A stretch of DNA of 64,000 nucleotides, taken from IMG/VR virus record IMGVR_UViG_3300024257_000005, positions 41,678-105,677 of that record. The stretch is one strand, 5' to 3'. The notes under the pieces are model-generated. The model searched no databases, was not told the DNA's origin, and saw only the letters and a list, made by a program, of their open reading frames with translations. Both the position numbers and the translations under genes were made by a program. The DNA is from a virus. Shown piece by piece: positions 1 to 64,000 of this stretch. The stretch's first letter is position 1. Each line of letters starts with the position of its first letter.

Positions 1-75
1 AAACAGTTTGTATTTCTACACTTGCATGAGTTCGTATCATCGAGTGCAGATTCAAATATTAGTGGAAGCATCTAA
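1..75 (+). CDS. C-terminal end of an upstream gene (partial)
   Basis: Frame 1 is open from the window edge to a TAA at 73-75 and gives 24 residues (ends NISGSI). The start lies outside the window, so no function can be given. It sits 9 bases before the next gene, whose AAGGAG site overlaps this gene's end, suggesting the same operon. Confidence 0.5.
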   Translation, partial: KQFVFLHLHEFVSSSADSNISGSI

Positions 76-84
76 GGAGACACA

Positions 85-1431
85 ATGACTGACGTAGCAA
101 AAAAGACTGAAACAAAAAAGAAAAAATTACTAGTTCTATCAGACGACATTCGTGTCCCATCAGGTGTGGGCACAATGACAAGACGAATCGTCTTAGACTT
201 AAAGAAAGACTTTGATATAATCCAGCTTGGTGGAGCAATAGATCATCCGAATCCTCAACCTGTATTAGTAGATGGAATAAAAGTAATCCCAGTAAAAGGG
301 TATGGCGATTCTCATATCGTTAGAAATTTAATCACAGTGGAACAACCAGACTATATGTTGATCTTTACAGATCCAAGGTACTGAATTTGGTTATGGCAGA
401 TCGAAGATGAAATCAGATCTATGGTTCCCTTAATGTATTATCATCTATGGGATGACTATCCTGCACCACAATATAATAGAGATTTTTATCTATCGAATGA
501 CTGGATGGGTTGTATCAGTAAAATTTCAAAAGCAATGGTAGAGGAAGTGGCACCAGAATTTAAAGAGAATCCATGGCGCATAGACTATATTCCTCATGGC
601 ACTCCTCACGATGAATTTAAACAGGTTGACAAATCGTCTGTTGAATATCAGAAGTTCATACGTGAATACTACAAGGGTGAATATGAAAAGTATGATTTTA
701 TAATTTTTTATAACAATCGTAATGTAAGAAGAAAAATGATGGGTGATGTTATGAATGCCTATGATGAATTCCTCAGTACACTACCACAGGAAAAGCAAGA
801 CAAATGTTTGCTATTAATGCACACTCATGTTTCCGACGACAATGGAACAAATCTTGCAGCACTGAAAAACGACTTATATCCAAACCACAATATTCTATTT
901 AGTGAAGCTAAAGTTCATACAAACATTTTGAATTTCATCTATAACTCAGTAGATGTCACGATCAATCTTGCCTCAAATGAAGGTTATGGAATGGCAACGG
1001 CTGAATCACTTATGGCCGGCACTCCAATCATTGCCACAATTACAGGTGGAATGCAAGATCAATTAGGCATTCCCTTTGAGAATGATTTTATGTCAGTTGA
1101 TGAATGGAAAGTATTGCAAGAGAATGGTGAGTCATTTTTGACCTCACATCATGCTGTTGGTATTATTCCAAAAACTAGAAGCCTCCAGGGATCACCTCCA
1201 ACTCCATATATCTATGATGATAGAATTAGTTGGATTGATGCTGCGCATGCTATTGAATATTGGTACAACAAGACACCAGAAGAGCGTGTTAAAGCAGGCG
1301 AATCAGGACGTCAATATTTAATCGAAAATGGTCACACAGTAACAGAAATGAACAAGCGTTTTAGGGCAGCAATTAAAGACATTGATGAAAATTGGGAACC
1401 CATTAAACGTGTAAATGTAATCGAGTGCTAA
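85..1431 (+). CDS. Glycosyltransferase, GT4-like fold (one TGA read as Trp)
   Basis: Under the standard code this breaks into two ORFs (85-384 and 421-1431) separated by an in-frame TGA at 382-384. Read as Trp, it is a single 448-residue protein, the same length as the glycosyltransferase at 2704-4050. The N-terminal half begins with a beta strand (LLVLSD) and a loop like the first Rossmann unit of GT-B enzymes. The C-terminal half carries NEGYGMATAESLMAGTPIIA (residues about 305-325), the nucleotide-sugar binding signature of GT4 enzymes. It probably transfers a sugar to phage DNA, a virion protein or a host surface glycan; the acceptor is not visible. Start chosen from AAGGAG 8 bases upstream. 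Confidence 0.85.
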
Positions 1432-1432
1432 T

Positions 1433-1948
1433 ATGGTTAAGGCAAAAACAATAAGAAGCAGAACGGATAAGGGTAGAAAAGCAAGAGCCAAGAAGATCAA
1501 GACGCTATTGGTCACGGTTCAGAAGTTTAAAGCGTTCAATGGATATCGCATGGTGTTTATGTACAATGCTAACTCGCAAGAGGGAACTGGAAAATATAGG
1601 GTTGAATTTAGATCTTCTCCTGCCGAACCTATCAATGTTGACAATTGGCTAAAATTTGCATCAGGCGATATACCTGTATTTGCAAATTGTTCATGTCCAG
1701 ATTTCAAATATAGATGAGAAACGGTTCTTCATAAGAAGGGCATGGCAAGAATAAAAACCAGTAATGGCGATATGCCGGATGTAACTAATCCGACATATAG
1801 AGCATCATATTGTAAACATATAATTGCATGTTTTGATCAAATGCAAGCATACATCAGAAGAAGAAACTTTGATGACATTGGTGAGAGATCCAGACTCAAC
1901 AAGCATCCAGATCTTGAAAAGAAAGTATTCGATAATGACGGAAAATAA
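1433..1948 (+). CDS. SWIM-type zinc-finger protein (one TGA read as Trp)
   Basis: 171 residues with TGA at 1715-1717 as Trp95. The SWIM signature CxC...CxH is split by the TGA: C86 and C88 lie before it, C127 and H129 (YCKHIIA) after it. This is direct support for readthrough. The N-terminus is very basic (KTIRSRTDKGRKARAKK), which fits nucleic-acid binding. Starts 1 base after the glycosyltransferase stop and overlaps the next gene by 14 bases. Role unknown; SWIM domains bind DNA or protein partners. Confidence 0.8.
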
Positions 1949-2417
1949 AGAAAAAGAACGCGAAGGTTTTCTTCCTCAAGAAGGCGAGATGGATCCAGAT
2001 GTTGTACGGTTCTTAAATGAATTTGCTATGACCTTGGACAATTCATTTAAAGAAAAAGATGAGCAGAATTTCGCCTACGCTGACTCAACTGATAAGAAGA
2101 ACTATCCTTTTGTGTATACGAAAAACTATGTGCTAACATACACAAATAAGCTCAAAGCATTCTCTGTATTTATTGTAATCACAGCTGATTCAAGAAGTGT
2201 GGCTGCCGATATTAAGAGATTGGAAAAATTCGCCCAAGCAAATGGAAGTTTTGAATTCAATATTGCTAAAGAATATGCTCTTGTTGATGTAAAAAATCAG
2301 CGTGTTCTATGGGGAGAAGCAGCTGAAAATAAGTACGGAGAGATAAGACTTCAAAGCATCATCAATGAATATAAATTAATAGATAGCATGAAAACCGGAC
2401 AATATGGCGATGCTTAA
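1935..2417 (+). CDS. Uncharacterised 160-residue protein
   Basis: Start ATG at 1935 (MTENKEKEREG) is chosen over an upstream in-frame ATG because the latter lies deep inside the SWIM gene. Acidic N-terminus, then mixed alpha/beta; no motif I recognise. Translationally coupled to the SWIM gene by the overlap. Followed by a late-type promoter box at 2429. Confidence 0.6.
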   Translation: MTENKEKEREGFLPQEGEMDPDVVRFLNEFAMTLDNSFKEKDEQNFAYADSTDKKNYPFVYTKNYVLTYTNKLKAFSVFIVITADSRSVAADIKRLEKFAQANGSFEFNIAKEYALVDVKNQRVLWGEAAENKYGEIRLQSIINEYKLIDSMKTGQYGDA

Positions 2418-2428
2418 TTATTTTATTA

Positions 2429-2446
2429 TATATTTATATAAATAAG
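2429..2446 (+). promoter_or_regulatory. Putative late promoter box (TATATTTATATAAATA)
   Basis: TATATTTATA followed directly by TAAATA, 36 bases before the next ATG. It matches the box found before other genes here (23019, 27513, 33008, 47756, 48955, 52679, 63131) and resembles the T4 late promoter TATAAATA. Confidence 0.5.
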
Positions 2447-2473
2447 TAGATAAATAAATATCAGGAGAATAAA

Positions 2474-2695
2474 ATGGTAACAACAATAACACCAGCAAGA
2501 CAATTAGTAGATAATTTTAGAGCAGGACATGCAGATCACAAGCTGAGTATGAACGAGTTTGTCTCACGTGCATTGGTATTATATATGCTAGACAAGGATT
2601 TCAAAGTAATGATAGATGATAAGATCTTTGATTATGGTAGAACCCTGAATATGTATAAACAACAGGCTTCTAACGAAAACAATCTGAACCAGTAG
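2474..2695 (+). CDS. Small protein, 73 residues, unknown
   Basis: ATG preceded by CAGGAG. Starts MVTTITPARQL and has a helical centre containing NEFVSRALVLYML, reminiscent of ribbon-helix-helix or CopG-like helices, but too weak to assign. First gene after the late-type promoter at 2429 and 8 bases before the next glycosyltransferase. Confidence 0.55.
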   Translation: MVTTITPARQLVDNFRAGHADHKLSMNEFVSRALVLYMLDKDFKVMIDDKIFDYGRTLNMYKQQASNENNLNQ

Positions 2696-2703
2696 GAGTA
2701 AAC

Positions 2704-4050
2704 ATGCAAAAACAAACAATGGTCGTCATGGCACCTTACACCACAGTGAGTGGGTACGGAGCACATAGTCGAGACATCATACAGGCATTAATTGAAGCTG
2801 ACAAGTACAATCTATATTTGGTTCCAATGAACTGGGGAAATACACCTCAGAATGCTTTGAAAGAAAGTAATCCTGTACATAAGAAAATGCTTGATCTGAC
2901 ATTGGATAAGCAATTCGAAGGCAAGCCAGACTTCTTTGTACACATCTCAATCCCACTAGAGTTTAGACCCTTTGGCAAAAGAAATATTGGCATCACAGCC
3001 GGTATGGAAACCGATCGTGTTGCTCAAGAGTGGATTGAAAAAGCAAATGCAATGGACGTAATGATAGTTCCATCAGAGCACTCAAAGATTGCTCATTCGG
3101 AAACCGTTATTCCAATCCAACCACGACCAGACATGCCACCAATCGGAGAATTCAGAAGTCAGAAGCCTATTGAAGTATTGTTTGAAGGTGTAGATCTAAG
3201 CATCTATAAAGATCTTGGATATAAATCTGATTTGCCCCATAGACAGGGATCGCCAGAGCTACAACCAATATTTGACATGCCTGAAGAATTTGCATTTCTA
3301 TATACAGGTCATTGGATGCAAGGCGGATTTAGAGAAGGTAGAAAAGATGCTGATGGATTGATCTACAATTTCATCAATACATTTAACTACAAAAAGGGAG
3401 AGGTTGCTCTCGTACTGAAAACAACCATGGGTAATTTTTCAAGGCTAGATAGAAGTGCACTTGAAAAAGAAATTTCTCGAATCAGAGACATGTTCCCCGA
3501 TAGAGATTCTCAGCCAAATATTTATCTTGTTCACGGTAGTCTAACAGATGCTGAAATGAATGAGCTATATAATATTCCAAAGATCAAAGCTATGGTTTCA
3601 TTAACACATGGTGAAGGCTATGGAAGACCTCTGGCAGAGTTTGCCGCTGCAACTGGAAAACCAGTTTTAGCTCCATTCTGGTCAGGTCAAGTTGACTTCT
3701 TGTTTGAAGGAACCAATGAACTATTGTTTGATTACGATTTAGCAAAAGTTCCACCTTCAGCCGTATGGGATAAAGTGATCGTTGAGGGCTCACAATGGGC
3801 AAATGTAAAAGATACCGATGTAGTTCAGAAGCTGACAAAATGTTTTTATAAATATGATGACATGCTTGTATATTCTAAGAAAGTACAGGATCATATTGTC
3901 AAATATAAAAATCTTGATCTCATGAAGACGCAGCTAATTTCTATCATCGATAGATATGCACCACCACTTGAGTCAAATGTTGTTCTACCAGAATTAACAA
4001 AGGGTGGCTCATTGGACTTAAGCAAACTAAAAGGATTTAAAAAGCAGTAG
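2704..4050 (+). CDS. Glycosyltransferase, GT4-like
   Basis: 448 residues, no in-frame TGA. N-terminus VVMAPYTTVSGYGAHSRD has the substrate-loop glycines of GT-B enzymes. A C-terminal THGEGYGRPLAEFAAATGKP (about 302-321) is the GT4 sugar-nucleotide site with the conserved Glu. Same size and order as the product of 85-1431, so the two may be old duplicates. Part of a glycan cassette reaching to 10.3 kb. Sugar and acceptor cannot be read from the sequence. Confidence 0.85.
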   Translation: MQKQTMVVMAPYTTVSGYGAHSRDIIQALIEADKYNLYLVPMNWGNTPQNALKESNPVHKKMLDLTLDKQFEGKPDFFVHISIPLEFRPFGKRNIGITAGMETDRVAQEWIEKANAMDVMIVPSEHSKIAHSETVIPIQPRPDMPPIGEFRSQKPIEVLFEGVDLSIYKDLGYKSDLPHRQGSPELQPIFDMPEEFAFLYTGHWMQGGFREGRKDADGLIYNFINTFNYKKGEVALVLKTTMGNFSRLDRSALEKEISRIRDMFPDRDSQPNIYLVHGSLTDAEMNELYNIPKIKAMVSLTHGEGYGRPLAEFAAATGKPVLAPFWSGQVDFLFEGTNELLFDYDLAKVPPSAVWDKVIVEGSQWANVKDTDVVQKLTKCFYKYDDMLVYSKKVQDHIVKYKNLDLMKTQLISIIDRYAPPLESNVVLPELTKGGSLDLSKLKGFKKQ

Positions 4051-4058
4051 GAGGCACT

Positions 4059-4562
4059 ATGCTACATACAATATCAATCAAAAAAGATAAATTAATCGAG
4101 ACCCTGACGGTAAATCGTGAAGTTCATATAGAAGAATACAAACAAGCTGTTCTGGATTATCACGTCATTGCAAAATATGCTATGGATCAGATGGCAAAAG
4201 CTGCTCAAAAAACGGCACTCGCATATAAGAAACGAGCAAAAACAATCGAGTCATCTGACGATATGGATGATTGGAATGTTGGTCAAATATACATCAATAC
4301 TCAAGCACTGACAAATCTTCAACTACCACAATCTCATGAGAGTGATTATGACGAAGCAATTGAGATGCTAGAGTTTCACACAATTACCGATGAAGACGAC
4401 AAAGATACAATCGCTCTTTCACAAGAGGATTTCAGAACATTCGTTAGAGATGACTGGGCATGGAAAGCACAGTTTTCTAACATGAGTACAATGTACTTTT
4501 CTGGTTCTTCAAACATAGGACTCGGAAATTCTAATCCATTAGAAAAGCTCCACGTAGGTTAA
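4059..4562 (+). CDS. Uncharacterised protein with a tail-fibre-like C-terminus
   Basis: 167 residues. The last 20 residues contain IGLGNSNPLEKLHVG. This closely resembles the IGxGTxxPxxKLHV motif that precedes the intramolecular chaperone region in many phage tail fibres and bacterial surface proteins. The rest is helical and charged and shows no fibre repeat. It may be a virion decoration protein or a small fragment that borrowed this cap. GGAGG site 6 bases before the ATG. Confidence 0.55.
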   Translation: MLHTISIKKDKLIETLTVNREVHIEEYKQAVLDYHVIAKYAMDQMAKAAQKTALAYKKRAKTIESSDDMDDWNVGQIYINTQALTNLQLPQSHESDYDEAIEMLEFHTITDEDDKDTIALSQEDFRTFVRDDWAWKAQFSNMSTMYFSGSSNIGLGNSNPLEKLHVG

Positions 4563-4566
4563 TATC

Positions 4567-4839
4567 ATGGAGATGACAATTGCACCAGAGTTTGAAAATA
4601 AGATAACTTGCTATGATGAGACTGAAATAATGTTCTCACTCAATGCAGATGGAGAATTGTTTATTGCTGAGAAATATAGAGCAGATCCATCTCCAGCTTC
4701 AAAACGATTTTGAGAATGTATGAAGGTAAACGGCAAAGAGTGGGCAGACTGTTTTGATGAAAATGAGGCTCTTACAGAAGAAGTGAGTAGCCTTAAGGGC
4801 ATCATTGAAGGAATGGAAGAAAAATATCTAGGAAAATAA
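4567..4839 (+). CDS. Small protein, 90 residues (one TGA read as Trp)
   Basis: Not visible as one ORF under the standard code. ATG 4567 to TAA 4839 is open when TGA at 4711-4713 is Trp (context SKRFWECM). It is acidic and ends in a predicted helix. It fits snugly between its neighbours (4 bases after, 1 base before), which supports it. Function unknown. Confidence 0.6.
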
Positions 4840-4840
4840 T

Positions 4841-5359
4841 ATGCAAGGACAAAACTATGAGACCGGCTGCCTTATGCTGGATTTCAAAATAACAAATTGG
4901 ACATCTATTATCAATAGAGTAATTAAGCCTGAGGATGTATATCATCACGAAGATTATGGAATTGAAATGCATCCTCATGCAACAATCATCTACGGATTAC
5001 CAGATATCCCATGGACAAAGTTGGCACTATATTGCTATCCCATGAAAATTGTGACGGTGATTATTAATCGTGTTGACATATTTGAGCCTGAAGGTGAGAA
5101 TTATGATGTAGTTATATTTCCAGTTGCAAGCAAGGCACTCAAAATGATCAACTACAAGATAGCTGAAAATTTTGGTATCGATCAAACCCATGAAAAATAT
5201 AGCCCTCACATTACACTTGCATATGTGAAAAAAGGTCGAGGTAAGAGCTATGTGAAAAAGCTTGCCAATGAAATTAAATTAAGTCCAAAGGAATACAGAT
5301 TAACAGGACCAGACGGTCTATTGAAGACTTGGACAATGCAAGATAAGAAGGAAAAGTAA
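4841..5359 (+). CDS. 2H phosphoesterase (LigT / Acb1-like)
   Basis: 172 residues with the two HxT motifs that define the 2H phosphoesterase fold: H46-A-T48 in PHATIIYG and H123-I-T125 in SPHITLAY. Family members hydrolyse or form 2'-5' and cyclic phosphodiester bonds in RNA ends or cyclic nucleotides. In a phage the two leading ideas are RNA-end processing, matching the RNA-repair genes elsewhere in the window, or cleavage of CBASS signal nucleotides as T4 Acb1 does. The sequence alone does not separate these. ATG overlaps the next gene's start by 1 base. Confidence 0.8.
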   Translation: MQGQNYETGCLMLDFKITNWTSIINRVIKPEDVYHHEDYGIEMHPHATIIYGLPDIPWTKLALYCYPMKIVTVIINRVDIFEPEGENYDVVIFPVASKALKMINYKIAENFGIDQTHEKYSPHITLAYVKKGRGKSYVKKLANEIKLSPKEYRLTGPDGLLKTWTMQDKKEK

Positions 5360-6012
5360 TGGAAAACATAATGCAAGATATATTTCTATCATTCAATATG
5401 ATGGTACAGGACAACGAAGATATCATAACGCCAACACTTGAAAGCATCAAGCGATTTATGGATCATCACCCAGGCAAATGCGAATTAGTAATTGTTGACG
5501 GTGGTTCAACCGACAAGACGGTAGAAATATGCAACCGTTTTACAGATCGAGTGCATGAAAAGAAATTTGAAAAGGATTTTTCAGAGCAGAAGAATTTTCT
5601 CAATTCAAAATCAATGGGTAGATGGATATTCAATATAGACTCAGATGAGATATTGACTGAAGAATTAATCCATACACTATATGCAATGCTCATGCTCCCA
5701 CAAAATCAAGAAACTGATTTGATTTATATTCCTAGAGTAAATAGAGTAGTGGGTCTTACTGAAGGTCATATTGCTAAATGGGGATGGAGAGTTGACAAAG
5801 ACGGTGACATCAATTACCCAGATTATCAAGCAAGAATTTATAAGAACAAACCAGGGCTACATTGGGAAGGCAAGGTTCATGAGACCATAGTAGGTTTTGA
5901 ATCATATGGCAGCATTCCAATGGAAAAACACCATCGTCTATATTTGGTACACAATAAAAGTATTGAAAGACAAGTGAAACAAAATGAGTTATATGACACG
6001 ATTGTGAGGTAA
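5359..6012 (+). CDS. Glycosyltransferase family 2
   Basis: 217 residues. GT-A features: LVIVDGGSTDKTVEI (about 35-50), and the metal-binding NIDSDEIL (about 93-100), a DxD-type motif. It is shorter than most GT2 enzymes but includes the core. ATG overlaps the TAA of the 2H gene (TAATG), so the two are translationally coupled. Confidence 0.85.
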   Translation: MENIMQDIFLSFNMMVQDNEDIITPTLESIKRFMDHHPGKCELVIVDGGSTDKTVEICNRFTDRVHEKKFEKDFSEQKNFLNSKSMGRWIFNIDSDEILTEELIHTLYAMLMLPQNQETDLIYIPRVNRVVGLTEGHIAKWGWRVDKDGDINYPDYQARIYKNKPGLHWEGKVHETIVGFESYGSIPMEKHHRLYLVHNKSIERQVKQNELYDTIVR

Positions 6013-6014
6013 CA

Positions 6015-6989
6015 GTGAAAATTGCATTCCTTTCGGAAACGAAGTTAAATGGAAAATATCCGGAAAACTTTTCAAATTCAAGAACAGACGTTGCTTGGCA
6101 AACCGCTTTAGGAGCAACACATTATTGCATAACCGATCAAAAATTTCTTGGAAAAGAGATTGATATCGCAATAGTAATTCTACCAAAAAACTCAAATACT
6201 CTACAAAAAATCGACTCAACAATGTTCGACTATTTCCAACAGAGTGGAACCAAAGTCGGAGTAATGCAAGAGGGTCCAAACTGGTATTTTCAAGACTATT
6301 CAGCAGAAGATAATCTGCTATACTATAAATATTTATTACAGGCGGATTTTATTTTATGTCATAATGAGGTTGATCATGTATATTTTAAAGGGCTGGTCGG
6401 GCATAACAATGTTCATATTATGCCATCAACAATGAGAGATCCCGGTATCAAATCAATTATGCAGATCGAAAGAAAAGAAGAAGTTATGATTGGCGGAGGA
6501 TTTACAAGTTGGTACGGAGGATTTGATTCTTTCGTTGTAGCACAGAGAGCCGAGATAACTCCTGTAATGCCTTCAATGGGTAGGCGTCAGGAAAATGAAG
6601 AGCTTTGGGGGATAAATCATCTCCCTTATATGGACTGGACACAATGGATCATGGAGCTCAATCATTACAAATATGCAATACACCTGATGAGAACTTTTGC
6701 AGCTGGTACATTTGCTATGAATTGTGCAGCACTTGGAGTTCCATGTATTGGATATAAAGATCTTGATACTCAAAGAAATCTACATCCAGCACTGTCTATT
6801 GACATTGGAGATCTTGGTAAGGCTGCAAAGCTATTAAAACAGTTAAAAACTGACAAAGGTTTCTATGATGAATGTAGTAGATTAGCAAAGGTAAATTTTA
6901 TCAATTCAAACTATAATGAACCAAATTATAGAAATTATATGACTAGATTATTTTATGAGATATTGGAGGAAGAAGATGGAACAATATAG
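6015..6989 (+). CDS. Glycosyltransferase-like protein
   Basis: 324 residues from a GTG at 6015 (MKIAFLSETKLNGKYPEN). The C-terminal half has AAGTFAMNCAALGVPCIGY, where a GT-B enzyme would bind its donor (small residues, then GVPCIG). It lacks the clear EGYG motif of its neighbours, so assignment is by context and fold-like pattern. Starts 3 bases after the GT2 gene and overlaps the next gene by 14 bases. Confidence 0.65.
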   Translation: MKIAFLSETKLNGKYPENFSNSRTDVAWQTALGATHYCITDQKFLGKEIDIAIVILPKNSNTLQKIDSTMFDYFQQSGTKVGVMQEGPNWYFQDYSAEDNLLYYKYLLQADFILCHNEVDHVYFKGLVGHNNVHIMPSTMRDPGIKSIMQIERKEEVMIGGGFTSWYGGFDSFVVAQRAEITPVMPSMGRRQENEELWGINHLPYMDWTQWIMELNHYKYAIHLMRTFAAGTFAMNCAALGVPCIGYKDLDTQRNLHPALSIDIGDLGKAAKLLKQLKTDKGFYDECSRLAKVNFINSNYNEPNYRNYMTRLFYEILEEEDGTI

Positions 6990-7209
6990 AGAAACAACAT
7001 TTAATTCATGAATCGAATATAAATTATTTATGGAATCAATATCTGTAGGAACTATTGAAAGCGAACAATTATACCATGGACCATTCCCAGATAAAAAAGG
7101 TGTCTATATTGTTCCAGCAACATGTAGTGCATATTTTGCTGAATTTGATGGTGAAAAATGGATTGACTCTAGTACAAATAGACCTATAGGATTTTATTAT
7201 AAAGGATAA
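6976..7209 (+). CDS. Small protein, 77 residues (one TGA read as Trp)
   Basis: ATG 6976 to TAA 7209, open only if TGA at 7009-7011 is Trp12 (FNSWIEY). GGAGGAAGAAG precedes the ATG. The sequence (GVYIVPATCSAYFAEFDG) looks like a small beta-rich domain. Function unknown. Confidence 0.6.
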
Positions 7210-7213
7210 CACA

Positions 7214-7669
7214 ATGGTAACAGGATCATTCTCAATTCCAAAAGAAGAAGACATTTGTTGGATCTGTAAACAAGTCGAATGTAAGCATTTGAAAACTACG
7301 CCTTCTTATATTAATGAATATTTCACGGCTTATGATCTCATTGATAAGTGGGAAAGCAAATATGCAGAAGATGTCCCATATGAACTTAAGGTTAGTATAG
7401 CAATGCATTTTGAGAATGAAGATCAAAAGAGACGTCTATATATTAAGCGTCTACTTGGCGCTATGGAATTCAAATTTTATCAGCAACCTTCGTTTGTTTA
7501 TGCACCCTATATTCCAATAACGCCGATGAAAAAATATAAGCCAGAGGATAGATTTGTTATTTGGGATCCATCATGGCAAGACTTCCCTAGATTCTTTGAT
7601 GTAGGAAGTGAAAAATTGAATAAAATGATTGTTAGAAGCATAACTAGAAAAAAAAGATGGAGTAAATAA
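7214..7669 (+). CDS. Uncharacterised 151-residue protein with a Cys pair
   Basis: N-terminal CWICKQVECKHL has CxxC...CxH spacing suitable for binding one zinc ion. The C-terminus is basic (RSITRKKRWSK). No family recognised. The stop overlaps the next ATG (TAATG). Confidence 0.55.
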   Translation: MVTGSFSIPKEEDICWICKQVECKHLKTTPSYINEYFTAYDLIDKWESKYAEDVPYELKVSIAMHFENEDQKRRLYIKRLLGAMEFKFYQQPSFVYAPYIPITPMKKYKPEDRFVIWDPSWQDFPRFFDVGSEKLNKMIVRSITRKKRWSK

Positions 7670-7908
7670 TGGAATTAAAAGTAGTTCACTTCGATCCCAA
7701 ATCAGATACTGTGCTAGGAATCTATATTGACGATCAGTTGATCGAAGGTGGAGATGAATATCATAATAATATTACAGTCTGGCTCAAGGCATTTTTGAGA
7801 GGAATCTCTGTAACAGGGAAGAGCTATACAGTAAATAATTTATATACAAAGAAATTTCAAATGCCTGTAGACTATTTCTCAAGCATTGATTTCGAAAGCG
7901 AAGGATAG
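7669..7908 (+). CDS. Small protein, 79 residues, unknown
   Basis: Coupled to the previous gene by TAATG. Beta-rich N-terminus (KVVHFDPKSDTVLGIYIDDQ). No recognised motif. Confidence 0.55.
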   Translation: MELKVVHFDPKSDTVLGIYIDDQLIEGGDEYHNNITVWLKAFLRGISVTGKSYTVNNLYTKKFQMPVDYFSSIDFESEG

Positions 7909-7912
7909 TAAT

Positions 7913-8239
7913 ATGGAAAACTATACACGAGTAATGAAAGCGATTATTAAAGCGCAGATTGAAGACATGGAATTTGAAGAACGAGTGGACTGGTATGAGA
8001 TCATCATAAAGACATTTGAAATAGAAGGATGGTCTGAAGCGACCCATGTTCTTGGATGTGATGGAGCATATGACGAAGCAATGGTTCAAGTACACCCAGA
8101 AATATTTGAAGATACTATTGATTTGTCAGTATGTCCCTGTGGTTGCAATGGTGATCTACTTGAAATTGACATCACTTTAGCAGTTTATCGTCCAGCCGAA
8201 TGTATTACACTAAACTATACTATTGAATCACTTGTCTAA
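7913..8239 (+). CDS. Uncharacterised acidic protein, 108 residues
   Basis: Start placed at ATG 7913 (MENYTRVMKA), just after the preceding stop and behind a GAAGGA site, rather than at an upstream in-frame codon. Strongly acidic. A Cys cluster (SVCPCGCNGDLLE, about residues 70-82) could bind metal. Overlaps the epimerase gene by 17 bases. Confidence 0.55.
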   Translation: MENYTRVMKAIIKAQIEDMEFEERVDWYEIIIKTFEIEGWSEATHVLGCDGAYDEAMVQVHPEIFEDTIDLSVCPCGCNGDLLEIDITLAVYRPAECITLNYTIESLV

Positions 8240-9080
8240 ACAAATTTTAGTCACCGGTGGTGCTGGCTTTATTGGCTCGCATCTTATCCATGCTCTTGTC
8301 AGGCCTTGGAATAGTGTTTGGTCGATCGACAACTATACAACAGGCAATATGAGAAATGAAGTCGAAGGCTGTGAATATTTAGAGAAAGATTTGATCTATG
8401 AGTCTACACTCCATGATCATAAATTTGATATTATCTATCATCTAGCTGCCAGACCGAGAATACAACCTTCACTATTAGACCCTGAATATACAATGACAAA
8501 CAATATCATGTCGACACTCAACGTATTAAAATATGCCAGAAAAACAGGATGTAAAGTTATATTTGCATCATCATCTTCGGTCGGTGGTAATAGATTTGCA
8601 AATCCATATACTCTATCAAAGTCAATGTGTGAAGATTTATGCAGAGAATACCATACGATATACGAGCTTGACATATCTATAGCAAGATTTTATAATGTAT
8701 ATGGGCCAAGAATGATTGGAGATTCTGAGTTTGGTACGGTTCTTGGAGTTTGGTTAGAGAGATACAAGAAGAGCAAGCCACTAAAGATAACAGGAGACGG
8801 AACTCAACGAAGAGATTTTACTCATGTTGACGACATTGTTGCAGGACTAATTGAGATGTCTGGAGACGTTCCATATTATAGACCTGTTGAGCTTGGCCGG
8901 GGTGAGAACTATTCATTAAATGAATTAGTAGATCTATTCCCTAATGCTAAAAAGGAATATGTAGATCGTCCTTCTGGAGAGATGGCACACACGCTATGTA
9001 AAGATAGAAATCCATTCTTAGATTGGAAACCTCAACGAAATGTAAAAGATTTCATATTAGAATCAATAAAGGAAAGCTAA
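8223..9080 (+). CDS. NAD-dependent sugar epimerase/dehydratase (extended SDR)
   Basis: 285 residues. N-terminal GGAGFIGSHL is the GxxGxxG NAD-binding loop of extended short-chain dehydrogenases. An ASSSSVGG segment and a YTLSKS motif supply the catalytic Ser and Tyr-x-x-x-Lys. FTHVDDIVAGLI is the usual downstream SDR helix. It should make or change a nucleotide sugar (UDP-glucose 4-epimerase or GDP-mannose dehydratase type), feeding the glycosyltransferases. The start is a TTG at 8223 inside the end of the preceding gene. Confidence 0.85.
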   Translation: MNHLSKQILVTGGAGFIGSHLIHALVRPWNSVWSIDNYTTGNMRNEVEGCEYLEKDLIYESTLHDHKFDIIYHLAARPRIQPSLLDPEYTMTNNIMSTLNVLKYARKTGCKVIFASSSSVGGNRFANPYTLSKSMCEDLCREYHTIYELDISIARFYNVYGPRMIGDSEFGTVLGVWLERYKKSKPLKITGDGTQRRDFTHVDDIVAGLIEMSGDVPYYRPVELGRGENYSLNELVDLFPNAKKEYVDRPSGEMAHTLCKDRNPFLDWKPQRNVKDFILESIKES

Positions 9081-10321
9081 TGAAAAATGTAACGTTTATA
9101 ATTCCATCAAGGAATACACTAGAACATCTCAAATGGGCATACAGTTCTATTAGAGAAAATGCTAATGCTAATCATGAAATAATTCTTCTTGATGATGCAT
9201 CTGATGATGGCACAGATAAATGGATCAAAGAGGTAGCTGCGACTGATGAGAATGTAACTACACATTTCAACCCAGGTCCTGAGCGAATTGGAATCACAAA
9301 ACTATATGATCTTGCAGCAAAAATGGCAAAAAATGAAATCATATTTGTGGGTCATAGCGATATGATTTATGGACCTGCATTTCTAGAAAAAATGATGGAT
9401 CACTTGGAAGTAGGAAAAGTGGTTTGCGCAACAAGAATTGAACCACCATTACATCCACCAGGGCCAGAAAAAATGATTGTCAATTTTGGATTTGATGCTG
9501 ATCAGTTTGAATATCAGAAATTTAATAAATTTGTAGAAACTCAGCAAGCAAAACCTGAAAATCAAACTGTGTCAGGTGGAATGTTTGCCCCTTGGATGCT
9601 CTACAAGGCAGATTATTGGAAAATCGGTGGACATGATCATCTATTCTGTCCACAGTCAAGAGAAGATAGTGATCTATTTAATAGATTTGTACTACAGGGC
9701 TATGAGCTTATCCAAGCTAGAGATGCATTTGTATATCACATGACATGCAGAGGATCCAGATATAAAGATGGGATTGGTAAAGACTCTGAAGAGTGGAAAT
9801 TTACCAACTACAAAGCCGAGAGGAACTTCAATAGAAAATGGGGAACATCAATCCTTCATGATCAATATCTTGCTCCTGTAATTGGCAACAAATATGACAA
9901 GCATGTTGTTTTAGATTTTACGAATGACGAACTGGAATCTCAAGAGCTATATGAAGCATTATCAATAATCGAACCATGGGCAAGTAAAATCACAATCATT
10001 ACAGAAAACAAAGAATTGATTAATGAAACAAATGCATATATCGCCAACGAACAAAAGCTAACTACATACAACATGGAAGAACGCGTTTCTATCCAGCCTG
10101 AAATTACAAAAGACTGGGTTGCACAAGATGAACATGACATCATATTCATTACTACAATGAAAAATTTCAGAACAGATAACGGAGTTGTAATTGTAGCATT
10201 AAACAATGTATTAGAACAAGTAACAGAGCCCTCTTCATATTCAATTAGCAATTCATTACTGGTCGTTAAAAAATTAAAGAGAGACCACTTCAAAGAAAAT
10301 ATTGTAGCTGTAAACGATTAA
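9080..10321 (+). CDS. Glycosyltransferase family 2, long form
   Basis: 413 residues from ATG 9080, which overlaps the epimerase TAA (TAATG). GT-A core: FIIPSRN, IILLDDASDDGTDKWIKE and the metal site VGHSDMIYG. QSREDSDLFNRF contributes the downstream Glu-Asp of the active site. A C-terminal region of about 140 residues has no recognised domain. Last gene of the glycan cassette; a hairpin and terminator follow. Confidence 0.85.
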   Translation: MKNVTFIIPSRNTLEHLKWAYSSIRENANANHEIILLDDASDDGTDKWIKEVAATDENVTTHFNPGPERIGITKLYDLAAKMAKNEIIFVGHSDMIYGPAFLEKMMDHLEVGKVVCATRIEPPLHPPGPEKMIVNFGFDADQFEYQKFNKFVETQQAKPENQTVSGGMFAPWMLYKADYWKIGGHDHLFCPQSREDSDLFNRFVLQGYELIQARDAFVYHMTCRGSRYKDGIGKDSEEWKFTNYKAERNFNRKWGTSILHDQYLAPVIGNKYDKHVVLDFTNDELESQELYEALSIIEPWASKITIITENKELINETNAYIANEQKLTTYNMEERVSIQPEITKDWVAQDEHDIIFITTMKNFRTDNGVVIVALNNVLEQVTEPSSYSISNSLLVVKKLKRDHFKENIVAVND

Positions 10322-10324
10322 CTT

Positions 10325-10458
10325 TCTCTGCCAGCTTATATTTATTAATAAGCGGCAGAGGACACACACATACGTGCGGCTTGATTTGAAATAACAAAAA
10401 GATTTTCCCAAAAATATTATGTATATAGTCCTCGATTACTTTGGGGACTTTTTTATTT
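10325..10458 (+). promoter_or_regulatory. Intergenic control region: hairpin, late-type box and terminator
   Basis: CTCTGCC at 10326-10332 pairs with GGCAGAG at 10354-10360. Inside the loop lie GCTTAT/ATAAGC and a TATATTTATT box (10337-10346), so the late-type box sits in a hairpin. A second stem, AGTCC...GGACT followed by TTTTTT (10427-10456), looks like a Rho-independent terminator. AGGAG then precedes the GTG start at 10472. Confidence 0.5.
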
Positions 10459-10471
10459 TAGGAGAAGTATC

Positions 10472-10966
10472 GTGGCATCAAGACATACAATCGACCAACA
10501 ATTCATATCACAAGAGGTAGGCGGCCGCACAATAACACCAAGAATTATGGGCGGAGCAATTACTCCAGCAAATTCTGAATCGGTGATGATCCCAATTAAA
10601 GTTAATAGTCAGGGCGAACAGGTCATGGGCTTTGCCGATGATCCTTTATTAGTTACAGCTCCAGCATATAGTACTGCATTGACAAGTGGAAGTGTAGTAA
10701 AATCGAGCCCAGGATTTCTAAGTTCACTTACTGGATATAATTCAGGTGCCGCTCAATTTGTTCAAATTCACAATCTCTCAACCGCTCCACTGAATGGTGC
10801 AATTCCAATTAGTGTGATAGCAGTGGCAGCAACATCAAACTTCTCAATAACATTTGGCTCAACTGGACTACCACTTACCGATGGTATTGGTGTATTCAAT
10901 TCAAGTACTGCAGCAACATTAACAAGTGGTTCAAACGATATACTATTTACAGCAATATATAACTAG
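10472..10966 (+). CDS. Paralogous protein A, possible virion component
   Basis: 164 residues from a GTG start behind AGGAG. Rich in Ser, Thr, Ala and Gly with beta-strand character. Its first 40 residues (HTIDQQFISQE, PRIMGGAITPANSES) are shared with the next gene, so the two are duplicates. The composition resembles phage structural or decoration proteins. No family recognised. Confidence 0.6.
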   Translation: MASRHTIDQQFISQEVGGRTITPRIMGGAITPANSESVMIPIKVNSQGEQVMGFADDPLLVTAPAYSTALTSGSVVKSSPGFLSSLTGYNSGAAQFVQIHNLSTAPLNGAIPISVIAVAATSNFSITFGSTGLPLTDGIGVFNSSTAATLTSGSNDILFTAIYN

Positions 10967-10974
10967 GATAAATC

Positions 10975-11586
10975 ATGGGCAGCCATACAATAGATAAAGT
11001 ATTCATATCACAAGAGGGAGGTGGAACAACCCAACAACCCAGAATGATGGGTGGGCTGATAACTCCTCTTGCATCGGAATCTATAATGCTTCCTACAAAA
11101 TTGACACCACATGGCGCACAAGTTGTTGCTTCAACATCTGAAGCTAATATTGAAGATGGAACAAGGTTTATTACAACAACAGTATTAAAAGCACTACCAT
11201 CAGAATCAATCAATATGTTATACGCAGTTCCATCGCCAGATAATTCAACACATATCACAGCAGAAATCTATGTGTCGGTAGGAACAGAGCTTTGGATCTA
11301 TGAAAGCCCAACTGTTTCAGCAACTGGCTCGCTATTAGAAAATGTAAATCTAAATAGAACGTCGGCAATAACAAGCTCAATGAAAATGTCTGCTGGACCA
11401 ACAGTTTCAAATAGTGGAAGTATATTATCAAATATGTACATTGGTGCAGGTACAAAAAATTCACCAATCCCAGGTAATGAAGTGTTTTCATTTATTTTTG
11501 ATTCTACAAAAACGTATTTAATGAAAGTGGTACCTGGAGCAGATAATGCAATTCTATCTCTTGGTAGTGCTTGGTGCGAGGAATAA
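10975..11586 (+). CDS. Paralogous protein B, possible virion component
   Basis: 203 residues. N-terminus SHTIDKVFISQE...PRMMGGLITPLASES matches protein A at 10472; the C-terminal halves differ. Beta-rich, Ser/Thr-rich, no Cys until the last residues (AWCEE). Likely a shared anchoring or assembly head with different outer domains. Confidence 0.6.
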   Translation: MGSHTIDKVFISQEGGGTTQQPRMMGGLITPLASESIMLPTKLTPHGAQVVASTSEANIEDGTRFITTTVLKALPSESINMLYAVPSPDNSTHITAEIYVSVGTELWIYESPTVSATGSLLENVNLNRTSAITSSMKMSAGPTVSNSGSILSNMYIGAGTKNSPIPGNEVFSFIFDSTKTYLMKVVPGADNAILSLGSAWCEE

Positions 11587-11589
11587 TCT

Positions 11590-12138
11590 ATGTGCGATAT
11601 AATGATAGTTGATGACGATAAGAGCATCCACACACTACTAGAATTACAATTGAAAAAGACTAATCTATGTGGTGGAAATTGTGAACTAGCACATGCATAT
11701 TCTGCAGAAGAAGCAATTGAATTAGTAGGGAAACTAGATCACAGACCTTTCATATTCTTTGTTGATATAAATTTACCACAGAAATCTGGACCAGAATTTG
11801 TGAAATGGTTACATGAAAAAGAAGTATTTGCATTAATATTTATAGTCACAGGATCAGATGTGACTCCAATTGAATTTGAAAAACTGATCACAGCTGGAGT
11901 TGATGGATATTTTAGAAAGCCGATTAATCAGAACTTATTAAAAACGATTGTTGGTATGACTTTAACGAAAGCCACTAAATTGGGTAGAAAACATGCTCGA
12001 ATGTTTCACGAAACCGTAGGGATGAAATTTGACAATTCTGTCCTTGACAACATTATTGAAAAATCAAAACATTTGAACATCTTATATGAAGAATTTCATT
12101 CAAGTAGACAAGGAGTTAGAGAAGATGCCACTATCTAA
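11590..12138 (+). CDS. Response-regulator receiver-domain protein
   Basis: 182 residues. Receiver-domain residues are all present: acidic pocket D8-D10 (IVDDD), phospho-acceptor D59 (FFVDINLP), T87 (IVTGS) and K110 (YFRKP). About 60 residues follow the receiver domain and contain no DNA-binding domain I recognise, so it is probably a single-domain regulator acting by protein contact. No histidine kinase is seen in the window. It overlaps the next, membrane-anchored coiled-coil gene by 14 bases, which may be its partner. Confidence 0.8.
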   Translation: MCDIMIVDDDKSIHTLLELQLKKTNLCGGNCELAHAYSAEEAIELVGKLDHRPFIFFVDINLPQKSGPEFVKWLHEKEVFALIFIVTGSDVTPIEFEKLITAGVDGYFRKPINQNLLKTIVGMTLTKATKLGRKHARMFHETVGMKFDNSVLDNIIEKSKHLNILYEEFHSSRQGVREDATI

Positions 12139-12637
12139 AGAAGCTAGAAAAGAAGTGCAGGACATGATGGCATATGCCCTGTCTGATGCCGGTGAACAAA
12201 ATAGCAAATTTATAGAAGTTATTACAAACTATGCCACAACAAATCAGAATATACTGCATGCCATTGAAGAGAGCAATCGACAAATGGGTGAAATTAGTGG
12301 CAATGTAGCAGAAACAGCTAAAGCATTGAACAATGGATTATCAACTAAGATCGGTAATATTGACGCAAATGTTGCCATACTACATGACGATCACCATGCA
12401 GAAACTGGAGCAATTCCCGTATTAAAAGAAGAAATAAGAGATATGAAAAAGACAATGAAATCAATGTGAATTCCTTTGATTAGTGTTCTAATGACAACTC
12501 TTCTATTAGCTGGGTCAATAATTAGAACAGAAACGCCAGATACAATAGATCACCCAATAACAATTGAGCAGGTTGAAGATGCATATGAAAAAGGTGTGAT
12601 AGATGGTCACAATTTGGAGATATTAAATGATGAGTAA
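12125..12637 (+). CDS. Membrane-anchored coiled-coil protein (one TGA read as Trp)
   Basis: 170 residues from ATG 12125 behind CAAGGAG, open to TAA 12637 when TGA at 12467-12469 is Trp. Residues 1-114 are helical and heptad-like. Directly after the recoded Trp comes a single membrane span (IPLISVLMTTLLLAGSII), then an acidic tail. Without readthrough the membrane anchor would be lost. Next to the receiver protein and another membrane protein. Function unknown. Confidence 0.65.
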
Positions 12638-12920
12638 AATATTTATAATGTTCGGTGGAAGAAAATTCCTATCTGTTATCCTTGCATCATTCTTGACATT
12701 CATGTCGGTCATATGGACATTTGGTCTAACCGAGACTGTTCCTACATATGCTCCATCTGCTAAAGATGCTAGCATTGAATATGTCATTACAGGCTACGAA
12801 TTACAAGAGCCAATTCAGGCATACTCATTCATTGGTATAATCGTACCTTCATACTTCTTGCTGATCACAGCTTATGCTGGTATCAATGCATATTCAAAAA
12901 AGAAAGACATACCTGACTAA
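12627..12920 (+). CDS. Small membrane protein with two spans
   Basis: 97 residues, with spans at about 11-33 (FLSVILASFLTFMSVIWTFG) and 65-85 (SFIGIIVPSYFLLITAYAGI) and a basic tail (KKKD). The layout would also suit a holin, but no lysis enzyme is next to it, so I leave it as a membrane protein. Overlaps the previous gene by 11 bases. Confidence 0.6.
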   Translation: MMSKIFIMFGGRKFLSVILASFLTFMSVIWTFGLTETVPTYAPSAKDASIEYVITGYELQEPIQAYSFIGIIVPSYFLLITAYAGINAYSKKKDIPD

Positions 12921-12986
12921 ATAAAAATTAATTCACCAGTCATCCCTTTATATTTAACAATGAACTTAAACATAAAGGGATAACCG

Positions 12987-13325
12987 ATGGACATGCTAGA
13001 CAAAACAATTGTTTTAGAAACATCCAATTCAAAAAACTCAACAAAAACACATGAGCAACTATTCAAACTAGAACGAAGGTTCATACGTATGATATGTGAA
13101 GAGCTTGGGATCAATAAGAAACAATTCCGAAAAATGTATAAATCTAAGAAACCACAAGACCAGGGTTTTGCTAATGAGATTAATAAGCAATTCAAGAATC
13201 TCAAAGAATCATACATGGCAGAAGCTCCAAAAGAAATTTCAGCACCAACTCCAGAACCTGAACGTATGACAATTGGCGAAGTAACTACTCAAGGTGGCGA
13301 CGCTGATGGTATTGGCATAAATTAG
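12987..13325 (+). CDS. Uncharacterised 112-residue protein
   Basis: Basic, helical centre (LERRFIRMICEELGINKKQFRKMYKSKK) and a Pro-rich tail. A TATATTTAAC segment lies 30 bases upstream and AAAGGGATAACC precedes the ATG, so it may start its own transcript. No recognised family. Confidence 0.55.
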   Translation: MDMLDKTIVLETSNSKNSTKTHEQLFKLERRFIRMICEELGINKKQFRKMYKSKKPQDQGFANEINKQFKNLKESYMAEAPKEISAPTPEPERMTIGEVTTQGGDADGIGIN

Positions 13326-13334
13326 GCCTTTACT

Positions 13335-13357
13335 TTATACGCTCCAAGGGTTATATT
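13335..13357 (+). promoter_or_regulatory. Promoter-like module (TATATT) before 13384
   Basis: TATATT at 13352-13357 lies 27 bases before the ATG, followed by GGTCAACAAATAAGGAGTAGAC. The spacing and leader match the central-block promoter module, but the -35 half is weaker here. Confidence 0.4.
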
Positions 13358-13383
13358 GAAAGGTCAACAAATAAGGAGTAGAC

Positions 13384-13887
13384 ATGCCCAAACGAAAAAT
13401 CAAAAAACCAGCAAAAATTCACCAACGCAAGGTCTATAAGGCCAGCGGTCCAACACACTTTGGAGCCTTTAGTGATCAAGGCGTCTCTCAGGAGGTGCTA
13501 TGCTCTAAGTGTAATCGAGAATATCTGAAAATAGATGTTGGAGCAACTGGAGGAATTTGCTGGAAGTGTACACAGGTTTTATGTGGACCACCGGCTGGAA
13601 TGAAAACTGGAGATTCAAAACCTACGGTACAGAGGGTTCAGGGATGGCGTTGGATGAAAGAGTGGGTTGATCCGGATGGTACGGTTTGGCACAAAGGTGT
13701 TGAACAACCCAAGCTCAAGGGAAAAAGAGAACCAACAGATCCAGAACCAATTCGACAGGCAAGGATTGAAAAGAAAAAGATTGCAGCACAAAAGAAAGAA
13801 ATAAAACTTCTCAAACATGCACAAAAGCAAAAAGAGGCACGAATTGCTGAGGCAAAGAAAAGAGAAGAATTAAAAAATAAAGGATAA
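13384..13887 (+). CDS. Basic zinc-ribbon-like protein
   Basis: 167 residues. CSKCNREYLK...GICWKCTQVLCG supplies two CxxC pairs about 20 residues apart (about 40-62), a zinc-ribbon pattern. The last 60 residues form a very basic single helix (KKKIAAQKKEIKLLKHAQKQK). A nucleic-acid or ribosome contact is possible. Function unknown. Confidence 0.6.
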   Translation: MPKRKIKKPAKIHQRKVYKASGPTHFGAFSDQGVSQEVLCSKCNREYLKIDVGATGGICWKCTQVLCGPPAGMKTGDSKPTVQRVQGWRWMKEWVDPDGTVWHKGVEQPKLKGKREPTDPEPIRQARIEKKKIAAQKKEIKLLKHAQKQKEARIAEAKKREELKNKG

Positions 13888-13892
13888 AGATT

Positions 13893-14264
13893 ATGGGAAC
13901 CGAAAAATCAGATAAAAAGCAGTGAAGCGATCTTGAAATTGTAGAAATGCTCGAAGAAAAATTCCCAGGAATGACTGGCGAATTTAAAGATATTCTTAAA
14001 GAGCAGTATCTTACATTTTGTCTAAAGCAATGGGATTACGGTCCCTCAAATATTGCTGTCGGAACCAACCTTGAAACACCTGAAGAGGTGAAGATGTCAT
14101 GGATGGGATTGTGGTTCAGGATTAATGATAAGGTTCAGCGGCTCAAGAATATTCTATTCAACGATAAGACGGCAGCAAATGAACCAATGATTGATGCATT
14201 TATGGATATGTCAGTCTATGGAATAATAGCACAAATTGTCGATAGGGGCAAGTGGGGTAAATAG
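13893..14264 (+). CDS. DUF1599-like protein, nucleotide-modification associated (one TGA read as Trp)
   Basis: 123 residues from ATG 13893, with TGA at 13923-13925 as Trp11 (KKQWSDLE). CLKQWDYGPSNI, WFRINDKVQRLKNI and NEPMIDAFMDMSVYGII match the pattern I know from DUF1599 (nucleotide modification associated domain 1). That family is found in phages with modified bases and may handle a modified nucleotide. It lies directly before the IMPDH-like gene, consistent with a purine-pool role. Confidence 0.65.
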
Positions 14265-15359
14265 ATGAGATATGTTCTTAAGAAAACCTACACATTTGAT
14301 GACGTATCAATTCAGCCAGAATTTTCTACTATTTCATCTAGATCAAATTGCAATGTAGAGACAAAGCTATCTCGTAATTTTAAAATGAGAATTCCAATCA
14401 TTGCAACCCCGATGGACACTATCACTGAAACTGAAATGGGTGTTCAGATGGACTATCTTGGAGGGTTGGGAATAATTCATCGGTTTATGTCTATTGAAGA
14501 GCAATGCAAGATGGTGACATGGATTAATCACGATGGGCACGTTGGAATAGGAAATACTTTTCAGAAACCATATCTTCCTGAGAATGTATTGCCAAAAGTT
14601 ATTGGAGCTGCAATTGGTGTAAACAATATCGAAAGAGCCAGAGCATTACTCAAAGCAGGAGCTAATCTTTTAATGATTGATGTAGCCCATGCAGATCATC
14701 AGCTTGTTCTTGATATGATTGAACTATTGGTTAAGCTAAAAGATGAATATGATTTTGACATCTTGGCAGGAACAATTGCTACATCCGGAGCAGCTAAAAG
14801 ACTTATTAAAGCAGGTGTAGATGGATTGGTTGTTGGAGTAGGTGGTGGCTCATTATGTGAAACACGAATTAGAGCAGGTGTAGGAATACCAATGATCACA
14901 TCAATTTCAGATGTGGCAGACGCTATCGAATTTATGGATCCAGAAGTTTCACTAATTGCAACAGGAGGCATGAGAACTCCAGGTGACGTTGCAAAAGCTA
15001 TAGCAGCTGGAGCAGACTGTGTTATGTTAGGATCAATGCTAGCAGGCACAAGAGAGACTCCGGGAGCTATTCATAAAAGTGGTACCTATGGGAAGGACGT
15101 TCTTTTCAAATCCTATAGAGGATCGGCTTCACCTGATTCAAAAAGAGATCGTGGTGAGACAAAGAATGTAGAAGGAAATTCTACTACTATTCCATATAGA
15201 GGAAGCGTGGTTAGAATAGTAAACGAAATTATAGAAGGACTACAATCGTCTATGAGCTATGTTGGTACTGACAGCATGGGAGACTTTAAAGCACAGGCAA
15301 TATTAGTTGAAATATCACAATCAGGAGTGATGGAGGCAAAACCACACTTACTGCATTAA
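14265..15359 (+). CDS. IMP dehydrogenase / GMP reductase family enzyme
   Basis: 364 residues, a TIM barrel without the CBS pair of most IMPDHs, so nearer GMP reductase in size. Catalytic loop GGGSLCETRIRAGVG carries the Cys that forms the covalent purine intermediate. ATPMDTITE at the N-terminus and IATGGMRTPGDVAKAIAAGA (phosphate binding) are clear family motifs. Reaction is either IMP to XMP or GMP to IMP; I cannot decide which. It starts 1 base after the DUF1599-like gene. Confidence 0.9.
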   Translation: MRYVLKKTYTFDDVSIQPEFSTISSRSNCNVETKLSRNFKMRIPIIATPMDTITETEMGVQMDYLGGLGIIHRFMSIEEQCKMVTWINHDGHVGIGNTFQKPYLPENVLPKVIGAAIGVNNIERARALLKAGANLLMIDVAHADHQLVLDMIELLVKLKDEYDFDILAGTIATSGAAKRLIKAGVDGLVVGVGGGSLCETRIRAGVGIPMITSISDVADAIEFMDPEVSLIATGGMRTPGDVAKAIAAGADCVMLGSMLAGTRETPGAIHKSGTYGKDVLFKSYRGSASPDSKRDRGETKNVEGNSTTIPYRGSVVRIVNEIIEGLQSSMSYVGTDSMGDFKAQAILVEISQSGVMEAKPHLLH

Positions 15360-15368
15360 GAGGTTATC

Positions 15369-15902
15369 ATGTTAGATAAAAAATTCTGGTTAGATCTAGA
15401 ATGGAGATTTGACTACAAGACACCAATACCAGATCTAATGGCACAAATTCAAAAAGACGTCGATGAATCAATCGAAAATGGCTACGACGATATCCAATTT
15501 TGGCTAGGTTCTGATTCTCAAGTGTACCCAAAGAAGGGTAAAATCAAGTACGTAGTTGCTATTGTAATGTATAGAGTTTCTCAAGGTGCTAGAATTTACT
15601 TTGCAAATAAAGAAACTGACATTCCAAGGGGTTTGAAAAAACAACCACTTGCTCGTGTTAGACTTTGGAATGAAGTTTACTGGAGCGTGATGGTTTCAGA
15701 TGTATTCGAACCTAAGTTAATGGAATTGGGATATCTTGTTGATGAAGTACATGCTGATGTCAATGAAGATAAAAGATTCTTATCGAATGAAGTAATGGCA
15801 GCTGTTTTAGGGTACATTACATCTAAGGGCTATGTAGGAAAAGCAAAGCCAGATGCATATAGTGCTTCAAAAGCTGCTGATAGAAGACTGAAGAAGAGAT
15901 AA
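15369..15902 (+). CDS. RNase H-like protein, YkuK/DUF458 family
   Basis: 177 residues. WLGSDSQVYP near residue 50 and VHADVNEDKRFLSNEVMAAV with KPDAYSASKAADR near the C-terminus match the YkuK (DUF458) pattern, a predicted RNase H-like fold. Activity of the family is not established to my knowledge. GAGGTTATC precedes the ATG. Confidence 0.75.
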   Translation: MLDKKFWLDLEWRFDYKTPIPDLMAQIQKDVDESIENGYDDIQFWLGSDSQVYPKKGKIKYVVAIVMYRVSQGARIYFANKETDIPRGLKKQPLARVRLWNEVYWSVMVSDVFEPKLMELGYLVDEVHADVNEDKRFLSNEVMAAVLGYITSKGYVGKAKPDAYSASKAADRRLKKR

Positions 15903-15957
15903 TAAAAATAAATTTCTAAGATTTTAATGAATATTTAAATTAAACAAGGAGAATAAG

Positions 15958-16182
15958 ATGCAAGAAGTTATGGTAGTGTTTTTAGTAGAAAACGAAGACA
16001 ATCAGGGCAATATCAAGATCAAGAAAACACGTGAAAATGTTCTGGTTCCAAAAGCTCTTTCACCTGAGTATGCAATCAAACGAGTTGCAGAATGGCTAAA
16101 AGATTCACCAACAAAATGGGAAATCAAGCAGGTCAAAGAGTCAAATCTAAAAGTTGTATTAACTGAGGATGGCGAGCTGTAA
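15958..16182 (+). CDS. Small protein, 74 residues, unknown
   Basis: Preceded by AAGGAG and a 55-base AT-rich gap. Beta strand then helix then strand (VMVVFLVENE, EYAIKRVAEWLKD, LKVVLTEDG). No recognised family. Confidence 0.55.
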   Translation: MQEVMVVFLVENEDNQGNIKIKKTRENVLVPKALSPEYAIKRVAEWLKDSPTKWEIKQVKESNLKVVLTEDGEL

Positions 16183-16183
16183 A

Positions 16184-16405
16184 ATGTCATTAATAGTAAA
16201 ATATGACGACGATACATATTGCGAACATTGTGGCGAGAACCATGAATATTTTGGCATCTCAGTTTTACACGAGGGAACGTTCTGGTGTGTTACTTGTGCA
16301 GAAGGTGTTGTTCCCCTTTCCAAAGTTCAGGTAAAAGAATTTGAATTAAAAGAATTGAAAGAGAGAAAGAAATGGTTGGAGAAGGAACTGAAAAAGTTAG
16401 GATAG
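16184..16405 (+). CDS. Small zinc-finger protein, 73 residues
   Basis: CEHCGENHE and CVTCAEG give two CxxC pairs about 24 residues apart, followed by a charged helix (ELKELKERKKWLEKELKK). Start at ATG 16184, directly after the previous stop. Confidence 0.6.
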   Translation: MSLIVKYDDDTYCEHCGENHEYFGISVLHEGTFWCVTCAEGVVPLSKVQVKEFELKELKERKKWLEKELKKLG

Positions 16406-16623
16406 ATCTCGTCTCTACTCAAGCAGGCGATTGGGTCGTAGTTTATCTTGACGGGAAAAAGGAAGGATATGAAGGGCATTCAGTACCAACAGATGAATTT
16501 ATTCGATTGCACGAAGAATATCCTCATTCAATAATTAATACACATGAATGCAGCGATGCTGCAGAAAAGGAAGCTTATAGCTCTGGCACATTACCAGAGA
16601 CTCTATCGGAGGCATTGAAATAG
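16372..16623 (+). CDS. Small protein, 83 residues, unknown
   Basis: Overlaps the previous gene by 34 bases in another frame, starting at ATG 16372 behind AGAGAAAG. Sequence DWVVVYLDGKKEGYEGHSV is strand-rich. The start could also be a later codon. No function recognised. Confidence 0.5.
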   Translation: MVGEGTEKVRIDLVSTQAGDWVVVYLDGKKEGYEGHSVPTDEFIRLHEEYPHSIINTHECSDAAEKEAYSSGTLPETLSEALK

Positions 16624-16626
16624 AAA

Positions 16627-17292
16627 ATGGATAAAAATTTAAAATACGCTTTTCTCATACCAATTGGGAATAGCATTTCGGGCAAGCTGATACCCCAACT
16701 TCTACAACTACACAATCTTGCTAAAAGAGTGGGTGCTAGGATATATACCATTCCAAACAGGATCCATGTAGATGCCCGAAATGCTCTAGCAACTAAAGGC
16801 GGAGGATTTGTTAATCCCACCAAGCTGATCAAAGATACTGAATGGCTAGTTTGGTTTGATGCCGATCAAGCATATACGATGAGTAATGTGAAACGACTTC
16901 TTGAGTATGATGAAGAAGAAAAATTTATTAGTGGCTGGTACATCAAAGACGTTGCAGGTCAGAGAAATCCACAAGCGATGGTAGCAAGGTGGGACGAAGA
17001 GCATTTTAAGAAACATGGATCGATGGAATTTCTAAATGAGAAGGAAATCATGGAATCAAAAGAGCCAATCAGGGTAGACTATGTTGGCTTTGGTTTCTGC
17101 AGGATCCATTCATCGGTATTTGAGAAAATGGAATATCCATATTTTAGACATCATGTTACAAAAATCGGAGACTATCGGGATAATTCAAGTGAAGATGTGT
17201 CATTCTGTTTAGATGCATCTGAGTTAGCCGGTGTAAAACCATTGGTCATTCCTGAATTACGAATTGGACATCTTAAGGAGATTATTATATAA
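16627..17292 (+). CDS. Putative GT-A glycosyltransferase
   Basis: 221 residues. FLIPIGNSIS at the N-terminus and LVWFDADQAYT (a DxD-type metal motif, about residue 76) are GT-A features. SSEDVSFCLDA near the C-terminus provides the acidic pair found before the catalytic helix. It lies outside the main glycan cassette. The stop overlaps the next ATG (TAATG). Confidence 0.7.
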   Translation: MDKNLKYAFLIPIGNSISGKLIPQLLQLHNLAKRVGARIYTIPNRIHVDARNALATKGGGFVNPTKLIKDTEWLVWFDADQAYTMSNVKRLLEYDEEEKFISGWYIKDVAGQRNPQAMVARWDEEHFKKHGSMEFLNEKEIMESKEPIRVDYVGFGFCRIHSSVFEKMEYPYFRHHVTKIGDYRDNSSEDVSFCLDASELAGVKPLVIPELRIGHLKEIII

Positions 17293-17633
17293 TGACAAAC
17301 GAAATATCAGTTAGAGATAGTGAAAAATTATTAAAGCGCTTTGAAGTTCCTCATGAAATATACCTTTACATTAAACAGCTTGAAGGGTATATTAAGCGAC
17401 CAACACAATCGAAGCTGCTTGAAAATTATCCAGAAAGATTTAAGATTGTCAACAGAGAGGGAGATGAAATGAAAATTAAAAATTGGGCACCAGACGGAAG
17501 TGGATATTCTATCTCAACAGAGAACGTTTTGACATGTTCACGAAAACTGCTTGACGAATTATATCATTCAGATCAAATCACCGAACAGCGATATCAAGAA
17601 ATTTTAATAGAAAGAAAAGCTAAGGAGGCCTAA
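17292..17633 (+). CDS. Uncharacterised 113-residue protein
   Basis: Coupled to the preceding glycosyltransferase by TAATG and to the next gene through AAGGAGGCC. Charged, mostly helical. No recognised motif. Confidence 0.55.
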   Translation: MTNEISVRDSEKLLKRFEVPHEIYLYIKQLEGYIKRPTQSKLLENYPERFKIVNREGDEMKIKNWAPDGSGYSISTENVLTCSRKLLDELYHSDQITEQRYQEILIERKAKEA

Positions 17634-17634
17634 C

Positions 17635-18450
17635 ATGGCTGGAGAATCAACACAATTTGCATGGGGAACGAATTCTCATGATACATCATTTACTTCCTTT
17701 GGAACTGGAGGTGTTTTTATTGATAGTACAACAGCAGCAGGATGGGCTGATGGAGTTACAATAAATGGATCTATCTCAGCTGGCAATACAACAATGGATG
17801 TTGTGAAGAAAAAAGGAACACCTATTCGATTTGCTTTTGGACTGGTCAAAAAGAATCTAACATTTCTTGAACATCGAAGAATTAAAGCAAGGCTCAAGAG
17901 AGCTGAAGCAATGGTAAATAAGGCTGCAGAGACAGGTCAGGTAGCATTATCAGAACAAGCATTCACAGCATGGGAAGTACTATTAAAGGAAACTCAAATC
18001 TATGGTGCTAACTTCAAATATTTCATTGACGAACCATTACTGGACAAATTCATTGCATCTACTGATCCTAATAAGAATCGAAGGAATGCTGAAATTCATG
18101 TGACACCGGTCGCAGAGTTCACACGTCTTATTCCTGCAGGACCACAGAAGAAATTGGATAAAGCTCGTAAACTAGAATTATTCGACGAAATAGTTGTAGT
18201 TCATCATGACCCAGAATTAAACAGTGTATCTGAAAAGGAAAAGAAAAAGATCAAACGTGAAAAAGATCCAATTCTTTTTGGCAAGATTAATAACTGCAAT
18301 AGACTATATTTCATAGATGATTGGGAAGATGAATATTGTGATCTAACATTTGATGACATTGTTGATCGTCTTGATTTAGAAGAAGAAGGTATCGTATTAA
18401 CTAAAGACCCAAAATTCAATCTACCTGGGATTCTTAAGGAGGATGATTAA
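17635..18450 (+). CDS. Uncharacterised 271-residue protein
   Basis: Strong AAGGAGG site before the ATG. The Gly/Thr/Ser-rich N-terminus (FTSFGTGGVFIDSTT) looks extended. The middle is helical (EHRRIKARLKRAEAMVNKAAE) and the C-terminus acidic. No family recognised. The stop overlaps the next ATG. Confidence 0.55.
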   Translation: MAGESTQFAWGTNSHDTSFTSFGTGGVFIDSTTAAGWADGVTINGSISAGNTTMDVVKKKGTPIRFAFGLVKKNLTFLEHRRIKARLKRAEAMVNKAAETGQVALSEQAFTAWEVLLKETQIYGANFKYFIDEPLLDKFIASTDPNKNRRNAEIHVTPVAEFTRLIPAGPQKKLDKARKLELFDEIVVVHHDPELNSVSEKEKKKIKREKDPILFGKINNCNRLYFIDDWEDEYCDLTFDDIVDRLDLEEEGIVLTKDPKFNLPGILKEDD

Positions 18451-18869
18451 TGTTTACGCTATTGAATTTGTCTGTCGTATTTGGAGTTCTATTTCTTGGA
18501 GCAGTATTTCTTTTGCTCCATGGATTATTCGAGCGAACTGCAGGTTTGGAACGTCGTGTTGAAGTATATGAATACAATGTGAGTGCAGAAAAGACGCTTC
18601 TCGGGTGGGTTCCATTTGGGTATCAAACATATAATTATGGTAGTGCCGTGCCAAATAATATACGCTATAATTGGCAAGAGTTTAGAAGAGCTGATATTCA
18701 AGATGAAACACCTGAGCGGATAAAAATCAAACACCATTGGTACTCAAAATCAGAAGTGGTCTATGTTGATAGAAGCGATCCATATGAGCATAAGAAAGTA
18801 GAAATTGAAAACTATCTTCATTTCAAAAATAATCAAGGCACTATTGTATTGGAGCTTGAAAGGAAATAA
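18450..18869 (+). CDS. Membrane-anchored protein, 139 residues
   Basis: One N-terminal span (LSVVFGVLFLGAVFLLLHGL, residues about 7-26) and then a soluble beta-rich domain with many Tyr. Probably inserted in the inner membrane with the domain on one side. Starts at TAATG after the previous gene. Confidence 0.55.
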   Translation: MFTLLNLSVVFGVLFLGAVFLLLHGLFERTAGLERRVEVYEYNVSAEKTLLGWVPFGYQTYNYGSAVPNNIRYNWQEFRRADIQDETPERIKIKHHWYSKSEVVYVDRSDPYEHKKVEIENYLHFKNNQGTIVLELERK

Positions 18870-18870
18870 T

Positions 18871-19188
18871 ATGAGCGAACAACATGCAATATCAGGTAGC
18901 ATAACATTTAGCGATGATCAAGTCAAGCGAATGAAAGAAGCTAAAGAGCAGGTTCGCCAAAACCAACAGGGTTCAGCAAGATTTTCATTCGATGGTTCTA
19001 AACGCTTTGTAAATGATATGCTGTACCATGTGCACCTCTGGGATCATATTGAAATTAAGATAGAAAGTAGATCAGATTCTTGGAGACGTTCAAGTATAAT
19101 TGGAACTGTCACAGGAAGACAGAGTGTTGTTGATGAGTTCGTTGAGCGATTTGATAATGCAGTAGGGAATTTAAATAATGGACTATAG
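18871..19188 (+). CDS. Uncharacterised 105-residue protein
   Basis: Start ATG 18871 (MSEQHAISG) sits 1 base after the previous stop behind AAAGGAAATAAT; an upstream in-frame ATG would overlap deeply and is rejected. Charged alpha/beta. It overlaps the next gene by 11 bases. Confidence 0.55.
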   Translation: MSEQHAISGSITFSDDQVKRMKEAKEQVRQNQQGSARFSFDGSKRFVNDMLYHVHLWDHIEIKIESRSDSWRRSSIIGTVTGRQSVVDEFVERFDNAVGNLNNGL

Positions 19189-19654
19189 AATATATCTAGC
19201 AGGGCAAATGGCTCCAGACAGAAGGACTGTCGAGTGGAGAAAACTATTTACAAAAGGTGTTTCAGATTGTTCAAACGTTGTTATATTGGATCCTAGTTTG
19301 AATGAAGCATTTAAGCAGACTCTTACAGGAGAAGAGGCGTTGATGTCTGTGTACAAATCAGATGTTGGTAAGCTTATTGTTAGTAAGGATCGAGCCATGG
19401 TTAAAGAGGCAAATGTTCTCATTGCAGATCTCAACAAGTATGATGATGAGAAGATTGTCCTTGGAACACTATTTGAATTAGCATGGGCCTATGATGATCC
19501 AGCAACAACGGTTATTGTCATAGGAGATGAATTGGCAGGCACAATGTTATTTCACCCATTTGTAATATCAACAGCTGATATTATTGTAAAAACAACAGAA
19601 GAAGCAATCGCACTTGTCAGATGGATGGCAGGTTCAGAAGTAAAGGAATATTAG
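19178..19654 (+). CDS. Nucleoside 2-deoxyribosyltransferase-like protein
   Basis: 158 residues. IYLAGQMAPDRR at the N-terminus is the family's nucleotide-site loop, KEANVLIADLNKY the central strand, and GTLFELAWAY carries the expected catalytic Glu. Enzymes of this family cleave or swap bases of deoxynucleosides or deoxynucleotides. In a phage it may recycle or remove particular bases, in line with the IMPDH-like and DUF1599-like genes. Confidence 0.75.
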   Translation: MDYRIYLAGQMAPDRRTVEWRKLFTKGVSDCSNVVILDPSLNEAFKQTLTGEEALMSVYKSDVGKLIVSKDRAMVKEANVLIADLNKYDDEKIVLGTLFELAWAYDDPATTVIVIGDELAGTMLFHPFVISTADIIVKTTEEAIALVRWMAGSEVKEY

Positions 19655-19655
19655 A

Positions 19656-19877
19656 ATGACAATAGAAGTAACAGAACCAACAATGTTAAAATTCTGGAAC
19701 CCGGAAGATGTAACGAATACTTTCGTATTCAGATCTGGATGGAACCAGTCGTATAATGTAGTAATTGAATACGGTGACAGAGATGAATTCAAACATCACT
19801 TGGTAACTCTTGAAGAGCTTAAAGATCTCATCGGCTATCAAAATCAACAAAAGGTTCGAGATACACTAGGAGGATAA
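19656..19877 (+). CDS. Small protein, 73 residues, unknown
   Basis: ATG 1 base after the previous stop. Sequence FWNPEDVTNTFVFRSGWNQ is strand-like, followed by a charged helix. No recognised family. Confidence 0.5.
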   Translation: MTIEVTEPTMLKFWNPEDVTNTFVFRSGWNQSYNVVIEYGDRDEFKHHLVTLEELKDLIGYQNQQKVRDTLGG

Positions 19878-19878
19878 T

Positions 19879-20073
19879 ATGGAAACAACAAGAAATTTTG
19901 GTAGAAAACTATTGACTGGAATATTTGGATTAGGGTGCGTATCTATGTCTCCTTTATTTATAACTGCATATCCTTTCATAGCTTCGCTAGCATGGATAAC
20001 TGGTGTCAGCATAATAACATATATAGTAGTATTCTGGGCTTCAAGCATAAGAGGGGAGCATTATGAGTTTTAA
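19879..20073 (+). CDS. Small membrane protein with two spans
   Basis: 64 residues behind AGGAGG. Two hydrophobic stretches (about 12-30 and 33-54, TGVSIITYIVVFWASSI) make a hairpin in the membrane. It overlaps the RNA ligase gene by 11 bases. Confidence 0.55.
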   Translation: METTRNFGRKLLTGIFGLGCVSMSPLFITAYPFIASLAWITGVSIITYIVVFWASSIRGEHYEF

Positions 20074-21091
20074 AAAATATTCAAGCATCGATAATGCATA
20101 CAGAGAAAAGACTGTAAACTACTACATTATGCAAGGTCATACTCAAGGAATATGGAGAGGCCGTGAGAAAATTCATGGTGCTAATTTCCAGTTTGCATAT
20201 AATGGCGGTGAAGTGAAAATTGGAAAGCGATCAGCATACTTAAAGCCAATTGAACACATTGGATTCTTTAGATCAGATGTCATTTACGACCGCTATATTA
20301 ATTCAATTCACATCCTTGCAGCATCTCTAGAAATGTCAGTTCCGGATGGAACACCTCTAGAGTTTACTATTTATGGAGAGCTCTATGGTGGTGTTTATCC
20401 TCATCCCGATGTTGAAAAAGATCCAGAAGGTAAACAGGTTCAGAAGGGAATCTACTATGCACCTGGGAATCATTTTGCTGCATTTGATATGAAGCTAAAT
20501 GGTGAATTTGTTCCTGACGGCAGCTTTGAGGCTTTAATGGCTCTCATTGGAATGCCCGTTGCACCTATTCTTGTTGAAGGAACATTTGAAGAAGTGATGG
20601 CTTATACTAATGAAGGTCAATCAATTGTTGGTGTGAGATTACATGGTCTTCCTCCTATTGAGAATAATGTAATGGAAGGACTAGTAATAAAGCCCATAAT
20701 CCCACAGTATCTGAATGATGGCTCAAGGGTGATTCTTAAAAACAAGAATGAAAAATGGTCTGAAAAATCTAATAAGACTCGTGTTCCCAAGGCTGAAATA
20801 AAAATGACTTCAGAACAAAAAGATGTTTATTTATTACTATCAAACAGAGTTACCGAGAATAGACTTCGTAATGTCATTTCACATTTTGGCAATGTGACAA
20901 ACAAGGACTTCGGAAAACTTCTTGCATTAATGACTCAGGATATTATTACTGAGCACACTAAAGAAGATGAAGTTCTGCTTGCCTCAATGGAAGACAAGAA
21001 GGAACGTAAGCTATTAACTAAAATGCTTAATGGAGATATTGCAACTATGGTTCGCAAGAATTTCTTAAACATAATTGACGGAGAATTTTAA
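20063..21091 (+). CDS. RNA ligase, Rnl2 type
   Basis: 342 residues, close to T4 Rnl2. Nucleotidyl-lysine motif I is K36 in EKIHGANF (KxHGxN), in the usual position near residue 35. FTIYGELYGG is motif III, MEGLVIKP motif IV and VILKNKN motif V. The C-terminal helical domain is present. Rnl2 enzymes seal 3'-OH/5'-phosphate nicks in double-stranded RNA. It is distant from the Rnl1-type ligase at 46468, so this phage has two RNA ligases. Confidence 0.92.
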   Translation: MSFKKYSSIDNAYREKTVNYYIMQGHTQGIWRGREKIHGANFQFAYNGGEVKIGKRSAYLKPIEHIGFFRSDVIYDRYINSIHILAASLEMSVPDGTPLEFTIYGELYGGVYPHPDVEKDPEGKQVQKGIYYAPGNHFAAFDMKLNGEFVPDGSFEALMALIGMPVAPILVEGTFEEVMAYTNEGQSIVGVRLHGLPPIENNVMEGLVIKPIIPQYLNDGSRVILKNKNEKWSEKSNKTRVPKAEIKMTSEQKDVYLLLSNRVTENRLRNVISHFGNVTNKDFGKLLALMTQDIITEHTKEDEVLLASMEDKKERKLLTKMLNGDIATMVRKNFLNIIDGEF

Positions 21092-21255
21092 TGGCTCCAG
21101 AATTTATTGCATGGCTACTATTAAATGTAGGAATATTATTAGCATGGTTTGTATTTCTATTACTGCTTAAATGGTTGGCTGAGTACTGGATCACAAAACA
21201 GTATCCACATCTCAAAAAGAAGAAAAGTGTTGTGGATGAATATAAAAATAAATAG
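21091..21255 (+). CDS. Small membrane protein, 54 residues
   Basis: Starts at TAATG, overlapping the RNA ligase stop. One long hydrophobic span (WLLLNVGILLAWFVFLLLL, about residues 8-27) and then a basic tail (KKKKSVVDEYKNK). It lies between the ligase and GroEL in a continuous run. Confidence 0.6.
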   Translation: MAPEFIAWLLLNVGILLAWFVFLLLLKWLAEYWITKQYPHLKKKKSVVDEYKNK

Positions 21256-22905
<1,650 letters not shown>

Positions 22906-22927
22906 ATGGAATGATATTTAATAATAA

Positions 22928-22966
22928 TTCCTCTAGTTTGACTACTTAGTGGTCCAGCTAGAGGAA
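22928..22966 (+). terminator. Perfect 9-bp hairpin after groL
   Basis: TTCCTCTAG (22928-22936) pairs exactly with CTAGAGGAA (22958-22966) around a 21-base loop. There is no T-run after it, so it may be an mRNA end-stabilising or processing hairpin rather than a true terminator. Confidence 0.45.
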
Positions 22967-23018
22967 GAATAAATAATTGACAAAGGAAAAAATAAACTAG
23001 GCTTTTTGAAAACTACGT

Positions 23019-23034
23019 TATATTTATATATATG
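23019..23034 (+). promoter_or_regulatory. Putative late promoter box for structured RNA
   Basis: TATATTTATATATATG, same box as before the virion genes. No protein start follows; instead a folded RNA and a terminator do. Confidence 0.5.
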
Positions 23035-23039
23035 AAAAG

Positions 23040-23243
23040 AATTACAAACATATTATCCCGTTATTTTAGTAGACAACTCTGGTTGGGTTGTGGGGCGTGT
23101 TCGTTATGTGATAGTGTCTCAACACCAAAACATAATGCCATTGCTCGCAATGACGAACAACCTAGGGAGCCTTTTGTGTAACGATTAATACAATCATATA
23201 GATTTACATAAAAGGCAAGAACTAAACCTCTTGCCTTTTTTAT
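23040..23243 (+). ncRNA. Candidate structured non-coding RNA with own promoter and terminator
   Basis: About 200 bases between the late-type box and a classic terminator, without a credible ORF. TGTTCGT (23098-23104) pairs with ACGAACA (23153-23159) and encloses two hairpins. One has TTATGT/ACATAA (23104-23109 with 23130-23135), capped by GTGT/ACAC. The other is CATTGC/GCAATG (23139-23144 with 23147-23152). This is a three-way junction. Family unknown to me. Confidence 0.5.
23210..23242 (+). terminator. Rho-independent terminator
   Basis: AAAGGCAAGA and TCTTGCCTTT form a perfect 10-bp stem around an 8-base loop, ending in a T-run. It closes the candidate RNA above and insulates the tRNA array below. 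Confidence 0.85.
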
Positions 23244-23252
23244 TGCTCTTTA

Positions 23253-23289
23253 AAACAGTTGTTTCATTTTGAAAGATTGTGTGTATATT
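23253..23289 (+). promoter_or_regulatory. Central-block-type promoter for the tRNA array
   Basis: AACAGTTGTTTCATTTT as -35 half and TGTATATT (TATATT at 23284-23289) as extended -10. It matches the module before many operons from 28 to 45 kb. It lies just after the terminator and 134 bases before the first tRNA. Confidence 0.6.
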
Positions 23290-23422
23290 GACAAGTAAAT
23301 AGATTTTTGAAATAAAACTAAGAACGAGTGCTCCCAAAAAGATCCTGCATAGTACAGGTTGTGGTGCAGTGAGGTCAGGCGTTAATGACTCCACAAAAGA
23401 GAACGCAGTTTTTAGTTTGTTT

Positions 23423-23495
23423 GCTGGATTAGCTCAAGTGGGTAGAGCCGGGGTTTTGTAAACCTCAGGTTGCAGGTTCGAGGCCTGTGTCCAGC
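23423..23495 (+). tRNA. tRNA-Thr (UGU)
   Basis: Acceptor GCTGGAT pairs with GTCCAGC. The anticodon loop TTTGTAA gives UGU, and the T arm has TTCGAGG. CCA is not encoded. First tRNA of the array. Upstream (23335-23400) lie small hairpins, including GTCA/TGAC. Confidence 0.92.
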
Positions 23496-23549
23496 GCAGA
23501 TGTTTTTTGACAAATTTTTTATTAATGGGTTCTACTCCCATCCAAGAAT

Positions 23550-23633
23550 GCCTCGGTGGCGGAATTGGTAGACGCGCTGGTCTTAGGCACCAGTCCCCGA
23601 AAGGGGGTGCAAGTTCGAGTCTTGTTCGGGGTA
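23550..23633 (+). tRNA. tRNA-Leu (UAG)
   Basis: Class II cloverleaf: acceptor GCCTCGG/TCGGGGT, anticodon loop CTTAGGC, variable arm CCCC/GGGG. CCA is not encoded. Confidence 0.93.
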
Positions 23634-23761
23634 CATAATTTAATTTCATTTAGTTGTTTCATTTGACTACACTGGGGTTAGATTAATAAGGTAAAAAGTT
23701 ATTTGACAATAAGGGCAATGAAGAAAAAGATAAAGTAAATGGGATGACACGGATTAACACA

Positions 23762-23809
23762 TACACCCTCAAACAGGACACCCAAGTGGTACACCCTAAA
23801 GTAGGACAT
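23762..23809 (+). repeat. Two near-identical 20-base direct repeats
   Basis: TACACCCTCAAACAGGACAC (23762-23781) and TACACCCTAAAGTAGGACAT (23790-23809), 8 bases apart, in a gene-free spacer. The spacer 23634-23881 also has a TTGTTTCAT -35-like string and a CTCCCTA/TAGGGAG hairpin (23848-23874). No ORF is seen. Confidence 0.6.
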
Positions 23810-23881
23810 GCTTCCCCGTGCTCAAATACTTTTGATATAAAGAAGTGCTCCCTAGATCATTGGAATTTAGGGAGTTTATAT

Positions 23882-23956
23882 TCCGCCATAGCTCAGTCAG
23901 GTTAGAGCGCCGGATTGTTAATCCGGATGTCCTTGGTTCGAATCCAAGTGGCGGAG
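23882..23956 (+). tRNA. tRNA-Asn (GUU)
   Basis: Acceptor TCCGCCA/TGGCGGA, anticodon stem CCGGA/TCCGG with loop TTGTTAA, T loop TTCGAAT. CCA is not encoded. Confidence 0.95.
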
Positions 23957-24091
23957 CATTGCAACAAAAACGTGGGCAACGGGTCGTAGTGTGTAGGTTG
24001 AGGATACTCATCATATGGAACTAGCTTATTGTGTCCGTGGGGTGCCATCTTGTTCTGCAGGACAATGTTGGAATCAACCTCAAAACTTTAA

Positions 24092-24166
24092 GCCTCGCTA
24101 GCTCAATTGGCTCAGAGCAGTGGCCCTTTAAGCCATTGGTTCCAGGTTCGAGTCCTGGGCGGGGTA
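24092..24166 (+). tRNA. tRNA-Lys (UUU), C33
   Basis: Acceptor GCCTCGC/GCGGGGT, D stem GCTC/GAGC, anticodon stem GTGGC/GCCAT and T loop TTCGAGT all pair. The anticodon loop reads CCTTTAA, which puts C rather than the near-invariant U at position 33. The assignment UUU follows from the stem register. Confidence 0.8.
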
Positions 24167-24185
24167 CAAAACGAAACTTAAAAAT

Positions 24186-24268
24186 GAGTTGAGTAGACAC
24201 CCTATGGGCCATATTGGATAAGAGGTCATTAGACAGCGCTACCAAAGGTTCGAATCCTTCGCTCAATG
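24186..24268 (+). other. Degenerate or rearranged tRNA-like element
   Basis: AAGG-TTCGAAT-CCTT is a good T arm. TTGAGTA (24189 on) can pair with CGCTCAA, and a D-loop-like ATTGGATAAGAGG is present. I cannot place a 5-bp anticodon stem with a 7-base loop. It is either a decaying tRNA or a shuffled one like 29316-29395. Confidence 0.4.
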
Positions 24269-24287
24269 TTGAAGATTTAAGTGGAAA

Positions 24288-24333
24288 CTATTTGAACCAA
24301 TATATCAATTGGCCAAACGATATATTCAAATAG
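24288..24333 (+). other. Long two-part hairpin between tRNAs
   Basis: CTATTTGA (24288-24295) pairs with TCAAATAG (24326-24333), and AATATATC (24299-24306) with GATATATT (24319-24326). Located 12 bases before tRNA-Pro. Possibly a processing or stability element. Confidence 0.55.
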
Positions 24334-24344
24334 GGTAGAATTAT

Positions 24345-24419
24345 CGAGGTGTGGCGCAGTCCGGTTAGCGCACTTGCTTTGGGAGCAAGGGGTCGTAGGT
24401 TCGAATCCTACTACCTCGA
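24345..24419 (+). tRNA. tRNA-Pro (UGG)
   Basis: Acceptor CGAGGTG/TACCTCG, D stem GCGC/GCGC, anticodon arm CTTGC-TTTGGGA-GCAAG, T loop TTCGAAT. The C1 start is typical of bacterial tRNA-Pro. Confidence 0.95.
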
Positions 24420-24420
24420 C

Positions 24421-24501
24421 GAGTTGAGCTGCCAGTCCAGATTACGGAGGCTATTCCAATGACGGTTCGTCCGATGAAAGAAATAGCAACATGGCATTTT
24501 T
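24421..24501 (+). ncRNA. Candidate structured RNA between tRNA-Pro and the next tRNA
   Basis: Nested pairings TGCCA/TGGCA (24430-24434 with 24492-24496), GCTATT/AATAGC (24450-24455 with 24482-24487) and GACG-GTT-CGTC (24461-24471), then a short T-run. No ORF. Reads as one folded element of about 70 bases; family unknown. Confidence 0.4.
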
Positions 24502-24505
24502 AAAA

Positions 24506-24577
24506 CCTGAGGAAGTCTAATGGTAGAGGCTGGGCCCAGGAAGTCTGGTATAGCAAGTTCGATTCTTGTCTTTGGGA
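24506..24577 (+). tRNA. tRNA-like gene, anticodon uncertain
   Basis: Acceptor CCTGAGG/CTTTGGG (several wobble pairs), D loop AATGGTAG and T arm GCAAG-TTCGATT-CTTGT are good. The anticodon arm register TGGGC-CCAGGAA-GTCTG pairs mostly by wobble and would give AGG (Pro) with C33. A strong alternative hairpin CCAG-GAAGT-CTGG disrupts it. Either an odd or a decaying tRNA. Confidence 0.5.
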
Positions 24578-24582
24578 CAAAC

Positions 24583-24656
24583 GTGGCATTAGTGTAATGG
24601 TAACATTCCAGATTTCCAATCTGGGGTTGCGGGTTCGAGTCCTGTATGCCACACCA
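24583..24656 (+). tRNA. tRNA-Gly (UCC), CCA encoded
   Basis: Acceptor GTGGCAT/ATGCCAC, anticodon arm CCAGA-TTTCCAA-TCTGG, T loop TTCGAGT. The 3' end reads A-CCA, one of two tRNAs here with CCA in the DNA. Confidence 0.95.
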
Positions 24657-24676
24657 ATAAAAAGAAAGGTTATATT

Positions 24677-25054
24677 ATGATCAAGGAACTTTATGAAGTA
24701 AGAGTAAATTTCACAATGGAGCGTGATGAATTTGAAAACGCTATTGATAAGATTCGAAATTGTATGAGAATCGAATTCAAAAGAGGAATTGCTTATGTTC
24801 CTGTTCCTCAGAATGCTCAACTCATAATTACTAACATTGAAGATTATTCAACAGCAGTACATATAGAGCAAAAAATATTAAATAATGGGCCAGTGGTGAA
24901 ACTGGTAAACGCAACAGGCTTAAGCCCTGTCGACCGTAATGGTCTTGTGGGTTCGAATCCCTCCTGGTCTACTTGGTCCATTAAACTAAATGAAAGGTTA
25001 TATTATGCAAGCATGGGGACACAAAACTCTCGAACAGTTAGACAAAATGACTGA
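24677..25054 (+). CDS. Small gene whose frame runs through tRNA-Leu
   Basis: ATG behind AAAGGTTATATT, the same leader as 25005 and 31458. The first 70 residues (MIKELYEVRVNFTMERDEFE) read as a normal small alpha/beta protein. No stop occurs before tRNA-Leu at 24887, so the frame continues through the tRNA to a TGA at 25052. If TGA is Trp it continues about 8 codons to a TAA. The true end is unclear; it may be a gene fused to or truncated by tRNA insertion. Confidence 0.45.
   Translation: MIKELYEVRVNFTMERDEFENAIDKIRNCMRIEFKRGIAYVPVPQNAQLIITNIEDYSTAVHIEQKILNNGPVVKLVNATGLSPVDRNGLVGSNPSWSTWSIKLNERLYYASMGTQNSRTVRQND
24887..24971 (+). tRNA. tRNA-Leu (UAA)
   Basis: Class II: acceptor GGGCCAG/CTGGTCT, anticodon arm ACAGG-CTTAAGC-CCTGT, variable arm GACCGTAATGGTC, T loop TTCGAAT. 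It lies inside an open protein frame (24677-25054). Confidence 0.94.
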
Positions 25055-25265
25055 TCAAAGATTGTTAGCTTATTATAAGGCTATTAGAGTTCCACAATGG
25101 AATTATAATAGCTGGTATGAAAACGACACTGAAGAATTCATTGAAGCTCAAGAAGCTTACATAGCAAAAGTTAAGATGGTTCTTGAAGATAGAGGACATG
25201 TAAAAACTCGTGGAAGAAAAGATCCCCATGTAAATGACAATACAAAGGATCCAAAATTAAAATAG
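25005..25265 (+). CDS. Small protein, 86 residues, unknown
   Basis: Start ATG 25005 (MQAWGHKTLEQL) behind AAAGGTTATATT is preferred over an in-frame ATG 15 bases upstream that overlaps the SD. Helical, charged, C-terminus basic then acidic. The last codons overlap the start of tRNA-Asp by 2 bases. Confidence 0.55.
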   Translation: MQAWGHKTLEQLDKMTDQRLLAYYKAIRVPQWNYNSWYENDTEEFIEAQEAYIAKVKMVLEDRGHVKTRGRKDPHVNDNTKDPKLK

Positions 25266-25337
25266 GGCCGTAGCTCAATTGGTTAGAGCACCGGACTGTC
25301 AATCCGGAGGTTGGGGGTTCAAGTCCCCTCGGTCCTG
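25264..25337 (+). tRNA. tRNA-Asp (GUC)
   Basis: Acceptor AGGGCCG/CGGTCCT, anticodon arm CCGGA-CTGTCAA-TCCGG, T loop TTCAAGT. It begins within the stop codon of the preceding gene. Confidence 0.94.
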
Positions 25338-25339
25338 CT

Positions 25340-25423
25340 GTGCATGTGGCAGATAGGTAATGCGCCTGGCCGTGGCCCAGGTTGGATAATATCCTCATGC
25401 GGGTTCAAATCCCGTCGTGCACC
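25340..25423 (+). tRNA. tRNA-His (GUG) with a long variable arm
   Basis: Acceptor GTGCATG/CGTGCAC, anticodon arm CCTGG-CCGTGGC-CCAGG, T arm GCGGG-TTCAAAT-CCCGT. The variable region has 17 bases and holds a GGAT-AAT-ATCC stem, a class II feature not normally found in tRNA-His. The usual G-1:C73 can be formed if the acceptor is shifted by one base. Confidence 0.85.
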
Positions 25424-25426
25424 CCA

Positions 25427-25509
25427 CCCAGTAATGTCATCCAGGCATTGACACCGGATTGTAATCCCGGTTCCTAATGGAGTTGTAGGTTCGAGTCCTT
25501 CTACTGGGA
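25427..25509 (+). tRNA. tRNA-Tyr (GUA), class II
   Basis: Acceptor CCCAGTA/TACTGGG. Anticodon region CCGGA-TTGTAAT-CCCGG with an A31.C39 mismatch gives GUA. Variable arm TCC-TAAT-GGA, T loop TTCGAGT. A long variable arm is normal for bacterial tRNA-Tyr. Confidence 0.82.
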
Positions 25510-25530
25510 CAAATTTAAAATGGAGAATAT

Positions 25531-26160
25531 ATGACTGAAAATTTAGCATTTAAAGATGGCAAGTGGACTGAAAAATGGTTTGATCAGAATATTGAAGCAT
25601 GGACTGAAGCAATCGATGGCTATAAAAAATATGAAGGTGATATTAAATCGGTTCTTGAAATTGGATGCTTTGAAGGTCGAGCAACTGTCTGGCTATGCAA
25701 TACTGTACCAACAATTGAAAAATATACAGTTATTGATACATTCAAAGGAAGCTTAGAAGAAAAAGGTATGGAACGAGCAAAAGATAATTTGACAAAAAAT
25801 GAAAGTCATATCAGATCAAATTTTGAACATAATATTTCTAAATTCAGAGACAAAATTGATTTCACAATAGTTGAAGGTGAATCACAGAGTATGCTGCATG
25901 ATATTAAAGGAAAATATGATTTCATATATATTGATGGAAGTCATAGATCTGATGATGTTTTTATAGATGCATACTGGGCAGATAAATTATTAAATGTGAA
26001 TGGCATAATGATTTTTGATGATTTTGGATGGACAAATCCCGATAGTGAATTATTAATTGATAGCCCAGGATTTGGAATTGGAGAATTTCTTACAATTCAC
26101 ACACATGATTACAATATATTTTTAAGAGGTTATCAACTCGGAATACAAAAAACAAAATAA
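25531..26160 (+). CDS. Class I SAM-dependent methyltransferase
   Basis: 209 residues. VLEIGCFEGRATVWL is SAM motif I and YDFIYIDGSHRSDDVFIDAYW the motif II/III region typical of Methyltransf_24-type enzymes. IMIFDDFGW follows. Substrate unknown; sugar or small-molecule methylation is common in this family. It sits alone inside the tRNA array and looks like a late insertion (moron-like). Confidence 0.75.
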   Translation: MTENLAFKDGKWTEKWFDQNIEAWTEAIDGYKKYEGDIKSVLEIGCFEGRATVWLCNTVPTIEKYTVIDTFKGSLEEKGMERAKDNLTKNESHIRSNFEHNISKFRDKIDFTIVEGESQSMLHDIKGKYDFIYIDGSHRSDDVFIDAYWADKLLNVNGIMIFDDFGWTNPDSELLIDSPGFGIGEFLTIHTHDYNIFLRGYQLGIQKTK

Positions 26161-26170
26161 GGAGAATGCT

Positions 26171-26203
26171 ATGAGCAATGGAGGAATCGGTCGATTTAGT
26201 TAG
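26171..26203 (+). CDS. Possible leader peptide, 10 residues
   Basis: AAGGAG, 7 bases, then ATG, encoding MSNGGIGRFS and a TAG. The end of this ORF forms the 5' side of a hairpin whose 3' side lies just before the next gene's SD. This is an attenuator-like arrangement. Confidence 0.4.
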   Translation: MSNGGIGRFS

Positions 26204-26226
26204 TTAAACTAAATCAAGGAGACCGA
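26187..26226 (+). promoter_or_regulatory. Hairpin placing an SD between two stems
   Basis: CGGTC...GACCG (outer) and GATTTAGTT...AACTAAATC (inner) enclose a four-base loop. AAGGA of the ribosome-binding site for the gene at 26229 lies in the bulge between the stems. Translation of 26171-26203 would melt this structure. Confidence 0.5.
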
Positions 26227-26228
26227 AA

Positions 26229-26561
26229 ATGAGTAAGACCCAAAGAAGAAAAAAAGGACCAATCCCACAACATGTCACTCACGACTATGTAAAAGTAGGT
26301 GTTCGAATCAAAGAACATTATTACATTTATTACTGGGAATGGTTGCCTATAAGTGAGGAAGATCAAAAAATAGCCATTGCAAAATACTATTCTGATACTG
26401 GAATTGGTAGAAAATGGCCCGTACCAAGTTGGTATGCAAAAATGCTAAACAATGATTACAGAACAAAAGCCAGACACGAAATGCAAAAAATCAACTCATG
26501 GAAAGATTGGGAAGAATATGAATTCGATCCAAAGCTTAATTGCAAAGGCTGGTACTGGTAA
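26229..26561 (+). CDS. Uncharacterised 110-residue protein
   Basis: Basic and aromatic-rich (YYIYYWEWLP, NCKGWYW). Preceded by the leader peptide and hairpin described above. No family recognised; the Trp codons here are all TGG. Confidence 0.55.
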   Translation: MSKTQRRKKGPIPQHVTHDYVKVGVRIKEHYYIYYWEWLPISEEDQKIAIAKYYSDTGIGRKWPVPSWYAKMLNNDYRTKARHEMQKINSWKDWEEYEFDPKLNCKGWYW

Positions 26562-26610
26562 GATTTAAATAGTTTAGAGCTGTGGTTCTATTCAAAAACC
26601 ATAGCCACAT

Positions 26611-26684
26611 CCCCTGGTAGCTCCAATTGGTAGAGCGGTACAGTGAAATCGTATGCGATGCTGGTTCAAGTCCGGCCCGGGGGA
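26611..26684 (+). tRNA. tRNA-Phe (GAA)
   Basis: Acceptor CCCCTGG/CCGGGGG, D stem GCTC/GAGC, anticodon arm GTACA-GTGAAAT-CGTAT with an A31.C39 mismatch, T loop TTCAAGT. Confidence 0.85.
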
Positions 26685-26821
26685 CTAAGAGAATGACCTA
26701 CTAGGGCGACAAGCCTGCTCTATCTTTGCCTCACTGAACCACATTCAGAAGAGGGTGATATCAGCGGTCCTAATTTCTTTGGAAAGCCTAAACTTGTGGA
26801 AGGCGGTACCTCTTCTCTTTT
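26685..26821 (+). ncRNA. Candidate structured RNA between tRNA-Phe and tRNA-Glu
   Basis: AAGAGAA (26687-26693) pairs exactly with TTCTCTT (26813-26819), closing a 120-base domain followed by T. Inside are CTGAA-CCACA-TTCAG (26734-26748) and GCCT/AGGC (26786-26789 with 26801-26804). No ORF and no T-loop motif, so it is not a tRNA. Confidence 0.45.
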
Positions 26822-26823
26822 AA

Positions 26824-26900
26824 CGCGCATTGGTCTAGTCTGGTTCTAGGACGTCGGGTTTTCATCCCGAAGGTCACCGGTTCGAATCCGGTATGCGTGA
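26824..26900 (+). tRNA. tRNA-Glu (UUC)
   Basis: Acceptor CGCGCAT/ATGCGTG, anticodon arm TCGGG-TTTTCAT-CCCGA, T arm ACCGG-TTCGAAT-CCGGT. Confidence 0.93.
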
Positions 26901-26905
26901 CTAAT

Positions 26906-26976
26906 GGTCGGTTAGTGTAATGGTAACACCGCAGGTTTTGATCCTGCTATTATAGGTTCAAGTCCTGTATCGACTG
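26906..26976 (+). tRNA. tRNA-Gln (UUG)
   Basis: Acceptor GGTCGGT/ATCGACT, anticodon arm GCAGG-TTTTGAT-CCTGC, T loop TTCAAGT. Confidence 0.93.
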
Positions 26977-26981
26977 CATAT

Positions 26982-27054
26982 CGCACTGTAGCTAAATGGT
27001 AAAGCCCCCGGCTCATATCCGGAAGATTTGGTGGTTCAAGCCCACTCAGTGCGA
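26982..27054 (+). tRNA. tRNA with CAU anticodon (Met, or Ile-CAU)
   Basis: Acceptor CGCACTG/CAGTGCG perfect, anticodon loop CTCATAT, T loop TTCAAGC. One of three CAU tRNAs in the window. It may be elongator Met or the lysidine-modified tRNA-Ile; the sequence cannot decide. Confidence 0.9.
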
Positions 27055-27065
27055 CAACAATAGAA

Positions 27066-27138
27066 GGGGCATTAGCTCAGCTGGGAGAGCGCCGCACTTG
27101 CACTGCGGAGGTCGCAGGTTCGATCCCTGTATGCTCCA
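27066..27138 (+). tRNA. tRNA-Ala (UGC)
   Basis: Acceptor GGGGCAT/ATGCTCC, anticodon arm CCGCA-CTTGCAC-TGCGG, T loop TTCGATC. Confidence 0.95.
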
Positions 27139-27203
27139 CTTTGAGATAAGCAGAGAAAGAGCCTGCAATTTTATCTCAATAGTCCGGATAGCTCTGCCGG
27201 ACA
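27139..27203 (+). other. Two spacer hairpins between tRNA genes
   Basis: TTGAGATAA pairs with TTATCTCAA, and GTCCGG-ATAGCTCTG-CCGGAC follows. Similar perfect stems fill most spacers of the array (24288, 27358, 29398). Confidence 0.6.
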
Positions 27204-27206
27204 CTC

Positions 27207-27277
27207 GGGTTATTAGTTCAATGGTAGAATACTCGCCTGTAAAGCGACAGATAGCAGTTCAAGTCTGTTATAACCCA
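27207..27277 (+). tRNA. tRNA-Tyr (GUA), class I variable loop
   Basis: Acceptor GGGTTAT/ATAACCC, anticodon loop CTGTAAA, four of five anticodon-stem pairs, T loop TTCAAGT. Second GUA tRNA in the window. Unlike the one at 25427 it has a short variable loop. Confidence 0.82.
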
Positions 27278-27284
27278 CAATAAT

Positions 27285-27356
27285 GCACCATGAGCTCGAC
27301 GGTAGAGCAGCTGCCTGATATGCAGAAGGTACTAGGTTCAATTCCTAGGTGGTGTA
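27285..27356 (+). tRNA. tRNA-Ile (GAU)
   Basis: Acceptor GCACCAT/GTGGTGT, anticodon loop CTGATAT in a CTGC/GCAG stem, T arm CTAGG-TTCAATT-CCTAG. Confidence 0.93.
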
Positions 27357-27357
27357 C

Positions 27358-27406
27358 GAAACGAATCTCATTATAGGATAGCGTCCGACAATTAATTGGG
27401 ATTCGT
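27358..27406 (+). other. Spacer hairpin with a 7-bp stem
   Basis: ACGAATC and GATTCGT pair perfectly around about 32 bases, in the gap between tRNA-Ile and tRNA-Lys. Confidence 0.5.
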
Positions 27407-27411
27407 ATTTT

Positions 27412-27485
27412 GGCTTCTTAGCTCAGTAGGTTAGAGCAGCGGATTCTTAATCCGAAGGTCACAGGTTCAATTCCTGTAGAGGCTA
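27412..27485 (+). tRNA. tRNA-Lys (CUU)
   Basis: Acceptor GGCTTCT/AGAGGCT, anticodon loop TTCTTAA in a CGGA/TCCG stem, T loop TTCAATT. Confidence 0.92.
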
Positions 27486-27512
27486 CAATCAAAACCATTT
27501 TTATAGTTCGAG

Positions 27513-27522
27513 TATATTTATA
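27513..27522 (+). promoter_or_regulatory. Putative late promoter box
   Basis: TATATTTATA, 18 bases before the ATG at 27540, with AACAGGAG between. The short leader suggests that this gene is transcribed on its own late in infection. Confidence 0.5.
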
Positions 27523-27539
27523 TTAAACAGGAGAATAAT

Positions 27540-28217
27540 ATGAATATATGTGAAAATTGCAAACAAGAGCATGATGGACAATATGGATCTGGTAGATTCT
27601 GTTCAGATAAATGTGCAAGAGGATTTAGCACTAAGGCAAAAAGAAAAAACATTAATGAAAAAGTATCTAGAAAATTAAAAATTAATAAACCAATCAGATT
27701 CTGTAAGATCTGCAATGTAGAAATTGGATCTAGAACGCAGCTTGGATATTGTCAAAAACACCTATATGAAAGTGAAGAATATAGATCTCTATTAAGAAAG
27801 CCCCATAAATCAGGGTCTGGTGGTTTGAGAACAGGTGGAGGAAGATCAAAGGTGTTTGAATATGATAGTAAATATGCTGGGTTAGTTAAGCTAAATAAAC
27901 ATGAAATTGAAGTTGCAAAAATATTTGACTCATTAGAGATATTATGAAATCGTAACTGAAAAGGTTTTAGATATGTCGATCTAGAAGGTAGAGATAGAAA
28001 ATATTATCCCGATTTCTATATTCCAGAATTTGATTATTATGTCGAATATAAAGGATGAGTTAATGTAGTTTTAAATCATAAGATGAACAATGCTGTTGAG
28101 CTTAATGATTTTAAATTATTAATTATATATAGCGACGACAAGCGATACAGCCAGCTTGGACTATCGTTGTCAGAGCTTAAAAAATGTCCTCAAAAACTAA
28201 TTAGAGGTATCGGTTAA
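27540..28217 (+). CDS. PD-(D/E)xK homing-endonuclease-like protein (three TGA read as Trp)
   Basis: 225 residues when TGA at 27945, 27957 and 28056 are Trp. N-terminal zinc ribbon: CENCKQEH...FCSDKCARGF and CKICNVEIG...YCQKH. C-terminal YYPDFYIPEFDYYVEYKGW has the PD...ExK nuclease signature, with the third recoded Trp directly after the Lys-Gly. The last 15 bases overlap tRNA-Trp. Position inside the tRNA array and the nuclease core suggest a mobile homing enzyme. Its own use of recoded TGA shows it is adapted to this genome. Confidence 0.72.
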
Positions 28218-28274
28218 TTGGCAAACCAACGCTCTCCAAAAGCGTGACTGGGAGTTCGAGTCTCTCTACCTCTG
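28203..28274 (+). tRNA. tRNA-Trp (CCA)
   Basis: Acceptor AGAGGTA/TACCTCT perfect, anticodon arm ACGCT-CTCCAAA-AGCGT, T arm GGGAG-TTCGAGT-CTCTC. The CCA anticodon reads TGG by normal pairing. No UCA version was seen, so it does not by itself explain TGA decoding. Overlaps the end of the endonuclease gene. Confidence 0.93.
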
Positions 28275-28337
28275 CAATATGTAAGTCCTATTATGGATGG
28301 CACCAATCAATAGTCCGTTCATTCTAGGCAATAATTT

Positions 28338-28425
28338 GCTCCGTTAGCTCAGTCCGGTATAGAGCGCCTGCCTTACAAGCAGGAGGCCTCCTAGGTTTAC
28401 CTTGGTTCAAATCCAAGACGGAGTA
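28338..28425 (+). tRNA. tRNA-Val (UAC) with a long variable arm
   Basis: Acceptor GCTCCGT/ACGGAGT, D stem GCTC/GAGC, anticodon arm CCTGC-CTTACAA-GCAGG, T arm CTTGG-TTCAAAT-CCAAG. The variable region is 17 bases with a GCCT-CCT-AGGT stem; tRNA-Val is normally class I. Confidence 0.87.
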
Positions 28426-28430
28426 CAAAT

Positions 28431-28463
28431 AACTGTTTTATTCTCGCTGTTCTGGTGTATATT
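28431..28463 (+). promoter_or_regulatory. Central-block promoter module
   Basis: AACTGTTTTATT (-35-like), 15 bases, GTGTATATT (-10), then CTACCAACAACAAAAGGAGTTGAC before the ATG at 28488. Confidence 0.65.
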
Positions 28464-28487
28464 CTACCAACAACAAAAGGAGTTGAC

Positions 28488-28946
28488 ATGAGAACAATTA
28501 ACATTTACACATTTGAGGAGCTTCCAACAGAAGTTCAGCAGCACATAATTAGCAGAAACAGACTAATATCTGTTCCTGAAGATTATGATGCACCAGCTCA
28601 AGAAGCTGCAAGGAGATTTGAAGTTGAGCTTGATGGCTGGAATGTCCACACATTAGAAGCTGGAGTTATCATCGGTGGACCTACCAAACTAAAGAAGCTT
28701 GCCGATAAATTTCTAATAGCTTCTGCATCTGATTCTGATATCTATAAAGAAGCTGAAACTTACTGGTTTGAAGGAACAAACGATATAAGATTTATTGCAA
28801 CCGTTGAAAAGTTTTTTGCAGAGATGCTCAGCAAATTATATTTCTCATACCAATCAGATTCAGCAGTTTATGATGGCCTTGTTGAACAAGGATGGGAATA
28901 TCTTATTGAGGGAAAAGTATTTAGCAAAAAAACAAAAGGAAGCTAA
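28488..28946 (+). CDS. Uncharacterised 152-residue acidic protein
   Basis: Start ATG 28488 (MRTINIYTFEEL) behind AAAGGAGTTGAC. First gene of an operon from the promoter at 28431. Acidic. A resemblance in charge to anti-restriction proteins is too weak to call. Family not recognised. Confidence 0.6.
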   Translation: MRTINIYTFEELPTEVQQHIISRNRLISVPEDYDAPAQEAARRFEVELDGWNVHTLEAGVIIGGPTKLKKLADKFLIASASDSDIYKEAETYWFEGTNDIRFIATVEKFFAEMLSKLYFSYQSDSAVYDGLVEQGWEYLIEGKVFSKKTKGS

Positions 28947-28947
28947 C

Positions 28948-29112
28948 ATGACTTTTACAGCGTACAACCACAATGATACAGGTCTTTGTGAACCTACCAC
29001 AAGGCAAGCCGCAATTAAAGAATCAAAAGAATACACCTTTGCAACTGGTAATGAAAGCTATGTCGCCAATAGCAAAGGTGAAATTGTACATGAGAATGTA
29101 AGAGGATATTAA
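28948..29112 (+). CDS. Small protein, 54 residues
   Basis: Start ATG 28948 (MTFTAYNHNDTG), one base after the previous stop, AGGAAGC SD; upstream in-frame codons overlap deeply and are rejected. No motif recognised. Confidence 0.55.
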   Translation: MTFTAYNHNDTGLCEPTTRQAAIKESKEYTFATGNESYVANSKGEIVHENVRGY

Positions 29113-29313
29113 ATGAGAGATAAGATATATGAAAACTGGGCTAAGTGTGATCCAGTTCTTAGAAAAAGTCTTCTAGAAGCACTAACAATTCCTGAGTTAA
29201 AATTGATGGGTAGCTATTTTGATTATCCACTAAGAGGGAAAAAGAGTGAAATAGTTCATCAACTGATTGGATATTTTAAATCAAATGACAACTGGAAGGC
29301 TATCGCAAAATAA
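29113..29313 (+). CDS. SAP-like small protein, 66 residues
   Basis: LTIPELKLMGSYFDYPLRGKKSEIVHQLIGYF matches the helix-turn-helix spacing of SAP DNA-binding motifs. Starts right at the preceding stop. Ends 2 bases before the rearranged tRNA-Arg. Confidence 0.5.
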   Translation: MRDKIYENWAKCDPVLRKSLLEALTIPELKLMGSYFDYPLRGKKSEIVHQLIGYFKSNDNWKAIAK

Positions 29314-29315
29314 AT

Positions 29316-29395
29316 GCTCCCGTATGCCAGCCGGTTACGAGCCGGTATAAAGCTAATTGGATAGGAAGATGTCAGTTCGAGCCTGACCGGGAGTT
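29316..29395 (+). tRNA. Rearranged tRNA-Arg (ACG): anticodon arm before the D arm
   Basis: Acceptor GCTCCCG/CGGGAGT is identical to that of tRNA-Arg(UCU) at 30331. T arm GTCAG-TTCGAGC-CTGAC is good. A perfect anticodon arm GCCGG-TTACGAG-CCGGT lies directly after the acceptor, and a D-arm-like AGCTAATTGGATAGGA comes after it, where the variable region should be. The order is thus acceptor, anticodon arm, D-like arm, T arm. It may be a non-functional shuffle, a permuted precursor or a D-armless tRNA with a large variable arm. Confidence 0.6.
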
Positions 29396-29397
29396 CA

Positions 29398-29452
29398 TGT
29401 ACACTATCCTAACGCGTTCACTCAGAGTGTACATGCGCAAATAGTGTACACA
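29398..29452 (+). repeat. Inverted repeats of TGTACACT
   Basis: ATGTACACT (29398-29406) pairs with AGTGTACAT (29426-29434), and a third copy ATAGTGTACACAT follows at 29441. Spacer before tRNA-Cys, no ORF. Confidence 0.6.
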
Positions 29453-29457
29453 TAGAT

Positions 29458-29532
29458 ATCGTAGTGGCTCGAAATGGCTTAGGCACCGGACTGCAAATCC
29501 GGATTATGGGGGTTCAAGTCCCCTCTACGATT
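29458..29532 (+). tRNA. tRNA-Cys (GCA)
   Basis: Acceptor ATCGTAG/CTACGAT perfect, anticodon arm CCGGA-CTGCAAA-TCCGG, T loop TTCAAGT. Confidence 0.95.
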
Positions 29533-29541
29533 CAAACCAAG

Positions 29542-29626
29542 GGAGGTTGTCCGGCTGGACGAGGAAGCTGTCTTGAAAACAGTCGGCGGGTAACACCGCT
29601 TGGGGGTTCAAGTCCCTCAGCCTCCG
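29542..29626 (+). tRNA. tRNA-Ser (UGA)
   Basis: Class II: acceptor GGAGGTT/AGCCTCC, anticodon arm CTGT-CTTGAAA-ACAG, variable arm CGGCGGGTAACACCG, T loop TTCAAGT. It reads TCA codons and is not a TGA suppressor. Confidence 0.94.
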
Positions 29627-29632
29627 CAAAAC

Positions 29633-29665
29633 AACTGTTTCATTGTACGCTGATATTGTTATATT
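29633..29665 (+). promoter_or_regulatory. Central-block promoter module
   Basis: AACTGTTTCATTG as -35 half and TTATATT (TATATT 29660-29665) as -10, then ATTCAACAAAATAAAGGG before the ATG at 29692. Confidence 0.6.
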
Positions 29666-29691
29666 GATTCAACAAAATAAAGGGTTTCATA

Positions 29692-29907
29692 ATGGACTAT
29701 AAAGGCTTAGAAAAATTAAACAATGAGCTGGCTGTTAATCAGTCTGAATATTCTCATGATTATTTAGTATCAGTTGGAGATGGATTTCAAATGATTGAAG
29801 ATAAGTCGGGTTTTTGGTTACATGATCTAAGAGGAATGGATGCTGTGACTTATGGCCCATTCGATTCATTAGAAGAATTAAATGAAGAAACAAAGGATAT
29901 CGACTAA
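29692..29907 (+). CDS. Small protein, 71 residues, unknown
   Basis: Acidic. GDGFQMIEDKSGFWLHDLRGMD suggests a small beta-sheet domain. First gene after the promoter at 29633. The stop overlaps the next ATG (TAATG). Confidence 0.55.
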   Translation: MDYKGLEKLNNELAVNQSEYSHDYLVSVGDGFQMIEDKSGFWLHDLRGMDAVTYGPFDSLEELNEETKDID

Positions 29908-30110
29908 TGGATAAGAAATTACCAAACAACTGGAAGCTTATCAAAACGGATGGATCACCAGTACAAGAAGAGCCGGTCGTTCCTGCAGACAATTTTGTTC
30001 AAACAATTGCTGCAAATGTAGATAATACAGGAGCAACTGATGCAGAATTCAGAGAATTTATCAGAAACACATTACCGATTGTTATCTATGATCGTAATGA
30101 AAACGAATAA
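29907..30110 (+). CDS. Small protein, 67 residues, unknown
   Basis: Coupled to the previous gene. Contains VVPADNFVQTIAANVDNTGATDAEFREFI; no recognised family. Confidence 0.5.
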   Translation: MDKKLPNNWKLIKTDGSPVQEEPVVPADNFVQTIAANVDNTGATDAEFREFIRNTLPIVIYDRNENE

Positions 30111-30129
30111 ACAAAGAAAGAGGTTACAA

Positions 30130-30327
30130 ATGAACGCATTGATTCAATTAATTTTTGGTGGAATTGGTTTAGTACTGGCCATATTTTTATCGTCATTCGT
30201 ACTTGCAATCCCTATGATGCATTTATGGAACTGGTTGATTGTTACTTATCTCGCTATTGCTCCAGTTACATACTGGCAGGCATGGAGCTTAACAGCAGTC
30301 TTATCATTCTTGATCAAAGGTAAATAA
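30130..30327 (+). CDS. Small membrane protein, 65 residues
   Basis: Start ATG 30130 behind AAAGAGGTTACAA. Two membrane spans (LIFGGIGLVLAIFLSSFVLA and LIVTYLAIAPVTYWQAW) and a basic end. Ends just before tRNA-Arg. Confidence 0.6.
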   Translation: MNALIQLIFGGIGLVLAIFLSSFVLAIPMMHLWNWLIVTYLAIAPVTYWQAWSLTAVLSFLIKGK

Positions 30328-30330
30328 TCT

Positions 30331-30404
30331 GCTCCCGTAGCTCAACTGGATAGAGCAACGGTTTTCTACACCGTAGGTTGGGGGTTCGAATCCCTCCGGG
30401 AGTA
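30331..30404 (+). tRNA. tRNA-Arg (UCU)
   Basis: Acceptor GCTCCCG/CGGGAGT, D arm GCTC-AACTGGATA-GAGC, anticodon arm ACGGT-TTTCTAC-ACCGT. Canonical counterpart of the rearranged tRNA-Arg at 29316. Confidence 0.95.
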
Positions 30405-30474
30405 CTGTAACACTATTTCCGATCATTAACAAAGCAAATGTTACATAACATAAGAAATGTTACAAGGAGTCTAT

Positions 30475-30636
30475 ATGAGTTTCTTAATTAAATTCAAACA
30501 TCAGATATATTGTCAGGGGTATGAAAATACCTGGGATACTGTACTCGTCAGAAGTGCAATTGATTTTGATGATGCATGTGCTCAACTTCGTGTCAAATAT
30601 GACAATGCACAATATTTTAAAAATATGACTGTTTAG
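30475..30636 (+). CDS. Small protein, 53 residues, unknown
   Basis: ATG behind CAAGGAG, TAG stop. Beta-hairpin then helix (FLIKFKHQIYCQGYENTWDT). Too short to have been recognised by most callers but well bounded. No family known. Confidence 0.5.
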   Translation: MSFLIKFKHQIYCQGYENTWDTVLVRSAIDFDDACAQLRVKYDNAQYFKNMTV

Positions 30637-30734
30637 TGGAATATTTTATACTGATCATATATTGGGCTGGATGGATCATTGCTGGAAGTGTCATACTGTG
30701 TGATTTCGTCAAAAAGTTTACAAAGGGCCGGTAG
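30636..30734 (+). CDS. Possible membrane microprotein, 32 residues
   Basis: GTG overlapping the previous TAG (TAGTG). Encodes one strongly hydrophobic span (MEYFILIIYWAGWIIAGSV) and a basic tail. The last 10 bases overlap tRNA-Met. Speculative. Confidence 0.35.
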   Translation: MEYFILIIYWAGWIIAGSVILCDFVKKFTKGR

Positions 30735-30799
30735 CTCAGTCTGGTTAGAGCAACCGACTCATAATCGGCAGGTCGCAGGTTCGAATCCTGCCCGGCCCA
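30725..30799 (+). tRNA. tRNA-Met (CAU)
   Basis: Acceptor GGGCCGG/CCGGCCC perfect, anticodon loop CTCATAA in a CCGA/TCGG stem, T arm CGCAGG-TTCGAAT-CCTGC. Elongator type. Confidence 0.94.
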
Positions 30800-30819
30800 C
30801 AAAACAAAGAGGAGTCAAT

Positions 30820-31083
30820 TTGAGCTCATATGAAGATGTAAAAAAAGAATTTATGAGGCTATGTATTTACCATGGATTAGAAATTCCCGGCATTGCCCCC
30901 TCATTTAGAACTGATAAATGCGACACAACATGCCCACCAATTTATGTAAGAATAAAAGAGCAAGATTGTGAATCGATATATCATGCAAGACATTTGTTTG
31001 GACACTATTTGGCAGACCTTCATGATAATAATGATGAAGCTGCAGATATTGTTGCAGACATCATAGCTGGACTAATAAAATAA
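30820..31083 (+). CDS. Uncharacterised 87-residue protein, TTG start
   Basis: TTG at 30820 lies 5 bases after GAGGAG; upstream in-frame ATGs fall in the tRNA and are rejected. Contains CDTTCPP and HARHLFGHYLADLHD, which may bind metal. No family recognised. Confidence 0.55.
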   Translation: MSSYEDVKKEFMRLCIYHGLEIPGIAPSFRTDKCDTTCPPIYVRIKEQDCESIYHARHLFGHYLADLHDNNDEAADIVADIIAGLIK

Positions 31084-31085
31084 TT

Positions 31086-31174
31086 GGAGGAATCGACATT
31101 GGTACGTCAAGCACTTTGCTAAAGTGTGGCTCGGTAACTCCGAGTTGCTGGTTCAAATCCTGCTTCCTCCGCCA
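31086..31174 (+). tRNA. tRNA-Ser (GCU), CCA encoded
   Basis: Class II: acceptor GGAGGAA/TTCCTCC, anticodon loop TTGCTAA, variable arm CTCGGTAACTCCGAG, T loop TTCAAAT. The 3' end reads G-CCA. Confidence 0.92.
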
Positions 31175-31194
31175 ATAAAATAAAGGGTAGTATT

Positions 31195-31356
31195 ATGAAA
31201 ACAGAATATGTAGAAAAAGCTTTAAAGAGAATTGAAAATTTGAATAGCGATCTTTATAATGTAAATCTTGATCCTCTCGTTAGGGCAGCTATCAAGGTTG
31301 AATTGGAAAATATGTTTGACACTATTCCAGAAGGCTTCACGCCCTTACATTATTAA
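31195..31356 (+). CDS. Small protein, 53 residues, unknown
   Basis: ATG behind AAAGGGTAGTATT. Helical, with YVEKALKRIENLNSDLYNVN. Sits between tRNA-Ser and tRNA-Gly. No family recognised. Confidence 0.5.
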   Translation: MKTEYVEKALKRIENLNSDLYNVNLDPLVRAAIKVELENMFDTIPEGFTPLHY

Positions 31357-31361
31357 TTATT

Positions 31362-31432
31362 GCAGGATTAGTATAGTGGTAATACGTGTGCTTGCCAAGC
31401 ATGAGTCAGGAGTTCGAGTCTCCTATCCCGCA
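31362..31432 (+). tRNA. tRNA-Gly (GCC)
   Basis: Acceptor GCAGGAT/ATCCCGC with one A.C mismatch, anticodon loop TTGCCAA, T loop TTCGAGT. Confidence 0.92.
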
Positions 31433-31457
31433 CAAACATAAAACGAAAGGTTATAAA

Positions 31458-31820
31458 ATGAGCGACAAATTTGAAAAACTTGATGGTATGGTCAAGAGAG
31501 TTAATAACATTGTTGATGCTAACGTTAGAATACAGAAGGCAATATTCGAAAACAATCTCGACACATTAGATCTTGCAACTGTTTCACAAATCCTTAACGA
31601 TACAAATACTTTATTAATTGAATTATTTGAACATAGTCTTAGTGAAGCACAAGAAATTGATAAGATGAGGAAAGATCACATCAAGACGCTAACTGATTTC
31701 GTAGCAACACTGGATAAACAAAAAGATCTAACAGCTCTTTCAAAATTGATTGCTAGAGAAGAAGGCCGTCAAGAAGGAATTGAAACTGCTCGACTATGGA
31801 CGCGACCTAGTTGGATATAA
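31458..31820 (+). CDS. Uncharacterised helical protein, 120 residues
   Basis: Start ATG 31458 (MSDKFEKLDGM) behind GAAAGGTTATAAA; the upstream in-frame codon lies in tRNA-Gly. Almost wholly helical with heptad patterns, probably a coiled coil. Function unknown. Confidence 0.55.
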   Translation: MSDKFEKLDGMVKRVNNIVDANVRIQKAIFENNLDTLDLATVSQILNDTNTLLIELFEHSLSEAQEIDKMRKDHIKTLTDFVATLDKQKDLTALSKLIAREEGRQEGIETARLWTRPSWI

Positions 31821-31839
31821 AATAAAGGATTAATATAGA

Positions 31840-32526
31840 ATGAAATTATTTGTATGTGGAGACAATCATTGTCCTATTGACATGAGAAAGCTCAACAGTA
31901 AAAATTGGCCAGAGAAAAAAGAACTCACAAAGGATGATATTTTAGTAGTTCTTGGAGACTGGGGTGTGATCTGGAAAGGTGAGATGGATAATGGTGAAGC
32001 ATATTGGATCAAATGGTTTAATGAGCAGAAATTCACTACAATCATCGTCCCCGGAAATCATGAGAATTGGCACCGATTAAGAGAATATCCTTTAATGACA
32101 AAATTTGGTGGCCGAGTTCGACAGATTAGCGATTCAATTTTTATGGCTGAGAGACCTTCTGTATTAAATATTGAAGGCAAGTCTATATTCTGTTTTGGAG
32201 GTGCTGAATCTCATGACAAAGCATGGAGGACTGAAGGATTGTCTTGGTGGCCAGAAGAAGTTCAGAGCCATGCAGAACAAGAGCTGGCACTAGATATTCT
32301 TGCTGAACATGACTATAAGTTTGACTATGTTTTTACTCACACATGTCCTACTGAGGTTGTTGAGATGATTATTTCGCACAAAGCAAATTGTTCAACTTCA
32401 AGATTTTTATCTCATATTAGAGCAAATATTGAATACGATGAATGGCACTTTGGACACATGCACGAAGATGTCACTTTGGGAAAGTTTCATTGTCACTATA
32501 ACGGCAAGCCTGAGCAAATCATTTAA
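31840..32526 (+). CDS. Calcineurin-like metallophosphoesterase
   Basis: 228 residues. Metal ligands in family order: GDNH (residues 7-10), LGDWG (about 43-47), PGNHEN (about 76-81), FTHTCP and HFGHMH near the end. It hydrolyses a phosphoester; the substrate is open. A second, different enzyme of this fold is encoded at 37489. Confidence 0.88.
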   Translation: MKLFVCGDNHCPIDMRKLNSKNWPEKKELTKDDILVVLGDWGVIWKGEMDNGEAYWIKWFNEQKFTTIIVPGNHENWHRLREYPLMTKFGGRVRQISDSIFMAERPSVLNIEGKSIFCFGGAESHDKAWRTEGLSWWPEEVQSHAEQELALDILAEHDYKFDYVFTHTCPTEVVEMIISHKANCSTSRFLSHIRANIEYDEWHFGHMHEDVTLGKFHCHYNGKPEQII

Positions 32527-32527
32527 A

Positions 32528-32562
32528 ATAACTGTTTCATCTGCGCAAGTTAAGTGTATATT
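32528..32562 (+). promoter_or_regulatory. Central-block promoter module
   Basis: AACTGTTTCATCTG, 14 bases, AGTGTATATT (TATATT 32557-32562), then AACAACTAAAGGAGTAAAC before the ATG at 32588. A near-consensus copy. Confidence 0.7.
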
Positions 32563-32587
32563 ACAGCAACAACTAAAGGAGTAAACA

Positions 32588-32965
32588 ATGAAAGCTGCAG
32601 ATTATATGAACGATAAATTTAAAAGAGCTTTTCAGCCTGATGACGAATCGGGTGCTCTTGCTGCAATGCTGGCAACTGTAAATACCTTGGCCAGTGAAAT
32701 TTCTGAAAATTATTACTCAGATGAAAACACTCCAACTCGTTTTAATATTGAAAAATCTGAACAGATCAAGAAAGCAATTTCAAACTATGAAGATAAGATT
32801 GCTCTCATTAATATTTCAGATCTGACTTTTGCAAAAATGATGGCAAACATCGTGCTTGGTCATTTCATTGAAGCCGTAAAGGTTGTAAGGCAAGACACTG
32901 GAGCAGGACTTAAGAATTCAAAAGAATACTGTGATCAGTTCAAAGAGGCCGCACAGCAAATTTAA
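32588..32965 (+). CDS. Uncharacterised 125-residue protein
   Basis: Helical and acidic. Single gene after its own promoter and before a late-type box at 33008. No recognised family. Confidence 0.6.
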   Translation: MKAADYMNDKFKRAFQPDDESGALAAMLATVNTLASEISENYYSDENTPTRFNIEKSEQIKKAISNYEDKIALINISDLTFAKMMANIVLGHFIEAVKVVRQDTGAGLKNSKEYCDQFKEAAQQI

Positions 32966-33007
32966 TGGAATTTTTTATACATTAAATTGATTTCCAGTAT
33001 ATAGATA

Positions 33008-33017
33008 TATATTTATA
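33008..33017 (+). promoter_or_regulatory. Putative late promoter box
   Basis: TATATTTATA within an AT-rich tract. It is followed by a structured hairpin and initiator-like tRNA, not by a protein start. Confidence 0.45.
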
Positions 33018-33037
33018 TATGTTATTTGAAACAATTA

Positions 33038-33091
33038 GGTGAGAATGTTCATATATGTGAACTCCTTTCAATGACACAGAATGTTCTCACC
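33038..33091 (+). ncRNA. Structured element with nested hairpins before tRNA-fMet
   Basis: GGTGAGAA (33038-33045) pairs exactly with TTCTCACC (33084-33091), and inside is GTTCA-TATATG-TGAAC (33047-33062). No ORF. It could be a 5' element of the tRNA transcript or a small RNA. Confidence 0.45.
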
Positions 33092-33104
33092 GTTATTATT
33101 AAAT

Positions 33105-33178
33105 TGCGGTGAAGAGCAGTCTGGTTGTTCACTTGGTTCATAACCAAGAGGTCGGTGGTTCGAATCCACCCTCCGCTA
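33105..33178 (+). tRNA. Initiator-like tRNA-Met (CAU)
   Basis: Positions 1 and 72 do not pair (T1 against T72), as in initiators. The D arm GAGCAGTCTGGTTGTTC resembles bacterial tRNA-fMet. Anticodon arm CTTGG-TTCATAA-CCAAG, T loop TTCGAAT. The third CAU tRNA, and the last of the array. Confidence 0.82.
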
Positions 33179-33244
33179 CTAAATGTTTTTTGAAACAAAT
33201 TGAATCTTATTACTCCAATGGTGAGCAATATTGATTCTACAAAA

Positions 33245-33410
33245 TTGATGGCTATGGTAGTTCTTCCTTCTAATAACTACGAGAAAATCGGCCGGCCGGG
33301 AAGCCCTTCGGGGACAAAGGCAGCCGATCTGCTAAATCCAGAGTTACCGATTTCCATCTAAACAATTGAGGCTATATTGATTCTTCCTTCTAAATTATAA
33401 TCGAATATCA
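33245..33410 (+). promoter_or_regulatory. Structured leader with a duplicated hairpin
   Basis: Two hairpins share the loop core TTCTTCCTTCTAA: GTAGTT/AACTAC (33257-33280) and TTGATT/AATCGA (33377-33403). The stems differ but both pair. Between them is a GC-rich domain with ATCGGC/GCCGAT (33287-33292 with 33323-33328) and CCC-TTC-GGGG. It lies in the 270-base gap before the 714-residue gene, so it may be its 5' control element. Confidence 0.45.
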
Positions 33411-33450
33411 GAGTCATTGATTACCTCATAACTTTTAAAAAGGAGTTCAC

Positions 33451-35595
33451 ATGAACAACACAATGTTTTTACGTAGACAAAGTAAAGTATGTCTACCTCT
33501 TCACGCAACAATCCGCGACCAAAAACCAAAATATGATTCTATTATTGCAATCCTTACAGTATTGAAAAATATTGAAAGTCTTGGATATACACTATCTAGT
33601 GATTTGCTGAATGTCTTACAGTGGTATTCTGTTGAGGGCATTAGAACATTTTCAACTAGATTGGTAAATGATCTTAAGATGATGCTAGGTGCTGATGTCA
33701 AGTATGAACCAATGTACCCTAACTTTCCAAAACAAGTTATGGAAGCTAGTGATGCAGAATTATTCTTTAATGCTATGATGCACTACTGGGGAAACTGGGC
33801 TGGCCTTAGAATCATGCCAAAATATGATGTAGATAAGAGAGCTGCTCTTCCAAAGAGTGAAATGAAATTAACAGTTATTGAGCTGGGAGACGAACACGAA
33901 TTTCTAACTATTTTCAATAACATGTTGAACACAACTACTTCATTATCAGAACAAGATTTTGAAGATATCACATTCTTTGTGGAAAACTACAAAGACGAAA
34001 TTCTAGAATACATGCCAAATCGTATTACTCATAAAGAAGTATTGTCATTTACTACAAATCTGCTTCTTAAGAATATCACAGATATTCATGCCCTGGGACA
34101 CATTCTATCAAAATCATATTCAACAGCAACTGATATTTTAAGGTTGTCTGTGGCTATGTCTGATGGAGATGTATCATTGTCAGATAATACAAAATTTAGA
34201 AACTTCAATAGACCAGAACGACAGTTCCTATTGGGTCTATTTGATGAATTAAAATTCTATGCAGATGACATCAAACATCGCCGTGAAATCTTTATTAGAC
34301 TTGGTGAGAAACTACACCCAGGAGACTATTCAAATAGATTTGCTCAAGCAGCAGACATATTTAAAAAGACATTCAACGACAACCTTGGTGCTACATTTGC
34401 TGGCAGTATTGAAACAATATTAGCTAAGGGAGAGTTGAGCGATCCTGATATTAGTAATCTTTTATCAATGCTGAAGAACCGCCCAGGTGAGCTTGCAAGA
34501 AAGCTAGATGTTTTGTTAAGAAGAAACACTTATTCAAATTCTCAAAGAGCAGTTTGTCAAGCCTTTGAAGGAGTTGCAAGAAAAGTATCAACTCCAGTAT
34601 TACTACAAGTTCGTAATCACTTTATGAATCGATATAAAGAACTACCAACCGTGATAATGCCAAAGGGTAGAACAGCTAAAACAAAAATTATGCCATTTGA
34701 CAAACCAGAGATCAAAAGATCAGTATGTCAAGAAATTTCAGATATATGTTTGGTTACACTGGTAGATAGATTTTCTAAGCTTGAAACGCTGGGAAATGTA
34801 TTTATTGATGAGAGCCTAAAGGGATATCTTGTACCATTCTCACAACGATCAGCATCAAAATCATTAAAAACTATTGTCCGAGGATCAAGAATCTCATTAT
34901 CAGAATCTCAAGAAGCTGTCCGATTTTTCATCTATTGGAAAGGTGGAAATGTTGATGTAGATTTGAGTGCTGCATTCTTAAAGCCAGACTTCAGCTATCA
35001 CTCTCATGTCTCATATACAAATTTACGCAATGGAGATATGGGCTCTTGTCATAGTGGAGACATCACTTCAGCTCCAAATGGAGCAGCTGAATTTATTGAT
35101 ATTAACATAGAAGCTGCATTGGAGAGTGGAGCAAAATATGTAATGATGAATGTCTATAGTTATAGTGGACAAAAATTTTCAGATATGTCAAAATGCTATG
35201 CTGGATGGATGGATAGAAGCAAAGTCAATAGTGGGGAAATATTTTCACCTCAAACGGTAGCAAATAAAATTGATGTTACTTCAGAGACAAGAGCTGTAAT
35301 GCCACTGGTTATAGATCTTGAAAGCCGTGAGGTTATATGGCTAGATCTTGCAGGAATGTCTTCTAATGGAGGTTGGAGTTCTACTGTTGAGGCAAATATG
35401 GTTGGAATCCAAGCAACAGCATATGCGATGGTAAATATGGTCAAGCCTAATCTCTATGATCTATTTCTTATGCATGGTGTTGGTAGAGGATCTACATTTG
35501 TAGACACAAAAGAAGAAGCTGACACAGTATTTTCAATAGAAGACGGCATAACACCGTTTGCCTTTGATGAAATCATTGGAAATTATTTAGTATAA
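33451..35595 (+). CDS. Large protein with a TerD-like C-terminal domain
   Basis: 714 residues behind AAAAAGGAGTT. The first 480 residues are helical with no recognised domain. The last 230 contain NVDVDLSAAFL, HVSYTNLRNGDMGSCHSGDI and GAAEFIDINIEAAL, matching the pattern of TerD/TerE stress-protein domains (a calcium-binding beta sandwich). Ter-type modules are linked to stress and phage defence in bacteria. In a phage the role is open: counter-defence, superinfection exclusion or virion-associated function. No in-frame TGA over 2.1 kb. Confidence 0.6.
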   Translation: MNNTMFLRRQSKVCLPLHATIRDQKPKYDSIIAILTVLKNIESLGYTLSSDLLNVLQWYSVEGIRTFSTRLVNDLKMMLGADVKYEPMYPNFPKQVMEASDAELFFNAMMHYWGNWAGLRIMPKYDVDKRAALPKSEMKLTVIELGDEHEFLTIFNNMLNTTTSLSEQDFEDITFFVENYKDEILEYMPNRITHKEVLSFTTNLLLKNITDIHALGHILSKSYSTATDILRLSVAMSDGDVSLSDNTKFRNFNRPERQFLLGLFDELKFYADDIKHRREIFIRLGEKLHPGDYSNRFAQAADIFKKTFNDNLGATFAGSIETILAKGELSDPDISNLLSMLKNRPGELARKLDVLLRRNTYSNSQRAVCQAFEGVARKVSTPVLLQVRNHFMNRYKELPTVIMPKGRTAKTKIMPFDKPEIKRSVCQEISDICLVTLVDRFSKLETLGNVFIDESLKGYLVPFSQRSASKSLKTIVRGSRISLSESQEAVRFFIYWKGGNVDVDLSAAFLKPDFSYHSHVSYTNLRNGDMGSCHSGDITSAPNGAAEFIDINIEAALESGAKYVMMNVYSYSGQKFSDMSKCYAGWMDRSKVNSGEIFSPQTVANKIDVTSETRAVMPLVIDLESREVIWLDLAGMSSNGGWSSTVEANMVGIQATAYAMVNMVKPNLYDLFLMHGVGRGSTFVDTKEEADTVFSIEDGITPFAFDEIIGNYLV

Positions 35596-35619
35596 CTGAA
35601 ATATAAGAGGATATTTAAA

Positions 35620-35913
35620 ATGAAACCGACATGGAAAAATACACTTTGCATGGATCACATGAAGACTAATTATGGAAATATTTCATTAATATGGAAGAAT
35701 GCACACGATTTAGAATATGAGTATTTTATTCATAATGACATTGTTCATAAGACACATGATGGAATGCCAACTGCATTTACAAAACAAAGCTTAAATGTTA
35801 CAGTTTCTGAAGATTCAGTTAGAGATAGTCTTAAGAAATTTGACACAATGCAGATGAACCTTGGTTCTGAAACAGCAATTAATACAATAGTAAAGGAAAT
35901 ATTTAATGGTTAA
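35620..35913 (+). CDS. Small protein, 97 residues, unknown
   Basis: AGAGGATATTTAAA precedes the ATG. N-terminus MKPTWKNTLCMDHMKTN. No family recognised. It overlaps the next gene by 8 bases. Confidence 0.55.
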   Translation: MKPTWKNTLCMDHMKTNYGNISLIWKNAHDLEYEYFIHNDIVHKTHDGMPTAFTKQSLNVTVSEDSVRDSLKKFDTMQMNLGSETAINTIVKEIFNG

Positions 35914-36598
35914 GCAAACGAAATATGTGTTGTTCTCTGTTGACGATGCTCATCCAGAACAAGGGTGGTGCAATGGTCGTGATGAACAATCAGAGTATCT
36001 AAATTATTTGAACGAGGAGTTTGGAGCAAAATTTACATTATTTGTTCCAGCCAATTATCATTATAAGTTTCCAGTGAGTGAACATCCAGATTTTTTCAAG
36101 TATTGGAACGATCGGAAAGACTGGGCTGAACTAGCCTCTCATGGATATTCACATTTAATTGCAGGAACTTCTCGAGAAACAGAGTTTGATTCACTTCGAG
36201 AAACTGAAGAGATTAAAGAGAGGTTCAATAAGATTCTATATGAATGGAATCTAATAGGGCATAGGCCAGTTGGATTTAAAACTCCAGGTTGGTTAATTAC
36301 TCGAGAATCATTGCAATGGGCCGAACACTATTTTCAATATGTTGTCTCACACCCAAATCATAGACATGACAATACAATTAATCCACTAACTGAAATGTTT
36401 CATATCGATCTAAACGACAGAGTCATTCTTCATGCACACGCCAACAATTCTAAAATGGCTAGAAATGCAAACAACATCAATGCTGAAAATTTCCAAGGAT
36501 GGAGAGAGCAGATTGTAGAACTGAAGAGACTGTATGATTGTAAATTTATGACATTCTCAGAATATCATAAGGAAATATACGTTGAAAACCTCAGATAA
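35906..36598 (+). CDS. Polysaccharide-deacetylase-like protein (NodB fold)
   Basis: 230 residues. LFSVDDAHPE carries the Asp-Asp start of the NodB motif. ASHGYSH gives the two metal His, and GFKTPGW and VILHAHANN the later motifs. It may remove acetyl groups from a host or phage glycan, or be a DUF2334-like relative. No signal peptide, so it acts in the cytoplasm or on the phage's own sugars. Confidence 0.7.
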   Translation: MVKQTKYVLFSVDDAHPEQGWCNGRDEQSEYLNYLNEEFGAKFTLFVPANYHYKFPVSEHPDFFKYWNDRKDWAELASHGYSHLIAGTSRETEFDSLRETEEIKERFNKILYEWNLIGHRPVGFKTPGWLITRESLQWAEHYFQYVVSHPNHRHDNTINPLTEMFHIDLNDRVILHAHANNSKMARNANNINAENFQGWREQIVELKRLYDCKFMTFSEYHKEIYVENLR

Positions 36599-37235
36599 TA
36601 CTCACATCGGTGAAATAGATCGAGTAGCTACACCCAACACGTCTACGATGATTGACAGATATGCTATCGCATCTCACTGGTGTAAAGACAAGTCCGTACT
36701 TGATGCAGCATGTGGGTATGGCTATGGATCTGGAATATTGCAAGCATTGGGAGCTTCAAGTGTTCATGGAATCGATTTAGATTCAGATGCATGTGATGAA
36801 GCATTTAGACGAATGACATCTAGCCGAATGAAATTTACTGCCATTGATATATTTCAGCTAAAAGAATATTTCAAGTCTCATAAGTTTGATGTATGTACTT
36901 CAATTGAGACGTTTGAGCATCTACCACCAGAACGAATTGGAGAATATCTTCAATCAATTAAGTCGGTTACTAAAGAGACAATTATAATTAGCACTCCAAA
37001 GAGAAAAACTCCAACATGGACATATAATGGAGGAACACATCTCTATGAATATGATCCGCTAGAATTTGGAACCATTCTATATGAAAATTTTCCAGATGAT
37101 GAAATCAAAACATTTGGAATTATTGAAGTTCCACTAGAGCAAGGAAATATCCTTCAGTGGGGAAGTGCTTTAACAACCAACTGGAATGAAAGTTGGATTA
37201 TGCTAGCAGTTATAAATCTGAAAGGAACGGAATAA
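36582..37235 (+). CDS. SAM-dependent methyltransferase
   Basis: 217 residues. VLDAACGYGYGSGIL is SAM motif I, HGIDLDSDACDEA motif II and FDVCTSIETFEHLP the post-motif acidic/His region of Methyltransf_11/23-type enzymes. It overlaps the deacetylase-like gene by 17 bases. The pair may modify a sugar or lipid-linked substrate. Confidence 0.8.
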   Translation: MKTSDNTHIGEIDRVATPNTSTMIDRYAIASHWCKDKSVLDAACGYGYGSGILQALGASSVHGIDLDSDACDEAFRRMTSSRMKFTAIDIFQLKEYFKSHKFDVCTSIETFEHLPPERIGEYLQSIKSVTKETIIISTPKRKTPTWTYNGGTHLYEYDPLEFGTILYENFPDDEIKTFGIIEVPLEQGNILQWGSALTTNWNESWIMLAVINLKGTE

Positions 37236-37489
37236 TGTTTGAGAAACAAAAGCAATGGGCAGCAAACACGATCAATAGTATGTTTGGTCAAAAGCAACAC
37301 AATTTTAAGAATGTTTATTCTAAGAATGTCGACATGAGCAAGAAAAGCGATAAAGAGCTTTGCGTATCTTGTGGCGCCGAAACACCTTATAGAAGAGACA
37401 CAAATGTCGCCCTAAGACTATATTATGTTGAAGGAGCTGGACAGCTTTGTGATTCATGTTGGCAACATACTTATATAGGAAACGTTTAA
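37235..37489 (+). CDS. Small zinc-finger protein, 84 residues
   Basis: Starts at TAATG after the methyltransferase. CVSCGAETPY and CDSCWQHT form two CxxC pairs about 32 residues apart. The stop overlaps the next ATG. Confidence 0.6.
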   Translation: MFEKQKQWAANTINSMFGQKQHNFKNVYSKNVDMSKKSDKELCVSCGAETPYRRDTNVALRLYYVEGAGQLCDSCWQHTYIGNV

Positions 37490-38082
37490 TGAAAACATTT
37501 GTAACATCTGATCAGCATTTTGGACACGGCAACATTATCAAGCACTGTGAAAGGCCATTCGAGAACAAATATGAAATGGATAAGGTGCTAATAGAAAACT
37601 GGAATAGCGTTGTGGGTCCTCATGATCGAGTAATTGTTGTGGGTGATTTTGCATGGAAAAGGCCTGAAGAATATTTACAAGCACTGAATGGATCAAAAAT
37701 TCTCATTCGTGGCAATCATGATTATAGAGGCCAAGTAAAGGGATATGAATTTATCAAAGATCTATGGGACACAAAAATAGAAGGCCAAAGGGCAGTATTC
37801 TGTCACTATCAATTATCAGAGTGGAATGCCTCCTATCATGGATCATGGCATCTATATGGGCATTCACATGGAAATGCATTTGAACATCAGCATAAATTGT
37901 CATTTGATGTATGTGTTGATCTATGGGATTATAAGCCGGTCGAATGGTCTCAAGTTGTTAAGAAGATGGAAGCAAAAGAGAAGATGAAAAAAGAATACTA
38001 TGAGATATCTGCATCTATTGTTAGAGATCCTCATGCAAATAGAAAAGTTATAGCAGCAATTAATAAAGAATATTGGAGATAG
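37489..38082 (+). CDS. Calcineurin-like metallophosphoesterase
   Basis: 197 residues from ATG 37489. SDQHFGHGNI (D/H metal ligands), VVGDFAW, IRGNHDY, FCHYQL and LYGHSHGN are the five blocks of the family. Short form without extra domains, similar to phage and bacterial phosphoesterases of unknown substrate. Cyclic phosphodiester or RNA-end chemistry is possible given the neighbours. Confidence 0.88.
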   Translation: MKTFVTSDQHFGHGNIIKHCERPFENKYEMDKVLIENWNSVVGPHDRVIVVGDFAWKRPEEYLQALNGSKILIRGNHDYRGQVKGYEFIKDLWDTKIEGQRAVFCHYQLSEWNASYHGSWHLYGHSHGNAFEHQHKLSFDVCVDLWDYKPVEWSQVVKKMEAKEKMKKEYYEISASIVRDPHANRKVIAAINKEYWR

Positions 38083-38085
38083 CTA

Positions 38086-38289
38086 ATGGCTAAAATTGAT
38101 AAGATTATTTGGGATAGAATCAACGCACGAGTCTGTCCAATTACTGGAAGACCTTTTAAAAATGACAGAGATGAATTCGACAAAGACACGCCTATTCATC
38201 TCACATATGAAGCTGTTCTGTTCCATTTTAATAAGGTTCAGATAGCAACATGGGTCAATAGAAAATATATTCACTATGAAAATAACTAA
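38086..38289 (+). CDS. Small protein, 67 residues, unknown
   Basis: Starts 3 bases after the previous stop. Contains ICPITGRPF-like CPITGRPFKN. No recognised family. Overlaps the next gene by 14 bases. Confidence 0.5.
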   Translation: MAKIDKIIWDRINARVCPITGRPFKNDRDEFDKDTPIHLTYEAVLFHFNKVQIATWVNRKYIHYENN

Positions 38290-38446
38290 AGAAATATTGA
38301 TTGAGATAGAATTAGAAGATGTCAGAGATCTAATAATCAAAAAATTAATACAGGATCAGATTATATATTCAACCAGCAAAATTGAAATTGAAGAAATTGA
38401 TCTTGGTTCTTATGTGGTAAAAGTAAATAATCGAAAGGAAACATAG
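38276..38446 (+). CDS. Small protein, 56 residues, unknown
   Basis: ATG 38276 to TAG 38446, followed immediately by the next ATG. Rich in Ile and Glu (MKITKEILIEIELEDVRDL). Unrecognised. Confidence 0.5.
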   Translation: MKITKEILIEIELEDVRDLIIKKLIQDQIIYSTSKIEIEEIDLGSYVVKVNNRKET

Positions 38447-38983
38447 ATGTCAGACAATCTTAAGCATTTACACGAACAGATTGAGCAGTTGAGAAATGCG
38501 TTCAATCCAAATTTATTAAGCGACGTACTTAATGGATTTTTACAAGTATTAGATGGATCAGCCGGATCTATAACCCGACCAGAAAGTCAAATTGTCCATG
38601 GTGAGAACAAGCTTACACAAGATCAGATGGAAAAAAAGATGGCACTCGCAGGTCAGTCACAGTGGTTAGAGCCAAATTGTGTCTGTTGCGATGTTACAGA
38701 AAACACCAAAATTGATAGACTTCCAAGTAGCACTATGGAAGAAGCAAGATGTGGCCGCTGTAATCATGAACAATGTATGCCCAAAGAATGGTATATTGAT
38801 CAAGTCATTCATGGAGCTCAAATGCAAGCACTGTTCAATAGTGGATATCGAATTTGGGAACTGGGAAATTATATTCCGTTTGCCGAATGGTATCAGATGG
38901 ATGGGAATCAGCAGCTAATTGAAAATGTAGTTCAGCTACAATCAGAGGTTCCGGAGGAAAACTTTAATCCCAATCAGCAATAA
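38447..38983 (+). CDS. Cys-rich protein, 178 residues
   Basis: NCVCCDVTENTK and ARCGRCNHEQCMP give CxxC pairs about 30 residues apart (about 80-112), probably zinc-binding. N-terminal helix, acidic C-terminus. Function unknown. Confidence 0.55.
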   Translation: MSDNLKHLHEQIEQLRNAFNPNLLSDVLNGFLQVLDGSAGSITRPESQIVHGENKLTQDQMEKKMALAGQSQWLEPNCVCCDVTENTKIDRLPSSTMEEARCGRCNHEQCMPKEWYIDQVIHGAQMQALFNSGYRIWELGNYIPFAEWYQMDGNQQLIENVVQLQSEVPEENFNPNQQ

Positions 38984-39017
38984 AACTGTTTTAGCACGGC
39001 CGTTCACGGGTTATATT
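38984..39017 (+). promoter_or_regulatory. Central-block promoter module
   Basis: AAACTGTTTTAGCA and TTATATT (TATATT 39012-39017), then CAATCAACAAACAAAAGGAGTTCCAC before the ATG at 39044. Confidence 0.65.
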
Positions 39018-39043
39018 CAATCAACAAACAAAAGGAGTTCCAC

Positions 39044-39307
39044 ATGGACGTACGCACCTTCAACAAGTCTCAGATGAATTATTCCGACAACACTTTTTCA
39101 CAAACAGCTGAAAAGCTTGGCCTTGATTATAATGATTTACCTGATGTAATTGAAGTTATTAATGACGAAACACAATTCATGGCTGAATTTAACTCAGCAA
39201 CAAAAGATGGTACAAACACAATTTATACAGTTAGAAATATTTTTAATGGCCGGAAGGTCAAGCTACCTGTAGCGGCAAACAAATTTCACTTAGTAATAGA
39301 GGGATAA
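39044..39307 (+). CDS. Uncharacterised 87-residue protein
   Basis: First gene of the operon that leads to the cREC and HAD genes. Sequence NTIYTVRNIFNGRKVKLPV is strand-rich. Unrecognised. Confidence 0.55.
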   Translation: MDVRTFNKSQMNYSDNTFSQTAEKLGLDYNDLPDVIEVINDETQFMAEFNSATKDGTNTIYTVRNIFNGRKVKLPVAANKFHLVIEG

Positions 39308-39322
39308 GAAAAGAGGTTACAG

Positions 39323-39601
39323 ATGAAACTTAAAGTTGGGCGTTGTTACTTAACGAAAAATGACGATGTTGTAATCATCACAGGGTATCAGCCACACAAA
39401 AAATTCAACAAATATATTGGGTATGCTGTCAGGAAAAGCGACATAGAGAAAACGACTTATATTCGCATGTCGCCAATTATGTCTTGGGGAGAAAACGGAG
39501 ACTACTATTGGAGTGGGTGGGATTCAAAGCACGATCTTCTTGTAATCGCCCAACCTAGCTTACAGCCTCTTCTTCAACTTGACATGATCAAGATAATATA
39601 A
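39323..39601 (+). CDS. Uncharacterised 92-residue protein
   Basis: AGAGGTTACAG before the ATG. Beta-rich (KLKVGRCYLTKNDDVVIITGY), possibly a small SH3-like barrel. The stop overlaps the next ATG. Confidence 0.55.
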   Translation: MKLKVGRCYLTKNDDVVIITGYQPHKKFNKYIGYAVRKSDIEKTTYIRMSPIMSWGENGDYYWSGWDSKHDLLVIAQPSLQPLLQLDMIKII

Positions 39602-39741
39602 TGTTTAGAAATATGCTATGCTGGTTAGGCTTACATAACTGGCTATACGGGAAATACAGGTGGACAAGAGTATGCTGGAACTGTAAAAGCGATCAGTATA
39701 TGACGACATTAAACGGTTTTAAAATATGGAATGACAAGTAA
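39601..39741 (+). CDS. Small protein, 46 residues, CxxC
   Basis: Starts at TAATG and ends in TAATG with the next gene. MFRNMLCWLGLHNW and RVCWNCKSD; the CWNC pair with CWLGLH could bind zinc. All Trp codons are TGG. Confidence 0.55.
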   Translation: MFRNMLCWLGLHNWLYGKYRWTRVCWNCKSDQYMTTLNGFKIWNDK

Positions 39742-39959
39742 TGAAATTAGATCAAGCTCTTCGAATTGGAAAAGAATGTGGAATGGAAACTGTTCAGGAA
39801 GCATTGGCAAATATCCAAGGGCACGCAATGAATATGTTTCCATATAGTGAAATTGATGCCGAGCTTGTTGAATTGTATCTTGATTCAAAAGATAACTATT
39901 CTGGATCGGTTGACATGACCATCAATCAGTGCTATTATAAATGGAAGGATCTGAAATAA
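39741..39959 (+). CDS. Small protein, 72 residues, unknown
   Basis: Translationally coupled on both sides by TAATG. Helical and acidic. Unrecognised. Confidence 0.55.
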   Translation: MKLDQALRIGKECGMETVQEALANIQGHAMNMFPYSEIDAELVELYLDSKDNYSGSVDMTINQCYYKWKDLK

Positions 39960-40369
39960 TGACTGATAAAAAAGACTTCAAGATATTTGTTCTTGAAGAT
40001 AATCCAAAGAGAATGGAATGGTTTAACAACCATCTTGCCGATCAAATAAGAGCACACGCAAAACCATTTGAAGATTATAAGGATGTGAAAATTGAAATAT
40101 TCAAAGCAAGCACAGTTCAAAATGCTGAATTGCTTTGGAATGAACACCAACCTTTTGATGCATATTTCTTAGATCATGATCTTGATGGAAAAGTAATGGT
40201 TGAAAGTACTGATCCGAATACTGGATATGCATTCAGTATGTTTCTATCTGATCAAGGAGTAAATGGTCTCAAGGAGCAGGTATTTATTCACTCACTAAAT
40301 ACAGTTGGTGCTGAGAATATGAAAGGTATATTCATCAAAGCCAAGCGCGTTCAAATATTTAATTTCTAG
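39959..40369 (+). CDS. Cyclic-phosphate-processing receiver (cREC) domain protein
   Basis: 136 residues. KIFVLEDNPKRMEWF, then DAYFLDHDLDG and a late VFIHSLNTVGA: the receiver-like fold with the LDHDLxG signature of cREC proteins. cREC domains are predicted to act on cyclic phosphates at RNA ends or in nucleotide signals and occur with RNA-repair ligases. Here the repair enzymes lie 0.3-7 kb downstream. Different from the true receiver protein at 11590. Confidence 0.75.
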   Translation: MTDKKDFKIFVLEDNPKRMEWFNNHLADQIRAHAKPFEDYKDVKIEIFKASTVQNAELLWNEHQPFDAYFLDHDLDGKVMVESTDPNTGYAFSMFLSDQGVNGLKEQVFIHSLNTVGAENMKGIFIKAKRVQIFNF

Positions 40370-40377
40370 GAGGAATT

Positions 40378-40716
40378 ATGTCAGTAAATAATTGTGATTG
40401 CTGTTATTGTAGAAGAGATCGCGAAGTTTCTACTCTTATAGTTCCACCAACAGATTTCAATATGAATGATCAAGCAACTGTTCAACTCACAGACTATGGA
40501 AGAAGTGTTCATAGACTTTGGTATGTAATTCTATTTGATTCTGTTGATGTGGATTTTGGTTTTGAAGAGAAATATTCTGCCTATGAAAAAGAGATCAAAG
40601 ATGGATTTCTAACAACAGAGCTATGGAGAATCATGCAGATGTTTGGTACAAAGCACTATATGGGTAATAAGAATTGCTTTGTTGACAATAAAATAAGTAT
40701 CAAAAAGGGTATTTAA
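40378..40716 (+). CDS. Cys-rich uncharacterised protein, 112 residues
   Basis: Strong AGGAGG site. N-terminal NNCDCCYCRRDRE has four Cys in seven residues, probably metal-binding. Lies between cREC and HAD genes, so may be part of the same pathway. Confidence 0.55.
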   Translation: MSVNNCDCCYCRRDREVSTLIVPPTDFNMNDQATVQLTDYGRSVHRLWYVILFDSVDVDFGFEEKYSAYEKEIKDGFLTTELWRIMQMFGTKHYMGNKNCFVDNKISIKKGI

Positions 40717-41223
40717 ATGAAAGTAATATTTTTAGATATCGATGGTGTATTGACTACAGCAACCTGGGCATCAAACTATAGAGAATTTAATCCAGTTTGC
40801 ACTAATGGATTATTGAAGATATTGGATGCTGATCCAGAAATTCAGCTTGTGATCTCGTCAACTTGGCGAGGTGGAAAGAAAGATAGCGTCATTGATCCTG
40901 AATCAAGATTGTATCGCGAACTTGAAAAATATGATCTCATTAAAAAGCTCCACAAGGACTGGCAAACTATACATCTCTATGATTTAAGTCGTGGACACGA
41001 AATTCAAGATTGGTTAGATCGACATCCTGAAGTAGAGAACTATGTAATTCTTGATGATGATGGTGACATGCTTGATGGTCAAAGAGAACATTTTGTTCAT
41101 ACAGCAACTTGGGATGGGATGCTTTTAGCACATCTTGATCATGCTATTAAAATATTTGGTATTGAGATGGATGCTGTAAAATGGAACAAAGATTTCATTG
41201 AATGTAAACTTATCAAGAAATAA
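40717..41223 (+). CDS. HAD-family phosphatase of the RNA-repair (Swiss-army-knife) type
   Basis: 168 residues. IFLDIDGVLTT is HAD motif I, LVISSTWRG motif II (the SSTWR form typical of HAD_SAK domains) and NYVILDDDGDM motif IV. These domains are predicted to remove phosphates from damaged RNA ends. Starts right after the previous stop. Confidence 0.8.
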   Translation: MKVIFLDIDGVLTTATWASNYREFNPVCTNGLLKILDADPEIQLVISSTWRGGKKDSVIDPESRLYRELEKYDLIKKLHKDWQTIHLYDLSRGHEIQDWLDRHPEVENYVILDDDGDMLDGQREHFVHTATWDGMLLAHLDHAIKIFGIEMDAVKWNKDFIECKLIKK

Positions 41224-41293
41224 AAACCGATAATCGAAGGACCTATTGCATATTTCACTATATACAATAACCCATAATCAGAGGAGAAGAAGA

Positions 41294-41614
41294 ATGCAAG
41301 ACGCACAGTTCAAAATAACCGAAGTGAAAGCTTCAAAGCATGGAAATACACACCAAGCTTACCGAGTTGTGGCACCAACAAGTAAAAGTTACTACGATCG
41401 GAAAAGCATGTCAATCAGTCGTGAAGAATATCACGAATTACAGAAGCTGGACAAAGATTCTACAAATGTAGTTGTTCAGTTTATTAATCCTGACACGGAG
41501 AAGATTGATGATAAACCGTTTTTCCATGGCAAGCTACGAACATTCCTCCAGAAGGAAGTTAATATCACTGGAGAGTATGTAATCTTTTGGCTATATAAAC
41601 CTGCCGAGAGTTAA
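41294..41614 (+). CDS. Uncharacterised 106-residue protein
   Basis: Start ATG 41294 behind GAGGAGAAGA; the gap before it (41224-41293) contains TATATAC and no gene. Basic beta-rich N-terminal half. Unrecognised. Confidence 0.55.
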   Translation: MQDAQFKITEVKASKHGNTHQAYRVVAPTSKSYYDRKSMSISREEYHELQKLDKDSTNVVVQFINPDTEKIDDKPFFHGKLRTFLQKEVNITGEYVIFWLYKPAES

Positions 41615-41679
41615 AGTTGTTCTATAGAGATCTTATAGATCTGTTAAAGTGGTTCTATTTTTATTTGACTTGGACGAAA

Positions 41680-41714
41680 TAACTGTTTCATCCAAGTCAT
41701 CTCTATAGTATATT
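41680..41714 (+). promoter_or_regulatory. Central-block promoter module
   Basis: AACTGTTTCATCC and AGTATATT (TATATT 41709-41714), then GGCAACAAACAAAGGAGTTGTT before ATG 41739. An AGATC-TTATA-GATCT hairpin at 41628-41643 precedes it. Confidence 0.68.
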
Positions 41715-41738
41715 GTGGCAACAAACAAAGGAGTTGTT

Positions 41739-42266
41739 ATGCAAAAAATCACACATAAAGAGTTAGTTGAAAAGCTAAATCAATATCGTGGAGTTACATT
41801 CATTTCATGTTCAATCGAATCACCGGTCAAAATGGCCAAAGGTGGACGAGCTGGACGAGCAATAAATCCCTACCATGAACAGATTACAAAAGCTTCTTAT
41901 CTCAATGGAGCTATTGGATTTGACTATGAAAAGTCAGTAAATAACCAACGTGGAAAAGAAGGCGTTGAAGAAGTTTTTGAATCCAAACCAAGGGCTTGGG
42001 GAACGGTCATGGAAGGTGGAAAATTTGTTGAGCATAAAGGTAATTTCTATCTTCAGCTCAAGGTTGAGAATGTTGGTGTTGATTCGGTTCAATATTTCAA
42101 TGAAGGTCAAGCAATTGATCCAGAGCTTCTTACTGAATGGCTTCCCAAGAAACGTGAAGGTTCAGGACGGCAAGATGTTGAAAACGAGATCATCCTTCGT
42201 GACATCAAATTGGCCAGTATTAAATCAATCAAATTTGGAAAAGAAGAATATGAGGTAACAGAATAA
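41739..42266 (+). CDS. Uncharacterised 175-residue protein
   Basis: Start ATG 41739 (MQKITHKELVEKL) behind AAAGGAGTTGTT. Beta-rich with a basic patch (KMAKGGRAGRAINPYH). First gene of an operon. No family recognised. Confidence 0.6.
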   Translation: MQKITHKELVEKLNQYRGVTFISCSIESPVKMAKGGRAGRAINPYHEQITKASYLNGAIGFDYEKSVNNQRGKEGVEEVFESKPRAWGTVMEGGKFVEHKGNFYLQLKVENVGVDSVQYFNEGQAIDPELLTEWLPKKREGSGRQDVENEIILRDIKLASIKSIKFGKEEYEVTE

Positions 42267-42466
42267 TGAAAGATACAGACATAAAATTCACAATTGGCGG
42301 GACAGAGATTAACACAGCTGACCTTACATATAGGCAAAAACAGGTCGCTCGAAACAGTTCAAAGTGGATTGGTTTTGCAATCATATGGATGGGAGCAGGA
42401 TTCTGGGTTGCATTTGGTGTATTGCTTGTGGCAATCTTTGTAAATCTCGAACTTATCCCAGATTAG
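42266..42466 (+). CDS. Small membrane protein, 66 residues
   Basis: Starts at TAATG. One long span at about 30-58 (WIGFAIIWMGAGFWVAFGVL). Unrecognised. Confidence 0.6.
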   Translation: MKDTDIKFTIGGTEINTADLTYRQKQVARNSSKWIGFAIIWMGAGFWVAFGVLLVAIFVNLELIPD

Positions 42467-42467
42467 A

Positions 42468-42498
42468 CCTTTCATCTAATCGTTTTGAAGTGTATATT
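42468..42498 (+). promoter_or_regulatory. Central-block promoter module
   Basis: CCTTTCATC and AGTGTATATT (TATATT 42493-42498), then GGTAACAACAAAAGGAGTTCGC before ATG 42524. Confidence 0.62.
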
Positions 42499-42523
42499 CA
42501 GGTAACAACAAAAGGAGTTCGCA

Positions 42524-42799
42524 ATGAATAAAGCAACAATGATGAGAAAAGACCTCTCGAAAAATCCCAAATCTTTCACCAGTTTTGTCAAAGAAAATTA
42601 TCAGAAGCTTATGACATTATCGTCAAATCCTGAAGATCTTATTTCTTTTATTAATGAAGAAACCAAAGGCTTTAGCGTATCTGAAAAATATCGGAATGCT
42701 TTAACTGAAAAGCTTATGTCCGGCTCAGTAACTCAGAATCAGTACTACCTTACAAATGCATATTTGACCGGAAAAGGTCTGAGCGTAGCAGGTATCTAA
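42524..42799 (+). CDS. Uncharacterised 91-residue protein
   Basis: First gene after its promoter. Basic N-terminus, helical. The stop overlaps the next ATG (TAATG). Confidence 0.55.
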   Translation: MNKATMMRKDLSKNPKSFTSFVKENYQKLMTLSSNPEDLISFINEETKGFSVSEKYRNALTEKLMSGSVTQNQYYLTNAYLTGKGLSVAGI

Positions 42800-42990
42800 T
42801 GGACTATAATCTAGATAAACTTAAAGATGGAGTAGTAGCACTGGCAATGGATAGGATCAAAGTAATGCTAGACGCAATGGGTGAAAAAGTGGGACCTGGC
42901 AATTTGAACTTGATTAAAACTGAACTTGACAGGGCATATTTAGATGGCAGTATTGATGTCATCAACGCAATAAAGGAGATTAAGAGATAA
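42799..42990 (+). CDS. Small protein, 63 residues, unknown
   Basis: Coupled on both sides by TAATG. Helical amphipathic sequence. Unrecognised. Confidence 0.55.
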   Translation: MDYNLDKLKDGVVALAMDRIKVMLDAMGEKVGPGNLNLIKTELDRAYLDGSIDVINAIKEIKR

Positions 42991-43133
42991 TGTGTATTTG
43001 TGGTGGAGTTGTAGAGGTCTCAATCGGTGCATTTCTATTTGGACTGATTGCAGGACTATTAAAGAAGTTTAAGAATAAAAAGAAGACATGTCATTGTCCA
43101 GAAATTGATCATCATTTCAATTTAGATGACTAA
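42990..43133 (+). CDS. Small membrane protein with Cys/His tail, 47 residues
   Basis: Starts at TAATG. MCICGGVVEVSIGAFLFGLI spans the membrane. A basic stretch (KKFKNKKKT) and a metal-type tail CHCPEIDHHF follow. Unrecognised. Confidence 0.55.
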   Translation: MCICGGVVEVSIGAFLFGLIAGLLKKFKNKKKTCHCPEIDHHFNLDD

Positions 43134-43166
43134 AACTGTTTCATTTGGCGCTGCAGGGTGTATATT
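43134..43166 (+). promoter_or_regulatory. Central-block promoter module
   Basis: AACTGTTTCATTTG and GGTGTATATT (TATATT 43161-43166), then GGTAACAACAAAAGGAGTTAAC before ATG 43191. One of the clearest copies. Confidence 0.7.
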
Positions 43167-43190
43167 ATGGTAACAACAAAAGGAGTTAAC

Positions 43191-43514
43191 ATGATTACAA
43201 AGAATGAAAGAATCGCAACAAAAGCTTATGAAAGACTCGTCAAGCCTATGATGGAGAGGTACAATGAGTCAGTTGAAATGAGTCATGCAATCGATTTTGG
43301 TGAGTTCAGCACGGTTGATTTCCCAGATGAAGAACATGAAGCCTTGCTTCAAAAGGTTGCATCACGTTTTGGTATGACAAGTGATAGATTGTTCACGACC
43401 TCATACATGGCATCAGAAGAATATGAAGAGCATGCTCGTGAACATAGAGTTTGGATAGATCCAGCCGGCGGAACACATGTTGGCTTTGAAGATCCAGCAG
43501 CAATGTATGCTTAA
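43191..43514 (+). CDS. Uncharacterised 107-residue protein
   Basis: Start ATG 43191 (MITKNERIATKAY) behind AAAGGAGTTAAC. Helical and acidic. First gene of the operon that ends in the polynucleotide kinase. Unrecognised. Confidence 0.58.
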   Translation: MITKNERIATKAYERLVKPMMERYNESVEMSHAIDFGEFSTVDFPDEEHEALLQKVASRFGMTSDRLFTTSYMASEEYEEHAREHRVWIDPAGGTHVGFEDPAAMYA

Positions 43515-43526
43515 AGGAGATCAAAA

Positions 43527-43880
43527 ATGGGATTAACACTGTGGCTGGCACGTAAATGTGGCTATGAACAAGAGATCAATTCGAAGCCATTCAGGAAAGA
43601 GCTGTATCAATTCTTTCATTGGAATAGAGAAGTGAATTTTGGTTCCAATAGCTTAGGTGATCACGACTATCTCCATGATATTCATGACGTCACTGCAAAG
43701 ATCAATGCCGACAATGAATATATTGTCACAATTAAGACTACTCGACCTGGGTATATCATTGGTGCCAAGGGATGGCTTATCACTCAGATTCAGCTTTATA
43801 TGCAGGCACAGTTCCCTGATAAAGTATTGAAAATACATATTGAAGAAACACGACTATGGGCAGAGCTCTGGAGAGATTAA
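43527..43880 (+). CDS. KH-like RNA-binding protein
   Basis: 117 residues. GYIIGAKGWLITQIQLYMQ contains the GxxG loop (GAKG) between two helices, with a strand before it (EYIVTIKTTRP), as in KH domains. It lies two genes before the RNA kinase/phosphatase, so an RNA-binding role in repair is plausible. Confidence 0.6.
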   Translation: MGLTLWLARKCGYEQEINSKPFRKELYQFFHWNREVNFGSNSLGDHDYLHDIHDVTAKINADNEYIVTIKTTRPGYIIGAKGWLITQIQLYMQAQFPDKVLKIHIEETRLWAELWRD

Positions 43881-43881
43881 T

Positions 43882-44073
43882 GTGAGCATTGAAACATTAG
43901 TTGCATTAATAGAGTTCACAGGCGGTGACGCCACGGACATCATTGAGTGGCATAAGGCTGAAATCGTTCTTGACAAAATAACTAAAATTATAACAGAGAG
44001 CAAGCACGGATTTGAAAGCCCAGTTGCAAATGTCAATATCATAGAAGCATTATTGGAATATAAAAAGGACTAA
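43882..44073 (+). CDS. Small protein, 63 residues, GTG start
   Basis: GTG at 43882 (MSIETLVALIEF), 7 bases after GGAGAG and one base after the previous stop. An upstream in-frame ATG lies inside the KH-like gene and is rejected. Acidic helical. Unrecognised. Confidence 0.5.
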   Translation: MSIETLVALIEFTGGDATDIIEWHKAEIVLDKITKIITESKHGFESPVANVNIIEALLEYKKD

Positions 44074-44077
44074 TAAA

Positions 44078-45064
44078 TTGACAAAACAAAAATCTGTAAA
44101 ATTAGTACTCATGAGAGGAATACCAGGGTCTGGTAAATCTACAAAATCAAAAGCAATGGTTGCTAAAGATCCAAATAGCTGGGTTAGAATAAATCGAGAT
44201 GATTTTCGATTTATGATTAACGACTATTTCTATGGCAATATGAGAGTAGAAAATTTGATTTCAAAAGCAACACACCGAATGGCTGAAGATGCTTTACGTG
44301 CAGGATTCAATGTTATATCTGACGATATGAACTTGAGACAAAAGTATGTTACTGAATGGCACAATATTGCTGAAAAAATTGGTAATATTACTGTTGTTGA
44401 AAAATACATGGACATCACTCTGAAAGAAGCGCTTAAAAGAGATTTGACTCGTGAAAAGAAAGTCGGAGCTGATGTAGTTAAGAACCAGTTTAATAAATAT
44501 GTTAAGAATATGAAAATTCGTGAAGAGACATATTACCCACCAGTTGATAGAGCTGGACAGTACATTGTTCAAGATGAATCATTACCTAGAGCAGTTATCT
44601 GTGATATTGATGGAACAGCAGCTCTTATGAATGGAAAGCGTGGACCTTTTGAATGGCACAATGTATTCAGAGATGATGTGAATAAACCTGTAGAAGAGTT
44701 GATTAAAATAATTCAAAACAGTAATGATTTCGTTGGCTATGGTTATGAGTTAGCTGGTGAGACACAAGAGTATGATGATGTAAAAATGATCTACTTATCA
44801 GGTCGTGATGGAGCAGCAAAGGATGAGACAATCCGCTGGTTCAAAGAAAAGATGAAGATCGAAGTTGTCTATGGTGACAATCTATTCATGAGAGCACCAA
44901 ATGATCAACGCAAAGATTCTATCATCAAGCAAGAGCTATATGATGCTCACATCAGAGGGCAATATAATGTTCTATTTGTATTGGATGATAGAAATCAAGT
45001 AGTAGACAACTGGAGACAAGAAATTGGACTACCAACATTTCAAGTAGAATATGGAGATTTCTAA
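44078..45064 (+). CDS. Polynucleotide kinase / phosphatase (T4 Pnkp-like)
   Basis: 328 residues from a TTG at 44078. N-terminal kinase with P-loop GIPGSGKST (about 14-22). C-terminal HAD phosphatase with ICDIDGTAAL (about 169-178), MIYLSGRDG and FVLDDRNQVVD. Same domain order and about the same size as T4 Pnkp (301 residues). It heals RNA ends by adding 5' phosphate and removing 2',3'-cyclic phosphate, preparing tRNAs cut by host anticodon nucleases for the ligase at 46468. Confidence 0.93.
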   Translation: MTKQKSVKLVLMRGIPGSGKSTKSKAMVAKDPNSWVRINRDDFRFMINDYFYGNMRVENLISKATHRMAEDALRAGFNVISDDMNLRQKYVTEWHNIAEKIGNITVVEKYMDITLKEALKRDLTREKKVGADVVKNQFNKYVKNMKIREETYYPPVDRAGQYIVQDESLPRAVICDIDGTAALMNGKRGPFEWHNVFRDDVNKPVEELIKIIQNSNDFVGYGYELAGETQEYDDVKMIYLSGRDGAAKDETIRWFKEKMKIEVVYGDNLFMRAPNDQRKDSIIKQELYDAHIRGQYNVLFVLDDRNQVVDNWRQEIGLPTFQVEYGDF

Positions 45065-45066
45065 AA

Positions 45067-45101
45067 TAACGGTTTCATTTGTTAATGCAGTATAGTATAT
45101 T
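45067..45101 (+). promoter_or_regulatory. Central-block promoter module
   Basis: AACGGTTTCATTTG and TAGTATATT (TATATT 45096-45101), then GCAGTAACAACCAAAGGAGTACAC before ATG 45127. Confidence 0.68.
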
Positions 45102-45126
45102 GCAGTAACAACCAAAGGAGTACACA

Positions 45127-45345
45127 ATGAAATGGTTACAAAAATTCAAAAAAGGTCATCTTATTGAGCCATTCATTTATGTAGATTTTGACGATAGAAT
45201 TGTCAGGGCACACAGAGGTAATAGAATCAAATGGCTTGAAAAGCATTACATCTATTCATTTACATTCCAAGGTGCTGTTCATGCGACAAAGAAATTAACC
45301 GAAAAGAAATACCCACAATATGCTGGGTCAATTTATTATTTTTAG
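45127..45345 (+). CDS. Small basic protein, 72 residues
   Basis: First gene of the RlaP/ligase operon. Beta-rich and basic (IVRAHRGNRIKWLEKHYIY). Could bind nucleic acid. Unrecognised. Confidence 0.55.
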   Translation: MKWLQKFKKGHLIEPFIYVDFDDRIVRAHRGNRIKWLEKHYIYSFTFQGAVHATKKLTEKKYPQYAGSIYYF

Positions 45346-45356
45346 AAGGAAGCAAT

Positions 45357-46136
45357 ATGTCTGACATTGTAAAATATATCAAAGATTTTGAGAAAGAGAA
45401 ATTGCTCTACCTTGTTCTTGCAGGGTCACGAGGATATTCAACTCACACAGATGAGTCTGACTATGATTATCGTGGGGTGTTTGTGAATACTAAGGAAGAA
45501 GTAATTGGTAGCCTAACGCGAGATAAACAAAAATACTGGCCTGACACTGAAGATGCAATGCTCCATGGTTTGCAAAAATTTGTTAAGCTGGCCTCAAATG
45601 CAAGTCCTAATGTCATTGAACTTTTATTCATGAATGGTACGGCAGAATATATTCATCCCTTGTTTGCAAAATGGTTCCTTGACAATCGTGATGACTTTTT
45701 ATCTCTAAAATGCTATAATAGTTACTCAGGATATGCTTGGGGACAGGTTCAACAAAGCAAGCATAAGTCTTCTCATGGATCCTTACGTGAAAAATATAAA
45801 TGTGGAGATCCTCAAGATCCATATGATTCAAAATATGCAATGCACACAATTCGCATGATGTATAATGGATTAGAAATTATTCAGACTGGGATGTTAACTC
45901 CAAATTTCAAGGATAGCGGCCTTCTTACCGTTTTACAAGAGATTCGGAAAGGTGATTTCTATAAAAATGCTACTGAATTTTATCAGCATGTAGAAAGCCT
46001 TGATGCTGACATTAAAAAATCACATGAGCATGCTTCAATTGGAAAGTGGCTTCGTGAAGAACCAAGTCGGGATCGGATGAATGAATTACTAATTGGATTC
46101 TATGAAGAACTTTGGTATTCAAAATGAAATATATAA
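45357..46136 (+). CDS. RlaP-type nucleotidyltransferase (RNA-repair pol-beta family)
   Basis: LAGSRGYSTHTDESDYDYRG has the GS...DxD active-site pattern of minimal pol-beta nucleotidyltransferases of the RlaP type. The protein ends in YSK followed by TGA (46125-46127). With TGA as Trp it gains three residues (WNI) and stops at TAA 46134-46136. Under the standard code it ends at 46127. RlaP proteins are associated with RNA ligases; here the Rnl1-type ligase is two genes downstream. Likely role is repair of RNA 3' ends. Confidence 0.82.
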
Positions 46137-46462
46137 TATTATTGGCATTCATTGGTTTGGTTATTGAAGCTCGATATCAAATTGAGAAAATGAAAAACAA
46201 GCCATTCAGCGATGAAAATTCTGAATATGACCAATCGATGAAGATTAATCAATATGTTGTTTTTCTAAAAGACTATCAATCGGAAGAGCAGAAGAATATG
46301 CGACAGGAGAAATATAACAAGGGTGAAGTTGTGACTGTTCGGCATATATCAACTGGAGTTGTGGGCCCAATCCAGATTGAATACTTAAATGCTATTGATT
46401 ATTCTATGATTGTTGATAATGCAGGATATACAATTATGAGAATCATACCAATTGAAAGGTAG
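46124..46462 (+). CDS. Membrane-anchored protein, 112 residues
   Basis: Start ATG 46124 (MKYIILLAFIGLV), overlapping the end of RlaP. One N-terminal span, then a soluble, beta-rich domain (YNKGEVVTVRHISTGVVG). It separates RlaP from the ligase. Role unknown. Confidence 0.55.
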   Translation: MKYIILLAFIGLVIEARYQIEKMKNKPFSDENSEYDQSMKINQYVVFLKDYQSEEQKNMRQEKYNKGEVVTVRHISTGVVGPIQIEYLNAIDYSMIVDNAGYTIMRIIPIER

Positions 46463-46467
46463 ATATA

Positions 46468-47568
46468 ATGAAGATTAAAATACCACAAGAACTAATTGAC
46501 GAGCGATATATCAGGTTTCAGAAGCATCCGACTCTTGATTTATACATCTACAATTATACTCACAAATGTCAGTTCGAACAGAATTGGAATGAGTGGACTA
46601 TGATGTGCCGTGGTTTGATCCTTGATGGTGAAGGAAATATTGTTTCACGCCCATTAAAGAAATTCTTCAATCTTGGCGAAGGTGAACATACTCTTGAGAA
46701 TCTTCCAAAAGGTAATTATACATTGACGAAGAAAATGGATGGATCATTCCTAGAAATTGTTAAATGGGATGGATATGTTGTTGTAGCTACTCGTGGCTCA
46801 TTCGAATCTGATCAGGCTGAACATGCTATGAAAGTTCTTAACGAAAAACACCCTGACATATTTGAATTGGATAAATTTCAAGAAGGATTGACATACATCT
46901 TTGAAGTGATCTACCCAGAAAATAGAATTGTTGTTGACTATAATGGATATGATGATCTTGTCCTATTGACTATTGTTGAGAATGAAACTGGGTATGAATA
47001 TCCAAATTACAAAAACAATGCTCTTGGATTTGATGTTGTTGAAACTCTAGAAGGTAAGTGGGATTTTGATGAGATCAAAGAGCTTAATACTGAAAATGAA
47101 GAAGGATGGGTTGCACACTGGCCAGGGTCAGACAACTATCGTGTGAAGATCAAGTTTGCCGACTATGTTGAATTGCATAGAATCGTAACTGGATTATCAG
47201 AGCTAAGCATCTGGAGACTGTTGGGTCAAGGAAATAATATCAATGACATTATTGACAAGGTTCCTGACGAACTATTTAAATGGGCTCAAACAATTGTGAC
47301 TGCTCTCTGGAAAGAATATCACGCAATTAAAAAACAAGTTGAAGATGATTATAGCAAAGCTGTTGCAAGTGTGTTTGATCTTGCATTGCATAAAGAAGGC
47401 GAACCAGTTCGAAAAGACTATGCAGTTGAATTTACTGGATATAAATATCCCGGAATGATGTTTGCAATTCTTGATGGAAAAGAATTTGAAAGCAGAATCT
47501 GGCCCTTAATCAGACCGAAAGCAAATGAAATCAAAGAAGTCTCAGAACTTCCCAAATGGAGTAACTAA
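46468..47568 (+). CDS. RNA ligase, Rnl1 type
   Basis: 366 residues, near T4 Rnl1 (374). Lysine motif I is K89 in KKMDGS (KxDG). MCRGLILDGEGNIVSRPLK upstream is the family's leader segment. TYIFEVIYPENRIVVDY is motif III/IIIa, EEGWVAHW motif IV and YRVKIKF motif V. It joins tRNA halves after Pnkp healing. With the Rnl2-type enzyme at 20063 the phage covers both single-strand and duplex RNA breaks. Confidence 0.93.
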   Translation: MKIKIPQELIDERYIRFQKHPTLDLYIYNYTHKCQFEQNWNEWTMMCRGLILDGEGNIVSRPLKKFFNLGEGEHTLENLPKGNYTLTKKMDGSFLEIVKWDGYVVVATRGSFESDQAEHAMKVLNEKHPDIFELDKFQEGLTYIFEVIYPENRIVVDYNGYDDLVLLTIVENETGYEYPNYKNNALGFDVVETLEGKWDFDEIKELNTENEEGWVAHWPGSDNYRVKIKFADYVELHRIVTGLSELSIWRLLGQGNNINDIIDKVPDELFKWAQTIVTALWKEYHAIKKQVEDDYSKAVASVFDLALHKEGEPVRKDYAVEFTGYKYPGMMFAILDGKEFESRIWPLIRPKANEIKEVSELPKWSN

Positions 47569-47729
47569 TGTATCAAGAATTTTATCATGATGAATATGAA
47601 GATCACTTGGCAGAACGAGCTATGTGGGACTGGCTAGATAAATGGTGGTGGACACTGATCCCAATTGTTCCACTAATTCCATTTTTAGTTATAGGGATTG
47701 GTGTTTATGCACTAATTTTTGGGAGTTAA
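47568..47729 (+). CDS. Small membrane protein, 53 residues
   Basis: Starts at TAATG after the ligase. Acidic, Trp-rich head (DWLDKWWW) and one span (IPIVPLIPFLVIGIGVYAL). Unrecognised. Confidence 0.58.
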   Translation: MYQEFYHDEYEDHLAERAMWDWLDKWWWTLIPIVPLIPFLVIGIGVYALIFGS

Positions 47730-47755
47730 TAAAACCGACTTTTTGCTCTTTGATA

Positions 47756-47765
47756 TATATTTATA
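47756..47765 (+). promoter_or_regulatory. Putative late promoter box
   Basis: TATATTTATA, 100 bases before ATG 47865. The long leader between has no ORF, but AGGAGACACATC precedes the start. Confidence 0.5.
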
Positions 47766-47864
47766 CATAACTCGAATCCGTTTAACGTGAGGCATGAAGA
47801 CCTTTAGAGTTGTTACATGATAGCAACAAAATGTTAAGTGGAGATATTAATAAGGAGACACATC

Positions 47865-48677
47865 ATGAACACTACTCAAAGAGTGGGCACTCAGCCCGAA
47901 GCACACATTTCAATTGACAAAAACAGATTACAAAGATTCCGTGGAAAAGTATATCTTTCTGACAAAGCCAAGTTTGAGATTGAACTATTCAATCCAACTC
48001 AGCGCCGTTATGGAGTCAAATTTCTATTCAATGGGGAATACATGTCTAATCGACATTTGATCATAGACCCAGGCCAACGTATTTTTCTGGACAGGTTTAT
48101 TGAAACAAAGAAACGATTTGAATTTAACACATATGAAGTGGATGATTCACCAGCTGCAAAAGCAGCAATCAGTAAGAATGGATTAATAGAGGTAGAATTT
48201 CATCAAGAAAACGATCCTATTCCTCTATTGAATAACACAACCAACTGGCCAGCACAGTTTACATATACTGGAGATTGGTTTGGATTTCACGGCAATACAT
48301 TTGATCAGTACAATACGACAATAAGCAACAGTGGTGGAATATCAGAAAATACTACTGTAAATTATTGCAGCACCAATCTCAATCAGAGTCCAAAGAAGAA
48401 CGCTAGACATAAGCTGATGAGATCAATGGCAGCACCAGAGCCAATTGAGACAGGAAGGATTAATAAGTCGAATGAAAATTCTAATCAAGAATTTCAAAGT
48501 GTTGAGGCTGATTTTAACTGGATTGTAGATACAAAGGTTGTTTTGCAATTACTTCCAATTAGTCTTCAACCAGCCAATCAAAGAGACTTGGTGCAGTATT
48601 GTCCTGTTGATGGCACTAAATTCAAAAAGGGATATAATTTCTGTCCCAAATGTGGAAAGGCTAAAGATTGAAAATAA
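47865..48677 (+). CDS. Protein with C-terminal zinc ribbon (terminal TGA read as Trp)
   Basis: Start ATG 47865 (MNTTQRVGTQPE). Beta-rich middle. C-terminal YCPVDGTKFKKGYNFCPKCGK has CxxC-type pairs of a zinc ribbon. Frame: ...AKD, TGA at 48669-48671, then AAA TAA, so 270 residues if TGA is Trp, 268 if not. Behind a late-type box, so perhaps a virion or late-regulatory protein. Confidence 0.6.
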
Positions 48678-48925
48678 TCGAATTCAAAGGCACTAAGTAT
48701 AGAGTGCTACATAAGATACCTGCCGATCGTGTCACTGATTCTATCGTTAAAGGGATCCAACATGATCAGCGGATATTTTCGAAACAAACAAATGAAGAAT
48801 GGTTTCTGGAAGAAATTGAAGAGGCAGAGTTTAGTCCCATTAAAGCTAAATCTACAAAGAAGAAACGGACGCCCTCGATTATACTTCCAGCACACCCAGG
48901 TCAGACGATCGACATAAAGGCCTAA
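48668..48925 (+). CDS. Basic protein, 85 residues, TTG start
   Basis: TTG at 48668 (MKIIEFKGTKYRVL) overlaps the end of the zinc-ribbon gene. The C-terminal half has a KSTKKKRTP basic patch. Unrecognised; start uncertain. Confidence 0.5.
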   Translation: MKIIEFKGTKYRVLHKIPADRVTDSIVKGIQHDQRIFSKQTNEEWFLEEIEEAEFSPIKAKSTKKKRTPSIILPAHPGQTIDIKA

Positions 48926-48954
48926 AAAGAAATCAAACTATTGCAAATTTTATA

Positions 48955-48970
48955 TATATTTATATAAATA
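48955..48970 (+). promoter_or_regulatory. Putative late promoter box (TATATTTATATAAATA)
   Basis: Same extended form as at 2429, 33 bases before ATG 48997 with AAGGAG. The transcript would also include the tmRNA at 49441. Confidence 0.52.
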
Positions 48971-48996
48971 ATGACAACTAACCAAGGAGAAAATAT

Positions 48997-49434
48997 ATGG
49001 AACAACTAACTGTAAATAAATTCTTCTGTGACGTATGTGGCGGTGAAATAGAAAACAAATGTAAGATCGTAAGTGAGACATTTGTGACTAATTCTTCAGC
49101 TGGTAATGAATTACGATTTGCAGATGATGTACGGCTGGCTCACCTTGAGTGTGTTAACGACAATGAAACTGTTGTAATTGCACCCAAGCTTAATGAGTTC
49201 AAAGCATTGGAAAAGGAAGTCAAAAGACTGACTAAAGTTAATGATCTTCTCAATGATGAAAATGCTGAATTAGCTGAAGAAAATGCAGGATTGAAAGATA
49301 CTCCTCCTCCAATAACTCAAGCTGATGTAGATCAGGTTCGAGAAGAAGAGGCAACTCCTCTTAAATTTGATGAGAAAGCACCGGCATTTGAAGTAAAAGA
49401 TTCAAAAGGTAATAAAAAGTTGACTGTAAAATAA
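48997..49434 (+). CDS. Zinc-finger and coiled-coil protein, 145 residues
   Basis: N-terminal FFCDVCGGEIENKC with a later HLEC forms a zinc site. FKALEKEVKRLTKVNDLLNDENAEL is a clear coiled coil. Ends 6 bases before the tmRNA. Unrecognised family. Confidence 0.6.
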   Translation: MEQLTVNKFFCDVCGGEIENKCKIVSETFVTNSSAGNELRFADDVRLAHLECVNDNETVVIAPKLNEFKALEKEVKRLTKVNDLLNDENAELAEENAGLKDTPPPITQADVDQVREEEATPLKFDEKAPAFEVKDSKGNKKLTVK

Positions 49435-49440
49435 GAAACT

Positions 49441-49798
49441 GGGGCCGACCTGGATTCGACGGGATGATTTTTGACAATAAGTGCAAGTAGACAGAGTGAG
49501 TCTTAAAAACTAAACAACCAGAGATAACTGGCACAAACTACGCAATCGCAGCCTAAGGAATTAGGCAGCCGTTAGCTCCACGACTTCGATAATGGAGGTC
49601 TAACGTCGTTTTCGAATAGGTATTTATGCAACAAGTTTCACCGAATTGAAACTGGATCACTGCGGCCATGAGTATACATGCCGATAAGATTTGTTGGAGT
49701 TCTAAATTCGTATTAATTGAAAGAAACCAACTAAACTTGTGAACGACTTGTTGAAGGAAGCTTTGCGGACGGGAGTTCGATTCTCCCCGGCTCCACCA
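49441..49798 (+). ncRNA. ssrA: Transfer-messenger RNA (tmRNA)
   Basis: 358 bases. The 5' end GGGGCCGACCTGGATTCGACG and the 3' end GGGAGTTCGATTCTCCCCGG-CTCC-A-CCA form the tRNA-Ala-like domain with acceptor GGGGCCG/CGGCTCC and encoded CCA. The reading frame ends AAC TAC GCA ATC GCA GCC TAA (49536-49556), giving a tag ending NYAIAA, close to the usual NYALAA. The resume codon is probably GGC 49530 or slightly upstream. It rescues stalled ribosomes and tags their products for proteolysis. Confidence 0.96.
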
Positions 49799-49820
49799 AT
49801 TTTTAAATAAAGGATGCATC

Positions 49821-50036
49821 ATGACAAAAGAGCGCACAAAAGTAGTAACAGTAACTGACCTGAATAGGCCAGATCTTGATCAGCATGTTCAGTCGGTAAT
49901 TGGTTACTGGGCTTCAGAAGGATATGACTATGTCAATTCGCATAACGTAGATAAGAAATTCGTATTGTTTTTCTCATTGCGTGAGTTTGCAGACATTGAG
50001 GATCTTGGACCTAAAAAAGAATTGCTTCACGGATAG
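49821..50036 (+). CDS. Small protein, 71 residues, unknown
   Basis: AAAGGATGCATC precedes the ATG. Contains VIGYWASEGYDYV. Directly follows the tmRNA. Unrecognised. Confidence 0.55.
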   Translation: MTKERTKVVTVTDLNRPDLDQHVQSVIGYWASEGYDYVNSHNVDKKFVLFFSLREFADIEDLGPKKELLHG

Positions 50037-50040
50037 TATT

Positions 50041-50541
50041 ATGAGAACCAATCTATCACACACATGGCCTGGGAAAGCAATACTTGTTAAGAGTGCCAAA
50101 GGTACATATACGATTATTCATCTAAGAGAATTGCCATACAACAAGTTTGAGACTGAAACATATTTGGCCGATAAGAATGGCGTCGCAATTAGTATGGAGC
50201 CTACAGCAGTATTTGTGGGAGATCTATTTGATGCTACAGTTAATAGATGCGATATTTATTACAAGCCTCGGAAACCAAAATCGGTTGCATCGGCCGTTCG
50301 GAAACCAAAATCGGTTTCCAAAAAACATGAGTTTATAGTAGATGAAGTCAAGATTGAAGACGAGCCACTTGTAATTGTTCACCCACCACTGACAGGAAAT
50401 GAGACTGGATCTGAAGGAGCTATTCATATTGATGCTAGTTCTGAAGACGCTCCCTTTAAAGAGCATGTGGGTGAGGTTGGTCCAATAACAATAACGGAAA
50501 AGGTGCTCAGCTCTGATGACATCAAATCAAGCATCAAATAA
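50041..50541 (+). CDS. Uncharacterised 166-residue protein with a duplicated basic motif
   Basis: Start ATG 50041 (MRTNLSHTWPGKA). Two exact copies of RKPKSV (DNA repeat CGGAAACCAAAATCGGTT, 50269-50286 and 50299-50316) form a basic hinge. An acidic C-terminus follows. It overlaps the next gene by 26 bases. Unrecognised. Confidence 0.58.
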   Translation: MRTNLSHTWPGKAILVKSAKGTYTIIHLRELPYNKFETETYLADKNGVAISMEPTAVFVGDLFDATVNRCDIYYKPRKPKSVASAVRKPKSVSKKHEFIVDEVKIEDEPLVIVHPPLTGNETGSEGAIHIDASSEDAPFKEHVGEVGPITITEKVLSSDDIKSSIK

Positions 50542-50854
50542 TCTACCTTCATTAGTAGATGTGCTCAAACGAATAGTAGCAGTATCTGAAACTTGTAATG
50601 AACTCACAGGAAATCTCAATACAGTTCTAACTGACATTCAGTATCTAGCGATATCATTATCGTTCCTTGCTGAGAATTATGGTGATAGTCCTGCCTTGGT
50701 TTCTAAACTGAGAGAAGATGTTAAATTTGCTTCATCATTACAGCAAAATGAATTACAAGAATTAACAACAAAAATACTAGGTTATCTGGACGACTTTATT
50801 GAGTTTGCCTCAGATAATGAAGAGTTAAAAGCAATCCTTAAAAAAAGAGGCTAA
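50516..50854 (+). CDS. Uncharacterised 112-residue helical protein
   Basis: ATG inside the end of the preceding gene. Entirely helical; probably a coiled coil or helical bundle. Unrecognised. Confidence 0.52.
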   Translation: MTSNQASNNLPSLVDVLKRIVAVSETCNELTGNLNTVLTDIQYLAISLSFLAENYGDSPALVSKLREDVKFASSLQQNELQELTTKILGYLDDFIEFASDNEELKAILKKRG

Positions 50855-50855
50855 T

Positions 50856-51518
50856 ATGAAAATTGTTAGAAACGTTTACAAAATCCCAGAGAAAGATCAA
50901 ATCAAAAATTATGAAGAGCTTGAAAAAATTATACAGAAGCATCTCAAATATGCTGACCGTTGGGAACAGATTGGACCCATGCTCGAGACTATTGAAGCCG
51001 ATTTTGCAAGCTCGCCTGCCTCTCCCGGGGGACATGGAGCATACATTGGAGGACTGGTTGAACACATATTAGATGTAATCCCATATGTGCTGTTAATTAG
51101 AAGCGTGTATGAGCAAGAAGGATTGGACGTCCCCACCGTGGAACAGTGCGTTTTTGTTTCTGTGTTCCATGACATAGGCAAGGTCACTGATGGTAAAGAT
51201 CCCAATTATGTTCCTCAGGATTCCGACTGGCATAGGAAAAATCTTGGATTTAACTTTAAACTGAATGACGAAACTGATGCTGGGTTGGAACACTGTGACA
51301 AAAGCTTATTTCTTTTACAGAAATTTGGCATCACAATGGACATTGAAGAATATCAAGCCATACGAATCCATGATGGATGCAACTATGGTGGAAATCAACT
51401 GAAACGTTATGGATATTCAAACGAAATCTGTCTCTTAACAGAAATACTACGAACTTCTGACATGATGGCAGCACAAAAGCGCGAGCATTTAGATATGCAA
51501 GCTGAAAAAGGAAAGTAA
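50856..51518 (+). CDS. HD-domain phosphohydrolase
   Basis: 220 residues. H70 (GGLVEHILDV), H105-D106 (FHDIGK) and later histidines form the HD metal site. The layout resembles YhaM-type or dNTP/nucleotide hydrolases. Substrate not visible; RNA, nucleotide or signal hydrolysis are all possible. Confidence 0.8.
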   Translation: MKIVRNVYKIPEKDQIKNYEELEKIIQKHLKYADRWEQIGPMLETIEADFASSPASPGGHGAYIGGLVEHILDVIPYVLLIRSVYEQEGLDVPTVEQCVFVSVFHDIGKVTDGKDPNYVPQDSDWHRKNLGFNFKLNDETDAGLEHCDKSLFLLQKFGITMDIEEYQAIRIHDGCNYGGNQLKRYGYSNEICLLTEILRTSDMMAAQKREHLDMQAEKGK

Positions 51519-51519
51519 G

Positions 51520-51879
51520 ATGGAATTAATAACTGTTTTTTCAATAGGTTTTTTGGTTATATTGGTAGCAACAATAGGGAGGCTTTGGTTCTTAAATTCT
51601 CTCTATCTAAATATGATTAAAGATCACGAAGCGGAAATCGACACACTGATTACTGAGATCAATGGAAAAAATGACGTATTGGAAGACATATGGAATACAC
51701 TGCAGGAGGTAAAAAAGAGTCTAACATCAAATCCTGAAATGAATTTTTATTATGAGAAAAATGCCAAGGTGGCAGAGTTTTTCAATATGATTGACTCAAG
51801 TTTAGCAGAGGTCGAAAAGGTTTACAATAAATTACGAATGGGAGTATCAACAGATGCCAAAGAAGAGCACATCAAATAA
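51520..51879 (+). CDS. Membrane-anchored coiled-coil protein, 119 residues
   Basis: One N-terminal span (VFSIGFLVILVATIGRLWF), then a long heptad helix. The layout matches phage spanins or inner-membrane tethers in outline only. Overlaps the sigma gene by 26 bases. Confidence 0.55.
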   Translation: MELITVFSIGFLVILVATIGRLWFLNSLYLNMIKDHEAEIDTLITEINGKNDVLEDIWNTLQEVKKSLTSNPEMNFYYEKNAKVAEFFNMIDSSLAEVEKVYNKLRMGVSTDAKEEHIK

Positions 51880-52609
51880 TTATTTTGGTTCTAAGGAAGA
51901 ACAGTTTGTTAAAGAATATTTAGCAACAGAGTGGAGATCAGTCGGAGAAAAAAATTACTTTTTTGAACAAAATCTATATCGACCATTGAGTCTATTAAGT
52001 GAAAATATTATTAACACATATGGGAACTATCATGGATTCTTTAAAATGGGATATGAGACTCAAGAGTTGAAAGCCATTTGTCTCACATACATTCTAGAAA
52101 AATTCGACAAATTCGACCCAGAAAGACTTACATCGACAGGACAAAAACCAAGAGCATATTCGTTCTTTGGTACAATTATCAAACGACATTTAATTAGACT
52201 ATCTAAACAGGCCCAACAGAGATACAGACGCAGGTTGGATCTAAATGATGATGATACTTTCATTAATTATATTGATCATCCAGATCTTATGCATCTAGAC
52301 ACATATGAGAATGACGATAAGATTTTCATTGGTAAAATGTCTAAATGGTTTGAAGACAACCATCTAAAGATTGGTATTAAAATACAGAAGGAAATTGATA
52401 TTATGCATTCAATATTACAGCTGCTTGCTAATGCTCAGAATATTGAAAACACCAACAAGAAAGAATTGTATATCTATGTCCGTGAAATGACAGGACATGA
52501 GACAAAGAATATTACACCGACAATCAAGAAAATGCGAACAGCATATGTTCATCTCCGACAGAACTACGTCAACAAAGGTGAAATCATATCAGGATCAGTT
52601 ACAATTTAA
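51854..52609 (+). CDS. Late transcription sigma factor, T4 gp55-like
   Basis: 251 residues. LKAICLTYILEKFDKFDPERL followed by KPRAYSFFGTIIKRHLIRLSKQ matches sigma region 2 of T4 gp55, including the FDPER and AYxxFxxxIK blocks. gp55 directs host RNA polymerase to TATAAATA-type late promoters; the TATATTTATA boxes here are the likely targets. Longer than T4 gp55 (185 residues), with about 60 extra residues. A terminator follows. Confidence 0.82.
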   Translation: MPKKSTSNNYFGSKEEQFVKEYLATEWRSVGEKNYFFEQNLYRPLSLLSENIINTYGNYHGFFKMGYETQELKAICLTYILEKFDKFDPERLTSTGQKPRAYSFFGTIIKRHLIRLSKQAQQRYRRRLDLNDDDTFINYIDHPDLMHLDTYENDDKIFIGKMSKWFEDNHLKIGIKIQKEIDIMHSILQLLANAQNIENTNKKELYIYVREMTGHETKNITPTIKKMRTAYVHLRQNYVNKGEIISGSVTI

Positions 52610-52633
52610 ACCAGCAGACAATGCTCTATCCAT

Positions 52634-52659
52634 GCCCACTTTAATCGGTGGGCTTTTTT
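52634..52659 (+). terminator. Rho-independent terminator after the sigma gene
   Basis: GCCCAC-TTTAATCG-GTGGGC followed by TTTTTT. Separates the central block from the virion genes. Confidence 0.9.
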
Positions 52660-52678
52660 GCGAAAAATTGTAAAATTT

Positions 52679-52688
52679 TATATTTATT
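52679..52688 (+). promoter_or_regulatory. Putative late promoter box for the baseplate operon
   Basis: TATATTTATT just after the terminator, 31 bases before ATG 52719. Confidence 0.58.
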
Positions 52689-52718
52689 ACTATAACGTGC
52701 ACAAAACGGAGTAATAAA

Positions 52719-53201
52719 ATGACCGATGACATTCTAAAAGAAGAGCTATTCGAAGGCAAAACAGTATCTGATTTGTTAAGCCATATTTTCGATGAAACAA
52801 AAAAAGAAGATGAGCTCATAAAGACGACTATCACGAATCTTATGGAAGTGTTTGCTAACAATCCAGTGGGTGATGATGGAGAAAGTGAAAATCAGATAGA
52901 CTATGAAACAATTATGGGATTTGCAGCACCATTGATCAAGGATTTCATTGACATGTCTGTCAAGAATAAGAAGCACTATATTGATCTGGCAACAGTAAGT
53001 CAGAAATTCTTAACAACAAAGCAAGCTGCTCAAGCTGAAATTGATTCAACAAAACCGTGGGAAGTGCGGAAGGAAGAGATCATTAAAGAAGCCAAAGAGA
53101 CGGCCAAACAAATTGCTAGAGAAGCTGATGTAATAAAAAATACAATAGATAGTAAAGTGGGAAAATCAAATGGATCTACAGGACAAGAACAACCAAATTA
53201 A
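52719..53201 (+). CDS. Uncharacterised 160-residue virion-operon protein
   Basis: Acidic and helical, with NKKHYIDLATVSQKFLTTKQAAQ. First gene of the late operon. Overlaps the next gene by 32 bases. No T4 counterpart recognised, though position before the spike suggests a tail-assembly role. Confidence 0.58.
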   Translation: MTDDILKEELFEGKTVSDLLSHIFDETKKEDELIKTTITNLMEVFANNPVGDDGESENQIDYETIMGFAAPLIKDFIDMSVKNKKHYIDLATVSQKFLTTKQAAQAEIDSTKPWEVRKEEIIKEAKETAKQIAREADVIKNTIDSKVGKSNGSTGQEQPN

Positions 53202-53379
53202 TAGGCTCAACGATTGCGTTGAAGAATACAAGCTGAAGTCAAAGGACCTCAACGACCTATTGTTTCAAATCTATAGAACGAGAAATGAAATTAAAGTTCT
53301 ATGTAAGAATTTAGAAATTGATCTTCCTGATCTTGAGGGTGATGAAGACGAAGAAGAAAGCGGTAATGAGATCAAATAA
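53170..53379 (+). CDS. Small coiled-coil protein, 69 residues
   Basis: Starts inside the preceding gene (MDLQDKNNQINRL). Helical with heptads, acidic end. Overlaps the spike gene by 14 bases. Confidence 0.55.
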   Translation: MDLQDKNNQINRLNDCVEEYKLKSKDLNDLLFQIYRTRNEIKVLCKNLEIDLPDLEGDEDEEESGNEIK

Positions 53380-54406
53380 TTCTACGTTTCAAGGTTCGTT
53401 TTCAGATTTATTTGGGAGTATAGATCGGAGTATAAATAGCGAAAAAAATGTCATGTTCGTTGCAAAGGTTGTTTCAATACCTGAATCGAACGTTGTAGGA
53501 CAGATTGAGTTTAATATCCCTGGTTTAGACAATCAATCCACAGAGTCTGAGGTGGCAACACCAAAAGATCCCAATTCATTTAGCAAGCCAGTTGTTGGAT
53601 CATATATACAAATAGAAGCTGTCCAGAGCAAGTTCTTCTATACTGGAATTATTAACTATTCAGACACGGACAATCTTGATATAATTTCTGACTTTCTATC
53701 ACCAGTTGAAACACAAACAGTTGTTGATGATTCGGCTGATAGCTATGAAGATACTATGGCAGCAGGAGGCCCGATTGAAGAACCTTCAGAGACAACATTT
53801 GTAGGACCAGATTCAGAGATCATACCGATTATTGAAAAAGAGGGAGACAATATCATAAAAGGGTTTCACAATAACACTCTAATATTCTCATATGATGAAA
53901 TCGGAAATTCTGTCACTTCGATCTATATAAATAGACAAGGAGCAGAATATGATATAAATACCCATGGAATATCAGTATTTGGTGAAGCAGATGTTGACTC
54001 ATCTCAGACATTTCCAGATGGATTCTCTTCAAATAAACCAAGTGAAGATCTAGGGAGTGCAATAAATTTAAAATCAGATAAGATACGAATTTCATCTGAT
54101 GCAGGATCAATATTCTTATCATCAGCTGCTACTATAGGAATTGCGGCGGCTCAAGATATTAATATCGACACACAAACAAAAACAACGATAAATAGTCCAG
54201 AGATTTATTTAGGTACTGGGGCAAGTGAGGCACTTGTTCTCGGTAATAAGTATGATGCTTTAATGAATGAGCTAGTAGATGCCATCTTAAAGATGACAGT
54301 TGGAACTGCAACAGGACCTTCTACTCCTCCAATTAATGCAGCCATATTTACAAAGATAAAAGCAAAGATTGCAGGCACACTAAGTGCTGTAAATAAAACA
54401 AACTAA
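53366..54406 (+). CDS. Baseplate hub/spike protein, gp5-like
   Basis: 346 residues from ATG 53366 (MRSNNSTFQGSF). The N-terminal MFVAKVVSIPESNVVGQIEFNI looks like the OB fold of phage spike proteins. The C-terminal half has ISSDAGSIFLSSAATIGIAA and DTQTKTTINSPEIYLGT, repeats of the beta-helix kind. No lysozyme motif is seen. It should form the membrane-piercing tip of the tail tube. Confidence 0.72.
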   Translation: MRSNNSTFQGSFSDLFGSIDRSINSEKNVMFVAKVVSIPESNVVGQIEFNIPGLDNQSTESEVATPKDPNSFSKPVVGSYIQIEAVQSKFFYTGIINYSDTDNLDIISDFLSPVETQTVVDDSADSYEDTMAAGGPIEEPSETTFVGPDSEIIPIIEKEGDNIIKGFHNNTLIFSYDEIGNSVTSIYINRQGAEYDINTHGISVFGEADVDSSQTFPDGFSSNKPSEDLGSAINLKSDKIRISSDAGSIFLSSAATIGIAAAQDINIDTQTKTTINSPEIYLGTGASEALVLGNKYDALMNELVDAILKMTVGTATGPSTPPINAAIFTKIKAKIAGTLSAVNKTN

Positions 54407-54419
54407 CAGGAGTGACAAA

Positions 54420-54908
54420 ATGGATATTAAACAATTAGCACAGAAAATGTTAGGAATGCTTCGACCAGTATGGAAGAAAGACATGACTAAATTGCTCAAA
54501 TCACAAGCTGTGCAGGAAATGATTCGTCGTCAGGTACGTAAAGAGGTAAAGTATGCTTTATCGCTTATTAATGCACAACCTGTCGCAGAATCAATTCGCC
54601 CGGTAAAAACCATGCCGGCTGCTAGTATCAATGAGATTGCAAATCAGTTCGTTCAAGAAGAACCTGAAACAACTAATGCACCAGTCTCGCTGAATGTTGG
54701 CGGTGTAAATATTCCCATGGATATGACAGACTTCGGGCAGGAAACTGCAGTTGATGATTTAAGTCAGAAGATTGATGTAAATAATCCAGCAGTTGTAGAA
54801 TTGCACAACAAGCTATATGGGTCAGACTATTCTCGAATAATGGCAGGAACAGCAAAAACTGAGAAGGCATCTAGAGCAACAGCTATGATGCAAAAGGGTA
54901 TCATATAG
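54420..54908 (+). CDS. Uncharacterised 162-residue virion-operon protein
   Basis: CAGGAG site. Basic helical N-terminus, then an extended Pro/Val/Asn-rich segment (VSLNVGGVNIPMDM). Located between the spike and gp25-like genes. Unrecognised. Confidence 0.58.
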   Translation: MDIKQLAQKMLGMLRPVWKKDMTKLLKSQAVQEMIRRQVRKEVKYALSLINAQPVAESIRPVKTMPAASINEIANQFVQEEPETTNAPVSLNVGGVNIPMDMTDFGQETAVDDLSQKIDVNNPAVVELHNKLYGSDYSRIMAGTAKTEKASRATAMMQKGII

Positions 54909-54909
54909 G

Positions 54910-55155
54910 ATGCCACTAATAAAACCTCAGTTAGTTCAGCAACTGACTGCGTATTTTAAGAGTAATAACAAGTCACCAGAAGATGCTGCATCAGAACTCG
55001 CAGATATCATTGATGCATATATAAAATCTGCTCTGGTGACAGTGAATGGAGCTGGAATTGCACCTCCCGGAATACCTACAGCAGGATCTCCGGCAGCACA
55101 AGTAACTGTGGCTCCAGTTGCAACAACCGTAACAGGGACAGGAATGATAAGCTAA
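54910..55155 (+). CDS. Small virion-operon protein, 81 residues
   Basis: Helical first half, then a low-complexity Ala/Pro/Thr/Val tail (GIAPPGIPTAGSPAA). Starts 1 base after the previous stop and ends where the gp25-like gene begins. Unrecognised. Confidence 0.55.
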   Translation: MPLIKPQLVQQLTAYFKSNNKSPEDAASELADIIDAYIKSALVTVNGAGIAPPGIPTAGSPAAQVTVAPVATTVTGTGMIS

Positions 55156-55590
55156 ATGCCAGTTTTATATAACTATACAGGATCAGATTCTGAAACAGTA
55201 TTAATTACTGAAGAAAACATTGGGCTTGACTATCCATTTGGATTGACTGGTGCACCGTTTGGAGCTACTACAACTTCGCTTGATAGAATTAGAGCAAACA
55301 TTCGAATACTATTAAGAACAAATGTGGGTGAGAGACCAATGAAGCCTACATTTGGCGTACGATTAAAAGAGTTTATATTTGAACAAGTTGATGATGAAGA
55401 CGAACAAAGAATTAAAGACAATATTGCAACAGCTGTTGAGATATGAATACCAGAGGTAACTCTAGATTCTATAGCTCTTGATCAATCTGCAAGCGAAAAA
55501 GAGCTTCAAATACTAGGTGTTCAGATAAAATTTCACCTTAAAGATAATATAGATGTTACCGCAGAAGAGATTGTGGTATTAACATCATAG
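55156..55590 (+). CDS. Baseplate wedge protein, gp25-like (one TGA read as Trp)
   Basis: 144 residues with TGA at 55444-55446 as Trp97. DRIRANIRILLRTNVGERPMKP is the gp25/GpW hallmark. The TGA falls exactly at the conserved Trp of the family's WEPRV-like block (here AVEIWIPEVTL). This is the best single proof that TGA encodes Trp. T4 gp25 has 132 residues and starts sheath assembly. Confidence 0.9.
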
Positions 55591-55600
55591 GAGAATATTA

Positions 55601-57502
55601 ATGGCAACGCCAGTAAAGAAAAATGTAAATTATATTGGAAGAGATTTCTCTGGTTTACGGGAAAACATTTATACATTCATTAAGTCGTACTTTGGGAACA
55701 CATACAAAGACTTCACAGATTCATCTCCAGGTGAAATGCTTATGGAAATACCTGCATACGTTGGAGATGTTCTATCGTTCTATCAAGATAGCATGTTTAA
55801 TGAGCTATTTGATCCTAAGCAACGGAAGAATGTATTGGCACGAGCTAAGCTATTTGGATATAAAAGTACAGCTGCCATAAGTTCTATTACAGATGAAGAT
55901 GTGTTTATCGTTGTTCCTGCAACTGGATCGACTGGAGCAAAGACTCCTGATCTCAGATACTGTCCAGTAATTAGTGCAGGTCTGCAAATTTCAACAAAGA
56001 GTCCGGCCCACATATTTGAAACTCAAGAGGATATTAATTTTGCAATAATTGATACTGAGCTTGATAGCAACAATGTAGAGGTAGTTATATTTGCCGTTGA
56101 TGGCTCTGACATTCCTACTCATTTTTTAATTAGAAAAACAGTTCGTGTATTGTCTGGCGAAACAAAAACTATGACCCAGACTGTCACATCACCACAAAAA
56201 TATTTAAAAATACAGCTACCTTCAAAAACAGTTTCTGAAGTTATCTCAATTACAGATTCAGAAGGTAATAAATGGTATCAGGTCGACTCATTGGCACAGG
56301 ATACAGTATTCGTTGAGCAACAAAATACATCAGCCAATGATCCAGAATTGAGTGCGTATAGCGGTTCAGTTCCATATTTATTGAAATTGAAAAAAGTTCC
56401 TAAGAGATTTGAAACAGAGGTTGATGAAAATAACCTCACATATGTTCTATTTGGATCTGGAGTTCTTACGTCTAATGATGAAGAGATTATCCCAAATCCA
56501 AATAATGTTGGTACTCCATTTGCAAACGTTGATAATAAATATGACTATGCAATCGATCCTGAAAATTTCTTAAAGACGACTACATTCGGTGAAGCTCCAG
56601 CAAATACAGTTTTAACAATAAGCTATAGAGACGGCGGAGGTCTAGCTACGAATGTCCCGGCAAAAGCTATTACAGAAGTTGGAAATGCTACATGAACATT
56701 TTCAGTAACCGAATCAACACTGGACAGTCTTGCTCTCTCAGATGTAAAAAATTCGATTAGAGCATCAAACCCAGGAAAATCAACAGGTGGCAGAACCGAG
56801 GAAGACATCAATAGTATTGCATTTAATGCCAAGGCAAACCTCAATGCTCAGAAGAGATGTGTAATCAAAGAGGATTATATTGTAAGATCATATTTACTAC
56901 CGGCCAAGTTTGGATCGATTGCAAAAGTATATGTGGAAAAGGATGACCTAACAAGATCTGTGGGATCGGATGATATTAATCCTGCACTAGGAATTGTTCC
57001 AAGCCATGCAAATCCACTGGCAATCAATTTATTTTCATTGAGTTATGATTCGAATAAGAATCTTCAAGCATGTTCATATGCTCTCAAAAAGAACTTGAAG
57101 ACATATCTATCACAATACAGGCTTCTTACAGATACTGTTAATATTGTTGATGGGACTATTGTAAACTTTAAAGTCTTATTTGAGATCATCGTTGATCCTC
57201 ATGAGAATAAGCGAGCCATTTTGATCAATTGTGTAGACGCACTAAAGACATTTTTTAACATTGACAATTGAAGCTTCAATCAGCCAATCGTATACTCTAA
57301 AGTATATCAAGTGTTGAATGATGTAGCCGGTGTTCAATCGGTGCCAAATGTTGATATTATTAATGTTAGCGGAGGAACACATTCATCAAAATCAGTAGAT
57401 TTTCCAGCAATGACACAAAAAGGCATTATATATCCGATTAGAGATGTAAGTATTTTTGAATTAAAATACCCAAATCAAGATATCATCGGTAGTGCAAGCT
57501 AA
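55601..57502 (+). CDS. Baseplate wedge protein, gp6-like (two TGA read as Trp)
   Basis: 633 residues with TGA at 56693-56695 and 57269-57271; T4 gp6 has 660. Early FSGLRENIYTFIKSYFGN and ADVLSFYQ-like GDVLSFYQDSMFNE mark baseplate J/gp6 proteins. GRTEEDINSIAFNAKANLNAQKR and IVRSYLLPAKFG follow, and the second recoded Trp gives NIDNWSFNQPI. Three separate ORFs under the standard code merge into one family-sized protein. AGGAG site before the ATG. Confidence 0.9.
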
Positions 57503-57516
57503 ACGGGAGAAAATTA

Positions 57517-58527
57517 ATGTATAAAAAATTCACAGCCAATAAAGACTCTTTTATTGACAAAAAGTTGGGCGAAAATAATTTCGGGAAGGATGAGCTACTT
57601 GAGGTAGGCAGGATTATTAGCAGTAGTGCTGTATATCCTAAGCGTTCTTTAATTTCATTTGACATTAGTGTGATTTCAGCATCTTTTGCTGCCGGATCAA
57701 TTAACTCAGGAAGCAATTTCGAACTATTAGTACATTCAAATCAAGGTTCGACAATGTTACAAGATGCATTCTATATTGATGCGTACATACTGTCATCCTC
57801 TTGACAAGAGGGAACTGGTTCTGTATCAGATAATAATGCATCAGGTTCTGTATCATGGATTTCATCATCAACAGCAGCATGAGTGACAACAGGATCAGAT
57901 TATTTGGCATCGCCCACGGCTTCACAATATTTTCCAACCTCATCAGGAGACTTAAGCCTAGATGTTACAACAATTATTAGCCAATCAATCAATTCTGAAT
58001 ATGACAATTATGGATTTTTGATCAGGCTACGAGACGAATCTACGGTTCAGAATCAAGATCCAAAATATTTCTATTCAAAGGATTCGTTCACAATATACGA
58101 CCCAGTAATTTATGCCAAATGGAATGATGTAGCAACGACTGGCTCGGTAGCAGATTCATCGGCATCTGTTGAGTATGTAGTTACATTAAAAAATAAACAA
58201 GAAGTATATTCAATACAAGAGCAAGTATATTGCGAGCTTCATACAAGATTACAAGATCCAACACTGACATTTGATACAAGTGTAGGATCGCTATCATCAA
58301 TTCCTTTGACAAATCTGGCTTATACAATTATAGACACTGCTACAAAAGAGACTGTAATTCCATTTAGTGCATACACAAGTTGCAGCTATGATAGTTCAAA
58401 AAATTATTTTAATATTGACATGGATGTATTACAGCCTAATCGAGCATATAGTTTAAAATTACAACATTCGCTTGCATCAAATGTTAAAAAATTCTACCAT
58501 GTTCACTCATTTAGAACCACGGAGTAA
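57517..58527 (+). CDS. Structural protein with DNRLRE-like motif (two TGA read as Trp)
   Basis: 336 residues with TGA at 57802-57804 and 57886-adjacent (AAWVTTGS, TGA at 57880-57882). The first recoded Trp gives SSSWQEGTGSVSD, the W-x-E-G-x-G pattern common in DNRLRE beta domains. Beta-rich, Ser/Thr-rich. Probably an outer baseplate component; its T4 equivalent is unclear. Confidence 0.78.
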
Positions 58528-58529
58528 TT

Positions 58530-59849
58530 ATGAATAAAATCCTTATTAATAGATCGACTGTAAATACTCAGACAGTTAGAGCTCAGACTCAGGCCTTAGA
58601 TAGTGAAGCGCTCAAAAAATCAATTATCAAAAAAGCCAAACTTGATATTAGTGAACTAGTATCAAAAGATCCCATATTACCAAACAGTGGTACAGGTGGT
58701 AGAGCTCATGATGAAATTATAGCAGATCTATATGCCGAGTTTGAGGCAGATTTTGGCGAAATGTCAAATGAAGAATTAGTAGACTTTTCTACACGAGTGA
58801 GATTAGAAATTGACACAATTGTAGAAAATGAAAGACTTGTTAAGAATAAGGGATTATTCATCGATACAGATCAGATATGTATGATCACAGGTAAGCAACC
58901 GTTTGCTGGAACTTCTTCTCCCCACAAGATCAGATTCCCAAACATATACAAAACCGTTGGCTCATATAATTTAGATCAGAATATTTTTACACTCCACTGA
59001 ATGCCAACGCTGAGACCAAATAGCACATTGAGCATTGTTAGGCATAAAGTTTTACATACTCCAGGGTATATGGGATGAGATCTTGAATTGTTATCAAATA
59101 TGAGATATAGATTTAATGCATGGATATGGGATAGAGACGATCAGAAAACTGAAATTATGTCTGTTACTTCTGATGCTAATCAACTTGTACAGCTAAATGA
59201 GTGAAATCATGTTACATTTGGATTTGACATAGGTGGCATTGTTATTCGCGTAGAAGACACTGTCAATACTCAAGCTTATTCAAAGAGCATAGATCTATTC
59301 TATGGAATTAGATGAGATTTCTTAAGCGTGTGAGACTTTGATGCTCCACTGGGACCAACAGGATATAGCGAAGAAGGTCCTATCTTAGGAGATCTATATT
59401 GAGTCTATCCTCAGCTTATTTTTGGTGGAATTAACGTGAGCGATAATACTTCCGATATTGGTCGGTTGAGAAACTCATATACGACAGATGAAAGATCTAT
59501 AGAGCCTCAACATCAAGTCATTGAACTAAATTCTGCACAAAGCCGATCAATTAAAAACGGATTAGATTCATATTACATTATAGCATTTAGAAGCTATATT
59601 GGTGTTCCATCAATAGAGGCTGCTGAAGATAGATTTGTTGACGACCTAAGTGAGAATAATTCATTAAGCATTGCAAGCGTACTAGATGTTCGCTTTGATA
59701 AAATACAAAATGGATCAATTAGAGATTATAGTGAAAGATCTAATCTAGTTGTTCTAACTGGTGACATGAAAATTAACATAGCTGCAGATCAACTAATCAT
59801 TGCTGGCACGAAGAAGCCAAGTCTTGTTAGCATAGAAGGACCCTTTTAA
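58530..59849 (+). CDS. Baseplate-region structural protein with six TGA read as Trp
   Basis: 439 residues. TGA codons at 58998, 59076, 59202, 59313, 59331 and 59400 must all be read through, and the frame is then open from ATG 58530 to TAA 59849. Under the standard code the middle 430 bases look non-coding. The middle has conventional Trp as well (AWIWDRDDQ). Probably a baseplate or fibre-attachment protein; not matched to a T4 gene. Confidence 0.8.
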
Positions 59850-59851
59850 TT

Positions 59852-62800
59852 ATGATAAATCCAAACACTGAAAATACATATGGAGTTGTTCCTGACGTAG
59901 AAGATGCTTCAACAGGAGGAACTGCAGAAGTATATATTACAGTATTTAAGCTAGATGGAACGTTTGTATCTTCGAGAATCTTGCAGCCTGATGAATATAT
60001 CTATTCTACTGGGGGTACTGGACTAGATATTAATCTAAATCTGCACATGTCTAGATATCTAAGCGTTGAGCTGCCTACTGATAACTATGATATTAAAATT
60101 TCATTTGAAAAAGAGATCAATAGTAATATTTTCATTAAAGACGTCTCACCATCAAAGACGGAAATGCGTGTCGGTCTATCGGTCGAGGAAGATACTCAGT
60201 GAGACTATTGGCTTAATTTTCCAGATAGTTTTTTAGCATCATTTGACAAGTTTGTCACTGCTAATGGCGAACACTTTAGAATCATCAATGTAACACCTGA
60301 CTATTCTAAAGTTATTGAAATGCAAGGACCTATTGAGGAAAATATTTCTAATACTGAAGAATTAATTAGCTCTAAGCAGGCCCAAGTAAGTGGAGCGGCC
60401 AACATGCCTGCTGATATTGTTTTAGAATTTGTATCATCTATAGAAAATCTACAAACAAGCTTGGCACAGTATCAGGTAGATCTTAATAACATCATGCAAT
60501 ATGCTACGATGATTGTTAAATTAGAAAATCCTTATAAAGGACCGACCGAAGTTCCAATCAATAATTCTCACATCTATACAGAGCAATATGTTTCAGTATC
60601 ATATCAAAATGTATATGTCTATTTTGAAGAACATGGACAGGGAGCAACAATTGAATTAACCGACAGATCTACTAGAAATGATAGTACAGGAAATACAAAT
60701 TGGTTCAACTATGAAGAGCTAGTGCTCAATGACAGTGGTTCGTTTGAACAAAACATATCATCATCAAAAGTATCTGGTGTTAAAAACCTAAACATCGACT
60801 ATGAGGCTTTCCAAAATCATACATACTTTGGTCTGGCACAAGATAAGTTCGTCAATGCCTACACAAAGATTAGAGATATTGAGGCATACAATGAAATCAT
60901 CCAGACATTTCCTACATCTTCTGATGCACTTGTGACAAGTCAAAGCTATTCGGATAAAATCACTGAAATCAAGAATGATTTTACTCAGTATGAAAGATAT
61001 ATGTATGAAAAATCAGGTAGCTATGCTTGACCAAAATTTTCATCCGGTACTTCATCTATAAACTATTCATACTCATCATCACAGGTTCAAACATGGTACG
61101 GAATACAAGAGCTATCTGGATCTGTATTTGATAAAAACAACAAGTATTCGTTGATTAAAAATATTCCAGAAGTTATTGCTCTAGAAGATTCGGAGAGATA
61201 CTTAAGATCTCTATTAGGATCATGAGGGGATTTCTTTGATTATATTAAATCATACATAGAGCAGTTCCAATACTTGTTCACATTTGACTATGACAAGATT
61301 AATTCAGTTCCAGATGAAATTCTACATCTATACTCTTCAGTATTTAATATAGAATTATTCTCTGGATATGACGATGTAAGAGCTTCATCATATCTTCATG
61401 GTTCTAATCAAGCATCTGGATCGGCAGCTTTACGAGATGTCACACGAGAAAAATGGATTCGCTTATTCTCTTCAATGCCATACTTGAATAAAATTCGTGG
61501 AACAAGAAGATCAATTGATGCCATTTTAAACATCTATGGAATTCCTAGATCAATACTCACAATTAGAGAATTTGGAGGAAGCAAAACTTCTGGATCAGAT
61601 TATGTTGATGAAGATGTCAACACTTATGCATTAAATTTCTGGGGTGGTGAAAGCATTGAGGTTCAAAATGCAAACTATAGCCAGCTATCTGGATCTGACT
61701 TTACAATTGAAATGAGATATGCAACAACATCCTCTGGCGACCTACCGCTATTTGGAAATACTGGATTTAATGTAACACTTGAAGACAATGGAGATGCTGA
61801 TGACTATGGATCTATAGTTTGTAACATCTCTGGATCGCCTACAATTTGAAATGCTAGTGGATCAGATGCTGTGCCATACTTCAATGGTGATTGGTTCAAT
61901 ATTATTCTTAGAAGATCTGGCTCTGAATTAACTCTTAAGACAAAATACTTTAAAGAGGATCAAATGTTCTACGATCTTTCTGGCTCGGCAACACTTAGTG
62001 CCGTATCTCAATCTTATTTGGATGCCGGTGTTTATGCTGGTAATGTTTTATTCTTTGGTGCTACCGGATCTGTTGGAGCATACTCTGGTGCAATGCAAGA
62101 GGTAAGATTGTGGAGCTCATCATTAAGCGAACCTGCATTAACTCAGCATGCTTATGATTTTAGATCTGTAGCAATGATAAATCCTTTTGACATTGATGAC
62201 AATCTTGTAGCACACTACAAACTAAATGATAATGTGACCGGATCGACAGCCAATGACTATTCATATCCACCAGTTATTGATGTGACACTAAATGGATTTA
62301 CTGGAAATCAATATAGCAATTTCACAAAATCTACAAAAACTAATTTGAACTATTTTATGACTAGCAAATATTCGTCAAATCAAATCAATATTGGGCACAC
62401 ATCTGAATCTCAGACTGAAAATACAAATGTGATTGATATTATTTTCTCACCAGTCAAGGCAATCAATGAAGATATCATAAGCGATTTTGCCATGTATGAC
62501 TTTAACGATGCCATTGGAGATCCATCTGATATGTATAATGAAAAATATCTAGATCTAGAATCGTGACGTGAGTTTTATTTTAAGAAGCTACCTAATAATT
62601 ATGATTTCTATGCTTATATGAGATTTATTAGAAATTTTGATCAAAGCATTATGAAAATTGTAGAGACGGTAGTTCCAATGAGAGCAAAATTGTGAAGTGG
62701 AATTTTAATAGAGCAGCCTATTCTAGAAAGAACAAAATATAGATGGGAAAAGAGTTCTGTTGCAACAAATCATAATTCAAGTTCATTTGATGTCACGACT

Positions 62801-63115
62801 GTCACAATATTATCTGAATCAATTGCAAACAATACATCACAGAGCATTGATATTACAACAACATTCCCAATTACGGGATCTGACAGATCTATGATGTCTG
62901 CCTCGGTAATTTATGAGGTAACTGGATCGCAACTAGGATCAAATAGTTTCTATTCATCGGCAGATAGCACCGTATCTAGCTCTCAATATTTAACTGTATT
63001 TGAATTATTGTCAAATGCAACATATAAAGGCACTCAGAACACAGATGCCACCAATTATGATGGAGCTGTGGTACAAGTTAGCCAAAGTTCGGGTGCAATC
63101 ATTAGAGTCAAATAA
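59852..63115 (+). CDS. Giant baseplate wedge candidate, gp7-like (six TGA read as Trp)
   Basis: 1087 residues when TGA at 60200, 61028, 61223, 61847, 62564 and 62693 are Trp; T4 gp7 has 1032. Order after gp6-like supports gp7. A LamG/concanavalin-like domain occupies about residues 590-790 (FTIEMRYATTSS, GDWFNIILRRSGSELTLK, GAMQEVRLWSSSLSEPALTQ). An N-terminal coiled region is at about 155-200. The standard code would chop it into five fragments. The lectin-like domain may bind sugars or simply strengthen the wedge. Confidence 0.85.
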
Positions 63116-63130
63116 TTTTTGTAAAAAATA

Positions 63131-63140
63131 TATATTTATT
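63131..63140 (+). promoter_or_regulatory. Putative late promoter box
   Basis: TATATTTATT in the 58-base gap after the wedge gene, 34 bases before ATG 63174, with AAAGGAG in between. Confidence 0.58.
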
Positions 63141-63173
63141 ATTATATGTAGAAACACACAAAGGAGATTTATA

Positions 63174-63854
63174 ATGGGTATTTTAGATTCAAGCACAACA
63201 ACAATCGATTGTGTATTAACCAAAAAGGGAAGAGAATTGCTTTCAAAGGGCGAGTCGGAATTTAAGATTACGAAGTTTGCCGTAAGCGATGAGGGTGTTG
63301 ATTATCGAATGTATAATACAAATCATCCTTCTGGCTCAACTTCTTATGGGACTGAAATTACTTCAATGCCCGTCTTAGAGGCTCCCGTTGATGAAACACT
63401 TTCTATGAAATGAAAATTAGTAACGTTTCCAAAAGGTACTTCAAAAATGCCTATTGTTGCCGTTACACCAACTGTATTATCACTAAACTTCAATCAAAAG
63501 TCTGTTGTTACTCCATCAACAACATCTTATATTGCTGGTTTTGATAATAGCACACTAGGCTACACTTGCATCCTGTCAAATTCAGATTTGGCTACATTAG
63601 AGGTTCAAGAAGTAGCAGCAGATCAAACTTCAATTGGAACATCGCCATCTTGGATGGATGATGCATCATTGCAGAAATCTACAATCCGTGTTGGTAAAAC
63701 ATTTAGAGTGATTGCTAAAGATGTGACAGCATTGCAGGTTGCAAATAGAGTTGGCACGATTACAGTAATTGCAAATGAGACAGGTGGACAAGCAGAGCTT
63801 AATGTAACAATTGTTCCTCCAACTGGATCAATTTACACAACACCTGGCGTATAG
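63174..63854 (+). CDS. Virion structural protein (one TGA read as Trp)
   Basis: 226 residues from ATG 63174 (MGILDSSTTTI), with TGA at 63411-63413 as Trp80 (LSMKWKLV). LDSSTTTIDCVLTKKGRELLSKG and FKITKFAVSDEGVDY match a small structural protein I know from T4-like marine phages. The second half looks like an Ig-like beta domain (TVLSLNFNQKSVV). Exact role unknown. Confidence 0.75.
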
Positions 63855-63865
63855 GAGAATAGATA

Positions 63866-64000
63866 ATGGCACGAGGAAATAGAAATAGCGAATTTGATAA
63901 AGAAGGTAAGGGCGGAAAAAGCAATTCAGCTCTAGTTGATTTTGAAGTAAAAGAGGCTCTTGCAAAGGGTGAAACTCTTGATGAATCTACGCTGCTTGAA
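63866..64000 (+). CDS. Start of a gene cut by the window edge
   Basis: ATG 63866 behind AGGAGAATAGAT, open to the end of the window (45 codons). Charged N-terminus, GKGGKSNSALVDFEVKEALAKG. Likely part of the virion operon; too short to name. Confidence 0.6.
   Translation, partial: MARGNRNSEFDKEGKGGKSNSALVDFEVKEALAKGETLDESTLLE

What the first reader, a model, noticed from the sequence alone, without database searches (positions are those of the whole stretch)
23019..23243. Stand-alone structured RNA with late box and terminator
About 200 bases with a three-way-junction fold, bounded by its own promoter-like box and a perfect terminator, with no ORF. It does not match an RNA family I can recognise.
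Basis: partly seen in the sequence, partly recalled or inferred. Interest (0 to 1): 0.62.

Follow-up and report, generated by a model that had tools for sequence, protein, structure and literature searches.

The report
Phage late transcript before tRNA array
Between a phage's chaperonin gene and its large tRNA array lies a short, late-promoter-driven, terminator-ended stretch that looks like the decayed remains of a small late gene, and its end can fold in two rival ways that could switch the terminator on or off.

Summary
The box (23019) and the terminator (23210-23239) are real. "No ORF" is wrong: a 49-codon frame starts 3 bases after the box. It is probably not a working gene, because its codon usage falls below every real gene segment of this phage. 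The "three-way-junction" RNA is not supported: without the terminator the fold equals shuffles (z -0.3), and there is no Rfam match.

Nine phage records carry the same box and start-codon spacing, followed by an intact 76-aa late gene with a T4-type capsid-targeting N-terminus; in eight it was seen directly behind groEL, as here. The window unit looks like a decayed copy of that cassette.

The clearest structural signal was not in the finding. Bases 23169-23181 pair with 23204-23216 (13 pairs, 0 of 1000 shuffles), in competition with the terminator. This is attenuator architecture. An early-type promoter for the 27-tRNA array starts 15 bases after the terminator.

No diverged homologue was found, so covariation is untestable. 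Best reading: a short late transcript, relic of a leaderless late gene, ending in a possibly conditional terminator.

The parts
23019..23028 (+). Late promoter box TATATTTATA
   Evidence: Recurs 27-50 nt before structural genes with ribosome sites; best + strand match in the phage to the relatives' cassette box
23032..23181 (+). 49-codon open frame, no Shine-Dalgarno, ATG 3 nt after TATTTATA; probably not coding today
   Evidence: codon score -0.21, below all real gene pieces
23032..23061 (+). First ten codons MKRITNILSR, resembling the capsid-targeting start MIKLxDILxE of the relatives' gene
   Evidence: codons alone rank 210 of about 104,000 positions (p about 0.002)
23072..23202 (+). Frameshifted, interrupted similarity to the C-terminal part of the relatives' 76-aa gene (23072-23098 and 23165-23202; 66-nt gap between)
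   Evidence: 1-3 of 1200 shuffles and 1 of 563 real segments score as high
23098..23159 (+).
   Evidence: marginal stability against shuffles (z -2.0); no other copy in the window
23169..23181 (+). Antiterminator arm A, GCCTTTTGTGTAA; contains the stop codon of the 49-codon frame
23204..23216 (+). Antiterminator arm B, TTACATAAAAGGC; overlaps the terminator's 5' arm
   Evidence: 13 consecutive standard pairs with arm A, duplex -18.0 kcal/mol versus -8.1 +/- 1.7 in 1000 shuffles, none as good
23210..23239 (+). Intrinsic terminator, 11 pairs, loop 8, T-run
23254..23289 (+). Early-type promoter of the tRNA array, just downstream of the unit
   Evidence: Family of four exact pattern matches in the window, 0 in each of 20 shuffles

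Best explanation
A late transcription unit of roughly 205 nt between groEL and the tRNA array. A phage late promoter (23019) starts a transcript at about 23032-23036. The unit descends from the leaderless, capsid-targeted late gene that follows groEL in other phages, but the body has lost its reading frame and probably no longer makes protein. Transcription stops at the terminator 23210-23239, which keeps late transcription out of the separately promoted tRNA array. The transcript's 3' end can form either the terminator or a 13-pair antiterminator of nearly equal stability, so termination may be conditional: a ribosome (or another factor) over 23166-23195 would force termination, and naked RNA would allow read-through towards the tRNAs. 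Shown by computation: the box, the terminator, the competing helix, the non-coding codon statistics, and the shared position and spacing with relatives. Inferred: the transcript itself, the start site, the decay from the relatives' gene, and any regulatory use of the switch.
For: Late box family; terminator; same groEL-box-4 nt-ATG layout in eight other loci, with the box-start pattern occurring once in eight of nine records and twice in the ninth; box plus start is the top place in the phage by a wide margin, 19.8 against 7.8; frameshift-tolerant match of the body to the gene's C-terminus; all frames non-coding by codon usage; antiterminator helix 0 of 1000 shuffles and unique among seven predicted terminators; co-transcriptional folding flips to terminator 0.99-1.00 when 23166-23195 is blocked.
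Against: All from one sequence; no diverged homologue, so neither the switch nor the decay can be checked by comparison. The post-ATG codon resemblance is modest on its own (rank 210), and a plain profile search finds no family match in the body. The tRNA array has its own promoter, so read-through need not matter. The helix was picked after inspection, although its test fixed the target. No transcript data.
Confidence: 0.45

Rival explanations
1. Simple relic: a decayed late gene whose promoter and terminator survive, with no function now; the alternative helix is an accident of sequence.
For: Non-coding codon usage in all frames; broken similarity to the relatives' gene; tRNA array separately promoted; body unstructured.
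Against: The competing helix is far beyond chance (0 of 1000) and is found at only one of seven predicted terminators; the promoter box remains the best match in the phage.
Confidence: 0.25
2. A functional structured or trans-acting small RNA, comparable to T4 RNAC/RNAD from the T4 tRNA region.
For: Own late promoter and terminator; non-coding body; T4 also transcribes two small RNAs of unknown role from its tRNA region (PMC3014915).
Against: Body folds like shuffled sequence (z -0.29); no Rfam match; no homologue outside the identical phage.
Confidence: 0.15
3. A working 49-aa late protein, translated leaderlessly and carried in the capsid.
For: Start-codon spacing and N-terminus resemble the relatives' 76-aa gene; T4 targeting positions 4 and 7 are hydrophobic, isoleucine at both (T4 rules: PMC9026906).
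Against: Codon score below all real gene pieces; residue 10, where all relatives have Glu, is Arg; no Shine-Dalgarno although this phage's other late genes have one; no homologue of the protein. A PHROG hit at E 0.027 is noise: the family also rings in 9-11 of 14 control genomes.
Confidence: 0.1

Closest known systems
76-aa groEL-adjacent late gene of related phages (alignment A1; unnamed, no significant Pfam or PHROG match)
   Same: Place behind groEL, ATATTTAT box, four bases, ATG, hydrophobic targeting-like first codons
   Different: In the window the frame is broken and interrupted, Glu10 is lost, and a terminator plus antiterminator follow
T4 internal proteins with capsid-targeting sequences (IPI, IPII, IPIII, Alt; PMC9026906)
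   Same: Short N-terminus with hydrophobic positions 4 and 7
   Different: Position 10 is Arg, so processing would be lost; no evidence that the frame is translated
Leader-peptide transcription attenuators (trp type; from my knowledge)
   Same: Terminator and mutually exclusive antiterminator; an open frame whose stop codon lies in the antiterminator arm
   Different: Frame lacks a ribosome site and has no run of regulatory codons; the downstream tRNA array has its own promoter
T4 RNAC and RNAD, small RNAs of the T4 tRNA region, role unknown (PMC3014915)
   Same: Small putative transcript beside a phage tRNA cluster
   Different: No detected sequence similarity; here a late promoter and separate terminator
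T4-type late promoters (TATAAATA)
   Same: AT-only box just before late structural genes
   Different: The box reads TATATTTAT[AT] in gene direction, not TATAAATA; the sigma factor was not identified here

Membership tests
Known Rfam RNA family | Covariance-model score above the gathering threshold | tested here: not met
   No match in 22906-23430 at gathering or at relaxed threshold
Structured non-coding RNA | Fold more stable than shuffled sequence, outside the terminator | tested here: not met
   z -0.29, 109 of 300 shuffles as good
Structured non-coding RNA | Covariation in homologues | not testable with these tools
   Only identical copies found
Leader-peptide attenuator | Intrinsic terminator | tested here: met
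   23210-23239, z -5.5
Leader-peptide attenuator | Mutually exclusive antiterminator | tested here: met
   23169-23181: 23204-23216, 0 of 1000 shuffles; unique among seven terminators
Leader-peptide attenuator | Translated leader frame covering the antiterminator arm | tested here: inconclusive
   Stop codon lies in arm A, but no ribosome site and non-phage codon usage
Leader-peptide attenuator | Regulated genes downstream on the same transcript | tested here: inconclusive
   tRNA array follows at 23423, but has its own promoter at 23254
Groel-adjacent 76-aa late gene family | Box, four bases, ATG directly behind groEL | tested here: met
Groel-adjacent 76-aa late gene family | Intact 76-codon frame with the conserved body | tested here: not met
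   Plain profile search finds nothing significant; only frameshifted, interrupted similarity
T4-type capsid-targeting sequence | Hydrophobic positions 4 and 7 (targeting) | tested here: met
   Ile4, Ile7; rule from PMC9026906
T4-type capsid-targeting sequence | Glu at position 10 (processing) | tested here: not met
   Arg10; Glu10 invariant in seven relatives
T4-type late promoter | Box repeatedly in front of late structural genes | tested here: met
T4-type late promoter | Sequence TATAAATA in gene direction | tested here: not met
   TATATTTAT[AT]
T4-type late promoter | gp55-like sigma factor dependence | not tested
   No gp55 search was made; dependence needs in vitro transcription

The most novel reading that the evidence does not exclude
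A leader-type attenuator inside a phage: late transcription from 23019 either stops before, or runs through, a 27-tRNA array depending on whether a ribosome finishes the leader frame, so that the phage's own tRNA supply feeds back on the array's late expression.
Probability: 0.12. Interest if true: 0.75.

Novelty: new member of a known kind. Interest (0 to 1): 0.33.

Why it matters
If only a relic, it shows how a late-gene cassette decays while its promoter and terminator persist, and it warns that box + hairpin + terminator is not evidence of a structured RNA. If the switch works, it would be an example of attenuation in front of a phage tRNA array. One review states that no riboswitch or trans-acting regulatory RNA had been functionally characterised in T4 (PMC3014915). 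The comparison also brings out a small leaderless late gene family behind groEL in several other phages, a candidate for capsid-packaged proteins.

Tried and rejected
Rfam at gathering and relaxed thresholds: nothing. DNA homologues in phages: only short AT-rich matches. Protein homologues of the 49-aa frame: only the identical phage; Pfam none; PHROG 18623 at E 0.027 rejected as noise because it rings in 9-11 of 14 control genomes; weak tblastn hits to jumbo phages at E >= 0.3 not pursued. Mobile palindromic (REP-like) element for the hairpin: no second copy in the window, no abundance in viral or bacterial genomes, so it was not adopted. The +1 frame as the real gene: no coding signature. 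Diverged relatives through tail sheath, RNA ligase and DNA polymerase: identical copies only, plus 36% sheath relatives, so no covariation test was possible. Using groEL relatives to align the RNA body: not alignable. A covariance model was not built for lack of diverged sequences.

Full report
SETTING. The window is part of a 105,677-base virus record. It is a tailed phage carrying groEL, two RNA ligases, polynucleotide kinase, tail proteins, 27 tRNAs and a tmRNA. The lineage is isolated: tail sheath, RNA ligase and DNA polymerase each find only identical copies, plus 36% sheath relatives. The feature lies between groEL (21271-22905) and the tRNA array (first tRNA-Thr at 23423).

OBSERVATION. 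The box at 23019 is real and meaningful. TATATTTAT[AT] recurs in front of sheath, tube and other genes, followed by AGGAG-type ribosome sites. The terminator 23210-23239 is real. The statement that there is no ORF is wrong: a 49-codon frame runs from 23032 to 23181. The body is not detectably structured. Without the terminator the fold is no better than shuffles (z -0.29), and the TGTTCGT/ACGAACA hairpin alone is marginal (z -2.0). No RNA family matches.

IS IT CODING? Codon statistics trained on this phage's long genes put the 49-codon frame at -0.21 bits per codon, below every one of the real 49-codon gene pieces and typical of off-frame reading. The +1 frame, which is also open (23036-23188), scores as non-coding too. 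The frame has no Shine-Dalgarno, and its ATG starts 3 nt after TATTTATA. By analogy with T4 late promoters (my knowledge), that puts it at or next to the expected transcription start.

ORIGIN. In L007, L008, L010, L011, L012, L017, L022 and L028, groEL is followed by ATATTTAT, four bases and ATG (L094 has the same cassette; its groEL was not looked at). This opens an intact 76-codon gene MIKLxDILxE..., with L4, I7, L8 and E10 invariant in the seven aligned members. These match the positions that direct and process T4 capsid-targeting sequences (positions 4 and 7 for targeting, 8 and 10 for processing; PMC9026906), so the family is a candidate for capsid-packaged proteins. The box-start pattern occurs once in eight of these nine records and twice in the ninth. 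It is therefore a specific cassette, not a general promoter form. Scored against it, the window's 23018-23061 is the best place in the phage by a wide margin (19.8, next 7.8 of about 104,000). Box and ATG carry most of this score; the codons alone rank 210th. A plain profile search finds no significant family match in the body. A frameshift-tolerant alignment finds the C-terminal part of the family in pieces: DNSGWVVGR at 23072-23098, a gap of 66 nt, then 23165-23202. Only 1-3 of 1200 shuffles and 1 of 563 real segments score as high. The parsimonious reading is a broken descendant of the relatives' late gene. Intact copies exist in other phages.

THE 3' SWITCH. Bases 23169-23181 (GCCTTTTGTGTAA) and 23204-23216 (TTACATAAAAGGC) form 13 consecutive standard pairs (one of them G-U). 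The second arm overlaps the terminator's 5' arm, so the two helices exclude each other: -14.6 against -14.0 kcal/mol. None of 1000 shuffles of the upstream sequence gives so good a partner. Among seven terminators predicted in the phage, only this one has such a partner (z -5.1; next -1.9). In growing transcripts the antiterminator forms first and completely; at full length both are about 0.6-0.7. If 23166-23195 is blocked, as by a ribosome at the stop codon 23179-23181, the terminator forms at 0.99-1.00. This is attenuator architecture, computed from one sequence. What it would control is uncertain, because an early-type promoter (AACTGTTTCAT-N13-GTGTATATT family, 0 in each of 20 shuffles) starts at 23254 and can serve the tRNA array on its own.

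COMPARISON. It works like a terminator/antiterminator unit in two of its defining features; sensor and target are open. It is not a member of any Rfam family. As a putative transcript beside a tRNA cluster it resembles T4 RNAC and RNAD, whose roles are unknown (PMC3014915), without detected sequence similarity.

VERDICT. A real, short, late, terminator-ended unit, most likely a decayed leaderless late gene, with a statistically striking but untested conditional terminator. The structured-RNA claim is not supported. Interest is modest; it would rise sharply if the switch were shown to control the tRNA array.

Noticed in passing
window 23254, 28428, 32527, 43131 (variant near 42489): A second promoter family, AACTGTTTCAT-N13-15-GTGTATATT, in front of the tRNA array and of genes with AAAGGAGTTnACATG ribosome sites; probably the early or middle promoter (0 in each of 20 shuffles).
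   Followed up: partly
L007:7693-7920, L008:7684, L010:7683, L012:7688, L017:7705, L022:3057, L028:3426, L094:3001: A 76-aa leaderless late gene family directly behind groEL with a T4-type capsid-targeting N-terminus and an internal repeat of about 20 aa; no significant Pfam or PHROG family.
   Followed up: partly
L083:7256-7300: A terminator directly followed by a late box, the same terminator-then-late-promoter order as behind groEL in the relatives.
   Followed up: no
window 23847-23875: A terminator-like hairpin (11 pairs) ends just 7 bases before tRNA-Asn, in a long non-coding spacer between tRNAs.
   Followed up: no
window 33008-33105: A late box with no ORF before tRNA-Met, so a late promoter may drive a tRNA here.
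   Followed up: no
L083:565 and L083:2620: Two more proteins of this phage with capsid-targeting-like starts, MKLKQLITE and MKLRDLLLE.
   Followed up: no
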